DNA of 47,653 nt from contig JADGCO010000009.1 in assembly GCA_015228935.1 (NCBI GenBank), positions 27,620 through 75,272 of the forward strand. The letters are read 5' to 3'. The stretch is from Magnetococcales bacterium (GTDB lineage: Bacteria; Pseudomonadota; Magnetococcia; Magnetococcales; DC0425bin3). The position numbers were made by a program, and so were the translations under genes. The notes beneath the pieces are model-generated. The model saw only the letters and a program-made list of their open reading frames with translations. It had not been told where the DNA came from and did not search any database. Position 1 is the stretch's first letter, and every line of letters begins with the position of its first letter. Shown here piece by piece: positions 1-47,653 of this stretch.

Positions 1-366
1 ATCTGGATTGTCCAACAAGGAAAACAGGCGATTTTTTTCCGTGTTGCCCAGGACCAGGGTCACCCCGGGAATTTGCGCCAGCGTTTCAGGATCGCGCTGC
101 GCGTAACATCCCGTGATCACGATCCGGGCACCGGGATGTTCCCGCACGGCCCGGCGAATGGCTTGGCGGGCCTGCCGCTCACTCTCGCCCGTCACCGAAC
201 AGGTGTTGAAGATCACCAGATCCGCTGTTTCGCCGGATTTGGCCAGGCCATACCCCGCCTTGCGCCCGGCCTGACACAGCCCGTCGCTTTCGAACTGATT
301 GACGCGGCATCCCAAGGTGACGAAAACCAATTTTTTGTCTGTTCTTTGATCCGGATTCGTGAGCAT
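1..366 (-). CDS. mtaB: tRNA t6A37 methylthiotransferase MtaB (5' part, runs off the window)
   Basis: Reading the minus strand from an ATG at 366 gives MLTNPDQRTDKKLVFVTLGC followed by RVNQFESDG. The TLGCRVNQFESD stretch is the UPF0004/MTTase N-terminal signature, and this wording is typical of the MtaB branch rather than MiaB or RimO. Two further cluster-binding cysteines follow in FNTCSVTGESERQ and VITGCYAQRDPE, matching the three Cys that hold the auxiliary 4Fe-4S cluster. The family methylthiolates the N6-threonylcarbamoyladenosine at position 37 of ANN-decoding tRNAs. The radical-SAM CxxxCxxC and TRAM domains lie beyond the window edge. It is divergent from the downstream toxin-antitoxin pair. 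The exact subfamily assignment rests on about 120 residues only. Confidence 0.8.
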   Translation of the reverse strand, partial: MLTNPDQRTDKKLVFVTLGCRVNQFESDGLCQAGRKAGYGLAKSGETADLVIFNTCSVTGESERQARQAIRRAVREHPGARIVITGCYAQRDPETLAQIPGVTLVLGNTEKNRLFSLLDNPD

Positions 367-464
367 CGATTGATCCAGGCAATTTTGACCAGAATATGTC
401 AAACTGCCATGCAGGCTTTGGAAGAGTTCTGGAAATATTCTTTCAGGGGAGAAAGGGGGATAAA

Positions 465-674
465 ATGCAGGCCATACGTGAAATTATCGAGGATGCACCT
501 GAACAGTTGATCCTGAAACTGCCTTCGCACTTGCACCATCAACGGCTGGAGGTGACCATTCTGCCCTTGGATGAGGTTGTCAGTGACCACTTGCCAGATT
601 CCTCGCCTCGTTATCAACGTTGGCCAATCAAACAGCGATCCATTTATTCTCGTGACAAGCTGCATGAACGATAA
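465..674 (+). CDS. putative VapB-like antitoxin (69 aa)
   Basis: Small protein beginning MQAIREIIEDAPEQLILKLP, with an N-terminal segment like the MQxIREIxxxxxxxLxxxLP start of many antitoxins paired with PIN toxins. The C-terminus IYSRDKLHER resembles the toxin-binding tails of such antitoxins. The ATG at 465 is chosen because a strong Shine-Dalgarno (AAGGGGG, about 453-459) lies just upstream; an in-frame codon at 396 has none. Its stop overlaps the start of the PIN gene by 11 bases, the usual antitoxin-toxin coupling. It should bind DNA and neutralise the downstream nuclease, but the fold was not tested. Confidence 0.65.
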   Translation: MQAIREIIEDAPEQLILKLPSHLHHQRLEVTILPLDEVVSDHLPDSSPRYQRWPIKQRSIYSRDKLHER

Positions 675-1122
675 ATCATTTGTAGATACAAACATTTGGA
701 TTTATGCTCACCTGGATCAGAACAGTGATGCCAAAGGGCATGTTGCTGCAAACCTGGTCGAAACAATTCCCCGATGTGTCATCACCACTCAGGTGTTGAG
801 CGAATATTATTCTGCCATGGTGAAGCATCATGTGGAGGAGTCCTGGATCCGAAACAGCGTGGCAACCATGATGCGGCATTGTGACGTACTATTGATTTCG
901 TTACCAGTGCTGCATAAGGCGTTTGATGTGCGTGCCCGGTATGGATTCTCGATTTGGGACAGTTTGATCATCGCCAGCGCACTGCAAGGAAACTGCACGC
1001 TCCTTTATACGGAAGATCTCCAACATGACCAATGGATTGAGGGACGCCTGCGCATTGTCAATCCGTTTCTGGAGTTCAAGTCAGGATGTGCAGACATTGA
1101 CGTTGATCAAGAGTTGCTCTAG
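664..1122 (+). CDS. vapC: PIN-domain ribonuclease toxin (VapC-like, 152 aa)
   Basis: The sequence starts MNDKSFVDTNIWIYAHLDQ, in which the Asp of FVDTN is the first PIN acidic residue. A conserved Glu follows in TTQVLSEYYSAM, and the last acidic cluster is GFSIWDSLIIASALQ then LLYTEDLQHDQ. This is the standard PIN order D...E...D...D that binds Mg2+ for RNA cleavage. The length is typical of VapC. The longer reading from 571 is rejected because the ATG at 664 overlaps the antitoxin end in the usual way and begins just before the first PIN strand. It is the toxin of a type II pair with the gene at 465-674. Confidence 0.8.
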   Translation: MNDKSFVDTNIWIYAHLDQNSDAKGHVAANLVETIPRCVITTQVLSEYYSAMVKHHVEESWIRNSVATMMRHCDVLLISLPVLHKAFDVRARYGFSIWDSLIIASALQGNCTLLYTEDLQHDQWIEGRLRIVNPFLEFKSGCADIDVDQELL

Positions 1123-1199
1123 GCTCATCGGGCAGTCTAGCAGGTTCTAGCAGGTTCTTGAATTAAACTCCCTGAAGGATCCGTGCGCCGACAGAAACC

Positions 1200-2594
1200 A
1201 TGTATCTATCGTTGCAAAGAGGTCTTTCCCCTTTTGTTCACTCTCTTCTGGACGATCTGGATCGTTTGATCGGTCCGATTTTTCTGGTCGGGGATGCGTT
1301 GCGGGATTCGTTGCGCAACAAGGCCGCACCGGATGAGCTGACGATTCTCGTTTCCCAGGCCCTGCCTCTTTGTCAGCGCAAACTCCAGGATGCAGGATAT
1401 GCCAGTGCCGTGATGGGCACCAAGCAGAACAGCCTGTTGTTGCCTCTGAAACGCAAAGAAAATCCCAAAATGGTGGAAATTTCCGCTTTCCGCCACCGTC
1501 CTTCGCATCCGGCCACGGTGGCCGAGGATCTGTTCCATCGCGACATTTCGGTCAACGCCATGGCGTTCAGTTGGCCGGATGGTCCCCTGATCGATCCCTA
1601 CAATGGACGGGCGGATCTCGAAAACAACGTGATCCGCCTCGTCAACGGGGCCGATACCCTGCAAGAGGATCCTCTGCGGGCGCTACGTTTTTTTCGTTTC
1701 ACCCTGCAACTGGCCGGCAAACCGGATCCGGACGATTTGCAAAGCTCCGAAGCGACCGTGCCCGCACAGGTGGCCCAGGAGCGTGTGCGGGCCGAGTTTG
1801 ATCAAATATTCACGCTGCTCTTGCGGGACCGTTTTTCCCAGGAGATGGTTTATCGTCTGTTTCGCTCGGTATTGGGCAGGGAGTTGTTGCCTGAATTTGC
1901 GGCCATCCACGATTGCCCGGAAAATCCGGGTGACTCTCAGACTGCCTGGGAAAATTCCCTGCGCATGCTCCTGAACATGACGGCTCCCACCCCCGAAGAA
2001 GAGGTTTCCTTCCTGGATCTGCGCTGGGCCGCCCTGTTGCACCAAACAGGCAAAGGGGTGTGCGCCAAAAAAGATGATTCGGGGAAAATTGTTGAATATC
2101 CAGGGTTTCATGAAGAAACCATGCGCATCAATGCCGGCATTCTCAACCGGTTGCAGTTTTCCAAACGCCGCCAGCGCCGGATCAATTTCATGGTCCAGCA
2201 CATGGATATCCATCAAATGCCCACCGATCGGGGCCTGCGTCGCCTGATCGAACAGACCATTCCGGTGGAGGGGTTGTTCCGTTTGTTGCGGGCCAAAAAA
2301 GAGGCCGTCCCCAACCTTCCCCCCGAAGAAATACTCAAAACAGCCGAAGAATTTTCCCGTTGCATGCGTCGTTGCCACCTGACCCGTGAAGCCATGCTGC
2401 GTTTGCGGCCCATGGATCTGGCCTTGAGCGGCGGTGAAATCATCGACATGGTTCGCATTCCGCCTGGTCCATGGCTGGGACAGTTGCGCCAACGTCTGGT
2501 AGAATGGGTAGGACAGGATCCCAACCGTAACCAGCGGGAATTCCTGGTTGCCCAGGTCCGGGAATGGATTTGTCGGGAAGAGGGGAAAATTTAA
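1200..2594 (+). CDS. CCA tRNA nucleotidyltransferase / poly(A) polymerase family protein with altered catalytic motifs
   Basis: 464 aa with the class II nucleotidyltransferase layout: a head motif FLVGDALRD (about residues 28-36), AEDLFHRDISVNAMAF (about 108-123) and DPLRALRFFRFTLQL in the neck. An HD-like domain follows from about residue 275. In active enzymes the first motif is GGxVRD followed by a DxD metal-binding pair. Here GG has become GD, and the DxD region reads PDELTIL, so the second Asp appears replaced by Leu. The HD motif LLHDIGK is LLHQTGK, again losing the metal-binding Asp. It could be a divergent CCA-adding enzyme, a helper, or a pseudoenzyme; whether another cca gene exists cannot be seen here. 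ATG at 1200 is the first Met; no strong ribosome-binding site is visible. Confidence 0.75.
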   Translation: MYLSLQRGLSPFVHSLLDDLDRLIGPIFLVGDALRDSLRNKAAPDELTILVSQALPLCQRKLQDAGYASAVMGTKQNSLLLPLKRKENPKMVEISAFRHRPSHPATVAEDLFHRDISVNAMAFSWPDGPLIDPYNGRADLENNVIRLVNGADTLQEDPLRALRFFRFTLQLAGKPDPDDLQSSEATVPAQVAQERVRAEFDQIFTLLLRDRFSQEMVYRLFRSVLGRELLPEFAAIHDCPENPGDSQTAWENSLRMLLNMTAPTPEEEVSFLDLRWAALLHQTGKGVCAKKDDSGKIVEYPGFHEETMRINAGILNRLQFSKRRQRRINFMVQHMDIHQMPTDRGLRRLIEQTIPVEGLFRLLRAKKEAVPNLPPEEILKTAEEFSRCMRRCHLTREAMLRLRPMDLALSGGEIIDMVRIPPGPWLGQLRQRLVEWVGQDPNRNQREFLVAQVREWICREEGKI

Positions 2595-2655
2595 AATAAA
2601 AAAACCGCACGGTGTGTTTCCTGTCAGGGGTGTCGGTTATGACGCCAGGACTTTG

Positions 2656-2721
2656 TTCTGGTTGGACAGTCAGGGAGTGGTGTAGGTTTTTTCTGGTCGG
2701 ACAATCGGGGAGTGATGTTGG
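2656..2721 (+). repeat. degenerate 31-bp direct repeat in the leader of the sigma-54 regulator
   Basis: Two 31-base units, 2656-2686 and 2691-2721, differ at 5 positions. The second ends two bases before the ATG at 2723. The repeat carries the GGGGAG that probably serves as ribosome-binding site in the second copy. It may be a local duplication or a paired operator; nothing decides between these. Confidence 0.7.
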
Positions 2722-2722
2722 T

Positions 2723-4441
2723 ATGGCACACAAAATTCTCGTCGTTGATGACGATTCCCAGATCCGCTTTATTTTTCAGTCTTTTTTGACCAGTTCCGGT
2801 TACGACGTTGTGGTCGCCGAGGATTACGATGCGGCGTTGCGCTCCCTGGATGAAGGTGACTTCGATCTGCTTTTCACCGACATCCACATGGTTGGCAAGA
2901 GCGGTCTGGATCTGCTGAAGGAGGTTCAGAAACGCGGTCCCAGTGCCCCTTATGTCCTGGTCATTACCGGCTTTCCCGACCTGGAAACCGTGCAGGAGGC
3001 CCTGCGCGCCGGAGCCTACGATTATCTGGTCAAACCGGTCCTGAAGGAAAACCTGTTGCGTCAGGTCAAATCCGCCCTGGATCACAAAACCATGCGCGAT
3101 GACAAAGAACGCATGCAACATCGCCTGACGGCTGTGTTCAACAGTGTCCGGGATGCCATCATTACCGTGGATGCCAATCTGCGCATCATGGAATTCAATC
3201 AGGCTGCACAACGCATTTGCGGCTTTTCAGCCCATGAGGCAGGCCAGTTGCTCAACAGCGAACATCGCCATTGCCATGGACATTGCCTGGATGCCCTGGA
3301 TCGCGTGTTCAAAAACAAGGATCGCGCCGAAATGGTCCGCCTGCAATGCGACAATTCGGTTCGGAAGGGGCAAATGGTGGACGTTTCCGCCTCGCCTCTG
3401 TTTGATAAAACCAACCAGTTTCTTGGGGCCGTCATGGTGGTGCGCGATGAGACCCGGCTGGCAGCCCTGGAAAAAAATCTCGGGGAGCGCCAGGGTTTTC
3501 ATGGCATTATTGGCCGCAGTCGCAAGATGCAGAATATCTATTCGCTCATTGAAAATCTTGCCGATGTCGATACCACCGTTCTGGTGACCGGCGAAAGCGG
3601 TACCGGCAAGGAACGTATTGCCGATGCCCTGCATGGTCGCGGTGTCCGCAGTCGCGGCACCCTGGTCAAGGTCAACTGCTCCGGTTTGTCGGAAACCTTG
3701 CTGGAGAGTGAACTTTTCGGCCATGTGCGCGGGGCGTTTACCGGCGCGGTCAAGGACAAGATCGGACGGTTTCAATTGGCCGACCGGGGCACAATCTTTC
3801 TGGATGAAATCGGTGATGTCTCTGCCCGGATGCAGACCCGATTGTTGCGGGTCCTGCAAAACAAGGAGTTGGAACGGGTTGGTGAGAGCCGTACCGTGCA
3901 GGTGGATGTCCGCGTGGTCGCCGCCACCAACCAGAACCTGCGCGAAAAAATTGCCCAGGGCCTGTTTCGTGAGGATCTCTATTACCGATTGAAAGTGGTG
4001 GAAATTCTGCTTCCACCCCTCCGGGATCGCCGGGAGGACATTCCCCTGTTACTCGACCATTTCATCCATCGGTTCAATGGCACCTTTGGCAGATCCATTG
4101 TCGGGGTGAGCGATCAGGTCATGCAGGTCATCATGGAGTATCCCTGGCCAGGCAACATACGTGAACTCGAACATGCCGTTGAACACGCCTTTGTCATATG
4201 CCGGGATTCCTATATTGACATCAAGGACCTGCCACCCGAACTCTCCGCGTCGCCATCCCGGGGAATCATCCCGGAAAAGGTCGCAGTTTCCACAGAAGAG
4301 GATCGCGACCGGATCATCCATGCCCTGGAAAAATCTGGTTGGGTCAAGGCACGGGCCGCACGCAATCTGGGCGTGAGCCGGAGTACCCTCTATCGCAAGA
4401 TGCAGGAGCTGGCCATTCAGGATCTTCAGCAGATCCCCTGA
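2723..4441 (+). CDS. sigma-54-dependent response regulator (REC-PAS-AAA+-Fis)
   Basis: 572 aa. The receiver domain (about 1-120) has DDD at 9-11, phospho-acceptor D53 in LFTDIHM and K104 in YLVKP. A PAS-like domain (about 130-245) includes a His/Cys-rich patch HRHCHGHC near 181-188. The AAA+ domain starts near 262 with Walker A GESGTGKE (290-297), the sigma-54 contact loop GAFTGA (337-342), Walker B GTIFLDEIG (356-364) and an arginine-finger region REDLYYRL. A C-terminal Fis-type helix-turn-helix (ARAARNLGVSRSTLYRKM) completes it. Such proteins drive open-complex formation at sigma-54 promoters. The start at 2723 places MAHKILVVDDD at the receiver's first strand; upstream codons add only non-homologous leader. 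No kinase gene is adjacent, and the 3' end overlaps cheV tail-to-tail. Confidence 0.93.
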   Translation: MAHKILVVDDDSQIRFIFQSFLTSSGYDVVVAEDYDAALRSLDEGDFDLLFTDIHMVGKSGLDLLKEVQKRGPSAPYVLVITGFPDLETVQEALRAGAYDYLVKPVLKENLLRQVKSALDHKTMRDDKERMQHRLTAVFNSVRDAIITVDANLRIMEFNQAAQRICGFSAHEAGQLLNSEHRHCHGHCLDALDRVFKNKDRAEMVRLQCDNSVRKGQMVDVSASPLFDKTNQFLGAVMVVRDETRLAALEKNLGERQGFHGIIGRSRKMQNIYSLIENLADVDTTVLVTGESGTGKERIADALHGRGVRSRGTLVKVNCSGLSETLLESELFGHVRGAFTGAVKDKIGRFQLADRGTIFLDEIGDVSARMQTRLLRVLQNKELERVGESRTVQVDVRVVAATNQNLREKIAQGLFREDLYYRLKVVEILLPPLRDRREDIPLLLDHFIHRFNGTFGRSIVGVSDQVMQVIMEYPWPGNIRELEHAVEHAFVICRDSYIDIKDLPPELSASPSRGIIPEKVAVSTEEDRDRIIHALEKSGWVKARAARNLGVSRSTLYRKMQELAIQDLQQIP

Positions 4442-5370
4442 TCCTTGACCCTGGCAACCTGCTCCAGAACCACCCGGGCAATGTTTTCAGGTTTGAATTT
4501 GGGAATGAAATCGTTTGCACCTACGGCGTCGGCCTTGACTTTGTTGGCTTGATTGCTCATGGAGCTGTGCAGGACAAGTTGGATTCTGGCCAGCTCAGGA
4601 TTGGACTTGACCTGCCGGGTAAAGGTGAAACCGTCCATGCCGGGCATTTCGATATCCGAAATGATCAGGCAATATCGGAAACGGGAACCCGGCTCAAGGG
4701 ATTTTTTCAGAGCGGCAAAAGCATTTTCGGCACTATCGAAGAGGTGATGTTGGACACCGATTTGTTCGAGGGTATTGGCCAGAAGATTGCGGGCTGCCCG
4801 TGAATCATCCACCGCCAGAACATGAAAATTGTGCAAATCAAATTTGTGTCCCTCTTCAATCATTTCTGGGGGAACAACGTCCTCGATTCCCATGATTTCA
4901 GACAGGATTTTTTCAATATCGAGAATTTGGATGGACTTTCCTTCGTCGTCATACGTCAGGGCGGTCAAGTAGCCCGAGTTCTGCGTGCCATGACCGGGAC
5001 TCCGGATATCTTTCCAACTGCGGGTCAGCAGTTTGTTGGGACTGCTGATGAGAAATCCCTGCACGGAGCCACTGTATTCACAAATAATGACGTAACTGAC
5101 CCCTTCATGGAAATTCACCGATTCCATGCCCAGGGAGCTGGCCAGGTCCACGACCGTGACGAGCTGCTCGCGGAAGTTGATCGCTCCGATAATGGCCGGG
5201 TGGGTCTGGGGCATGACGGTCACGTTTTTCGGCGTTTCGATCACCTCGATGATCTTGAAAACATTGATGCCGTACTGCTGCGCATCGGTGAGGAAAAACG
5301 TGAGCATTTCCATCTGGTTGGAAAAAGCCAGATTGCTCCTCTGATCAATCTCCTTCATGAAGTTATCCAT
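4426..5370 (-). CDS. cheV: chemotaxis coupling protein CheV (CheW-REC)
   Basis: 314 aa. The N-terminal CheW-like domain (about 15-160) contains INVFKIIEVIETP and AIIGAINFREQLVTVVDL, the coupling-domain strands that contact receptors and CheA. A receiver domain (about 185-305) shows VLAVDDSRAARN and phospho-acceptor Asp in LIISDIEMPGMDGF. CheV links receptor arrays to CheA, and its receiver modulates adaptation. The gene is convergent with the sigma-54 regulator, the stop codons overlapping by 16 bases. No other che gene is in the window, so it is an isolated chemotaxis gene. The ATG at 5370 is the first Met and fits the family start. Confidence 0.93.
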   Translation of the reverse strand: MDNFMKEIDQRSNLAFSNQMEMLTFFLTDAQQYGINVFKIIEVIETPKNVTVMPQTHPAIIGAINFREQLVTVVDLASSLGMESVNFHEGVSYVIICEYSGSVQGFLISSPNKLLTRSWKDIRSPGHGTQNSGYLTALTYDDEGKSIQILDIEKILSEIMGIEDVVPPEMIEEGHKFDLHNFHVLAVDDSRAARNLLANTLEQIGVQHHLFDSAENAFAALKKSLEPGSRFRYCLIISDIEMPGMDGFTFTRQVKSNPELARIQLVLHSSMSNQANKVKADAVGANDFIPKFKPENIARVVLEQVARVKDQGIC

Positions 5371-5619
5371 GAATCATTCCTGTCTCTTTGGTATGAAAGG
5401 GTTGTTGTTTCAGGTCGTCCGGGCGCATGCACGACAGATCGGAAATGTGAGGAAAGCCGAAGAAATGCCTGCCGCCAGTATAAAGGAGATTGCAAAAAAC
5501 ATGCAGGAAAAAATATACTGAAGAAGCGTGTCTTGTTTATTGTCCCCTGTGTACCTGCAATAAATCATGCCAGGTGCGGTCGTGGACCGTGACCCGGAAA
5601 ACCAGCAAGGAAAAATGCC

Positions 5620-6822
5620 ATGAAACGTCGTGATTTTATCAAGTCTTCCGTGGCCATGGCGACCGTGGCTACGGTGGCAGGGCATATCACTCCATCCAAT
5701 GCCGAGACCGAGCAGAAAGCCGGGGTGAAAAATTATCGTCCCCTGGGCAACACCGGCATGAAAATCAGTGATATTTCCTTCGGTGCCGGGAAAGTGCCTT
5801 CGGCGTCACTGATCCTGCGGGCCGTCGAGCGCGGCATGAACTATTTTGACACGGCCCCCGACTACGGAACCAGCGAAGCCCTGATCGGTGAAGCCCTGCC
5901 GCGTCTGCCGGACCGGGGGAAAATTTACATCGCTTCCAAATTCTGCCAGCCGAAACCCTATCCCGGACATCTCCCCACGGGCAGTACCCAACAGGAATAT
6001 ATGGCGGCAGTCGAAGGCAGTCTGAAAAGATTGCATACCGACTATCTGGATGTGGTATTTGTGCATGGTATTGGCGAAAATCCGGATTTTGACAAGGAAC
6101 GGCAGCGGCTGTTTGACGAAAACATGCTGAAGGCTTTCGAGCGGCTGAAACAGGATGGCAAGGTACGTTTTCTGGCCGTCTCTTCCCATGGCCCCCACAA
6201 TATGGAACGGCTCCTCATGGAAGCGGTCAACTCCGGACACTTCCAGGTGATCATGCCGGCCTTCAATTTCATGAAATTTCCCAAGGTTCCGGAAGTGATC
6301 CAGGCCGCCAGCAAGAAGGGGGTGGGCGTGGTGGCCATGAAAACCCTCGCCGGTGCCAAGGAGAGCGGCGTCGATTTGAGCGGGGTCAGCGAACATGCGG
6401 CGTTCAAATGGGTTCTCAAACACCCCGAGGTGGCGGGTCTGGTGGTCACGATTGCCAATACCGGCCATCTGGATCTCTATCTGCCGGCTTCGGGGCAGGC
6501 TTTTACGGCCCAGGATCAAAGGCTCCTCGACCAGTATGCCGCCCTCCATGGCCAGGATTACTGCCGCACGGGTTGTGGCGATTGCGAGGCAGGGTGTCCG
6601 GAAAAGGTGCCCATTGCCTCCATCCTGCGTTACCAGATGTATTTTGAAGCGTACCAACAGGAAAAACAGGCCATGCAATCCTATGCCGCTCTGGAAAAAA
6701 ATGCGGCTGCCTGTCGAGGTTGTGACGGCGCGGCCTGCAATCAACAGTGTGCCTATGGCCTGCCCGTGGCCGCCAAACTCCAGGCCGCCCATCGGCAACT
6801 CTCTTTTGCCCCGGTTACCTGA
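5620..6822 (+). CDS. Tat-exported aldo/keto reductase with C-terminal Fe-S cysteine motifs
   Basis: 400 aa. The start MKRRDFIKSSVAMATVATVA is a twin-arginine signal, with likely cleavage after SNA near residue 28. The aldo/keto reductase barrel follows (YRPLGNTGMKISDISFG). The catalytic tetrad is visible as D77 and Y82 (YFDTAPDYG), K107 (IASKF) and H149 (VFVHG). The C-terminus holds two cysteine sets, YCRTGCGDCEAGCP and CRGCDGAACNQQC, suited to ferredoxin-type clusters. AKRs with such tails occur in anaerobic electron-transfer contexts. A Tat signal implies a folded, cofactor-loaded export. RBS AAGGAA lies 6-7 bases before the ATG. It begins a co-directional set with the next three genes, and the substrate is unknown. 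Confidence 0.88.
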   Translation: MKRRDFIKSSVAMATVATVAGHITPSNAETEQKAGVKNYRPLGNTGMKISDISFGAGKVPSASLILRAVERGMNYFDTAPDYGTSEALIGEALPRLPDRGKIYIASKFCQPKPYPGHLPTGSTQQEYMAAVEGSLKRLHTDYLDVVFVHGIGENPDFDKERQRLFDENMLKAFERLKQDGKVRFLAVSSHGPHNMERLLMEAVNSGHFQVIMPAFNFMKFPKVPEVIQAASKKGVGVVAMKTLAGAKESGVDLSGVSEHAAFKWVLKHPEVAGLVVTIANTGHLDLYLPASGQAFTAQDQRLLDQYAALHGQDYCRTGCGDCEAGCPEKVPIASILRYQMYFEAYQQEKQAMQSYAALEKNAAACRGCDGAACNQQCAYGLPVAAKLQAAHRQLSFAPVT

Positions 6823-6927
6823 GTCGCTTGTGAAAAAGTTCAGGAGTTCTCATCGAAACGTGGCGTGTCATGGGACACCATTTCCTTGCAAGGCTGATGT
6901 TGATCGAATGACTCCCTGGCCCATGGC

Positions 6928-7923
6928 ATGGTGATGGCTTCTCCGGCACCTCCCTGGCCCGTTCGGGTCCTGCTGTTGTTATTGCCCCCCCTGGTGGCGC
7001 TGGCCGTCTGGATGGATGGCCAGCGCTACGATCCGGGCTTGCTGGATTTTCAAAAAGGCGGCAACCCGGGTTCTGAATTGGCCAAAATGTTTCCGGATAC
7101 ACTGGGGTTGCTCAAAAAAATGGGCACCATCCGGGAGTATACCGAGGCCAATCTCTATGAATATATCAATGGTCACGCCGATTTTTTCATCGGGGCGGGT
7201 TTTCGCCGGCTGACAGTGGTGGAGTATGGGCCTCCCGGGGCACGTCAACCCACCCTGGTGGCGGATGTGTATGACATGGGCAAACCCATGCAGGCTTTTG
7301 GGGTTTTCACGGATCAAAAAGGCTCCCAGGCCGAAGCCGTGAATGTCGGCGACATGGCTTTTGTTTCTGACCGGACCCTCGGGTTCATCAAGGACATCTA
7401 CTATGTGCGCTTGGCAGCGTTTGCCGCCGATACACCCCTGCTGGAAGCGGCACGCCTGCTGGCCGGCAAGATTCAATCCCGGGCTGGTGCGACTTCCGGT
7501 TTCACTTTTGCCTTCCCTGATCTCGGCACGACCGGCGAAACCCGGTTCATCAAGGAAAACTATCGCGGCATGGCCTTCTTGAACAATGTCGTGGAACGGA
7601 TTTTCACCGGGGAAAAGGGGGAAGTCCGTACCGCCTTTTTGGTCAATGGCACCCCCGCAACCACCCAGGACCTGGAAAAATCCATGTTGGCGTTTCTCCA
7701 GGGTGAAGGAATCAAATATCAGACCAGCGCAACCCAGGGTCAGGCCAAAATCTACCGGGTCACCGACCCCTACGAGGGGGATTGGTTTTTTGCTGTTGGC
7801 CAAGACCGGTTGCTGGGTGTGTTCGGCCCCTGCCAGCCGGAACACCTGCAACGCATGGGAGAGGCCGCCCAACCACCTGACGTGACCAGGAAAAGTCCAT
7901 CCAATGTGCAGGATCTGCCATGA
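6928..7923 (+). CDS. DUF6599-like exported or membrane-anchored protein
   Basis: 331 aa. An N-terminal hydrophobic segment (about residues 10-28, VRVLLLLLPPLVALAV) looks like an uncleaved anchor or signal. The soluble part includes YTEANLYEYINGHADFF, typical of the DUF6599 family found next to Fe-S and DUF362 genes. No catalytic motif is evident. The start may be the GTG-adjacent ATG at 6928 or the ATG at 6934; neither has a strong ribosome-binding site. The stop codon TGA sits in an ATGA with the downstream mini-ORF, so translation into the next gene is probably coupled. The family name is from memory of sequence style and the function is unknown. Confidence 0.75.
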   Translation: MVMASPAPPWPVRVLLLLLPPLVALAVWMDGQRYDPGLLDFQKGGNPGSELAKMFPDTLGLLKKMGTIREYTEANLYEYINGHADFFIGAGFRRLTVVEYGPPGARQPTLVADVYDMGKPMQAFGVFTDQKGSQAEAVNVGDMAFVSDRTLGFIKDIYYVRLAAFAADTPLLEAARLLAGKIQSRAGATSGFTFAFPDLGTTGETRFIKENYRGMAFLNNVVERIFTGEKGEVRTAFLVNGTPATTQDLEKSMLAFLQGEGIKYQTSATQGQAKIYRVTDPYEGDWFFAVGQDRLLGVFGPCQPEHLQRMGEAAQPPDVTRKSPSNVQDLP

Positions 7924-8010
7924 AACCTGATGCCAAAAAATCAGTAAAGCAGTCCGGTGTGCAGGATCCGCCATGAAACCTGATGCCAAAAAATCAGTAA
8001 AGCAGTCTGG
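7905..8010 (+). repeat. 53-bp tandem duplication at a gene junction
   Basis: Units 7905-7957 and 7958-8010 differ at two positions only. Each carries the end of one frame and an ATGA junction, so the original start region of the DUF362 gene now exists twice. Because 53 is not a multiple of three, the two starts lie in different frames. Confidence 0.95.
7920..7976 (+). CDS. 18-codon mini-ORF created by the tandem duplication
   Basis: ATG at 7920 overlaps the stop of the DUF6599-like gene (ATGA). The frame encodes MKPDAKKSVKQSGVQDPP and stops at 7974-7976, in an ATGA that contains the start of the DUF362 gene at 7973. The first 13 residues equal those of the DUF362 protein, because this is the duplicated copy of its start. 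It may simply carry ribosomes across the junction. A functional peptide is unlikely, but translation is plausible. Confidence 0.5.
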   Translation: MKPDAKKSVKQSGVQDPP

Positions 8011-8995
8011 TTTCAAACGGGCCCAACCGGTCCTGAGCCGGCGGGAGTTTGTGCGGGATGTGGCCGTGACAACGGGGATTGCGGCTGGCCTGGGAGCGGG
8101 GGGGTGGTTGGCCTACAGCACCGAACCGATCCGCCGCCAGCCGGAGGTGATTCATAAATTGCGGGATTTTCGGATTCCGGCATCCGACCTGTTTCCGGTC
8201 ATGGCCGTGGTACGGGGCGAACAGGTGGAACGCATGACCCGGGAGGCCATAACCCGGCTCGGTGGTATCGACCGGTTCATCAAACGGGGTGACAAGGTCC
8301 TCCTCAAGCCGAACGTCGGATGGGATCGGCAGCCGGAACAGGCCGCCAACACCGGCCCGGAGCTGGTCGCGGCCATGGTGCGTCTTTGTCGGGAGGCCGG
8401 GGCCAAAGCCGTCTGGGTCACCGATCACTCTCTCAATGATCCCTATCGCTGCTTTTTCCGTTCCGGGATTGAAGACGCGATCCGCAAGGAGGGGGGGGAG
8501 ATGCGTCTGCCGCGCCAGGAGGACTTTGTGCGGACCGACATGGGGGGGAGCGTGCTGAAAATCTGGCCGGTGTCGCGTTTTTTTTTGGAAGCCGACAAGG
8601 TCATCAATCTGCCCATCGTCAAACATCACTCTTTATGCGGCTGTACCCTGGCCATGAAAAACTGGTATGGGGTGATCGGTGGCACGCGCAACCGTTTGCA
8701 TCAGGATATTCATGCCTCCATCGTCGATCTGGCGGCGGCGGTGCGGCCAACCTTGACCGTCATGGATGCCACGCGCGTCTTGAAACGCAATGGTCCTACC
8801 GGTGGGAGCGTGGCCGATGTTGGCCGGGAAAACACCCTGATTGCCGGTCTGGATGAGGTGGCCATGGATGCTTTCAGTCTGCAATTTCTGGATCTGCAAC
8901 CGGACAAGGTGCCTTTTCTGGCCATGGGAGAGGCGCGGGGTCTCGGGCGTGTCAACTGGCAAACGCTTAACGTCTCCCAGACCCAGATCGGATGA
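7973..8995 (+). CDS. Tat-exported DUF362 protein
   Basis: 340 aa. A long n-region is followed by twin arginine at about 23-24 (LSRREFVRDVAVTTG) and a hydrophobic stretch, so it is a Tat substrate. The DUF362 body contains GDKVLLKPNVGWDR, VWVTDHSL, NLPIVKHHSLCGCTLAMKNW and TLTVMDATRVLKRNGPTGG. These are the family's conserved segments, including the Cys pair in LCGC. DUF362 proteins are often fused or adjacent to ferredoxin domains, and their reaction is not established. Here the partner is the polyferredoxin starting 6 bases downstream. The start is in the second unit of a 53-bp duplication and overlaps a mini-ORF stop. Confidence 0.9.
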   Translation: MKPDAKKSVKQSGFKRAQPVLSRREFVRDVAVTTGIAAGLGAGGWLAYSTEPIRRQPEVIHKLRDFRIPASDLFPVMAVVRGEQVERMTREAITRLGGIDRFIKRGDKVLLKPNVGWDRQPEQAANTGPELVAAMVRLCREAGAKAVWVTDHSLNDPYRCFFRSGIEDAIRKEGGEMRLPRQEDFVRTDMGGSVLKIWPVSRFFLEADKVINLPIVKHHSLCGCTLAMKNWYGVIGGTRNRLHQDIHASIVDLAAAVRPTLTVMDATRVLKRNGPTGGSVADVGRENTLIAGLDEVAMDAFSLQFLDLQPDKVPFLAMGEARGLGRVNWQTLNVSQTQIG

Positions 8996-9001
8996 CCCGC
9001 C

Positions 9002-10522
9002 ATGCAACTGCCCAATCTGCGAGCCTTGCGTCGTTACCATGCGGTTTTTTTTCTCGGCCTGTTTCTGTTTTTTCTGGTGGTGAACGATTTTCGCCACATG
9101 CGTGGCTATGAAACCTCCCTTTTTCTGGAGCTGGATCCCCTGACCGCCTTGGGCGGCTTTTTGACGAGTCATACCCTCTACAAAGGTCTGGCCTGGTCGC
9201 TGGTCATCCTGCTGCCAACCCTTTTTTTTGGACGTTTTTTTTGTTCCTGGGTCTGTCCGTTGGGGATACTCAACCAGGGCATCAGCCATTTTTTCAACCA
9301 TCGCCGCCCGGTGGATGCCTACAAACTCAATGCGTATCGACCCATTTTCCGGGTAAAATATTATATATTGACCGCCCTGCTGATTCTGGCAGGCATGGGG
9401 GCACTCCAGACCGGTCTTCTCGATCCCATTGCCTTGTTGGAACGCTCCATGATTGTGGCGATCCTGCCGGCCATGCATGGCAAGGCGTGGGATTTTTATC
9501 AACATCAGCCTTATTTTCATGGCGGTATTTTAATCACGCTGCTCGTGTTGGCCATATTGTTGGCCAACCGGTTTTTGACCCGCTTCTGGTGTCGGGTATT
9601 GTGTCCGCTGGGGGCGTTGCTGGGGGTGTTTTCCCTGCGGGCACCGTTTCGCATCCGGCGCGACGTGGACCGTTGTTCGGCCTGCTCCCGCTGCCTGCAA
9701 TTCTGCCAGGGAGGATGTGACCCGCATGCCGAGTTGCGGGTCAGCGAATGCCACCTTTGTATGAATTGTATTGAGGCCTGCCCGGAAGATGCCCTGCATT
9801 TTGGTCTGGCCCAGCCGCGCAGTTCGGTCCAGCAACCCCTGGATCTGGGACGCCGCCGTCTGGTGGAGACCGGCGTCACCGCCCTGGCGTTGTATCCCAT
9901 GCTCCGCACTTCCCGTTCGGCCTATTCCAATCCGGCCCCGGACGTCATCCGTCCCCCCGGATCCCTGCCGGAAGCGGATTTTCTGGCCCGCTGCATCAAA
10001 TGCGCCGCCTGCATGCGGGTCTGCCCGACCAATGTTCTGCAACCCGCTCTCCTGGAGTCCGGCCTGGAGGGGCTATGGACCCCGATCCTCATCAATACTC
10101 AGGGGTATTGTGAACATCACTGCGTCCTTTGTGGCCAGGTTTGCCCGACCGCCGCGATTCGCCCCGTGCCCATCGCCGAAAAAATCGGCAACAAACCCTA
10201 CACCCATCCAATCAAGCTGGGCACCGCCTTTTTTGATCGGGGTCGTTGTCTCCCTTGGGCCATGCATATTCCCTGTATTGTCTGCGAGGAAATGTGTCCC
10301 ACCTCGCCCAAGGCCATCTGGTTTCAAAGCGTCACCATTCCTGGCCGCGATGGAAAGCCGGTTGATTTGAAACAACCCTTTGTCGAGCCGGCCCGTTGCA
10401 TCGGTTGTGGCATTTGCGAAAACAAATGCCCGGTTGTCGATCAGGCCGCCATTCGCGTCACCTCCGTCGGCGAAACCCGCTCCCAACGCAATCGTATGAT
10501 CTTGAAAGGGGATATCTCTTAG
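9002..10522 (+). CDS. NapH/YccM-type membrane polyferredoxin
   Basis: 506 aa. About four to five membrane helices lie in the first 200 residues, with the FFCSWVCPLGILNQ and FWCRVLCPLGALLGV motifs characteristic of NapH/CcoG/NosR-type proteins. The hydrophilic remainder carries many Cys groups: CSACSRCLQFCQGGC, CHLCMNCIEACP, CIKCAACMRVCP, CVLCGQVCP, CIVCEEMCP and CIGCGICENKCP. That suggests five or six 4Fe-4S clusters. It should pass electrons between the quinone pool and soluble acceptors, here plausibly the two Tat-exported partners upstream. It starts 6 bases after the DUF362 stop and is the last gene of the set. Confidence 0.9.
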   Translation: MQLPNLRALRRYHAVFFLGLFLFFLVVNDFRHMRGYETSLFLELDPLTALGGFLTSHTLYKGLAWSLVILLPTLFFGRFFCSWVCPLGILNQGISHFFNHRRPVDAYKLNAYRPIFRVKYYILTALLILAGMGALQTGLLDPIALLERSMIVAILPAMHGKAWDFYQHQPYFHGGILITLLVLAILLANRFLTRFWCRVLCPLGALLGVFSLRAPFRIRRDVDRCSACSRCLQFCQGGCDPHAELRVSECHLCMNCIEACPEDALHFGLAQPRSSVQQPLDLGRRRLVETGVTALALYPMLRTSRSAYSNPAPDVIRPPGSLPEADFLARCIKCAACMRVCPTNVLQPALLESGLEGLWTPILINTQGYCEHHCVLCGQVCPTAAIRPVPIAEKIGNKPYTHPIKLGTAFFDRGRCLPWAMHIPCIVCEEMCPTSPKAIWFQSVTIPGRDGKPVDLKQPFVEPARCIGCGICENKCPVVDQAAIRVTSVGETRSQRNRMILKGDIS

Positions 10523-10544
10523 TTATGAGGGGTCGCATCCGGCA

Positions 10545-10613
10545 TCACTCTTCGATGAAACGACCTGTGGCAAACTTGTGAAACTGGTTATGAATTGTAT
10601 ACGTGGCAGGGGA
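10545..10613 (-). pseudogene. remnant of a CopG/BrnA-type antitoxin C-terminus
   Basis: Minus-strand reading gives YTIHNQFHKFATGRFIEE and stop. It resembles the C-terminal helix wording of the antitoxin at 11072-11344 (SSILHKFVTGR). At DNA level 10561-10582 matches 11091-11112 with 2 differences in 22. Nothing recognisable remains upstream of it, so it is a tail fragment. Confidence 0.4.
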
Positions 10614-10685
10614 GGGATCATGCAAGTTGGCCGTGCAAAGTCAATGGGATTTTGGTAAGATGAAGCAGACAGGGGATTCTGAAGA

Positions 10686-10789
10686 ATGACGAACACGTTT
10701 GACACGCAGCTCGCATCAGGGAATTGCAAGCCTTCGGGTTTACCGAAAGCAGTTTTTTGTTGCACCAGGCAACAGAAGGAGCGACCAGC
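10686..10789 (+). pseudogene. frameshifted remnant of a DUF1640-like gene
   Basis: The frame from ATG 10686 gives MTNTFDTQ. A second frame then continues as RIRELQAFGFTESSF up to the next gene. Joined across one frame change, these align with the start of the intact neighbour, whose protein begins MAITSFDTLEFVETLEASGF. The fragment stops where the intact gene's ribosome-binding site begins. It is an in-tandem decayed copy or the residue of a duplication. Confidence 0.5.
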
Positions 10790-11032
10790 ATGGCCATTAC
10801 CTCATTTGATACACTTGAATTTGTCGAGACCCTTGAAGCATCTGGTTTTACCAAAGAGCAATCCAAGGGAATGGTCGGAGCATTCAAGAAAGCTCAAGAC
10901 GACCAATTGAAAGAGTTGGCCACCAAGGGAGATACTGCAATAATCAAAAGCGAGTTGATCCTCATTAAATGGATGCTGGCCATGGTCATTGCTGCTACCG
11001 TACTCCCCGCCTTGAAAACGTTACTGGGATAA
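10790..11032 (+). CDS. DUF1640-like coiled-coil membrane-anchored small protein (80 aa)
   Basis: The protein begins MAITSFDTLEFVETLEASGF and continues with a predicted helical, charged stretch (KGMVGAFKKAQDDQLKELA). It ends in a hydrophobic segment (LIKWMLAMVIAATVLPALKTLL) that should anchor it in the inner membrane. This is the architecture of bacterial DUF1640/CCDC90-like proteins, which usually occur as multiple small copies with unknown role. A clear AAGGAG lies 9 bases before the ATG at 10790, which decides the start. A frameshifted relative precedes it directly. Confidence 0.75.
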   Translation: MAITSFDTLEFVETLEASGFTKEQSKGMVGAFKKAQDDQLKELATKGDTAIIKSELILIKWMLAMVIAATVLPALKTLLG

Positions 11033-11071
11033 GAGGATATCCGGCATATTCACTGTATCGGTCTTGGACAT

Positions 11072-11344
11072 TCAAGTCTGGTCAACGAGACGACCCGTGA
11101 CAAACTTGTGAAGTATGCTGGACATGAAAATCTGGAAGGAAAGGCCTTTCGCAATCGCCAGGGCTCGTCATTTTTCCAAGTCACCGGATGAGATGCGAAT
11201 ACTCACACGTTTGTCTTTGTGTTGGGAGGCTTTGGCATAAGAGACGTATCGATTGATTTCCTGCTTGACCTGCGGAACCGAATGCCACTCATCCCGTTCA
11301 TAAGAAGCAAGAATTTCTTCCTCGAATCTGCGTTCCTCGTCCAT
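11072..11344 (-). pseudogene. CopG/BrnA-like antitoxin interrupted by an in-frame TGA
   Basis: ATG at 11344 opens MDEERRFEEEILASYERDEW and continues through KRVSIRISSGDLEK, where codon 59 is TGA (11170-11168). Reading on in the same frame gives RALAIAKGLSFQIF then MSSILHKFVTGRLVDQT and a TGA at 11074-11072. The pre-stop RISSGDLE and post-stop SxxxxILHKFVTGR together make the normal ribbon-helix-helix antitoxin tail. A single base change (for example CGA to TGA) would therefore explain the break. The gene starts one base after the toxin stop, so it is the antitoxin of the 11346-11627 pair. Confidence 0.7.
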
Positions 11345-11345
11345 A

Positions 11346-11627
11346 TCAATTGGCCTTGTTGGTCATGTAGATACGAGTTGCTTTGCGACTTGGAATGATT
11401 GTTTTCAGGAAAACCTCGATGTCGTTTTCTACGAATGGCACCAGGTAAACATATTCTCGGATACGCACGATAAACATTCGTTGATTTGGATATTTTTCCC
11501 CTCTAGGGTGTTCAATGGTGTCAAGAAGACCACCGTGCATCATGGCTGAAAGGACATCTTCAAACGAAACGCCACGTTCTGATATCAAACGAATATTTTT
11601 ACCAGTGTCCCAGCGTACTGCTTTCAT
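11346..11627 (-). CDS. BrnT-like toxin (type II toxin-antitoxin)
   Basis: About 93 aa from the ATG at 11627 (MKAVRWDTGKNIRLISERG), preceded by GGAG at good spacing; in-frame codons further upstream lack one. The body has VSFEDVLSAM, IEHPRGEKYPNQRMFIVRI and YVYLVPFVE, the strand order of BrnT/DUF4258-type RNase toxins. The frame is intact. The partner antitoxin follows after one base but carries a nonsense codon, so the toxin is either weak, inactive, or held by something else. The family assignment is moderate. Confidence 0.7.
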   Translation of the reverse strand: MKAVRWDTGKNIRLISERGVSFEDVLSAMMHGGLLDTIEHPRGEKYPNQRMFIVRIREYVYLVPFVENDIEVFLKTIIPSRKATRIYMTNKAN

Positions 11628-11654
11628 TCGCTCCATGATATGCCAACGTCTCAC

Positions 11655-11979
11655 ATGTTATCAAGCTATGCCTGGATCGACATAATTTTTTTTGGTTGGC
11701 CACCTTCATTCAACAGGACCTGATCGTACAAAATCCGGCTCAGGGGCACCACCGGAAAATGGACGTCCTGAAGTATGGATTATGGTGGTATGGCCTGATG
11801 TGGTTGATATGTTGGCATAAATATTGCTTTAAACTTTTGGACCAAATTAAAGAGGCAAAGAACATTTTCTACTGGCCAGCAAAATGACAAAATGACCCGG
11901 ATCCAGGACTTCCAGTTAAATATATCACCAATCGGTTTGGATATTCACAGAAAAACATGGTTAAGAGTTGGACAATGTC
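11655..11979. other. intergenic stretch with no gene
   Basis: Between the toxin start and the HEPN start I see no convincing coding frame. It contains an htpG-derived fragment (11695-11744) and is A/T-rich after about 11820, which would suit a promoter for the HEPN unit. No clear -35/-10 pair was fixed. Confidence 0.5.
11695..11744 (-). repeat. fragment of htpG 3' region (45/50 identical to 15407-15456)
   Basis: The 50 bases match the part of htpG that encodes [16 protein letters not shown], in the same orientation, with 5 mismatches. The intact gene lies 3.7 kb away. No other htpG sequence surrounds the fragment. The two copies bracket the HEPN/ATPase unit as direct repeats. Confidence 0.85.
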
Positions 11980-12374
11980 ATGGGCTATGATATCAACTGG
12001 GAAGAATCAGCCAATCGGCATTATGAAGATGGTGTCATTCTCCTGAAAAAAAACGATTTGACAATGCAGGATACCATTTTGGACTTGCCGCAGAGTGTGC
12101 TGTCAAGTATTGTCTGGAAGTATCTGGCGTTCATATAACGAATGATTTGCACGAGCATTTTCCAGGCTTGAAAAAAGTGGCCATGGATAATCTTGGCTTG
12201 CAATCGGGAAAGTCCGTGTACAAGATCCAATTGCCGAAAATACTTGGCAGCCAAAAGTTCATGGAAGCTTGGGATATCAAGATGCGTTATGCGGGAAACA
12301 GGTCGGTCAAGGAAAGGTTGGCTATTAAAATGCAGAGAGATGCTGATACGGCTATTGGAATCATGAAATCATGA
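11980..12374 (+). CDS. HEPN-domain protein, split by a -1 frame change at an A8 run
   Basis: From ATG 11980 the frame reads MGYDINWEESANRHYEDGVI then LLKKN and, unshifted, ends at a TAA near 12138. In the -1 frame entered at the A run (12046-12053), the protein continues RFDNAGYHFGLAAECAVKYCL, a textbook HEPN helix. It then runs on to a stop at 12372-12374, about 131 aa in all. The two halves together make one full HEPN domain (N-terminal helix with H-Y-DG-LL, then AGYxxGxAxECxxK). HEPN proteins are often RNases or toxin subunits; no MNT partner is adjacent. It lies 24 bases upstream of the ATPase gene. Either a real frameshift mutation, a programmed slip or a read error explains the break. 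Confidence 0.75.
12048..12054 (+). other. A AAA AAC heptamer, possible -1 frameshift site
   Basis: In the zero frame the codons are AAA (12049-12051) and AAC (12052-12054), preceded by A. This is exactly the X XXY YYZ arrangement for tandem -1 slippage. After slippage the next codon is CGA (12054-12056), opening the HEPN frame. The site sits inside a run of eight A. Confidence 0.45.
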
Positions 12375-12398
12375 AACGATTAAAAAGAGTGTAGAAAA

Positions 12399-13760
12399 AT
12401 GATCTTTTTTGATGAAAGTATCGAAAAATTTTTAAAACATTTGGTCCGTTTACAAGGGATTGAATTTGTACGGGATGGTTATGTGTTGAGAGACACGACC
12501 GGAAAATTGGCGTTTATTTGTAATCAAGCAATGCCAGGTGATTCTAAAGAAAAGATCATTAAAAAAATAAAAAAAATATTGCCGAATTATTCCCGGGACA
12601 ATGATTGCATTATGGATATTGAACAGCCTGGTGTTCAATCCATAATAAATAATGGCAATTGTCATTATGAAAAATTTAATTTTAATATTGGAAAAATAAT
12701 TTACCCGGTTGATGTCAGAATAATTGATCATCGAATGATTGGGAGCGATTGGCTGATTGCACCTGAATGCATGCCGAAATCATCCGGGGCGGTGCGGATT
12801 GTCTTTGCCAGCATGAAAGGAGGCGTGGGACGTTCGACGGCTCTGGTAGTCCTGGCCGCAGAATTGGCCCGGCAGGGTCGGACTGTCTTGACTGTGGATC
12901 TGGATTTGGAAGCCCCGGGTCTTGGTTCAATGCTGCTTGCAGAAAGAGAAAAACCGCTCTTTGGATCGTTGGATTGGTATGTGGAAAGTGGTGTGGGTGG
13001 TGTCAAGGCAGATGATCGTGAATTTTTGAACTCCATGATTGCTGCGAGTTCGTTTGGAGGCAATCAGGGAACCATAGATGTGGTGCCGGCTGTTGGCAGA
13101 AATGCGGATACCTGTCCAGCCAATGTTCTGGCCAAACTTTCCCGTGCATATCTGGATCAACCCCAGGATTCAGGGCAATCTTTGAGTTTTCTGACCAGGA
13201 CACGCACGTTGATTGACCAGCTTGCATCCTGGAAACACTATGATGCCATCTTGATCGATGCCCGGGCCGGTTTGAGTGAATTGACCGCCGCAGCATTATT
13301 GGGTCTTAATGCCGATGTGTTGCTGTTTGGAGTCAATACGCCACAAACTTTTGCCAGTTATCGTTATCTGTTGGCGCATCTGGCTCGATTTATCAAAGAG
13401 GAGAATCGTGACTGGATTTATCGTTTCCGCATGATTCATGCCAAGGCACCGGCGAATTTGGAACAACAGAAAATGTTTCGTGATCGTGCCTATGAAATCT
13501 TTTCTGAGTTTTTTTATAAAGAATACAATTTTTTTATGAAATCAGATGAAGATGCCTCATCCGTATTGGAGGAACCGGGTCTCGATGATCCATCAGCGCC
13601 TCATTATGCCTGGCCAATCTTGTCCAATTCGCAATTCATGGAGTTTGATCCATTGGCGGATTCCATACAATTGGACCGGATAGTGTATGAGTCAACTTTC
13701 GGATCCCTGATGCGTGGCGTGAGTGAATGGCTTGAAATACCGGAGGGGATTGCACCATGA
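12399..13760 (+). CDS. KGGVGR-motif variant MinD/ParA-like ATPase
   Basis: 453 aa. An N-terminal domain of about 125 residues with no named family is followed by a deviant-Walker ATPase beginning VRIVFASMKGGVGRSTALVV. K140 is the signature lysine, but the position of the usual Walker A lysine is R145. TVDLDLEAPGL (about 165-175) supplies the switch aspartates, and DAILIDARAGLSELTAAAL matches the later SIMIBI strand. NCBI uses a family name of this kind (KGGVGR-motif variant AAA ATPase). The first ~370 bases are visibly richer in A/T than the rest, suggesting a different history for the N-terminal part. Its stop overlaps the next start (ATGA at 13757), so both are translated together. Function unknown; context suggests a conflict system. 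Confidence 0.8.
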   Translation: MIFFDESIEKFLKHLVRLQGIEFVRDGYVLRDTTGKLAFICNQAMPGDSKEKIIKKIKKILPNYSRDNDCIMDIEQPGVQSIINNGNCHYEKFNFNIGKIIYPVDVRIIDHRMIGSDWLIAPECMPKSSGAVRIVFASMKGGVGRSTALVVLAAELARQGRTVLTVDLDLEAPGLGSMLLAEREKPLFGSLDWYVESGVGGVKADDREFLNSMIAASSFGGNQGTIDVVPAVGRNADTCPANVLAKLSRAYLDQPQDSGQSLSFLTRTRTLIDQLASWKHYDAILIDARAGLSELTAAALLGLNADVLLFGVNTPQTFASYRYLLAHLARFIKEENRDWIYRFRMIHAKAPANLEQQKMFRDRAYEIFSEFFYKEYNFFMKSDEDASSVLEEPGLDDPSAPHYAWPILSNSQFMEFDPLADSIQLDRIVYESTFGSLMRGVSEWLEIPEGIAP

Positions 13761-15220
13761 CACCAAATGATTTCATGGATATACGTCAAACCCTGGCCGG
13801 TATTGATTCTGCGCCTGCACACCATGCTGACAGACCGCCGAATATTGGAGACATTTTTTCGCCACGAGGCCACGCAACAGCCCTGGATCCGGAAAGAATT
13901 CTGGTCGTGGGGGGACGGGGAGTGGGCAAGAGTTTCTGGTCTGGCGTCTTGTGTAACGATGCGACCCGTCAGCATGTCAGTCAGTCTTACCCACGCTTGA
14001 AACTCGACTTGTGCCAGGTCACGCTCGGGTTTTCCGGAACGGATACCAGTGACCTTGGACCGCCTTCGCGTGAAATTCTGGATGATCTGGAAGAGAAGGA
14101 TCAATTCAATTCTGAAATAATCTGGCGGGCTGTTGTCCTGCATGGTTTGCGACCATGGATTGACCTCGAACTTCCGAAGGTTTGGCGCGGTTCCGCCGGA
14201 CTGGTCTCCTGGGCACATGCCGATGCCGAGCGCTTGCAGAATACTTTGCGTGCAGCCGACAAACGTCTTGTTGAACGAGGATTACGCCAGGTCATCGTTT
14301 TCGATGCCCTGGATCGTCTTGGCGGGGATTGGCCACAAATTCAACGAAGAAGCAAGGCACTGCTGCGAGTTGCCTTGCCTTTCATGGCGTATCAGGCTGT
14401 CAAATTGAAAATTTTCATGCGGATTGACCAGGCCGAAGACCAGTCTCTCTTCAGCTTTCCGGATGCATCCAAACTGGTTGGACAGAAAGTCAATTTGACC
14501 TGGGAAAAGAAGGACCTGTACGGTTTGCTTTTTTCGCTTCTGGAAAACCGTACCAAGAATAGCGGCTCGTTTCGCAACCTGATCGAAGCGTGCCTGGGCA
14601 GGGTTCCCAATCAGGAAACCAGCATGAATTTACCAGCCAGCTTGATCAATGATGAAGAACACCAGGCACGGGTTTTCAGTAAAATGGCTGGGTCCTTCAT
14701 GGGCAGTAACGCCCAGCGGGGAAAAACTTATACCTGGGTTTACAATCACTTGTCTGATACTTTTGGCTCCGTGTCACCGTGCAGCTTTCTGGAATCTTTG
14801 CGTGCTGCGGCAATCACGGAAACACATCTGGACGACAAGGTGATTGATCCAAAAGGATTGAAAAAAGGTTTGCAATCCGCTTCCATCTTACGCCTGAATC
14901 AGTTACGCGAGGAGTATGGATGGATCCAGACCGCTTTGGAACCGTTGGCCGATTTGCGCGTCCCCTGCGAAGAGATTATTTTGTTTGCCTGTTGGAAAAA
15001 AGAAAAAAGCCTTGCCCGGATTCAAAAAGCTGCAAAAATCGAAGGGTTTTTGCCACCGGTGGAGTTTGATACCGGGGGTGGGTCGGATTCTTCTCTATTG
15101 AAGGCCTTGCTGCGCATAGGTGTGGCAGAAATACGACCGGATGGTCGCGTCAATATCCCCGATATTTATCGTGTGGCTGCCAAAATATTAAAGAAAGGGG
15201 GAGTGCCACCGCCGGCCTGA
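13757..15220 (+). CDS. P-loop NTPase partner of the KGGVGR ATPase
   Basis: 487 aa. Walker A GGRGVGKS (52-59) follows RILVV; a Walker B-like VIVFDALDRLGGDW lies near residues 178-190. That is a STAND/AAA-like NTPase core, with a long C-terminal region of mainly helical character and no recognised effector domain. A late segment (LRIGVAEIRPDGRVNIPDIY) looks winged-helix-like. It is ATGA-coupled to the upstream ATPase, so the two probably act as one complex. Similar P-loop genes accompany KGGVGR ATPases in other genomes, as far as I recall. A sensor or scaffold role is an inference. Confidence 0.75.
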   Translation: MTPNDFMDIRQTLAGIDSAPAHHADRPPNIGDIFSPRGHATALDPERILVVGGRGVGKSFWSGVLCNDATRQHVSQSYPRLKLDLCQVTLGFSGTDTSDLGPPSREILDDLEEKDQFNSEIIWRAVVLHGLRPWIDLELPKVWRGSAGLVSWAHADAERLQNTLRAADKRLVERGLRQVIVFDALDRLGGDWPQIQRRSKALLRVALPFMAYQAVKLKIFMRIDQAEDQSLFSFPDASKLVGQKVNLTWEKKDLYGLLFSLLENRTKNSGSFRNLIEACLGRVPNQETSMNLPASLINDEEHQARVFSKMAGSFMGSNAQRGKTYTWVYNHLSDTFGSVSPCSFLESLRAAAITETHLDDKVIDPKGLKKGLQSASILRLNQLREEYGWIQTALEPLADLRVPCEEIILFACWKKEKSLARIQKAAKIEGFLPPVEFDTGGGSDSSLLKALLRIGVAEIRPDGRVNIPDIYRVAAKILKKGGVPPPA

Positions 15221-15271
15221 CAATCCGGAAGGCGGCCAGGATGCTTTGTATTGGATGTTTCAGTCGTGTGG

Positions 15272-15306
15272 AAAAAAAAACACTCCCCCGAGCATGTCGA
15301 GGGAGC
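15272..15306 (-). terminator. rho-independent terminator of htpG
   Basis: On the minus strand CTCCCTCGA, a CATGC loop and TCGGGGGAG form a 9-bp stem with one G-T pair, followed by TG and nine T. It lies about 35 bases after the htpG stop at 15342. Confidence 0.85.
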
Positions 15307-15341
15307 GTTGATACAACAAAAGCATCATGCGACAAGTAAAA

Positions 15342-17303
15342 TCAGCCGCCGGCCATTTCCAGGAGCAATCCGTTCAAGCGCCGGACAAAATCGGCGGGAT
15401 TTTCCAGTTGGCCGCCTTCGCTCAACAGGGCCTGATCGTGCAAAATCCGGCTCAGGTTGCCGAAGCGGGTTTCGTCCTGTTCGCCTTGCAGGCGGGTGAT
15501 CAGGGGATGGGTCGGATTGAGTTCCAGGATGCGTTTTGAATTGGGCAACTTTTGGCCGGCCTCCTTGAGAATGCGTTCCATGGTGGCGGTCATGTCGTAC
15601 TCTTCCCCGACCAGACAGGCCGGCGAGTCGGTCAGACGATGGCTGACCCGAACATCCTTGATCGTTTCGCCCAATACTTTCTTTACCTTTTCCACGACAT
15701 CCTTGAAGCTGGCATCCACTTCCTGGTGGCTCTGTTTTTCTTTTTCATCTTCCAGCTTGCCCAGGTCCAGATTGCCCTTGGTCACGGCCTGAAGCTGTTT
15801 TCCCTGGAATTCATGCAGGTGGTTGACCATCCACTCATCCACCCGGTCAGACAGAAGCAGGACCTCAATCCCTTTTTTCCGGAAAATTTCAATGTGGGGA
15901 CTGTTCTTGCAGGCGTTATGGTTTTCGCCATTGACGTAGTAGATTTTTTCCTGCTCGGGCTTCATGCGGGAGACATAATCCGCCAGGGAGACATTCTGTT
16001 GGTCGCTGTCGGTATGGGTGGTGGAAAAACGCAACAGCTTGGCAAGCCGTTCCCGATTGGCATAGTCCTCGACAACCCCTTCCTTGAAGACGGTACCGAA
16101 CGTTTTCCAGAATTCGGCATATTTTTCCGGCTCTTTTTCGGTCATCTCTTCCAGCATGCCGAAGACCTTGTTGATCGATCCCTTGCGCATGGCATCGACC
16201 ATGGGATTTTTTTGCAGAATTTCCCGGGATACGTTGAGAGGCAGATCCGTGGAGTCGATGATGCCGCGTACAAAACGGAGGTAGCGGGGCATGAGTTCTT
16301 CCGCCCCATCCATGATGAACACCCGCCGCACATAGAGTTTGACACCATGTTTGCGCTCACGATCCCACAGGTCGAAGGGGGCCTTTTTGGGAATGTACAG
16401 CAGCAGGGTGTACTCATACTTGCCTTCGAGACGGACATGCAGGTAGGTCAGGGGTTCTTCAAAGTCATGGGAGACGTGTTTATAAAACTCCTTGTACTCT
16501 TCTTCCTTGATGTCGCTCTTGGCACGGGTCCAGATGGCCGAGGCCTTGTTGACGGTTTCCCACTCCGGGGGTTTGGGTTCTTGGGACTCTTTTTTGTCGG
16601 CCTCTGTCTTGTCGGCGGATGCTTCATCATCCCCGGTGGCACCGGCATCGAACGGCTTCTTTTCCATCAGGATGGGAAGGGAGACATGATCGGAAAATTT
16701 GCGAATGATGGAACGCAGCCGCCAGTCATCGAGGAATTCATCCTCGCCTTCCCGCAGATGCAGGGTGACTTCGGTGCCTCGGGTCGGCTTTTCCAGGGTT
16801 TCGAGGGTATATTCGCCATCGCCGGCGGAACTCCACAACACCCCTTCCTGGACGGGTTGACCGGCCCGGCGTGTCTTCAGGGTGACCCGATCCGCGACAA
16901 TGAATGAGGAATAAAAACCCACGCCGAACTGACCAATCAGGGAGGCGTCCTTGGCCTGGTCACCGGTCAAGGATTTGAAAAATTCCCGGGTACCGGATTT
17001 GGCGATGGTGCCAATGTTGCTGATCACTTCATCCCGACTCATGCCGATGCCGTTGTCGGAGACCGTGACGGTGCGTGCTTCCTTGTCAAAAGCGATACGG
17101 ATGGAGAGGTCAGGGGCATCTTCGTAGAGTCCCTGATTGGACAATGCCTCGAAACGCAACTTGTCCACGGCGTCGGAGCTGTTGGAAATCAGCTCTCGCA
17201 GGAACACCTCCTTGTTGCTGTACAAGGAGTGGATCATCAGATCCAACAATTGCCGAACCTCGGTTTGGAACTGCCTTGTCTCTTTGCCGACTGCCTCGCT
17301 CAT
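15342..17303 (-). CDS. htpG: chaperone HtpG (Hsp90)
   Basis: 653 aa. The N-terminal GHKL ATPase contains [31 protein letters not shown] and [13 protein letters not shown], the Hsp90 nucleotide-binding motifs. The middle domain shows [11 protein letters not shown], the conserved Hsp90 stretch, and a C-terminal dimerisation domain ends the protein. A charged linker rich in D/E/K (around residues 215-240) is longer than in E. coli. HtpG refolds clients with DnaK in the cytosol. The ATG at 17303 has AGAGGGG about 10 bases upstream; the 22-codon upstream extension is not family-like. The terminator follows downstream, and a stray 50-bp copy of its 3' region lies at 11695. Confidence 0.97.
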
Positions 17304-17518
17304 GGCTGCAACTGCCCCTCTGTCACAATAAAAAAGGTTTGAATCCGAAACAAAAATAGGGTACCCCATACAGGTGCCTGCGGGATATGTCCGTTACAGG
17401 CGATATGGGAATTCTCTGATTGTTTTGCAAGGGTTCCCAGGAAAAAAATGTGGCGTCCCGTTGCCGGACCCTGGTTGGCAAATCCTGTTGCGCGTGTTCA
17501 TCGGAAAGGAAAATCAGC

Positions 17519-17932
17519 ATGAAAGTGATTCGTTCCATCCCCATGTTTGCCTATTTATTGATTTTTTATAATGTTTTTCTTTTTCAGGGCGTGGCGGATG
17601 CGCATCTGAAAATATTGGCGCAGACCATTCTTGTCATTCCGCTCCAAAAGGCGACGGTCACGGCCACTCTGGGTGATGTGTTGATCATGGTGGGTGTGGG
17701 TGCCCTGTATGTCGAGTTGTTCAAGGCCACGCGCTCTTCGGATGCTTCCATTCTGGATCACATGTTGTCCATGATGGTTTTTGTCGTTTTCCTGGTGGAA
17801 TTTCTCCTGGTGGCTGCTGCCGGAACGGTGACCTTCCTGACCTTGACGCTCATGTCGTTTCTGGACGTGGTGGCAGGTTTCACCGTGACGATTTCCGCTT
17901 CCCGGCGCGATTTTTCCAGTTCCAGGAATTGA
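17519..17932 (+). CDS. small integral membrane protein (137 aa), unknown function
   Basis: Starts MKVIRSIPMFAYLLIFYNVF after a good ribosome-binding site (GGAAAGGA, 17502-17509). About four hydrophobic segments are visible: near 9-26, 50-68, 82-104 and 103-125. This is a compact four-helix membrane protein resembling conserved hypotheticals with a PLQKATVTATLGD loop after the first helix. No motif suggests a reaction. Its last codons, including the stop, lie inside the first unit of a 26-bp tandem repeat. Confidence 0.7.
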   Translation: MKVIRSIPMFAYLLIFYNVFLFQGVADAHLKILAQTILVIPLQKATVTATLGDVLIMVGVGALYVELFKATRSSDASILDHMLSMMVFVVFLVEFLLVAAAGTVTFLTLTLMSFLDVVAGFTVTISASRRDFSSSRN

Positions 17933-17994
17933 ACGTTTTCGGCAGTTCCAGGAATTGAACGTTTTCGGCAGTTCCAGGAATTGAACGTTTTCGG
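17917..17994 (+). repeat. three perfect 26-bp tandem repeats
   Basis: Units at 17917-17942, 17943-17968 and 17969-17994 are identical. The stop codon of the membrane-protein gene (17930-17932) falls inside the first. The array ends about 65 bases from the end of the TIR-SLOG operon. Confidence 0.97.
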
Positions 17995-18059
17995 GGGCTG
18001 TTGCCGGGTTCAGGAACGCTGTGTTCCAAGGCGTTTTGGAAAAAACGCCCGGCAGGCGT

Positions 18060-18581
18060 TCATGGATTCGTGTTCAGATCGACCAGGGCATAGGTCTGCA
18101 TCAGGTTTTCCATGATTTTCCGCATCATCCAGCGGATGCTGATCCAGTCGTTGAGAAACTCATCATACCGGGGGTATGCCCGTTGCCGTTCGAAGGGGGA
18201 GAGTTGGGGATTGCTTTGGTATTGCCACCAATAGCGGAAGTCGGCCTGCCATTTTTCCAGGAAAGGCCGCAACACATCCTGAAACATGCGGTTGATGAGC
18301 AATCCAAGATGATTGTTTTGCCTTGTCTTTCCTACAGGAAAGGAACGCATGATCTGTCGCGTCTCCTTGAAAAAGGTGTAGAGTGAGTCCAGGCTCTCCA
18401 CCAGTACTTCACCGGAAAAATCGGTACATTCTGCATCATGTACCTTACCGGTTACGGCCACCCGGGTTGACATCTCGGTATACAGCTCCCAGGCGCATTG
18501 TCGATCCAGATCCGAAAAATCACCCTTCACTGTGAACAGACCCAGATTCAGTTGAAAGGAACCTTTTTCCAGGATTGGCAT
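18060..18581 (-). CDS. unknown third protein of the TIR-SLOG operon (173 aa)
   Basis: Begins MPILEKGSFQLNLGLFTVKG. The N-terminal half looks like short strands and an amphipathic helix (DLDRQCAWELYTEMSTRVAV). The C-terminal half is helical and rich in aromatic and basic residues (RPFLEKWQADFRYWWQYQ, then FLNDWISIRWMMRKI). No signal peptide, membrane segment or known catalytic motif is visible. It starts only 3 bases after the SLOG stop, so it is certainly in the operon. It could be an effector, an adaptor or a signal sensor. I do not recognise the family. Confidence 0.7.
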   Translation of the reverse strand: MPILEKGSFQLNLGLFTVKGDFSDLDRQCAWELYTEMSTRVAVTGKVHDAECTDFSGEVLVESLDSLYTFFKETRQIMRSFPVGKTRQNNHLGLLINRMFQDVLRPFLEKWQADFRYWWQYQSNPQLSPFERQRAYPRYDEFLNDWISIRWMMRKIMENLMQTYALVDLNTNP

Positions 18582-18584
18582 GGC

Positions 18585-19598
18585 TTATTGTCCTGTCGGG
18601 GGTGTGTTTGTTGAGGGTGTGGCGCATTGTTGCAAGCCTTTGATGACCAGTTGGATCATCTCCGCCAGATAGGGGGTTGCAAACAATCGTTCATTTTCCT
18701 CTTTAAGCAGACCATTGTTCAGACCGGCGGGACCTTTCTCTTTCAGAGTATGCAAAACTTTTTGATAATCAAAAACTTCTGCCAGGGGATCTCCCTTTTC
18801 CCGTTCGGTGCGATAGGTTGCCAGAAGTTCTTGCAGAGTCGAAGTTGCCGGTGGCTTTTGCAGGGGTGAAGTGGATGCGGATGTCTGCTTTGCTTGATGG
18901 GCCTTGTTGGCCTGTTCCACTTGATAGATTTCGCTGAACTCCTCGGGTGTTTCGCCCAGCAATGCCTGGGCAATGCGGGCGGTGCAGCCGCCAAAGCCAC
19001 CCAATACAAACAGGGGAATGCCGGCCTGAAGTGCCAGCCAGGCCTCTTCCAGAATTCCCGGACAACGTCCCGAGTAGCCGGTCAATTTTCCTCCCAGCAG
19101 GATACGGGCCTGACAGGTGCGATGCATTTCCTGGCGCATGGCAGTGAGGCTGATGGATCGTAAATAGCGACCCAGGGCGTCATTCGGTGGGCGTATTTCA
19201 GGATTGAGAGAGGGATGCCGCAGTGAAGCCGGCGGTTGCAGGCAATGAAATATGGCCATATTTTCCAAAATTTTTCGATGATCAGGAGAAAAATCCAGAT
19301 GGATGGGCCAGGCCAGATAGTTGTGGATGCGCCTGACATCATCGTGATCATCTTTTCTCCGATAGGTGGCCACCAGTTGGAACAACTGTTCCGTAAATCC
19401 ACCAGGACGCAAATCACCGCCATAAGCCAAATCTGCTCCTTGAGCCAGGAGATATCGGGCCATTTCCTGCATGGCCAGTTCCAGATGAATGGGCTGCAAG
19501 CCCGAGAGTGCCAGGTCCGGACTCTCGGAGATGGAAATGGCAATGGTCCAGCCAGAGAGTGGGTTGGGACGGTGCGTGGGAGATGGATGGGCGTTCAT
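18585..19598 (-). CDS. SLOG-superfamily protein (TIR-associated, STALD/LOG-like)
   Basis: 337 aa. The Rossmann-like glycine motifs are clear: YGGDLRPGGFT (59-69), RILLGGKLTGYSGRCPG (165-181) followed by EEAWLALQAGIPLFVLGGFGG (to about 204). This is the arrangement of SLOG domains (LOG, DprA and STALD relatives), which bind nucleotides or nucleotide-derived signals such as those made by TIR enzymes. A low-complexity linker (about 235-260) is followed by a helical tail. The start overlaps the TIR stop as ATGA. In Thoeris the SLOG domain is a sensor in ThsA; here it is a separate protein with no obvious Sir2 domain. A sensor role is an inference from the pairing. Confidence 0.8.
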   Translation of the reverse strand: MNAHPSPTHRPNPLSGWTIAISISESPDLALSGLQPIHLELAMQEMARYLLAQGADLAYGGDLRPGGFTEQLFQLVATYRRKDDHDDVRRIHNYLAWPIHLDFSPDHRKILENMAIFHCLQPPASLRHPSLNPEIRPPNDALGRYLRSISLTAMRQEMHRTCQARILLGGKLTGYSGRCPGILEEAWLALQAGIPLFVLGGFGGCTARIAQALLGETPEEFSEIYQVEQANKAHQAKQTSASTSPLQKPPATSTLQELLATYRTEREKGDPLAEVFDYQKVLHTLKEKGPAGLNNGLLKEENERLFATPYLAEMIQLVIKGLQQCATPSTNTPPTGQ

Positions 19599-20752
19599 GT
19601 TCTTCCTGCCAACTCATTGGGGGTGAGGAAAGCGACATGGGGACGCATCTTTTTTAGCAGAGCCAACTCATTGGAACCCAAAGGGGGATCGGGATAGAGG
19701 ATGGTTTGAAGGCTGGGGTTGTGAAGGCGTGCAACGGTCAGAAGGGTGACCAATTCCGGCGGGGTACTCAGCCACTGGCAGGGGGATGGCATCTTGTGCA
19801 GCTCCAGGAGATTTTCCATCAGCATGGACGCATGGGTCATGCGCAATGTTTCCGTAAGGATGGCTGCAACAGTGCGTTGGCAACTTTCCTTGATGTCATC
19901 TGCCTGCCAGCGAATGGATGGTGTATTTCCCAGATAGGGAAATTGCCGCTCTTCTTCCTGTTGCACGGCATTGACCACCAATACCGGTTTTTCCAGACAT
20001 TTGGCATCCAGAACTTCCTTTTGACACCAATCACGGGAGGCATAGGCATCGGTCTGGATGGCAATCAGGGCTGAATCATCAATGGCTCCTTCGATCTCTT
20101 CGGCGAAACTGTGGCCGGGAGCAATGTCTCGAGCATCGAAGAAAACGCCCATGGGAGTGAAGTGGCACAAGTGATTTTTAAGGGCCTGGGCGATGGTCAG
20201 GCCATCCTGTTTGGCATGACTGAGAAAGAGTTGCACTGGGGCATGGCTGCGTTTGTCACGGCGGTTTTGCAACAGCAGTCGGCAGAGTTCATGCATGATG
20301 CTCAGCCCCAGGTGCCGAGCCTGTTCCACGACGGCGATTTCATGCAGACGAATATAATGTATTGTATTCAACAGATTGGGGTTTATCTTAAACACCTGGG
20401 ACGAGAGGGTGACCGGTATCAGCAGGTGGGGAGATTCAGGAGGGGTACCTGTCGCCTTGGCCAGTGCCACGAGAAAGGCATTCCAATCCTGGTCGCGGGC
20501 CATATTGCTGTCTACCAGGACGATCACCACCCCATGGTGGACATGATCCAGAGAGAAGCGGGCGGGGCGTCCGTGGATGTCCAATGCAGGATCCTGCCAC
20601 GCAAAGCAGGGGATGTTGAGTCCTGCACGTGAAACGTTGGTAGGATTGCGCATCAGAATGTGCGTTAGATGATTCACCAAAGTGGGAGCAGAGAGGCACG
20701 CCGGGTGCCTCAAAATATGGACCGCCAGTTCCGGTTTGTAGATATTATGCAT
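19595..20752 (-). CDS. TIR-domain protein, probable NAD-consuming sensor/effector
   Basis: 385 aa from ATG 20752; GTG at 20761 is an alternative. The C-terminal half is a TIR domain from about residue 172: VQLFLSHAKQDG, GVFFDARDIAPGHSFAEEI and DSALIAIQTDAYASRDWCQK followed by EV. The catalytic Glu is E246 of the WCxxE motif, kept in NADase-type TIRs. The N-terminal ~165 residues, with VHHGVVIVLVDSNMARDQDW, may be a second, degenerate nucleotide-binding domain and carry no named motif. It heads the operon: TIR, SLOG, 173-aa protein, with overlaps of a few bases. Prokaryotic TIR enzymes make NAD-derived signals or deplete NAD during phage attack. Confidence 0.85.
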   Translation of the reverse strand: MHNIYKPELAVHILRHPACLSAPTLVNHLTHILMRNPTNVSRAGLNIPCFAWQDPALDIHGRPARFSLDHVHHGVVIVLVDSNMARDQDWNAFLVALAKATGTPPESPHLLIPVTLSSQVFKINPNLLNTIHYIRLHEIAVVEQARHLGLSIMHELCRLLLQNRRDKRSHAPVQLFLSHAKQDGLTIAQALKNHLCHFTPMGVFFDARDIAPGHSFAEEIEGAIDDSALIAIQTDAYASRDWCQKEVLDAKCLEKPVLVVNAVQQEEERQFPYLGNTPSIRWQADDIKESCQRTVAAILTETLRMTHASMLMENLLELHKMPSPCQWLSTPPELVTLLTVARLHNPSLQTILYPDPPLGSNELALLKKMRPHVAFLTPNELAGRT

Positions 20753-20753
20753 G

Positions 20754-20843
20754 CGGTACACCTGGGCAGAATATGAATTTCATGTCGCTCGATTCTGACG
20801 GTACACCTGGGCAGAATATGAATTTCATGTCGCTCGATTCTGA
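20754..20843 (+). repeat. two perfect 45-bp tandem repeats upstream of the TIR operon
   Basis: Units 20754-20798 and 20799-20843 are identical. The first abuts the TIR start codon, so the array forms the 5' leader of the operon and could carry promoter or operator elements in duplicate. Confidence 0.97.
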
Positions 20844-20877
20844 TTCGTCCCCGACACAGGGTGCATCATGGCGTGTT

Positions 20878-22593
20878 TCAGGGGCATCCCAGGGCAAAGT
20901 CGCTCGTGATCAGGAATATGTTTTTCCGGTCTTCCTGGACGGTGCGCACCACCTGGATGGCGATCTCGAATCCGGTCTTTTTGAGTTGGGGATCGAAGCC
21001 GGCATTGGGCAGGCGGATACACCCTTTGCCGGTGGCCTTGTCCAGGCGCAAATGACGTTGATTGACATACCATCCCACTTGTCCCCGGGTCGGGTCGGCC
21101 TGGATGCCGGTCAGAAATGTTCGCATCCAGGTGGCCGTCGTTTGGGATGTCAAACTGCCCAGTTGCGGAAAAATCCAATACGCCTTGCGGGGAGTCGCCT
21201 TGCCCATGACGATGGTTTGCTGCAATTCGTTCAGGAACAAAGGGGCACCCTCCGGGTTTTCGATCAACAGGTGGGTGATCTCATTGGGGAGGGAGGCAAC
21301 CAGGTTGCGAAAGCGGAACGGATCCATGTAGCTGTCTGGATTCAGAAGAAACTTGAGGGCATGGGTGACGGGCCAGATGACAATGAAAAGGCAGAGAATC
21401 CAGAACAGAACCCGCCTTTTCCCGGCTGTGATCCTGGTGCGCAATCCGAGGAGCCAGCGGTCACCGTTGGAGTGGGCCAGAAGCCAGGCCGCATAAAAGG
21501 CGATCAGGCCGTCAAAATTGCGCATGTCATACATCAGGACCAGAATCAGGGGTATGACAAGCCAGATGACCCATTGAAAAGGTCGGAGTGTTTTGGCCAG
21601 AGGGGTTGATGCAAGAGAGGTTTGTTTATCCTGACGCCAGCCCACGGCCACGGCCAGGGGCAGAAGAACAAACAGGGGGAGATAAAAGAATATATCCAGG
21701 ATCCGGGCTTGCCAGGGTGGTCTCATTAAAAAAATGCGATATACCCGGTTTATGAAGCCGGTCAGCAACACCCTGGCCTGGGCGTTCTGGCTGGTCAATT
21801 CCTGGCCGTGAGTCTGGAATTCGGCCAGGGAGTCGGGGTAGTGCGACCAGTAAAAGGCGAGCAGGGCCAGCAGAGGCAGCAGGGCACTGGCAAGCAGAAA
21901 CAGGGGAAGCAGAAGTGATCCTGGCCACCGTTGCCAGAGTTGCCAGGCGGCAATCAGGGACCAGACCCCGGCGGGCAGGGCAAATACCGGATGCGAAATG
22001 GCGCAAAGGCCGAATAAAATTCCGGTCAGTGCCAGGTGACTCCAGCCCGGACTCTCCCGGCCCAGATGGCGTTGGTGTACCAGCAAGGATCCAAAAAGAA
22101 AAAAGAATCCCAGATATTCCGGGCGGACCGGCAGCAAAGACATGGAAAATGGGGTGAAAGCCAGAATGCCAAGAAACAGTGCCCGACGGTTGGCATTGCC
22201 CTCGGTATCATCGGGATGGGCGAGCCGCAGACATTGCAAGGCCAACGTCAGGCTGCCGATGACCAGAAAGGCCTGAAACAAACGGTACGTAAAAAAATTG
22301 ACCGGCACACCCAGCAGATTGGTCAGGAAAAGAAACAGGCCCTGAAGGAAAGAGTACGTGCCAAACAGGGAAAAAATGTAGACGTTCGTCTCCGCCATGG
22401 GTATGGCCAACGCACCCTTGTGAAGCAGACCGAGCCCCGGTCCGAAGTAAAAAATATCGTCGGAGTTGGGGACCAGCAGGAAGAGCGATGCAAGCAGGGA
22501 GACCACCCAGGCCAGCAACAAAATGCCCCAGGATGGCAGCAGGGAGGGGCTGGCAGAGGGCACGGCAGGGCTGGTCAAGGGGATATTGTTCAT
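20878..22593 (-). CDS. multi-pass membrane protein, glycosyltransferase-family-39-like
   Basis: 571 aa. After a proline-rich start (MNNIPLTSPAVPSASPSLLP) about ten to eleven hydrophobic helices follow. The first periplasmic loop carries the acidic pair in VPNSDDIFYFGPG, a feature of polyprenyl-phosphate-sugar-using GT-C enzymes. The C-terminal ~150 residues are soluble. A role in transferring a sugar from a lipid carrier to a cell-surface polymer fits the divergent polysaccharide genes. The start at 22593 is chosen because the upstream extension is not membrane-like; ATG 22662 is possible. Specific donor and acceptor cannot be read. Confidence 0.65.
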   Translation of the reverse strand: MNNIPLTSPAVPSASPSLLPSWGILLLAWVVSLLASLFLLVPNSDDIFYFGPGLGLLHKGALAIPMAETNVYIFSLFGTYSFLQGLFLFLTNLLGVPVNFFTYRLFQAFLVIGSLTLALQCLRLAHPDDTEGNANRRALFLGILAFTPFSMSLLPVRPEYLGFFFLFGSLLVHQRHLGRESPGWSHLALTGILFGLCAISHPVFALPAGVWSLIAAWQLWQRWPGSLLLPLFLLASALLPLLALLAFYWSHYPDSLAEFQTHGQELTSQNAQARVLLTGFINRVYRIFLMRPPWQARILDIFFYLPLFVLLPLAVAVGWRQDKQTSLASTPLAKTLRPFQWVIWLVIPLILVLMYDMRNFDGLIAFYAAWLLAHSNGDRWLLGLRTRITAGKRRVLFWILCLFIVIWPVTHALKFLLNPDSYMDPFRFRNLVASLPNEITHLLIENPEGAPLFLNELQQTIVMGKATPRKAYWIFPQLGSLTSQTTATWMRTFLTGIQADPTRGQVGWYVNQRHLRLDKATGKGCIRLPNAGFDPQLKKTGFEIAIQVVRTVQEDRKNIFLITSDFALGCP

Positions 22594-22770
22594 GCCTGAG
22601 TGCTGAAATGGATTTGAGAGAAGGGAAAGAAGTGGTATTTTATCGGATCGACTGCCATCCATGCTCCCAGTTTCCTGGAAAGGTCTGAGTTCGCCAAGGA
22701 AAAAAGTGTCTGGTTCAGCCGGGATTTTTTTTGAGCCGGGGAATGGAGAGAAAATGAAAGGGTTGGAAGG

Positions 22771-24699
22771 TTGAAAAATCACAGGTTCTGGAGGGAAATG
22801 CGATCTTATCTGTTGACACGGTCGCGACGCACCAAGCAATCCATCCTGCTCTATTATGACATGTTGGCCATCCTGGCGAGCGTTTGGGGGGGATTTTCGG
22901 TCCGGTATGATGTATGGGTTCCGGATGCGTTGCGGGTCAGTTGGGTTTCCATGCCCCTGGCCATGGTGGTGTCATTTCCGATCTTTCAACATTTTGGTCT
23001 GTATCGGTCCATCATTCGCTTTTTGGAAGCCCAGGCGGTCTTCAGCATACTGAAGGCCGTCTTTTTCAGTGTCCTGTTCACGGTGATCGGTGCGAAGCTT
23101 CTTGATATTCCGCTTTTTTCTCCAACAGTCTGGATGGTCGAGGGGATGCTGCTGCTGATCCTCATCGGTGGCAGCCGCATGCTGGTTCGTTTTTTACTGA
23201 TGACCGATCCGGGTTCACCGCGGAAACGCATACCCACGGCTGTGTATGGAGCCGGTGATGCGGGTGTGCGTCTGGCCATGGCCATCAAGCACAGTGTGGA
23301 AGCGCAACCCATCATTTTTGTTGATGATAACAGGGAAATCCAGGGGCACGAAATTTTGGGTATGCCGGTCCACGCCCCCAAGGATTTGCCGGAACTGATC
23401 AAACAGTATGGAATTCAGCGCATCATGTTGGCCATGCCCTCTGTCAATCGGGTGCGACGCTCGGAAATCATCCGCAGTCTGGAAAACATGCCGGCGCAGG
23501 TCATGGTCGTTCCGGACCTTGAACAGATTGCCAGTGGCAACAAGCGGGTCGAGGATGTCGAACAGGTTGGCATCGAGGATTTGCTGGAACGGACTCCTGT
23601 CCAACCCAATCGCGTCCTGATGGATGCCTGTATTCGTGGCAAATCGGTCCTGGTGACCGGTGCCGGGGGTTCCATTGGTTCGGAACTGTGCCGCAAAATC
23701 ATGCAATTGGCACCCAAACGTCTGGTCCTGGTCGAACGGACTGAATTTGCCCTTTATACCATCGAACAGGAATTGCGGCGCATCCTGGAAGGTTTCCCCG
23801 AAAAATTTGACCTGATACCGATCCTGGGTTCCACGGAACATCGCAAACGCATGCAATCCGTCATCGAATCGTTTGACATCAACACGGTTTATCATGCCGC
23901 AGCCTATAAACATGTTCCCATCATCGAACGCAATCCCATCGAAGGGGTGCAAAACAATATTTTCGGGACATTGAGCCTGGCAGAGGCGGCCAATTCCGAG
24001 AATGTGGAAACCTTCGTCCTGATCTCGACCGACAAGGCGGTCCGTCCGACCAACGTCATGGGAGCTACCAAGCGGTTTACAGAACTGATTTTACAGGGAA
24101 TGTCTCAGTTGCCCAATGTCAAGACCCGCTTTGTTTCCGTGCGGTTCGGCAATGTGTTGGCCTCTTCCGGTTCGGTGGTGCCCTTGTTTCGGGACCAGAT
24201 CAAGCGGGGTGGACCGGTCACGGTGACCCACCCGGATGTGGAGCGGTTTTTCATGACCATCTCCGAGGCTGCTGAATTGGTCATCCAGGCCGGTTCCATG
24301 GGCAGGGGAGGGGATGTGTTTGTTCTGGATATGGGAAAACAGGTCCGGATCGATGATTTTGCCCGGCGCATGATCCGCCTGGCCGGATTGACCGTCAAAG
24401 ATCAAAACAATCCCTTCGGTGACATTGAGATCAAGTATACGGGTTTGCGGGAGGGGGAAAAACTCTACGAAGAGTTGCTGATTGGCAATAATCTGTTGCC
24501 GACAGAACATGAAATGATCCTCCATGCCCAGGAGGAGTCCTTTCCCTGGGAGCGTATCCAGAAAGATCTGTCCCGACTTTCCCAGGCTTCCAAAGATTTT
24601 GATTATGCTGAAATACTCAAAATTCTTGGCGAGTCGGTCAGTGGTTATCATCCCTCGGGTGGCATTCAGGATTGGGTCTGGATTCACAAGGCCCCATGA
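22771..24699 (+). CDS. polysaccharide-biosynthesis nucleotide-sugar dehydratase (CapD/WbpM/PglF family)
   Basis: 642 aa. Four N-terminal membrane helices are followed by a first Rossmann region (AVYGAGDAGVRLAMAI) and a second extended-SDR domain with VLVTGAGGSIGSELCR. VYHAAAYKHVPIIERNP and LISTDKAVRPTNVMGATKR are the FlaA1/CapD-type signature; this branch has the Tyr-to-Met change in the TNVMGATKR motif. It converts UDP-GlcNAc-type sugars to 4-keto-6-deoxy intermediates. The start is uncertain: TTG 22771 has GGAAGG immediately before it, ATG 22798 has GGAGGG two bases away, and a 6-codon ORF at 22754-22774 overlaps the TTG. It is divergent from the GT39-like gene and precedes a Wzz-like gene. 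Confidence 0.92.
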   Translation: MKNHRFWREMRSYLLTRSRRTKQSILLYYDMLAILASVWGGFSVRYDVWVPDALRVSWVSMPLAMVVSFPIFQHFGLYRSIIRFLEAQAVFSILKAVFFSVLFTVIGAKLLDIPLFSPTVWMVEGMLLLILIGGSRMLVRFLLMTDPGSPRKRIPTAVYGAGDAGVRLAMAIKHSVEAQPIIFVDDNREIQGHEILGMPVHAPKDLPELIKQYGIQRIMLAMPSVNRVRRSEIIRSLENMPAQVMVVPDLEQIASGNKRVEDVEQVGIEDLLERTPVQPNRVLMDACIRGKSVLVTGAGGSIGSELCRKIMQLAPKRLVLVERTEFALYTIEQELRRILEGFPEKFDLIPILGSTEHRKRMQSVIESFDINTVYHAAAYKHVPIIERNPIEGVQNNIFGTLSLAEAANSENVETFVLISTDKAVRPTNVMGATKRFTELILQGMSQLPNVKTRFVSVRFGNVLASSGSVVPLFRDQIKRGGPVTVTHPDVERFFMTISEAAELVIQAGSMGRGGDVFVLDMGKQVRIDDFARRMIRLAGLTVKDQNNPFGDIEIKYTGLREGEKLYEELLIGNNLLPTEHEMILHAQEESFPWERIQKDLSRLSQASKDFDYAEILKILGESVSGYHPSGGIQDWVWIHKAP

Positions 24700-24753
24700 T
24701 CATGCCGGGTTATCCATCAAGACACATGCGACAGTGTGAAGGTGTACGTTTCC

Positions 24754-25905
24754 ATGGATTCTGAACAAAACAAGCCGGAAAATTCCAATCAACTACCTCC
24801 ATTTCCGTTTCCTGGGGTTTTTCCCCCACCAGGCTTTCCCGGTTTTGATGTAGAAGGTTTTGGAGATAAAAAAGAGAGCAAGCTGGATTTAAGCGACCTC
24901 ATGTGGGGTTTGTTGAAATATTCATGGGTGACGATTATTATCACGGTTATCTTTACCTATAATGCCTATCAGAAGGCCAAGAATACTCCCTATTTATACA
25001 AGGCCATGACGTCGCTTATTTCTGCTGATGAGTCAGGGGGTACCATGACGCAGATGGCAGCTACTTCCGTGGGAACCAGCAATGTTACCAGTGCCGGTTT
25101 TGTATCTGGATTGTTGGGACCTCTTTCGGGTTTGTTGATGGGTGGAGGTATCAGTGGTCCTGGTGGTGACCTGGCGAATGTCAATTTGAAATCGCGCACG
25201 TTCATGACAAGCCTGATCCGGGAGGAAAACCTGCTCCCTGAACTCTATCCGGATCAATGGGATGAGGTGGCTGGCAAGTGGAAAAACGGCAAGGAACCTG
25301 ATTTGTTCCAGGCTGCCCAGAAGTTGCGGCTGATGATCCAGCTTGGTCCCGATGCCGTCACCGGGACGTACAGTCTCTCCGTTACCACAGAAGATCCTGT
25401 AAAAGCAGCAAAATGGGCCAATCTGCTGGTCGATGTTCTCAACAGAAGATTACGGGCCAAGGCCATCAAGGAATGCGAAGAAAAGATGGAGTTCTTGACC
25501 AATCAGATCAAGCAGACATCTTACGTGGAGTTTCAGCAAGCCATCGCTGGCTTGATGGAAGTGGAGATTAAAAAGATGATGGCGGCCCGCTTGCGCAAGG
25601 AGTTCATTTATCGCGTGATTGATCCTGCCATTCCGCCCAGGATTGGTGACCACGTCAGTCCCGACAAGGGACGCATGGTTACAACAGGTCTTGGTATTGG
25701 GTTCATGATTGGTTTTGCGGCAGCCGTTGTCCTCCATTTTCTGGAGACACTCATCAGAAAACGCTTGCGCCAGCGACGGGAAATGAAGGAAGCCAAGATG
25801 CAAGCGGAAAAACAGACCAACGGCGAAGAAATGACGGATGCCGGGAAGATTGAGGAAAAAGAAAAAATCGGGGAAGGACGCAAAACCGAACCCGCCATGG
25901 TCTGA
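24754..25905 (+). CDS. Wzz-like polysaccharide chain-length/co-polymerase protein
   Basis: 383 aa. A Pro/Phe-rich cytoplasmic start (LPPFPFPGVFPPPGFPGF) precedes the first membrane helix near residues 55-75 (YSWVTIIITVIFTYNAY). A long periplasmic part follows, with a glycine-rich segment (SGLLGPLSGLLMGGG). The second helix near 315-335 (VTTGLGIGFMIGFAAAVVL) leads to a charged tail rich in K/E/R. Two helices with a PAIPP-like motif before the second helix (VIDPAIPPRIGD) define the Wzz/PCP family. It sets polymer length for surface polysaccharide export. The start at 24754 follows GAAGG about 12 bases upstream; a GTG at 24736 would add 6 residues. Confidence 0.85.
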   Translation: MDSEQNKPENSNQLPPFPFPGVFPPPGFPGFDVEGFGDKKESKLDLSDLMWGLLKYSWVTIIITVIFTYNAYQKAKNTPYLYKAMTSLISADESGGTMTQMAATSVGTSNVTSAGFVSGLLGPLSGLLMGGGISGPGGDLANVNLKSRTFMTSLIREENLLPELYPDQWDEVAGKWKNGKEPDLFQAAQKLRLMIQLGPDAVTGTYSLSVTTEDPVKAAKWANLLVDVLNRRLRAKAIKECEEKMEFLTNQIKQTSYVEFQQAIAGLMEVEIKKMMAARLRKEFIYRVIDPAIPPRIGDHVSPDKGRMVTTGLGIGFMIGFAAAVVLHFLETLIRKRLRQRREMKEAKMQAEKQTNGEEMTDAGKIEEKEKIGEGRKTEPAMV

Positions 25906-25929
25906 AAAGGTTGCTGAACAGGGAGGCCC

Positions 25930-26751
25930 TTATTCAGCAGACCGGCGGATATTGCCGGGCCATGTCTGTCTGAGGAGGATGACCCCGGCCAGAAAGAACG
26001 GCAGGGAGAGGATTTGTCCGATGGAGAGGGGAGAATCGGCGGAGAAGACCATGGGTTCCTTGAAAAATTCTGCCACAATACGCAAGCCGAAATAGCTGGA
26101 GGCGAAAAGAGCCAGGAGCATGCCGCGGGGGCGTTGTTCCCCGCCGTGCCGTCGGTCTGCCCAGAACAACAGGCCCAGCACCACGAGGCTGAGAAGGGCT
26201 TCATAGATTTGAACGGGGTGCCGGGGAACCAGTCCGGTACGGTCATGGTGCGTCAAGCACAAAGCCCAGGGCACGGACGTTGTCTTGCCGACAATTTCGG
26301 AATTGGCCAGATTGCCGAGGCGCACAAAAAACGCCACCAGCGTTGTTCCGAAAGTGATCCGGTCGGCCAGATCCAGAAATGGAATACGGGACCATTTGTG
26401 GTAAACATAAAGGGCCAGCAGAATGCCCACAGCGGCACCGTGACTGGAGAGTCCGACGATGGGTCCCTTCAGGTTGAAAGCCGCCCATGGATTGGCTGCA
26501 ACCTGATCCCAGGCATAAAATACCCGATGTCCGGTGAAAGCCCCGATCAGCATGCCCAGGGCCAAGGCCCAGGTCAGACGAATGTCGGTGTTTTCCGGGT
26601 AGCCGGCGCGGGCAATCTGCCAGGAGAGGAGGGTATGTCCCAGGATGATCCCCAGGCCAAACAGGAGTCCATACCAGCGGACATTCATGGACCACAGAGT
26701 GATGGTGGGATCCAGATTCCATATGATGCAGGGGGGGGCGATTTCGTTCAA
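25930..26751 (-). CDS. lgt: prolipoprotein diacylglyceryl transferase Lgt
   Basis: 273 aa with about seven membrane helices. Conserved segments are NVRWYGLLFGLGIILG (first helix), GLSSHGAAVGILLALY and FFVRLGNLANSEIVGK. The last corresponds to the Lgt signature containing the essential Arg. The C-terminal SYFGLRIVAEFFKEP holds the second essential Arg region. Lgt transfers diacylglycerol from phosphatidylglycerol to the lipobox Cys of prolipoproteins. The TTG at 26751 is accepted as start because AGGA sits about 9 bases upstream and it spaces the first helix correctly. The gene lies 18 bases after the stop of the upstream small protein, in one operon. Confidence 0.93.
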   Translation of the reverse strand: MNEIAPPCIIWNLDPTITLWSMNVRWYGLLFGLGIILGHTLLSWQIARAGYPENTDIRLTWALALGMLIGAFTGHRVFYAWDQVAANPWAAFNLKGPIVGLSSHGAAVGILLALYVYHKWSRIPFLDLADRITFGTTLVAFFVRLGNLANSEIVGKTTSVPWALCLTHHDRTGLVPRHPVQIYEALLSLVVLGLLFWADRRHGGEQRPRGMLLALFASSYFGLRIVAEFFKEPMVFSADSPLSIGQILSLPFFLAGVILLRQTWPGNIRRSAE

Positions 26752-26769
26752 AAGGCGTTCCTGTGAGGT

Positions 26770-27390
26770 TCATTCATCCGTGGCATTTTTGGCTTCTGCA
26801 TCAGGTGGCAGGAAGCTTTTCTTTTCGGGATTGATGCCCAGCATGATCTCTCCCAGATAACGCAGAAACGCCTCCCCTTTGGGTGTCAGGGACATGGGTC
26901 CTGACTGATGTCGGGCACCCAGGGGCTGATCGAACTGCACAAGTCCCATGGCGGCATGGCGGCCATGGGGGGGTTCCTGGAAATCCTGAAGATCCCACAT
27001 GGTGACCAGACGGGATTTGCCGACATCCTCTGCCAACAGGTTCATGTCCACCTCCGAGCGGTTGCCCAGAATGGCAAAGGCCAGGATGGCATGCAGTTGA
27101 ATATCCGGCTTGAGTTCCCGGAAGGCCTGCAACAGATTTTCCAGACGTTTCAGGATGACTGCCGGATCCTGGGGAGGTTCCGGATTTTTTTTGGCGGAAC
27201 CCTCGACCGTCTGCAACAACGCCCGACTGAGAACGGAAGAATCGGTTGCCCCGATCTCCCCGGATTTCAGGCGTTCCAAGGCTTCCAGGGCCTCGGGACC
27301 GAGCCAGACGGCAATGCGTTTTTGTCCCTCTTTGATGCGACGTTCGCGGAAACGTTTTTGGCGTTTGAGGGTTGCTTCGTCGGTGACCAT
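26770..27390 (-). CDS. hypothetical protein with ribbon-helix-helix-like N-terminus (206 aa)
   Basis: The N-terminus MVTDEATLKRQKRFRERRIK then KRIAVWLGPEALEALERLKS looks like a basic arm followed by a ribbon-helix-helix strand and helix, suggesting DNA binding. The middle segment (KRLENLLQAFRELKPDIQLH) is helical. The C-terminal part (MSLTPKGEAFLRYLGEIML) has winged-helix style wording. No effector motif is visible. It lies between the Gld-type exporter genes and lgt on the same strand and could regulate that operon, but that is only inferred. No named family recognised. Confidence 0.65.
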   Translation of the reverse strand: MVTDEATLKRQKRFRERRIKEGQKRIAVWLGPEALEALERLKSGEIGATDSSVLSRALLQTVEGSAKKNPEPPQDPAVILKRLENLLQAFRELKPDIQLHAILAFAILGNRSEVDMNLLAEDVGKSRLVTMWDLQDFQEPPHGRHAAMGLVQFDQPLGARHQSGPMSLTPKGEAFLRYLGEIMLGINPEKKSFLPPDAEAKNATDE

Positions 27391-27459
27391 TCACTCCCCC
27401 TTGCTTGTCGATTACCGGGCCGACCGGAGAAAAATGATCCCAGGCAGGCAAAAAAGCAA

Positions 27460-29370
27460 TCAAAAATGCAATTGGGTTGTTTGAGCGGCGCGATGTGCCC
27501 GGCGTATCCGGCGCATGCCGACGAGGATCCCGCCGATACCGACCAACAGAGGTATCAGACCGATGTTCAAAAATTTGATCCAGGTTTGCAGGTGTTCCAC
27601 TTCCAGATTCAAGCGTCTGCGGGCTTCGCGCTGCTCCTTGCGGATGGTGAGCAGCTCTTGACTGAATTTTTCAATCTCAGCCTGTTGGCTGGCATTCAGG
27701 GCAGAATTGTTGCCTTTTTGTTGCAGTTCGAGAAAATGTATTTGTGTTTCCTGGAGGCGTTGATTCAGGACTTTCTGGATTTCCTGTGCCTGGAGTTCGG
27801 CTTGCTGACGGATGGCCAGCAGGCGCACGAAAGGTCGTGCGGCCTGGGAGCGACTTTGATTGCGGGCACTGATCAAATCGGGACGGACCAGCAGATCATC
27901 GAGAATGTTCATGACCAACCGGCCATTGGCGGTGTAGGGTACATCGACGGGCATATCCTGAAAATCCATTCTGCGGACCCAGAACTGGTCCTGGAGCAGA
28001 TCGCAATCAGCCACCAGGACCAGCCTGACAGGTTCCCGGGAGGTGTTCAGATGTCCGATCTTGCGGTCGGTGGTGGCGTCATCCGTTGTTTTTGCAGGAC
28101 GACCATCGGGGAAGGCCGAGGGAAGGGGACCATGCAGACGGGCAGCCAGAGTGGCAGGACCTTCGGGTTTGTATTCCTGGATCAGGCGTTGGGGGGAAGA
28201 GGCAGGTCCAAGCATGCTGAGATCAAACCGGCCTCCCTGGTTGCCGGTCGTAAACAAGGGACCGATTTTGGTGGTTTGTCCGGGTTGAGCGGCGATGATG
28301 CCAGCCGTGGCCAGCGTGAGGTGATCCAGATTGGTCGTGATCGGATCCTCACGGTGCATGTTCCGAGGGCCGATATCGATCCAGACAGGATAGTTGACCA
28401 GGGTGCTGCCCGTTTCCACACTGTTGAAGCGAATTTTTCTGGCTGCGTACAGGTCGGCGGCAACCTGATCTTTTTCTGTTTTGATGCCCCAGCCGGACAA
28501 CAGGGGATTGGGCAGGGAACTGGCCAGCCAGGGGGTGGCATTTTCCTGGGCCTGACAGAAGGGGTCTGCAAACATGACGGTCGGTTTGCCACTCAGGACG
28601 AATTGATCGGCGGCGTACAGAATGGGATTGGGCAGATCACGCGGGTGGACCACCATCAAAAGATCCACATCCGGGTCGATCTTGTCGTCGCCGGGCAGGA
28701 TTGATTTGATGGTGAAAAATTTGGCCAACTCCTTGTGGATGGCCCAGGAAGGTTTTTCCAGGGGGGCACCGGGCACGGTCGAGGAGGGGATGCCGGCCAT
28801 GGGCAGGGTGGTCAGCAGGCCCAGAACGGGCCGTTTGGCGTGGGTCAAGCGGTAAATCAGGGCTGTAAGGTCGTATTCCAACTGTTCGCCCCATGCCGGG
28901 AGCAGAAAGGGAATCATTTCCATGCGTTCCTGGCTGTTCTGCGCCACCAGTCCCAGATACACCTTGCCGGTGGCATTGGGAATGGCAATGCCGCGCAGAC
29001 CGGCATCCATGGCCATGTCTTCTTCCACCGAAAATGGCTCGGGGTTGACGACGGTCAAACGCAATTTATCGGATCCGGCCATGCGGACATATTCATCCAG
29101 CAGGTCCTGAATCCGGGTGACATGGGGTCCCATGCCGGGAATATGGCTGGTCAGGGAGCGGGAGACATAAAACCATAAATGGATTGGTTCCTGGAGATTG
29201 GCCAGGATGCGGCGAGTTCCTTCCGACAGGGTGTAGAGCTGCTGGGCGGTCAAATCCAGACGGGCTGATTTCAGGTGCTGATTGGCCAGAATGTTGACCA
29301 GAAGAAAAACGGCCAGGGCCAGCAGCAGGCGACTTCCCGAGCGAACCTGTGTCAGAATCCGTGTCGGCAT
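27460..29370 (-). CDS. Gld-type ABC exporter accessory protein (GldG-like)
   Basis: 636 aa. One N-terminal membrane helix (LLLALAVFLLVNILANQ) is followed by SARLDLTAQQLYTLSEGTRR, the typical opening of GldG/intraflagellar-type ABC substrate components. A long periplasmic part, a coiled-coil-like stretch rich in Q/E/L (about 525-595) and a C-terminal helix (ILNIGLIPLLVGIGGILVGM region) complete it. It acts with the permease and ATPase encoded immediately upstream (4-base gap to the permease stop). The transported substrate is unknown; in Bacteroidetes the set is tied to gliding, but in Proteobacteria it is a general uncharacterised exporter. Confidence 0.85.
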   Translation of the reverse strand: MPTRILTQVRSGSRLLLALAVFLLVNILANQHLKSARLDLTAQQLYTLSEGTRRILANLQEPIHLWFYVSRSLTSHIPGMGPHVTRIQDLLDEYVRMAGSDKLRLTVVNPEPFSVEEDMAMDAGLRGIAIPNATGKVYLGLVAQNSQERMEMIPFLLPAWGEQLEYDLTALIYRLTHAKRPVLGLLTTLPMAGIPSSTVPGAPLEKPSWAIHKELAKFFTIKSILPGDDKIDPDVDLLMVVHPRDLPNPILYAADQFVLSGKPTVMFADPFCQAQENATPWLASSLPNPLLSGWGIKTEKDQVAADLYAARKIRFNSVETGSTLVNYPVWIDIGPRNMHREDPITTNLDHLTLATAGIIAAQPGQTTKIGPLFTTGNQGGRFDLSMLGPASSPQRLIQEYKPEGPATLAARLHGPLPSAFPDGRPAKTTDDATTDRKIGHLNTSREPVRLVLVADCDLLQDQFWVRRMDFQDMPVDVPYTANGRLVMNILDDLLVRPDLISARNQSRSQAARPFVRLLAIRQQAELQAQEIQKVLNQRLQETQIHFLELQQKGNNSALNASQQAEIEKFSQELLTIRKEQREARRRLNLEVEHLQTWIKFLNIGLIPLLVGIGGILVGMRRIRRAHRAAQTTQLHF

Positions 29371-29374
29371 GGAT

Positions 29375-30112
29375 TCACGCTCCTTTTCGCTGTTCGAGAA
29401 CCAGGACGTTGACGTAGAGGCAGAAGGCCATCAACGATCCGAAGAAGATGCCGTCCCGCAGGTCGATCACCCCTTTGCCAATGTTGGTAAAGTGGGTCAA
29501 AAAACTGAACGAGGCGACGGTGTCCCGCAACAGGAGCGGTGCCCAGCCGCTGAAAAATTCCAAAACCAGAGGGTGCCCGCTCAAGATGAAACAAAGTCCC
29601 ACAGTGACGGTCATCACAAAGGCGATGACCTGATTGTGGGTCAGGGCGGAAAGAGCCGACCCCATGGCCAGAAAGCCGCCGGCCAGAAACAGGCTGCCGA
29701 CATAACTCGCCAGGATGACGCCATTGTCGGGGTTGCCCAGATAATTGACCGTCAGCCACAAAGGAAAAGTGAGACCCAAAGCGATGGCCGCAAAACACCA
29801 GGCGGCGAAAAACTTGCCCAAAACCGCCTCCAGGGGGCGTATGGGCAGCGTCAGCAACAGTTCGATGGAACCGCTTTTTCGTTCTTCAGCCCACAGGCGC
29901 ATGGTCAGTGCCGGGATGAGAAACAGATAGAGCCAGGGGTGATAGGTGAAAAACGACAGCAGATCCGCCTGTCCCCGCGGGAAGAAATTTCCCATGTTGA
30001 AGGTGAATATTCCGGAAAGGGAGAGATAAATCACCAAAAAAACGTAGGCGATGGGGGTGGTGAAATAGCTGGTCATTTCGCGGTGAAAAATGGTGGCGAC
30101 AGAATTCCACAT
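29375..30112 (-). CDS. Gld-type ABC exporter permease (GldF-like)
   Basis: 245 aa with about six membrane helices. It begins MWNSVATIFHREMTSYFTTP, the GldF/ABC-2 start with a cytoplasmic amphipathic segment and the IAYVFLVIYL first helix. LTMRLWAEERKSGSIELLLT is the ABC-2 coupling region. It forms the membrane channel together with the GldG-like protein and uses the ATPase encoded 12 bases upstream. The ATG at 30112 fits the family start. Confidence 0.9.
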   Translation of the reverse strand: MWNSVATIFHREMTSYFTTPIAYVFLVIYLSLSGIFTFNMGNFFPRGQADLLSFFTYHPWLYLFLIPALTMRLWAEERKSGSIELLLTLPIRPLEAVLGKFFAAWCFAAIALGLTFPLWLTVNYLGNPDNGVILASYVGSLFLAGGFLAMGSALSALTHNQVIAFVMTVTVGLCFILSGHPLVLEFFSGWAPLLLRDTVASFSFLTHFTNIGKGVIDLRDGIFFGSLMAFCLYVNVLVLEQRKGA

Positions 30113-30124
30113 GGCGTGATCTCT

Positions 30125-31084
30125 TCAGGGGGGGTGTGGATCCGTGGCTTGGGTCAGGGTGCGGAACGCCTCATCCAGGTGTCCGCGGTCCACAAACAGT
30201 TTTTCCAGTGACCAGCCGTGGGTGTGAGCCATGGCACCCACCAGCGCGGCGAGGTGAACACCGGGTTTTGGCAACAATCGGATTGTCACGCGATCCGGGT
30301 TTTCTGTCAGGGTTTCCAGTTCGGCGACTTCCGGCAGATTGGCCAGGACTTGCCTGGCTGCGGCGGCCTGGTGCGACGGCAAGGTCAGGGTTACGGCATC
30401 ATGCTGACGGGAACGGCTGGCAAAGGCCTCGGGGGTTTCATCGGCCAGGAGTCTGCCCCGGGCAATGACGACAACCCGTGTACAGAGTGGCTCGACCTCT
30501 TCCAGAATGTGGGTGGACAGCACAATGGCCTTGTGCGGGGCCATGTGTCGGATCAGGGTGCGGACTTCCTGTTTTTGATTGGGATCGAGACCATCCGTGG
30601 GTTCATCAAGGATCAGGATATCCGGGTCATGCAGAATGGCCTGGGCCAGTCCAACGCGCCGTTTGAAGCCTTTGGAGAGGGTTTCGATGGGTTGGTGCAT
30701 GATTTTTTCGATATGGACCTGGGCCACGGTGGCATCGATGCGCTGTTTTTTCTCCGGGCCGCTCAGTTTACGGATGCCAGCCACAAAGTCGAGAAATCCG
30801 GCGGGTGTCATGTCGGCATAGGCCGGGGAGCCTTCCGGCAGATAGCCCAGGCGACGTTTTCCTGCCAGGGGTTGGCGGACCATGTCAAACCCGGCGACCT
30901 CGACCCGGCCACCGGTCGGGGATAGAAAACCGGTGATCATGCGCATCGTGGTGGATTTGCCGGCACCGTTGGGGCCAAGGAATCCCAGCACCTCACCTCT
31001 TTGTACTTGAAAGGAAATATTGTCAACAGCCTTGATCCGGCGAAACTCCTTGCGCAGATTTTCGACCTTGATCAGAACGTCCAT
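30125..31084 (-). CDS. Gld-type ABC exporter ATP-binding protein (GldA-like)
   Basis: 319 aa. Walker A GPNGAGKSTT, Q-loop GYLPEG, the signature LSKGFKRRVGLAQAI and Walker B ILILDEPTDGLD are present, with the H-loop in VLSTHILEEVE. A C-terminal extension of about 100 residues is usual for drug/lipid and Gld ATPases. The start at 31084 (MDVLIKVENLRKEF) has GAGGA just upstream; the reading to 31135 adds residues outside the family. It powers the permease/GldG pair downstream. Confidence 0.93.
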   Translation of the reverse strand: MDVLIKVENLRKEFRRIKAVDNISFQVQRGEVLGFLGPNGAGKSTTMRMITGFLSPTGGRVEVAGFDMVRQPLAGKRRLGYLPEGSPAYADMTPAGFLDFVAGIRKLSGPEKKQRIDATVAQVHIEKIMHQPIETLSKGFKRRVGLAQAILHDPDILILDEPTDGLDPNQKQEVRTLIRHMAPHKAIVLSTHILEEVEPLCTRVVVIARGRLLADETPEAFASRSRQHDAVTLTLPSHQAAAARQVLANLPEVAELETLTENPDRVTIRLLPKPGVHLAALVGAMAHTHGWSLEKLFVDRGHLDEAFRTLTQATDPHPP

Positions 31085-31419
31085 CGATTCCTCATCTCCA
31101 CGACAGGTCACCGGTTCACTCATGGGCGGTTTCAACAGGCAGGGAACCTCTCTTTTTCGGATTGCACAAGTTTCTGATCATCCACGTTTCCATGTCACAA
31201 TCGCTCGGCAAGTGCAACCACTGACCCATTTTCTCAAACGGTTTCCCTTTTGGCAACCAGGCTGGATGCGGATACATCTGAGAAGAGGATATCAGTGGAA
31301 ATTTTTGTGGATATGGGTCTTTACCGGAAATGGCAGGTGGTGTACTCTTGACGTTCAGAGTCCGTTCTGGATTTTATCAGGGGATCTGGATATTTCATGC
31401 AATGATTGCGGAATAGAAA

Positions 31420-31800
31420 ATGTGTAAGCAAAACAATCCCCAGAGAATATTGATAGTCGATGACGTACCAGCAAACGTCAAGTTGTTGGCGGGTTTTTTG
31501 CATGGAAGTTATTCACTTTTTCTTGCGACAGATGGTGCGAGTGCCTTGGAAATTGCAGGTATGGAACATCCGGATCTGATTTTGTTGGACATCATGATGC
31601 CAGGCATGGATGGTTACAAGGTTTGTCAAGCTTTGAAATCTCATGGGAATACGAAAGACATACCGGTCATCTTCACGAGTGCGATGAACGATGAAGAGGA
31701 TATATCCAGGGGATTGGCATTGGGCGCGGCAGATTATATCGTCAAGCCGATCAGAAAAAATATTCTTTTGGAGTGTGTCCGGAAGCATCTTGATGGATGA
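31420..31800 (+). CDS. single-domain response regulator
   Basis: 126 aa, receiver domain only: ILIVDDVPANVKLL carries the acidic pair, the phospho-acceptor Asp is in LILLDIMMPGMDGY, a Ser/Thr position is in IFTSAMND, and Lys in YIVKPI. With no output domain it may act through protein contacts, like CheY or as a phospho-relay. It is monocistronic and is divergent from the Gld exporter operon, with a 335-base gap that probably holds promoters for both. Start ATG 31420 gives the normal short N-terminus. Confidence 0.88.
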   Translation: MCKQNNPQRILIVDDVPANVKLLAGFLHGSYSLFLATDGASALEIAGMEHPDLILLDIMMPGMDGYKVCQALKSHGNTKDIPVIFTSAMNDEEDISRGLALGAADYIVKPIRKNILLECVRKHLDG

Positions 31801-31846
31801 TGCGAAAAAGTCAACCAACCACTTGTAATAAATATAACCGTCCGTG

Positions 31847-32365
31847 TCAAAAGAATCCGTCGGGATCTCCGGTGTTGATCAAGTAGTTGTATTGGCCATC
31901 CCCACATACTTTATGGAGTTGGTTTACTCTTTTCCTTGAATCAGCCTCGGTATCATTTGGCCCGGATACGTAGAACGGCTTGCCGTCCCTGCCAAATTGA
32001 TACTGGGATGGGCAGAGATCTGATTCGATATCCCCCAGCAGCAATTTTCCAAGAGTAAAGTCCTGATGGGGTTTGAACCCAAGGGCATCGGCATACGACA
32101 CAGCCGATTCCACAATTTTTCGAAGACAGGCAGGATGGACATGTTCCATTTCGTGCGATGTTTGCACCTTTTTGACAAGATCGTCATACTGAACTTTTGA
32201 AATGAAATTGTAAAAACAATCTTTCACGCCAAGACACCACGCATCAATCAAGAATACAGAGAAGGCGATTTCTCCGTTTGGCATCTTTCGGCTGAGGATC
32301 AGCTCTCCCATGCCCGTTTCAAACAAGTCAGGGTTCATCGGGCTTTCAAAAATGGGCATGTTCAC
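31847..32365 (-). CDS. conserved hypothetical protein (172 aa)
   Basis: Contains LFETGMGELILSRKMPNGE and then FSVFLIDAWCLGVKDCFYNF, a block I recall from conserved uncharacterised proteins with the wording VFLVDxxCLGVKDxFY. A later GFKPHQDFTLGKLLLGDIE and FGRDGKPFYVSGPND belong to the same family. No enzyme motif or membrane segment is visible. It stands alone between a response regulator and metX. The complete family core seems present, so it is not an obvious fragment. Confidence 0.7.
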   Translation of the reverse strand: MNMPIFESPMNPDLFETGMGELILSRKMPNGEIAFSVFLIDAWCLGVKDCFYNFISKVQYDDLVKKVQTSHEMEHVHPACLRKIVESAVSYADALGFKPHQDFTLGKLLLGDIESDLCPSQYQFGRDGKPFYVSGPNDTEADSRKRVNQLHKVCGDGQYNYLINTGDPDGFF

Positions 32366-32654
32366 AGCAATGGCAAACTTGCGAGCGACAGAAAAAATGC
32401 CCGCTCAGTAAAAACATTCGAGACGATACAGCATTTTCGCATGGTTCGGACTGTACACGCAACGCATGTCTTTTTCAATGGTACATCCGGCTGATCCCGG
32501 GAAGGGCAAGTCCCATGCGAATCCGGCATGGCCAATGTCGGCTGGCTCCAATACCCTTGACAGGGAATCCCATGTGGTACAGAATCCCGGGTTCCTCGGA
32601 AGATACAACTGTTTGACTGCGCAACAAAAGCCACACCCATTCTGGAAGCAGGGA

Positions 32655-33827
32655 ATGACGCTGGAAAGCCAACCGGGTTCGGTCGGTATCGTGACCACCC
32701 ACCATGCTGAATTATTCACCCGGGACAAGCCGCTCCCCCTGGATTGTGGTGCCACCCTGGGGCCGGTCGGCGTTGCTTATGAAACCTACGGCGAACTGAA
32801 TGCGGACGTCTCCAATGCCGTACTGGTCTGCCATGCACTCTCCGGCACAGCCCATGCTGCGGGACGTCACCACCCGGATGATCGCCGTTACGGCTGGTGG
32901 GATGATTATATCGGTCCCGGGAAACCCTTCGATACCCGCAAATTTTTCATCATCAGCACCAACAATCTGGGCGGCTGCAATGGGACCACAGGACCTTCCA
33001 GCGTGAATCCCGCAACCGGCAAGCCCTACGGCCTGCGCTTTCCCATGATCACCTTGGGCGATATGGCCCGCCTGCAAAATGCCTTCGTGGACCATCTGGG
33101 TATCAAAAAACTCCTGGCCGTGGCCGGCGGCTCCATGGGCGGCATGATTGCCCTGCAATGGGCCTTGGATTATCCAGATCAGGTTGCATCGAGCATCATC
33201 ATTGGCTCCACCCCCCGGCTCACCGCCCAGAACATTGCCTTCAACGCCGTGGCACGCCAAGCCATCATGTCCGATCCCCATTTCAACAATGGCGATCACT
33301 ACGACGGCCCGCGTCCGGAAAAAGGGCTGGCCCTGGCCCGCATGATGGCCCACATCACCTATCTGTCGGAAAAAGGGTTGCACGAAAAATTTGGTCGCCG
33401 TCTCCAGGATCGGGAAAATCTCTCCTATGGCTTCGAAACCGACTTTGCCGTGGAGAGCTATCTGGCGCATCAGGGGTCATCCTTCGTGCGCCGCTTCGAT
33501 GCCAATACCTACCTCTACATCACCAAGGCCATGGACTATTACGATCCCTTTCCGGATCCGGAAACCACGGCCAGACGGCTCCAACCGGTCACGGCCCGTT
33601 TTCTGGTCATGTGTTTCGATACCGATTGGCGTTTTGATACCAGCCGCTCCAAGGAACTCGTCAAAATTCTGAACTGGAACCGTAAGGAAGTGACTTTCCA
33701 GGAGTTTTCCTCTCCGCATGGCCATGATGCCTTCCTGCTGGATGCTCCGCAATACAAAGAGTCACTGGCCGGATTCTTGAACCGCCTTCTGGAAGAAACC
33801 AGTCGTCGGGAGACCAGAGTTGCCTGA
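32655..33827 (+). CDS. metX: homoserine O-acetyltransferase MetX
   Basis: 390 aa alpha/beta hydrolase. The nucleophile elbow is VAGGSMGGMIALQW with S160. Catalytic Asp and His are in FDTDWRFD and SSPHGHDAFLL. Early segments VAYETYGELNADVSNAVLVC and NNLGGCNGTTGPSS are typical MetX. It makes O-acetyl- (or O-succinyl-) homoserine for methionine synthesis; acyl-donor choice cannot be read safely. It is followed by metW, the usual partner in Proteobacteria. ATG 32655 has AGGGA very close and GGAAG 6 bases further; the long in-frame extension upstream is not homologous. Confidence 0.95.
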   Translation: MTLESQPGSVGIVTTHHAELFTRDKPLPLDCGATLGPVGVAYETYGELNADVSNAVLVCHALSGTAHAAGRHHPDDRRYGWWDDYIGPGKPFDTRKFFIISTNNLGGCNGTTGPSSVNPATGKPYGLRFPMITLGDMARLQNAFVDHLGIKKLLAVAGGSMGGMIALQWALDYPDQVASSIIIGSTPRLTAQNIAFNAVARQAIMSDPHFNNGDHYDGPRPEKGLALARMMAHITYLSEKGLHEKFGRRLQDRENLSYGFETDFAVESYLAHQGSSFVRRFDANTYLYITKAMDYYDPFPDPETTARRLQPVTARFLVMCFDTDWRFDTSRSKELVKILNWNRKEVTFQEFSSPHGHDAFLLDAPQYKESLAGFLNRLLEETSRRETRVA

Positions 33828-33847
33828 TTTATACAATACAAAGGCTC

Positions 33848-34507
33848 ATGTCAGGGAGACGCCTGGTGCCTGATCTGCGCGTGGACCTGGAGGTGATCGC
33901 CGGCCTGGTGGCACCCGAGTCCCGGGTCATGGATCTGGGATGCGGCGATGGATTGCTGCTCGACCATCTGATTCGCAAAAAAAACGCCCGGGGTTTCGGT
34001 GTGGAAATTTCCCTGGAAAAAGTGCGGACCTGCATCGAACGCGGTGTCCCGGTCTATCACGGTGACCTCGATCAGGGTTTGTCGGACCACCATGACAACG
34101 CCTTCGACTATGTCATTCTGTCCCACACCCTGCAAACCGTCACCCGACCCCGCTTCGTCATCCAGGAAATGCTGCGGGTCGGCAAAAAAAGCATCGTTTC
34201 CATGCCCAACTTCGGCCATTGGCGCAACCGTCTGAGCCTGGCCATCGAAGGACGCATGCCCCAAAATCCGCAATTTCCCTTCGAATGGCACGATACGCCC
34301 AATATTCATGTCTGTACCATCCTGGATTTCCAGGATTTGTGCCAATCCATGCGTGTCCGGATCATCAAACAAATCCCCCTGGGTTGGGCGGGCAACCGAC
34401 CCCAGGGAGTGTTCAAACGGTTTTTTTCCAACCTTCTGGTTCCCATGGCGGCGGCCAATTTGTTGGCTCCGATGGCTGTTTTTCTCCTGGAAAAGAGAGA
34501 GCCGTGA
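33848..34507 (+). CDS. metW: MetW, methionine biosynthesis partner of MetX
   Basis: 219 aa SAM-methyltransferase-like fold: VMDLGCGDGLLLDHL is motif I, then FGVEISLEKV and FDYVILSHTLQTV. SIVSMPNFGHWRNRLSLAIEG with LPxT-like FEWHDTPNIHVCTILDF is specific to MetW. MetW is needed for MetX activity in many Proteobacteria, forming a complex rather than acting as a classical methyltransferase. It starts 20 bases after metX. Its TGA overlaps the GTG start of hpt. Confidence 0.95.
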   Translation: MSGRRLVPDLRVDLEVIAGLVAPESRVMDLGCGDGLLLDHLIRKKNARGFGVEISLEKVRTCIERGVPVYHGDLDQGLSDHHDNAFDYVILSHTLQTVTRPRFVIQEMLRVGKKSIVSMPNFGHWRNRLSLAIEGRMPQNPQFPFEWHDTPNIHVCTILDFQDLCQSMRVRIIKQIPLGWAGNRPQGVFKRFFSNLLVPMAAANLLAPMAVFLLEKREP

Positions 34508-35049
34508 ATCACCCGATCACCACCTTGTTTACCGAAAGCCAGATTCAGAAAAGAGTCGCGTCCCTGGCCGTTGAAATCGCTCCCCATCTGCAACCAGAGC
34601 CAATCCTGGTCGGACTGCTCAAGGGTGCCCTGGTGTTCACCGCCGATCTGTTGCGCGCCCTCTCCCGACTGGGAGTCAATCCCCTCCTGGATTGCATGCT
34701 CCTCGCCTCCTATGGCAAAAAAACCGTCTCCAGTGGCCATGTCCAAATCCATATGGATTGCACCCTGGATTTGACCGGTCGGCAGGTGCTGTTGCTGGAA
34801 GATATTCTCGACAGTGGTAACACCCTGACCTGTGCCGTGCAACGCCTGCGCGACAAGGGCGCGGCCCAGATTCTGACCTGCGTTTTGCTTGATAAACCCT
34901 CCCGCCGGCAAGTTCCCTTTGTCGCCGATTTTGTTGGTTTTTCCATTCCGGATGCCTTTGTAGTTGGCTACGGTATCGACTACGCGGAACGGTACCGGGA
35001 GTTGCCCCATGTGGCGGTCATGCGCACAGAGGCCCATGGGAATGAGTGA
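34504..35049 (+). CDS. hpt: hypoxanthine phosphoribosyltransferase
   Basis: 181 aa. The PRPP-binding motif VLLLEDILDSGNTL is exact, and FVGFSIPDAFVVGYGIDYAE is the conserved C-terminal substrate loop of Hpt. LVGLLKGALVFTADLLRAL provides the N-terminal base contact region. It converts hypoxanthine or guanine plus PRPP to IMP or GMP in purine salvage. The start is GTG 34504, overlapping the metW stop (GTGA); a longer in-frame reading through metW is a shadow. The 3' end overlaps the next gene. Confidence 0.93.
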   Translation: MNHPITTLFTESQIQKRVASLAVEIAPHLQPEPILVGLLKGALVFTADLLRALSRLGVNPLLDCMLLASYGKKTVSSGHVQIHMDCTLDLTGRQVLLLEDILDSGNTLTCAVQRLRDKGAAQILTCVLLDKPSRRQVPFVADFVGFSIPDAFVVGYGIDYAERYRELPHVAVMRTEAHGNE

Positions 35050-35779
35050 TACAATGAGCTTTTCGACGCGGCGGCCTCTGGCCTGCCATGCCATCCTCTT
35101 CGATCTGGACGGTACCCTGGTGGATACCTCGCAGGATTTATGGCGGGCGCTGAATCATGCTGTTGAAAAACGTGGATTTTCCACCTTGAGCCATGCCCAG
35201 GTCCGTGATTATGTCGGCCATGGTGCCCGCTCCCTGCTGGCCAGGAGTTTCTGGGGCATGAACGCCTTGCCTCCGGAAATCGGTCAGGATGCCGATTTCG
35301 ATCAAGCGCTGAAAGATTTTTTACTCCATTACGCCGCCCATCTGGCCGACCACTCCCGACCCTTTCCCCAGGTGATGGAAACCCTGCAACATCTTCGGCA
35401 GGAGGGATATCTGTTGGGTATCGTGACCAACAAGCCCCTGCACCTGACTCACTCATTGCTGGACCAGTTGGCCATGACCCCCTTTTTTTCCGCCGTGGTG
35501 GGTGGCGGTTCGTTGCCCCAGTTCAAACCGGAACCACAACCCCTCTGGCATGCCCTGGATATTCTGGGTGTTGCGCGGGAGCATGCGGTCATGGTAGGGG
35601 ATTCGGAACCCGATGTCGCTGCGGCCCGGGCTGCGGGATGCCCGGTCGTGGCCGTCGCCTACGGATACAACAGTTGCATTCCGGTCCAGGATCTGCACCC
35701 GGACCGCGTCATTGATCACTTTTCACAGCTTTTGACCCACCTGGTCCGCGCCCCCCACAAAGGAACCCCATCGACATGA
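35042..35779 (+). CDS. gph: phosphoglycolate phosphatase-like HAD hydrolase
   Basis: 245 aa HAD-superfamily enzyme. Motif I is ILFDLDGTLVDTSQDL, motif II lies in LGIVTNKP, and motif III/IV in PQFKPEPQPLWHAL and VMVGDSEPDVAAARAAGCP. The cap type and wording match Gph, which clears 2-phosphoglycolate from DNA repair or oxygenation. ATG 35042 overlaps hpt by 8 bases; ATG 35054 is an alternative. The stop overlaps the hisG start (ATGA). Substrate specificity within HAD subfamily is inferred. Confidence 0.88.
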   Translation: MSDTMSFSTRRPLACHAILFDLDGTLVDTSQDLWRALNHAVEKRGFSTLSHAQVRDYVGHGARSLLARSFWGMNALPPEIGQDADFDQALKDFLLHYAAHLADHSRPFPQVMETLQHLRQEGYLLGIVTNKPLHLTHSLLDQLAMTPFFSAVVGGGSLPQFKPEPQPLWHALDILGVAREHAVMVGDSEPDVAAARAAGCPVVAVAYGYNSCIPVQDLHPDRVIDHFSQLLTHLVRAPHKGTPST

Positions 35780-36657
35780 CCAGACAACTGAAACTCGGCA
35801 TCCCCAAAGGCAGCCTGGAAAAGGCCACCATGGAGCTTTTTCTCCAGGCCGGCTGGAAAATCGATACCCACTCCCGCAACTATTTTCCCTCGGTCAATGA
35901 TCCCGACCTCTACTGCGCCCTGGTCCGCCCCCAGGAAATGGCACGCTATATCGTGGATGGTACCCTGGATCTCGGGTTGACCGGCCAGGACTGGATCATC
36001 GAACGGGATTGTCAGGATGAAGTCGCCGCCATCTGCGAGTTGGAATATTCCAAAAGCTCCAATAAACCCTGTCGCTGGGTCCTGGTCGTTCCCAAGGACT
36101 CCCCGATTCAATCCGTTGCGGACCTGCAAAACAGGAAAATTGCCACGGAACTGGTCAATTTTACTCAGAAATATTTGAAAGAACGCAATATTCAGGCCGA
36201 TGTGCAATTTTCCTGGGGTGCCACCGAAGCCAAAGTGGTCGAAGGTCTGGTCGATGCCGTGGTGGAAATCACCGAAACCGGTTCGACCATCAAGGCACAC
36301 GGCCTGCGCATTGTTGCCGACCTCCTCGAAACCCGCACCCAGTTGATCGCCAATAAAAATGCCCTGCGCGATCCCTGGAAAAAAAACAAGATTGACCAGA
36401 TTGCCTTGTTGTTGCAGGCTGCCCTGGCGGCGCGACACCATGTCGTCCTCAAAATGAATGTCCCGGAAAATCTGGCCGAAGCCGTCGTCAAAACCTTGCC
36501 CTGTCTGCGGGCACCCACTGTGAGTCACCTCTATCGCACCGATTGGGTGGCCGTGGAAACCGTCGTCCATCGCAATCTGGTCCGCGACCTCATTCCCCGC
36601 CTCAAAGAATTGGGGGCTGAGGGTATTCTGGAATATGATCTGCAAAAGGTGGTATGA
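35776..36657 (+). CDS. hisG: ATP phosphoribosyltransferase HisG (long form)
   Basis: 293 aa. LKLGIPKGSLEKATMELF and GTLDLGLTGQDWIIE are HisG-typical. IATELVNFTQKYLKERNI and VEITETGSTIKAHGLRIV carry the PRPP-binding stretch. The length and C-terminal ~75 residues (LKMNVPENLAEAVVKTLPCL) show the long form with the regulatory domain that binds histidine, so HisZ is not needed. It catalyses the first step of histidine synthesis. It is ATGA-coupled to gph, and no other his gene is in the window. Confidence 0.95.
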   Translation: MTRQLKLGIPKGSLEKATMELFLQAGWKIDTHSRNYFPSVNDPDLYCALVRPQEMARYIVDGTLDLGLTGQDWIIERDCQDEVAAICELEYSKSSNKPCRWVLVVPKDSPIQSVADLQNRKIATELVNFTQKYLKERNIQADVQFSWGATEAKVVEGLVDAVVEITETGSTIKAHGLRIVADLLETRTQLIANKNALRDPWKKNKIDQIALLLQAALAARHHVVLKMNVPENLAEAVVKTLPCLRAPTVSHLYRTDWVAVETVVHRNLVRDLIPRLKELGAEGILEYDLQKVV

Positions 36658-36700
36658 TTTTCTTGGCAACCAACCTGGATGAACATGAAGCGGAGAATCC

Positions 36701-37006
36701 ATGGATATAAAATTTGAAGGTCGAAATGTGGAGTTGGGTGACGAGCTGCGGGAGCGCATCAAAAAACGCCTGGAGGTCATGGACCAACGGTTTGGTCCCA
36801 TCACCCATGCCCGTGTGACCGTGCAGAAGAATGCCCACAAAAATGAAGGACGTGCCGAGGTGACCGCCGTCCTCAACGTCGTTGGCAACACCCTTACCGC
36901 CAAAAAAGAGTCCGCCACCGTGGTTGCTGCGGTCAACGATGCCCTGGAAACCCTTGATCTGGAACTGAAACATTTCGTCGAAAAACACAGGGAACATCGC
37001 CGGTAG
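36701..37006 (+). CDS. hpf: ribosome hibernation promoting factor (short HPF)
   Basis: 101 aa. The sequence MDIKFEGRNVELGDELRERI with KRLEVMDQRFGPITHARVTV and HKNEGRAEVTAVLNVVGNTL is the S30AE fold that sits in the ribosomal decoding region. The short length (no C-terminal dimerisation domain) matches the short HPF/YfiA class. It is 43 bases after hisG and may be read from the same transcript. In many bacteria hpf is linked to rpoN; here it is not. Confidence 0.9.
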   Translation: MDIKFEGRNVELGDELRERIKKRLEVMDQRFGPITHARVTVQKNAHKNEGRAEVTAVLNVVGNTLTAKKESATVVAAVNDALETLDLELKHFVEKHREHRR

Positions 37007-37352
37007 CCCCGTCTTCGCCGGTACCCTGCGGTATCCTGCCCTGAAGTTCGCGGTGTCACTTCCGAGCAGCAGGGCAATTCATGAACAAAGACAGAGGGAA
37101 ACCTCTCCGATCCGTCAGGATTGGGTGGTTTCCCTCGCTGTTCCGGCTGTATGATATCTTTTGTTTTTCGACAGGGCAAATCCAGCCGGCAGTCGCACGA
37201 ATCATGCGGGCTTGACCAGAGAGAGTATTGTTTTCTGCCCGATCTGCTCTGTGCAGGATGAAAGGCGTTAACCGGCTACATCGACGACAATGACCGGGAC
37301 TGCATCGGGCGGATTTCAGGGGTCGGAATGGAACATGGGAACCGACCGGTCT
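37007..37352. other. intergenic stretch with hairpins, no gene
   Basis: Convergent gap between hpf and a response regulator. Besides the 10-bp stem at 37094-37136 there is a TGCCCTG/CAGGGCA pair around 37037-37075. I see no coding frame with a plausible start. Confidence 0.5.
37094..37136. terminator. long hairpin after hpf, probable transcript end
   Basis: GAGGGAAACC at 37094-37103 pairs perfectly with GGTTTCCCTC at 37127-37136. The loop sequence can itself pair partly (CGATCC with GGATTG). No immediate T run follows, though TTTTGTTTTT lies about 20 bases on. It could terminate hpf transcripts or act from either strand. Confidence 0.5.
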
Positions 37353-37724
37353 TCAAGGGGGCAGAAGATCCTTGATCACCTGCAAGACCTGTTGGCGGGA
37401 AAAGGGTTTGGCCAGGGTACGGATGGCCCCGAAATCCCGGGCAATGCCGAGATTGTAATCGGCTTCCAGACCGCGCCCCCCGCCTGACATGGCGATGACC
37501 TTGATGGAAGAGTCCATTTCCATCAATTCGACAATGACCTCCACGCCATCTTTTTCTGGCATGACCATGTCGGTGATGACCAGGTCGGCGGAATTTTCAC
37601 GATAGCGCTTGATTCCCAGCCGTCCATTGGGGGCCTCGACAACCACATGGCCGGCATCTTCCAGGATGACACGCATCAGTGCCCGGACGCCGACATCGTC
37701 GTCGATAACCAGAATGCGTGCCAC
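37353..37724 (-). CDS. single-domain response regulator
   Basis: 123 aa receiver: ILVIDDDVGVRALMRVIL, phospho-acceptor Asp in LVITDMVMPEKDG, conserved Ser in VIAMSGG and Lys in TLAKPF. No output domain. It lies 15 bases after the start side of the small gene at 37740-38141 and is on the same strand, so is probably co-transcribed with secDF region genes. The partner kinase is not in the window. Confidence 0.9.
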   Translation of the reverse strand: MARILVIDDDVGVRALMRVILEDAGHVVVEAPNGRLGIKRYRENSADLVITDMVMPEKDGVEVIVELMEMDSSIKVIAMSGGGRGLEADYNLGIARDFGAIRTLAKPFSRQQVLQVIKDLLPP

Positions 37725-37739
37725 TTGAGGATCCTTATC

Positions 37740-38141
37740 TCAATGCTGTTTTGTACCGGTCGGGATATGGTTGGATTCTGCCATTCCCTTTGTCAAGTGG
37801 TAAACCTTGATGGAGGCTTCTTTGACCTCTTCCAGCATCTCTTTTTTGGCGGTGACGAGACGCTCCCTGTCCACACGCAAGGATTTTGCCAACACCTTCA
37901 AGCTCTCCTTGCCATGGAAATGACGTTCGGCGATGGCCATCTTGAGATAATCATCCAGGGCCAGGAGAAGGATTTCCGGGTCTTGCAGGCGAAGATTTTT
38001 TTCTATCCAGGCAAAAGTGCGGCCCTGGGCCAATTCGCGCTGAATGGCCTCCATGGCGGCAGCGTGGAGCTGGTCATCCTCAGGGGAGAACCCGCTCTGG
38101 ACGACCTGATGCCGCATGTGAATGTCATCATCACTGGCCAT
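37740..38141 (-). CDS. hypothetical helical protein (133 aa)
   Basis: Highly charged and probably all-helical (EDDQLHAAAMEAIQRELAQG, LQDPEILLLALDDYLKMAIA). No signal, membrane segment or known motif is seen. The start at 38141 overlaps the end of secF by 11 bases, which supports expression from the sec operon. Its function is unknown. Confidence 0.65.
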   Translation of the reverse strand: MASDDDIHMRHQVVQSGFSPEDDQLHAAAMEAIQRELAQGRTFAWIEKNLRLQDPEILLLALDDYLKMAIAERHFHGKESLKVLAKSLRVDRERLVTAKKEMLEEVKEASIKVYHLTKGMAESNHIPTGTKQH

Positions 38142-39066
38142 TGCTTGTTTCCACGGCAGGAATTTGGGATGTCAATTTTTTTTCGAGAAGGATCACGATG
38201 GGACTGGCCACGAAAATGGAAGAATAGGTACCGAACACCACTCCAATGAACAATGCCAGGGAGAAATCCCGGATGACCTCACCACCGACCAGCAGCAGAG
38301 AGACCAGAACCAGAACGACGGTCAGAGAGGTGATCAGGGTGCGGGAGAGGGTTTCATTGACCGCTGCATTGATGATGACGCTCAGGGGCTGCTTTTTGAG
38401 GCGCTTCATGTTTTCCCGGATGCGGTCGAAGACGACGATTGTATCGTTGATGGAGTAGCCGATCACGGTCAGGACAGCGGCCACGACCACCAGGGTAAAC
38501 TCCCGGTGGAAGAGGGAAAAATAACCCACCGTGATGATGACGTCGTGGAAAAGGGCAATGACGGCACCCAGGGCAAAGCGAAACTCAAAGCGCCACCCCA
38601 CGTAGGCCAGTATGGCAAACAGGGAGTAGAAGACCGCCATAAGGCCCTTCCAGGTCAGTTCCTTGCCAACCTGGGGACCGACATATTCCACGCGGCGCAC
38701 CTCAATCTTGCCATTACCGGCCAGAGGTTGCAGCACCTGGGTCAATTTTCCGACCAGTTCCGATTGGACTTTTTCCCCTTCCATATGGCGTTCGACACGG
38801 ATGATGACCTCTTCACTGCTGCCGAACTCCTGGATAACCAGCTCGCCCAGACCAAGTGGGGTCACATGCGAGCGGATGTCCTCGATTTTGGTGGGACCCG
38901 GAAAGCGCATCTGGATCAGGGTGCCACCGGCAAAGTCGATACCAAAATTGAGTCCCTGAAAAATGAAGGAGAGGACGCTGATAAGGATCAGAATCCCCGA
39001 GAAGGCAAAGGCGTAGTTTCGTATCCCAACGAAATCAATATGGGTCTTATTCCGAATCAGTTCCAT
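38131..39066 (-). CDS. secF: protein translocase subunit SecF
   Basis: 311 aa with six membrane helices. GIDFAGGTLIQMRF follows the first helix and is the SecF hallmark, and VIGYSINDTIVVFDRIRENM is the conserved fourth-helix block. SecF works with SecD in proton-driven completion of Sec export. ATG 39066 (MELIRNKTHIDFVG) is chosen over a TTG at 39087. The gene follows secD on the same strand, with an unusual 209-base gap that contains degenerate copies of the secD tail. Confidence 0.95.
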   Translation of the reverse strand: MELIRNKTHIDFVGIRNYAFAFSGILILISVLSFIFQGLNFGIDFAGGTLIQMRFPGPTKIEDIRSHVTPLGLGELVIQEFGSSEEVIIRVERHMEGEKVQSELVGKLTQVLQPLAGNGKIEVRRVEYVGPQVGKELTWKGLMAVFYSLFAILAYVGWRFEFRFALGAVIALFHDVIITVGYFSLFHREFTLVVVAAVLTVIGYSINDTIVVFDRIRENMKRLKKQPLSVIINAAVNETLSRTLITSLTVVLVLVSLLLVGGEVIRDFSLALFIGVVFGTYSSIFVASPIVILLEKKLTSQIPAVETSNGQ

Positions 39067-39226
39067 GGACTCGCTCTTGCCTCCCAATGGATGTTCGCTG
39101 TTGCCCCGTCATTTCCGGGCGCGGACTGTGTTTTACAGCAAACGACTTGGACACTCGGTTTACGGCGCTGCGGCCTCATCATTTCAGGGTCGCAGGGTGC
39201 ATTTTGTGGCAAACTTTTCAGGTACG

Positions 39227-39323
39227 CAGGCTTTTGGGACAACGGTATTTCAGGGTCATGGCAACAGAAAACGGGTCAGATACTCAGGCTCTTGGGACGG
39301 CGATTTTTCAGGATCAGGGCAAC
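39227..39323 (-). repeat. degenerate duplicate of the secD 3' end
   Basis: 39285-39323 is the true secD tail (encoding VALILKNRRPKSL); 39227-39265 matches it at 32 of 39 positions and reads VAMTLKYRCPKSL then a stop. The copy lies immediately downstream of secD, before secF. A third, weaker echo may exist near 39170-39200. Confidence 0.75.
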
Positions 39324-40871
39324 GCTGACGCGCGTCATGAACACGGCGGTAAACATGGAGGCGGCCAGGCCGATGAGCAGGGAGACGGCAAAACCCCGCA
39401 CGGCTCCGGTGCCAAACTGATACAGCACCAGACAGGTCACCATTGTGGTGACGTGGGAATCGACGATGGTCAGAAAGGCCCGATCATAGCCATAATCGAT
39501 GGCAGCCATGGGATTTTTGCCCAGGCGCAGTTCTTCGCGGATGCGTTCAAAGATCAAAACGTTGGCATCGACGGAGATACCCAGGAGCAGGACAGCGCCG
39601 GCAATACCCGGCATGGTCAACGTGGCCTGGAGCATGGCCAGGGCTGCCATGAGAATGAAGAGGTTGACCGCCACGGCCACATTGGCCAGCATGCCGAACC
39701 CCTTGTAATAAAAGCCCATGAAGAAGAGAACCAGGGCACCTCCCAGCCAGATGGCGGCCAGACCCTGGCGAATGGAGTCGTTGCCGAGGGTGGGACCGAC
39801 GGTGCGTTCTTCCAGAATGGTAATGGGGGCTGGCAGGGCACCGGCCCTCAGGACGATGGCCAGATCGTGGGCTTCCTCAGGAGTGAAGCCACCACTGATC
39901 TGGGCGCGTCCTCCGTCAATTTTTTCGCGGATGACAGGTGCCGAGTAGACTTTGTTGTCGAGGATGATGGCCATGCGCTGTCCGACGCTTTCACCGGTCA
40001 ACTGGCCAAATTTGCGCGCTCCCTGGCGATCAAAGGTGATCATGACGTAGGGTTCATTGTACTGCTGCTGGTCGATGCTGGCCCGGGCATCGGTGAGGCG
40101 GTCACCGGTCAGGACCGTGCGCCGTTTCAGGAGGTACGGCTGTTTGGTTTTGTGGCCGGTACGATCCACACGTTCTCCGTAGAGAAGGATGTCTCCAGAG
40201 GGGACCCGTCCGGCCAGGGCCGCATCCAGGTCGCCCTTTTCATCGACCATCTTGAATTCCAGACGGGCGGTACGACCGATCAGGCTTTTGGCGCGACCCG
40301 GATCATCCAGACCGGGTAATTGGATCATGATGCGGTCTTCGCCCTGTTTTTGGATGGTGGGTTCTGTGACTCCGAACTGGTCCACCCTGGAGCGGATGGT
40401 TTCAATGGCCTGATCCAGGGCCAAGCGACCGATTTCCTTTTTGTATTCCGGGGTCAACACCAGATGAAACGCCGTTTTGTCGGGTACCCAGGTCACGACC
40501 ACATTGGGGAGCTGTTTGGTCAGGGGTTGGCGGATCTTGTCCTGATCGGCAGCGTTGCTCAATCCCAGCTCCAGGGTATCAACCCCGATCCTTTGCAGGG
40601 TGCGATGGGTCAGTTGTTCCGTGCGCATGACGAGGCGAACTTCATCGATGAGGTTTTCCGTGGTTTGTTCCACGGCCTTTTCCACTTCGACACGGTAGAG
40701 GAGGGCAAGACCACCTTGCAGGTCCAGCCCACGCTGCACGACCTGGGACGGCAACCAGCCGGGCCACCAGGCGGGCAACTTGCCTCCCAACATGGACGGC
40801 ACGCAGTACAGGAGCGAAATCAGGGTGACCGCCAGGACCAGGAGTGGTTTCCAGAGGGGTAGTTGACGCAT
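39276..40871 (-). CDS. secD: protein translocase subunit SecD
   Basis: 531 aa. The first helix begins LLVLAVTLISLLYCVPSMLG, followed by QRGLDLQGGLALLYRVEVEK, the SecD D1 motif. The P1 region (GRLALDQAIETIRSRVDQFG, IMIQLPGLDDPGRAKSLIG) and the GAVLLLGISVDANVLIFERI block near the C-terminus are standard. SecD and SecF pull preproteins across the inner membrane. It is 32 bases after yajC and separated from secF by the duplicated tail segment. Confidence 0.96.
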   Translation of the reverse strand: MRQLPLWKPLLVLAVTLISLLYCVPSMLGGKLPAWWPGWLPSQVVQRGLDLQGGLALLYRVEVEKAVEQTTENLIDEVRLVMRTEQLTHRTLQRIGVDTLELGLSNAADQDKIRQPLTKQLPNVVVTWVPDKTAFHLVLTPEYKKEIGRLALDQAIETIRSRVDQFGVTEPTIQKQGEDRIMIQLPGLDDPGRAKSLIGRTARLEFKMVDEKGDLDAALAGRVPSGDILLYGERVDRTGHKTKQPYLLKRRTVLTGDRLTDARASIDQQQYNEPYVMITFDRQGARKFGQLTGESVGQRMAIILDNKVYSAPVIREKIDGGRAQISGGFTPEEAHDLAIVLRAGALPAPITILEERTVGPTLGNDSIRQGLAAIWLGGALVLFFMGFYYKGFGMLANVAVAVNLFILMAALAMLQATLTMPGIAGAVLLLGISVDANVLIFERIREELRLGKNPMAAIDYGYDRAFLTIVDSHVTTMVTCLVLYQFGTGAVRGFAVSLLIGLAASMFTAVFMTRVSVALILKNRRPKSLSI

Positions 40872-40903
40872 GCTGCTTCAGGTTCCCGTTGCAATTTCTT
40901 GAT

Positions 40904-41338
40904 TTATGACTTGTCGATCTTGACGACGTTGCCGGTATTCTTCTCTTTGTCTTTGCTGTCTGGAGCATCCGCCGAAGGTGAACCGCTTTTGGCCGTCACG
41001 CTGGCGATTGTACTTCTTCGCACCCGGACACGCACGGGTTTGGGTGTCTTGCCGCCCACATCCACCTCGCCGATATCCAGTTGGATGACATCATCTTCGA
41101 CCCGGTGAATACGGCCCATGATGCCGCCTCCGGTAACGACGGAGTCGCCGCGTTGCAGATTGGCGATCATGTCGCGATGCTGTTTTTGCTGTTTTTGCTG
41201 GGGTCTGATCAGCAAAAAATAGAAGACCGCGAACATCAGCACCATGAAAAGAATGTTCAGCATGGTGGCGCTGGCACCTCCCGGACCTGGTCCCGGACCA
41301 CCGTTTTGGGCCAGTGCGGAATTGACGAGATCAAACAT
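40904..41338 (-). CDS. yajC: preprotein translocase accessory subunit YajC
   Basis: 144 aa. A short N-terminal segment, one membrane helix (LNILFMVLMFAVFYFLLIRP) and then QQKQQKQHRDMIANLQRGDS with VVTGGGIMGRIHRVEDD define YajC. The C-terminal tail is longer and charged (SADAPDSKDKEKNTGN). The start is ATG 41338, with GGGAGAGG about 4-10 bases upstream; the reading to 41428 is non-homologous. YajC associates with SecDF, matching the gene order. Confidence 0.95.
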   Translation of the reverse strand: MFDLVNSALAQNGGPGPGPGGASATMLNILFMVLMFAVFYFLLIRPQQKQQKQHRDMIANLQRGDSVVTGGGIMGRIHRVEDDVIQLDIGEVDVGGKTPKPVRVRVRRSTIASVTAKSGSPSADAPDSKDKEKNTGNVVKIDKS

Positions 41339-41599
41339 GGCCTCTCCCTTCTGCTCGTGATGGTGGCGGCTGCTGCCGATTGAACCGAAAGTCTGCACAG
41401 TCCGGTTCCTGGTCAGATCAACCCGCAAACCCTCATTTAAAGCACATTACCCGGTGCCACGTCAAACAAACTTCGGCAACCCGGACAAGCTTCCTGTGCT
41501 TGTGATTCATATGGACACGAAAAAATTTTTTCTGGCCATTCATGACGCGGCACGTTACTATGGTTCCATGACTGGACGCCAAGTTACGTTATCAGACCC

Positions 41600-41881
41600 A
41601 TGATCAAGAGCTTTCGCTGTAGAGAAACCGGGAGAATCTTTCGGCGACACCACGCCAAATCTTTTCCACGCGAAATCCAGAAACGAGCCAAAATGCGACT
41701 TGATCGGATAGACGCAGCCTTCAATCTCCTTGATTTGCGTGTACCCTTTTCACACCAACTCGAAACTCTACAAGGAGATCGGCTGGGACAACACAGCATC
41801 CGCATCAATGATCAGTGGCGCATGTGTTTTGTCTGGAAGGATGGCGACGCATACGACGTAGAAATCGTGGATTACCACTAA
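41600..41881 (+). CDS. higB: HigB-type RelE/ParE toxin
   Basis: 93 aa. MIKSFRCRETGRIFRRHHAK is the typical opening, followed by KRLDRIDAAF-like wording (KMRLDRIDAAFNLLDLRVP), LGQHSIRINDQWRMCFVW and VEIVDYH. These strands match the HigB/RelE fold that cleaves ribosome-bound mRNA. It precedes the antitoxin by 11 bases, the reversed order characteristic of higBA. Confidence 0.93.
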   Translation: MIKSFRCRETGRIFRRHHAKSFPREIQKRAKMRLDRIDAAFNLLDLRVPFSHQLETLQGDRLGQHSIRINDQWRMCFVWKDGDAYDVEIVDYH

Positions 41882-41892
41882 GGGAACAAATC

Positions 41893-42204
41893 ATGAGAGA
41901 GATTGCACTCATCCATCCGGGGGAACACCTTGCCGAATTTTTGGAAGAGTATCACATTACCCAATACCGTTTGGCCAAAGAGATCAACGTACCACCACGT
42001 CGGGTCAATGAAATCGTGCATGGCAAACGCAGCATCTCTGCTGACACGGCCTTGCGTCTTGGCCGATTTTTCGGAACAACACCAGAATTTTGGATGAATC
42101 TTCAAACCCATTATGCCCTGGAAGCGGAACGGGAACGGTTGTCCGACGATTTGAACGGGATCCATTCCGTTCAGGAGATCAATTCCGCTGCCACGCTGGC
42201 CTGA
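41893..42204 (+). CDS. higA: HigA-type antitoxin (XRE family)
   Basis: 103 aa. MREIALIHPGEHLAEFLEEY and TQYRLAKEINVPPRRVNEIV followed by HGKRSISADTALRLGRFFG form the XRE helix-turn-helix typical of HigA. FWMNLQTHYALEAERE is the conserved dimer segment. It neutralises HigB and represses the operon. The start at 41893 comes after AAGGGAAC; the earlier in-frame reading lies inside higB and is rejected. Confidence 0.95.
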   Translation: MREIALIHPGEHLAEFLEEYHITQYRLAKEINVPPRRVNEIVHGKRSISADTALRLGRFFGTTPEFWMNLQTHYALEAERERLSDDLNGIHSVQEINSAATLA

Positions 42205-42409
42205 ACATCCATCTGACCGGGTATTGTCGGATTCACGTTTCATGTGTTCAGATTGATCTGGATGGCATCCTCCCAATGGTGTTTCCGTGCCACTGCCCAG
42301 GAGTTGCCTCGACTTTGCCGACTTTGCCATAATTGGAATTTGCGTCGCATCAAAGGTTCCTGTTCGAAAATCGGACATGATTCGGATGTAAACATATGGG
42401 GCAATCTGG

Positions 42410-43972
42410 ATGAACACACGGATGGTGCAACTCTGGGGCAGACCGATCCTGGCTTTGCTGGCTGGCGTGGTTGGCGTGGGGGGATTTGCGCCTGTTTCCG
42501 AGCCGGTATGGCTGATTCTGGCCATGGCTGTTCTCATTCGTCTGCTCGCCGGACTCTCCTGGCGGCGCGGGGCAGTGGTGGGATTTTGTTTTGGCCTGGG
42601 TCACTTTACCCTGGGTTTTTCCTGGCTGTTGACGAGTCTGCATGACAATGGCGGCATTTCCTGGATTCTATCCTACCTGATCCTTGTACTGCTGGCTGCA
42701 GTCATGGGCATGTATCCTGCCTTGTTTGGGGGATTGCTTGCCGTGAGTGTTCGCCGGCCTTTGCCGACCCTGTTTGCTGCGCCGGCCTTGTGGACCCTGA
42801 CCGAATGGCTGCGCACCTGGCTCTTTACCGGATTTCCCTGGAATCTGGCCGGATATGCCTGGTCACCCCGGGAAACGATCCTTCAGATTGCCGATCTGGG
42901 CGGGGTATTTCTTCTCACCTGGTTGACGGTTTTTGTGGGTGCTGCCCTGGCGGTTCCCTGGCGACGACCGGTTCCCTGGCTGGAATCTTTTCTGGCTTTG
43001 GTCTTGGCAGTGACCCTCCTGACCGGTGCCCATGGCTATGGCGTCTGGCGTCTTGACCACCTTCACCAGCTCATGGCTGCACCCGGAACCACCCCCCTGC
43101 GGGTTGCCCTGGTTCAGGGCAACATTCCGCAGATCACCAAATGGGTGCCGGAAAATCAAGACCAGACCATGAAAATCTACCTGGATCTGACCCGCACTCT
43201 TGTGCCCCCCCTGGACCTGGTAATCTGGCCAGAGACCGCTGTGCCGTTTTTTCTGCAACTCAACACGTCCTATCAAGAGCGTATTGGACGCATCAGTGCC
43301 AAAATCGGCGCTCCCATTTTGACCGGTGTTCCCACCGCCAACCCGGAACAACACAACGGGCAACGCACCTGGCGTTTTTTCAACAGTGTTGTCCTGATGA
43401 ACGAAACCGGTACCATGGACCGTCGCTATGACAAGCATCACCTTGTTCCCTTTGGTGAATTCATTCCAGCCCGCTGGATGGTACCCAGATCCATCGAAAA
43501 ACTCACCGGTGGCGGCGACGATTTCATTCCCGGTCCTGGTCCTTTTCCTCTTCCTTGGGAAAAGGGAGATTTGGGTATTCTGATCTGTTACGAAACCATT
43601 TTTCCGGAAGAGGTGCGGCAACTGGCGGAGGCCGGTGCCCGTTGGTTGATCAACGTGACCAACGATGGCTGGTTCGGGGAGTCAGCCAAACCTCAACATC
43701 TGGCCATGGCTCGCATGCGGGCCGTGGAAAACCGACTTCCCATGCTTCGGGTTGCCAACACCGGCATTTCGGCGGCCTTCGATGCCATGGGTCGGGAGGT
43801 GGTTCGCATTGCACCCAACCAGAGGGACCACATCCAGGCAACCATTCTGCCGGGACCGACCGGTTCAACGCTCTATCGGCGTACCGGTTCGGCCTGGATT
43901 CTGGCTTTTGCCTTCATGGTGCTGCTTGCCCGGCTCAGCGACCGTCCGCCACCTGTTACCGATCCGGTTTGA
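42410..43972 (+). CDS. lnt: apolipoprotein N-acyltransferase Lnt
   Basis: 520 aa. About six to seven N-terminal membrane helices are followed by a nitrilase-type domain. Catalytic Glu E275 (VIWPETAVPF), Lys K342 (YDKHHLVPFGE) and Cys C393 (ILICYETIFPE) form the triad. Lnt adds the third acyl chain to lipoproteins on the periplasmic face of the inner membrane. Together with lgt in this window it completes two of the three lipoprotein maturation steps. It precedes a predicted lipoprotein by a 36-base gap. Confidence 0.96.
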   Translation: MNTRMVQLWGRPILALLAGVVGVGGFAPVSEPVWLILAMAVLIRLLAGLSWRRGAVVGFCFGLGHFTLGFSWLLTSLHDNGGISWILSYLILVLLAAVMGMYPALFGGLLAVSVRRPLPTLFAAPALWTLTEWLRTWLFTGFPWNLAGYAWSPRETILQIADLGGVFLLTWLTVFVGAALAVPWRRPVPWLESFLALVLAVTLLTGAHGYGVWRLDHLHQLMAAPGTTPLRVALVQGNIPQITKWVPENQDQTMKIYLDLTRTLVPPLDLVIWPETAVPFFLQLNTSYQERIGRISAKIGAPILTGVPTANPEQHNGQRTWRFFNSVVLMNETGTMDRRYDKHHLVPFGEFIPARWMVPRSIEKLTGGGDDFIPGPGPFPLPWEKGDLGILICYETIFPEEVRQLAEAGARWLINVTNDGWFGESAKPQHLAMARMRAVENRLPMLRVANTGISAAFDAMGREVVRIAPNQRDHIQATILPGPTGSTLYRRTGSAWILAFAFMVLLARLSDRPPPVTDPV

Positions 43973-44008
43973 TCTTATTTCCGACTCCAATGCATGTGTC
44001 CAGGATTC

Positions 44009-44797
44009 ATGATGAAAATCCGTTTTATCAATGATTTCTGCCGGGGCATGCTGCTTCCCGGTTTCCTGTTCTTTGGTGGGTGCAATTTGCCGGTTAAGCA
44101 GGTGACCGGGCCTGAACTTTCTTCGGAAAGTTATTTTGATCCCAGCAATAATTCAGTTGGCATGGGAAGCGTAACAGATGGTGCGGACGTGGAGAATGAT
44201 GAGAGCAGCCATGCCAATCAGGACTCCAATCTTGAATTGATTCAAGATGACCGGTTGCCACGCGACCGGCTGGCCGATACAAAAATGGAAGAGACCATCA
44301 AACGTTTTTTCCAGGAGCGGGTCACCACCCCGGAAGAATATGTCCATGTCGATGTCTGGGAAGGACGGCTTCTGCTGACTGGCCACCTGAACAATCCCAC
44401 ACCAGACTTTCAAAAAACTCTGCGTCGTTTTCTGCGTGCGCGTCCCCACATTCGAATTCTGTACGATCACACACAAACGATGCCTGTAACCAATTCCTTT
44501 CCCTTTTCGCAAGCATCCCAGGCATCCTCTGTACGTCATTCACTTTCCCGAGAACCTTTACCATCCGTTCAGGTACCAACGAACGTGGCCCCGGCGGACC
44601 TCACCGGTATTGAAGAACGCCTGGCCATGGCTCGGGGTATCCGTCCGGCCAATTATCGTTGGCGTATCAAAGACAATACGGTCTACCTCCTGGGACGGGC
44701 TGTCAGCCAGACCGAACGCGATATCGTCGTGAATCTGTTTCAAAAAGCACCAGGTGTTTTGAAGATTGAGGATTATATCCAGATCAAGGGGGAGTAA
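44009..44797 (+). CDS. BON-domain lipoprotein
   Basis: 262 aa from ATG 44009, with AGGA close upstream (ATG 43994 is an alternative). The signal is short and hydrophobic, ending LLPGFLFFGGCNLP, so Cys is the likely lipidation site; Phe at -3 is not the best lipobox residue. An acidic, low-complexity segment follows. Two BON-like repeats are visible: ETIKRFFQERVTTPEEYVHV with WEGRLLLTGHL, and RWRIKDNTVYLLGRAVSQTE then DIVVNLFQKAPGVLKIEDY. BON proteins bind phospholipid surfaces and stabilise the outer membrane (OsmY/YraP type). It sits downstream of lnt and may need it. Confidence 0.85.
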   Translation: MMKIRFINDFCRGMLLPGFLFFGGCNLPVKQVTGPELSSESYFDPSNNSVGMGSVTDGADVENDESSHANQDSNLELIQDDRLPRDRLADTKMEETIKRFFQERVTTPEEYVHVDVWEGRLLLTGHLNNPTPDFQKTLRRFLRARPHIRILYDHTQTMPVTNSFPFSQASQASSVRHSLSREPLPSVQVPTNVAPADLTGIEERLAMARGIRPANYRWRIKDNTVYLLGRAVSQTERDIVVNLFQKAPGVLKIEDYIQIKGE

Positions 44798-45178
44798 AAA
44801 ATCGAATACACCATCGGCAAATCAGAATCTTGATTGGACACGACTGAATCATTTGGCCATTGAATTTTCCAAAGCCGAAGATTTTTCGGGCTTTGTGGAA
44901 ATTTTTTTGGTCGTGTGCTTCCTGAGTGATGCTTTGATGATTTTAATATATTATATATATTATTAATTAAAATAAATTTTTCCATAAATTGAATCCGTGC
45001 TTGCAAAATATTGCTGATCACCCCGATTTCAATGTATGCTATAAATAAATATTTGTCACGATCAATACAATAAATGGTTACAATCTTGTGACATTTTTGT
45101 TGCAAAAAGTCGGATGGTGTTTTAAGGTTTAATATTGAGGCGTGGAAGCGTCACCCCATTTCGGGAAGGAACTTACAT
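44798..45178. other. A/T-rich intergenic region without a gene
   Basis: 381 bases, strongly A/T-rich near 44940-44980. ATTTTAAT at 44940-44947 pairs with ATTAAAAT at 44966-44973 to make an inverted repeat. This is likely the terminator of the lipoprotein gene and promoter of the HD-GYP gene. No -35/-10 pair with good spacing was fixed. Confidence 0.5.
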
Positions 45179-46780
45179 ATGGGTGCGATAGAAGGCCATG
45201 ATGCGGATCAGATGGAGTACTTCGACGACGACGAGAGTCGAGTTGGCAAACCATCGGAATCCAAGGAAGCTGTCCCACACGCCGTCACCTTGGGTCGTCC
45301 TTGGAAAATCATCTCGGTCGATGATGAAGAGTCCGTCAACACCTTGACCCAGTTTGTCCTCAAAGGGTTTGTTTTTGAAAACAGGGGTCTTGATATCGTC
45401 ACAGGAAGTTCCGGGATGGAAGCCAGACGCCTGCTGGTGGAACATCCGGATACAGCCGTCATCCTGCTCGATGTGGTCATGGAGTCAGACAGCGCCGGCT
45501 TGGATACAGTTCGTTATATACGCGATGTATTAAAAAATCCATTCATCCGTATCATCTTACGTACCGGGCAACCCGGATTGGCACCCGAACCAGATGTCAT
45601 TGCCAATTACGATATCAACGACTACAAAGACAAGGTTACTCTCAGCAAGCAGGGACTGGTCACCTCCATCACGGCCTCACTCCGAGCCTACAGAGATTTG
45701 CGCACCCTGGATATGACGCGCAAAGGCTTGAAAAAAATTATTGACGCAACCGGCAATTTGTTTGAGCCTCAATCCCTGCGCAACCTGGCCTCGGGTATTC
45801 TGACCCAGTTGTCCTCCTTGATCGGCCTGGAAGAAGATCGGAACGTACATCAGACCTCCAGCCTTGCCTTTACGGAAAAACGTGGCAAACATATTGTTTT
45901 TGCAGGTTCTGGACGCTACGAAAATGCCATTGGATCAACCCTCGAACAACTCATCAATGGCGAGGTGATCAAGCAGATCAAGGAAGGAATTCAATCAAGG
46001 AAGAGCATTTTTTTCAACAATTCCTACCTGGGGTGCTTTCAATCAAAGACAGGCCGTGACAATTTTGTCTTTGTCGAAGGGGGGCAGCCCCTGGATGCTT
46101 TGGAAAAAGATTTGCTTGAGGTGTTTTCGACCAACGTCTCTCTTGCCATCGACAATGTTTTTCTCAATCGTGAAGTCTTGAATACCCAGAAGGATGTCAC
46201 GTTCACTTTGGGTGAGGTGATTGAAGTCCGCTCGCATGAGGCCGGTCAACATGTCCGACGGGTAGCGGAAAGTTCACGTTTGCTTGGCTCGAAATGCGCC
46301 CTGTCAGAGAAAGATATTGATGTTTTGACCATGGCTTCGCCACTTCATGATCTTGGAAAAATTGCCATTCCCGATACCATTTTGAACAAACCTGGGAGAT
46401 ACGATGATGAAGAGAGACGCATCATGGAGCAACATACGGAGATTGGTTACAACATTTTAAAAGAGTCCAAACGTTCCATTCTTCAGGCCGGTGCCATCAT
46501 TGCCCATGAACATCACGAAAGATGGGATGGGAACGGTTATCCGCGACGCCTCAAAGGCAAGGAAATTCATGTTTTTGGTCGCATCACGGCCATTGCCGAT
46601 GTCTTTGATGCCCTCTCGCACAAACGTTGCTATAAAGACGCCTGGCCCCTGGACCAAATCATCGATTTGTTCAAAAAGGAGCGTGGCCGACAGTTTGATC
46701 CGGAATTGATTGATGTTTTCATGAAAAATATTCAGGACATTGTCGAAATTCAAAGCGCATTCAGGGATTCGGGCACTTGA
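45179..46780 (+). CDS. REC-DUF3369-HD-GYP response regulator (c-di-GMP phosphodiesterase)
   Basis: 533 aa. The receiver (about 40-165) has IISVDDEESVN and phospho-acceptor Asp in ILLDVVMESDSAG. DUF3369 occupies about 170-345 (LRAYRDLRTLDMTRKGLKKI). The HD-GYP domain runs from about 350, with LTMASPLHDLGKIAIPD, IAHEHHERWDGNGYPRRLKG (HHExxDGxGYP) and ITAIADVFDALSHKRCYK. These residues bind metal and c-di-GMP in active enzymes. Such proteins lower c-di-GMP and affect motility or surface attachment. The gene is monocistronic and ends at a 12-bp stem. Confidence 0.92.
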   Translation: MGAIEGHDADQMEYFDDDESRVGKPSESKEAVPHAVTLGRPWKIISVDDEESVNTLTQFVLKGFVFENRGLDIVTGSSGMEARRLLVEHPDTAVILLDVVMESDSAGLDTVRYIRDVLKNPFIRIILRTGQPGLAPEPDVIANYDINDYKDKVTLSKQGLVTSITASLRAYRDLRTLDMTRKGLKKIIDATGNLFEPQSLRNLASGILTQLSSLIGLEEDRNVHQTSSLAFTEKRGKHIVFAGSGRYENAIGSTLEQLINGEVIKQIKEGIQSRKSIFFNNSYLGCFQSKTGRDNFVFVEGGQPLDALEKDLLEVFSTNVSLAIDNVFLNREVLNTQKDVTFTLGEVIEVRSHEAGQHVRRVAESSRLLGSKCALSEKDIDVLTMASPLHDLGKIAIPDTILNKPGRYDDEERRIMEQHTEIGYNILKESKRSILQAGAIIAHEHHERWDGNGYPRRLKGKEIHVFGRITAIADVFDALSHKRCYKDAWPLDQIIDLFKKERGRQFDPELIDVFMKNIQDIVEIQSAFRDSGT

Positions 46781-46788
46781 GGAACAGA

Positions 46789-46819
46789 GCCGGCAGAGTC
46801 AACAGGCGACTCTGCCGGC
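46789..46819. terminator. perfect 12-bp hairpin after the HD-GYP gene
   Basis: GCCGGCAGAGTC (46789-46800), loop AACAGGC, GACTCTGCCGGC (46808-46819). It begins 8 bases after the stop codon. No T run follows, so it may be a rho-assisted or bidirectional terminator. Confidence 0.65.
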
Positions 46820-47534
46820 CTCATGACTGGTATGCATTGGACGCGACCCGGGAAGGCCACGTCGCTGGGGGTGTCACCCTCAAAGGATGACAACTTCCGG
46901 GGTGCCCCTGTGGTGCGCAACCCCACAACCATCTGGTACGGGCCAATAGACTCTGCCCCAGGCAGAATCAAACCCACACCGGCGTCCATGGCGCGGACGA
47001 CCTGTCGGCAGATGTTGACTGCCATGTTCGGGAAACTTCGAGAACCAGAGGCCGGTAAATCCATCATGCACTGCAAAAGACACACCGTCCCTCTTTCTCC
47101 CTGTCTGTTTTACACTGCCTTCCTTTCAAGAGGAATATGGAATTTAGCGCACCTCCTTCCGTAGAAATGGACGTGAACAAGATCCAACTGGCCATGTAAA
47201 TCCTTTTCTCCCGTTACCAAAGAGGGTTTACCAATGAGGGGCGAGCAGAACAAAACCTTGCCAGCAAATGAAGGGACTGTTCTGGCCTTTGCCCTTTTGT
47301 AAACTTGGAGTGATCGTGTGGGAAAAAGTTCCATTTTGATTTTTTTTTCCGGACGACATCACCCGCTTCGTTCGTCCACACCTGCAACGTTTCACGCTTG
47401 GCAAACAGTACTTGTGCTTCACCCGGGCAGGCGGGTAGGGATCTGACCAGAATCATGGTTGCAGCCGCTGGGTGACGGGGTATAACCTGTCTGTCATGCG
47501 TTTTCAGGCATATTCAGGGGAGAGATGGATTGAC
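46820..47534. other. 0.7 kb stretch without a convincing gene
   Basis: Several open frames of 60-113 codons exist on both strands, but none has a known motif, a ribosome-binding site and a neighbour that supports it. The minus-strand frame 46750-47085 includes protein-like text (AMDAGVGLILPGAESIGPYQ) that might be a decayed mobile-element protein. An A/T-rich block with a T run occurs near 47330-47350. Confidence 0.4.
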
Positions 47535-47653
47535 ATGGGCGATCATGACAATGGCTACAAACGGCTTTTTTCTCACCAGACCATGGTCCGGGATCTCATG
47601 CTGGGATTCGTCAAAGAGGCCTGGGTCAAAGAGGTCGATTTTTCCACCCTGGA
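47535..47653 (+). CDS. Rpn family recombination-promoting nuclease/putative transposase (5' part)
   Basis: ATG 47535 gives MGDHDNGYKRLFSHQTMVRD followed by LMLGFVKEAWVKEVDFSTL, running off the window. YKRLFSHxxMVRDLLxGFV is the usual N-terminus of Rpn/PDDEXK-type proteins. GGGGAGAG about 10 bases upstream decides the start; an in-frame ATG at 47496 has no such site. Only 39 codons are visible, so active-site residues cannot be checked. Confidence 0.7.
   Translation, partial: MGDHDNGYKRLFSHQTMVRDLMLGFVKEAWVKEVDFSTL

Follow-up and report, generated by a model that had tools for sequence, protein, structure and literature searches.

A 53-bp tandem duplication over the ATGA junction of DUF6599 and DUF362 genes and its putative 18-codon chained ORF

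In the window (the whole 47,653-nucleotide stretch of Magnetococcales DNA that was analysed), the junction between a DUF6599 gene and a DUF362 gene is present twice, and a short reading frame links the two copies. This raises the question of whether such a frame carries ribosomes from one gene to the next or was merely left behind by a duplication. The reading preferred here, at a probability of roughly 0.85, is a recent single slippage or microhomology event that copied 53 bp across an existing ATGA overlap, with an incidental mini-ORF and little or no effect on DUF362. From the sequence and its comparisons, we infer slippage as the cause, the near-neutrality of the change and the behaviour of the ribosomes.

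The duplicated junction and its gene cluster

The duplication is a head-to-tail tandem pair on the plus strand (7905-7957 and 7958-8010), the units of which agree at 51 of 53 positions. The mismatches are T at 7916 against C at 7969, and C at 7955 against T at 8008. The pair has a TRF score of 200, the highest of the 12 TRF rows in the window, and the resemblance of the units is far above chance. Both units contain AGGA, six bases and then ATGA, at 7910-7913 and 7920-7923 in the first and at 7963-7966 and 7973-7976 in the second. At the first ATGA the DUF6599 stop codon (TGA, 7921-7923) overlaps the start of a putative 18-codon mini-ORF (7920-7976, plus strand), and at the second the mini-ORF's own TGA (7974-7976) overlaps the DUF362 start codon at 7973. 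The three reading frames all differ (start modulo 3 of 1, 0 and 2 for DUF6599, mini-ORF and DUF362), and the translation of the mini-ORF, MKPDAKKSVKQSGVQDPP, joins DUF362 residues 1-13 to a copied DUF6599 tail in which VQDLP has become VQDPP. The original prediction of a 53-bp duplication that copied an ATGA junction, with an 18-codon ORF whose stop overlaps the DUF362 start, is thus exact. An assembly artefact, in which the second copy is absent from the real genome, might be suspected in a 4.7-Mb draft of 197 contigs, but two mismatches separate the units, and an array of 106 bp lies within the span of ordinary reads, which makes this explanation very improbable.

The junction lies within a cluster that runs, on the plus strand, from an aldo/keto reductase with a C-terminal ferredoxin-like part (5620-6822, PF00248, E 5.4e-32) through DUF6599 (6928-7923, PF20244, E 2.2e-25) and a Tat-type DUF362 protein with a twin-arginine (SRREF) signal (7973-8995, PF04015, E 2e-51) to a polyferredoxin-type 4Fe-4S membrane protein (9002-10522, from the ORF list and Pfam). 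This order recurs in many relatives, and in many of them, too, the aldo/keto reductase is found 5' of DUF6599. The DUF362 start is well fixed, since ATG 7973 is the sole upstream ATG, GTG or TTG in that frame and no further start codon was seen by eye between it and the SRREF motif. An alternative upstream start was considered and ruled out, as ATG 7973 alone is open in that frame. A search for known structured RNAs over 6500-9500 gave no Rfam match.

Short tandem duplications that arise by replication slippage or microhomology are a known class. The 53-bp pair resembles them in being head-to-tail, in having two near-identical copies and in having almost no breakpoint homology (about one base, a T, in common), and many others occur in this genome. 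It differs in that it happens to span an operon junction.

Duplication length and the chained frame

When one unit is removed by script, a plain ATGA junction results and the DUF6599 and DUF362 proteins are identical to those of the two-copy sequence. Neither neighbouring protein is altered, as copy 1 contains the end of the upstream gene and copy 2 the start of the downstream one. Any tandem duplication that spans the junction spares both neighbours in this way, and both original proteins are kept whatever its length.

The original prediction also held that coupling had survived although 53 is not divisible by three. The chained double-ATGA geometry stands, but the "although" has to be turned around. 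In a simulation on the one-copy sequence, every tandem duplication of 20-150 bp that includes its ATGA was made (n = 10742), and a chained outcome was obtained in 3550 (33%). These came entirely from lengths of 2 modulo 3, where 3550 of 3586 duplications chain, with none among the remaining lengths; every simulated duplication of 53 bp (50/50) chains. Only lengths of 2 modulo 3 therefore permit chaining, which then results almost by itself, and the 18-codon frame ends exactly on the second ATGA because 53 is such a number. The rule at a 4-nt overlap is that duplications of 2 modulo 3 keep the chain, those of 0 modulo 3 can lengthen the downstream protein, and others break the chain. For a 1-nt overlap, which lies outside the simulation, the same rule can be derived, the frame shift being equal.

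This arithmetic invites readings in which copy number matters. One is a reversible switch resembling a contingency locus, in which DUF362 translation would be tuned as 53-bp units are gained or lost; recombination or slippage can act on tandem units so alike, and any further 53-bp unit would also chain. There are, however, two copies only, which already carry two substitutions, no counterpart exists in relatives and no copy-number variation was seen, so that such a switch is scarcely credible. A broader idea is that 2 modulo 3 duplications at ATGA junctions act as self-propagating coupling relays, whose copy number would be a heritable and reversible dimmer that leaves the proteins unchanged. 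Each added unit would then bring one more mini-ORF and one more restart step; this idea is highly speculative and we consider it very unlikely.

Translation through the junction

Under the preferred reading of a single recent duplication, a slippage or microhomology event would have copied the 53 bp over a pre-existing 4-nt overlap. Some ribosomes leaving DUF6599 would restart at the first ATG and make a useless 18-residue peptide, and these same ribosomes would restart again, a second -4 step leading to DUF362, with other ribosomes initiating directly at the copied AGGA and ATG. Each restart step would lose ribosomes, so that two steps would be no better than one by that route, and the net output of DUF362 is probably reduced modestly or not at all.

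The competing reading is one of functional chained coupling, in which ribosomes reach DUF362 from DUF6599 by way of a mini-ORF that is required for this and has been kept for a fixed stoichiometry. Restart is described as most efficient at spacings of -4 to +3, with a 3- to 10-fold drop by about +40, and ribosomes in phage fr as favouring the start nearest the stop (PMC12548453). Both restarts at the junction would have the optimal -4 spacing, and if the mini-ORF were absent a gap of +49 nt would be left, at which coupling is reported to be much weaker. Against this, the chain follows from the duplication length alone, and an AGGA supplied by the second copy lies 6 nt 5' of its ATG, which means that DUF362 need not rely on the mini-ORF. 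The need for a mini-ORF is further weakened by ribosome profiling in E. coli, from which re-initiation is argued not to be a major coupling mechanism in that species (PMC7538156). Coupling through the mini-ORF is plausible from this analysis and direct initiation at the copied AGGA appears equally possible, yet a mini-ORF that is required and maintained seems unlikely.

Sites were scored with an assumed anti-Shine-Dalgarno sequence, and the best copy 2 site (12-nt spacing) was set aside for the shared AGGA. The predicted fold of the two-copy RNA is somewhat more stable than that of shuffled sequences (z = -2.0; 3/200 shuffles at least as stable). Predicted openness of the DUF362 start is 0.46/0.40/0.30 with one copy versus 0.34/0.28/0.25 with two (flanks of 40/60/100), and on this modelling the duplication may have a real effect on DUF362 output.

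In that stop and start share an ATGA, the junction is like the translational coupling by termination-reinitiation for which PMC12548453 gives a best spacing of -4 to +3. It departs from the usual case in having two overlaps in series, through a duplication-made 18-codon frame that ribosomes may use. The duplication matters little biologically unless translation of the mini-ORF is shown; the junction would nevertheless lend itself to a comparison of a single restart with two in series.

Relatives and other tandem repeats

DUF362 protein matches were found in 42 of the 61 searched genomes, the own genome counted, and the named relatives with a match are mostly Magnetococcales, with some Gammaproteobacteria, Nitrospirae and others. 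A scan of the 61 other distinct orthologue stretches, including 51 in which DUF6599 is the immediate upstream neighbour, found no repeat of 53 bp or similar length; it reached 200 nt 5' of the DUF362 match, covered the long-spacer loci L006 and L018 partly and included one locus (L070) that starts inside the gene. TRF returned only short-period rows (6 to 18 bases) in those stretches. A DNA search of 61 genomes placed the duplicated stretch in the own genome only; the one other row was a 29-nt match (E 4.1e-4). The two substitutions in 53 bp suggest that the duplication is fairly recent, and, since they have accumulated, that it is not brand-new and has been tolerated for some time.

Junction geometry was compared after starts had been chosen by rule (ATG preferred, 5' of the RR motif), with 11 of 62 loci dropped. 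The 51 scored junctions, own included, comprise 5 at -4, 1 at -1, 32 other overlaps, 4 at 0-9, 4 at 10-50 and 5 above 50. Overlap of some kind is thus found in 38/51, in many geometries and with some starts probably misassigned, as in several of the large overlaps (for example L073 at -1255 and L011 at -173). Closeness of DUF6599 and DUF362 is common among relatives, and the exact ATGA is not conserved. In genus-mate G002, which has the closest DUF362 relative (83% identity), the stop is TAG and the start a GTG at +21, with no overlap, and this varied geometry also speaks against a required mini-ORF. In genus-mate G001 no DUF362 match was found in the genome (76% complete), though DUF6599 is kept; there DUF6599 ends in TGATG, and the short ORF after it is a different one, judged by eye to be possibly a nucleotidyltransferase.

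The repeat scan, the junction comparison and the search of 61 genomes together rule out a mini-ORF conserved in the relatives covered; neither peptide nor frame recurs, the duplication being absent from the 61 other orthologue stretches. There is no sign of selection for the mini-ORF in the relatives examined, all of which lack the duplication, and it is probably a by-product. Coupled short upstream ORFs (leader or uORF coupling) are a known class, and the mini-ORF differs from them in having no conserved peptide and no Rfam match and in occurring in a single one of the genomes examined.

The own genome has many short tandem duplications: its 447,653 sampled bases contain 36 merged arrays with a period of at least 20 and a match of at least 85%, of which 15 have two copies; G002 has 23 in 412,000. 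ATGA-type overlaps are likewise ordinary here, -4 overlaps accounting for 17/194 same-strand gene pairs in a census on crude ORFs. A scan for chained mini-ORFs over about 860 kb of the own genome and G002 (536 loose repeat groups) gave three matches, of which by inspection the window's alone stands. The match at L098 was rejected for a spurious upstream frame, and that at L101 because its downstream frame runs opposite to a longer ORF on the other strand. In open-licence PMC text, no paper was found with a junction duplication that makes chained ATGA mini-ORFs as its subject (by title and start of abstract).

Several other tandem repeats were seen. In the window, a perfect 45-bp tandem pair (20754-20843) crosses the 5' edge of a minus-strand ORF (19595-20761), and a perfect 26-bp triple (17917-17994) crosses the end of the ORF at 17420-17932; its units each have TTGA, 26 is 2 modulo 3 and tiny 9-codon frames chain, with no convincing downstream gene on the same strand. 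Also in the window, a diverged 35-bp tandem pair (2652-2722) lies just 5' of the likely ATG (2723) of a response-regulator gene, which makes the gene's long GTG start at 2612 doubtful. At L098 in the own genome, a 19-bp ATGA-bearing unit in about four copies (about 8190-8265) sits at another operon junction, between a radical-SAM-like ORF (6636-8228) and a phosphoesterase-like ORF (8244-9293; both named by eye), and its length is unable to chain. In G002, a 68-bp tandem pair (L101, 10290-10430) lies past a stop codon between convergent ORFs and contains a GC-rich, hairpin-like sequence.
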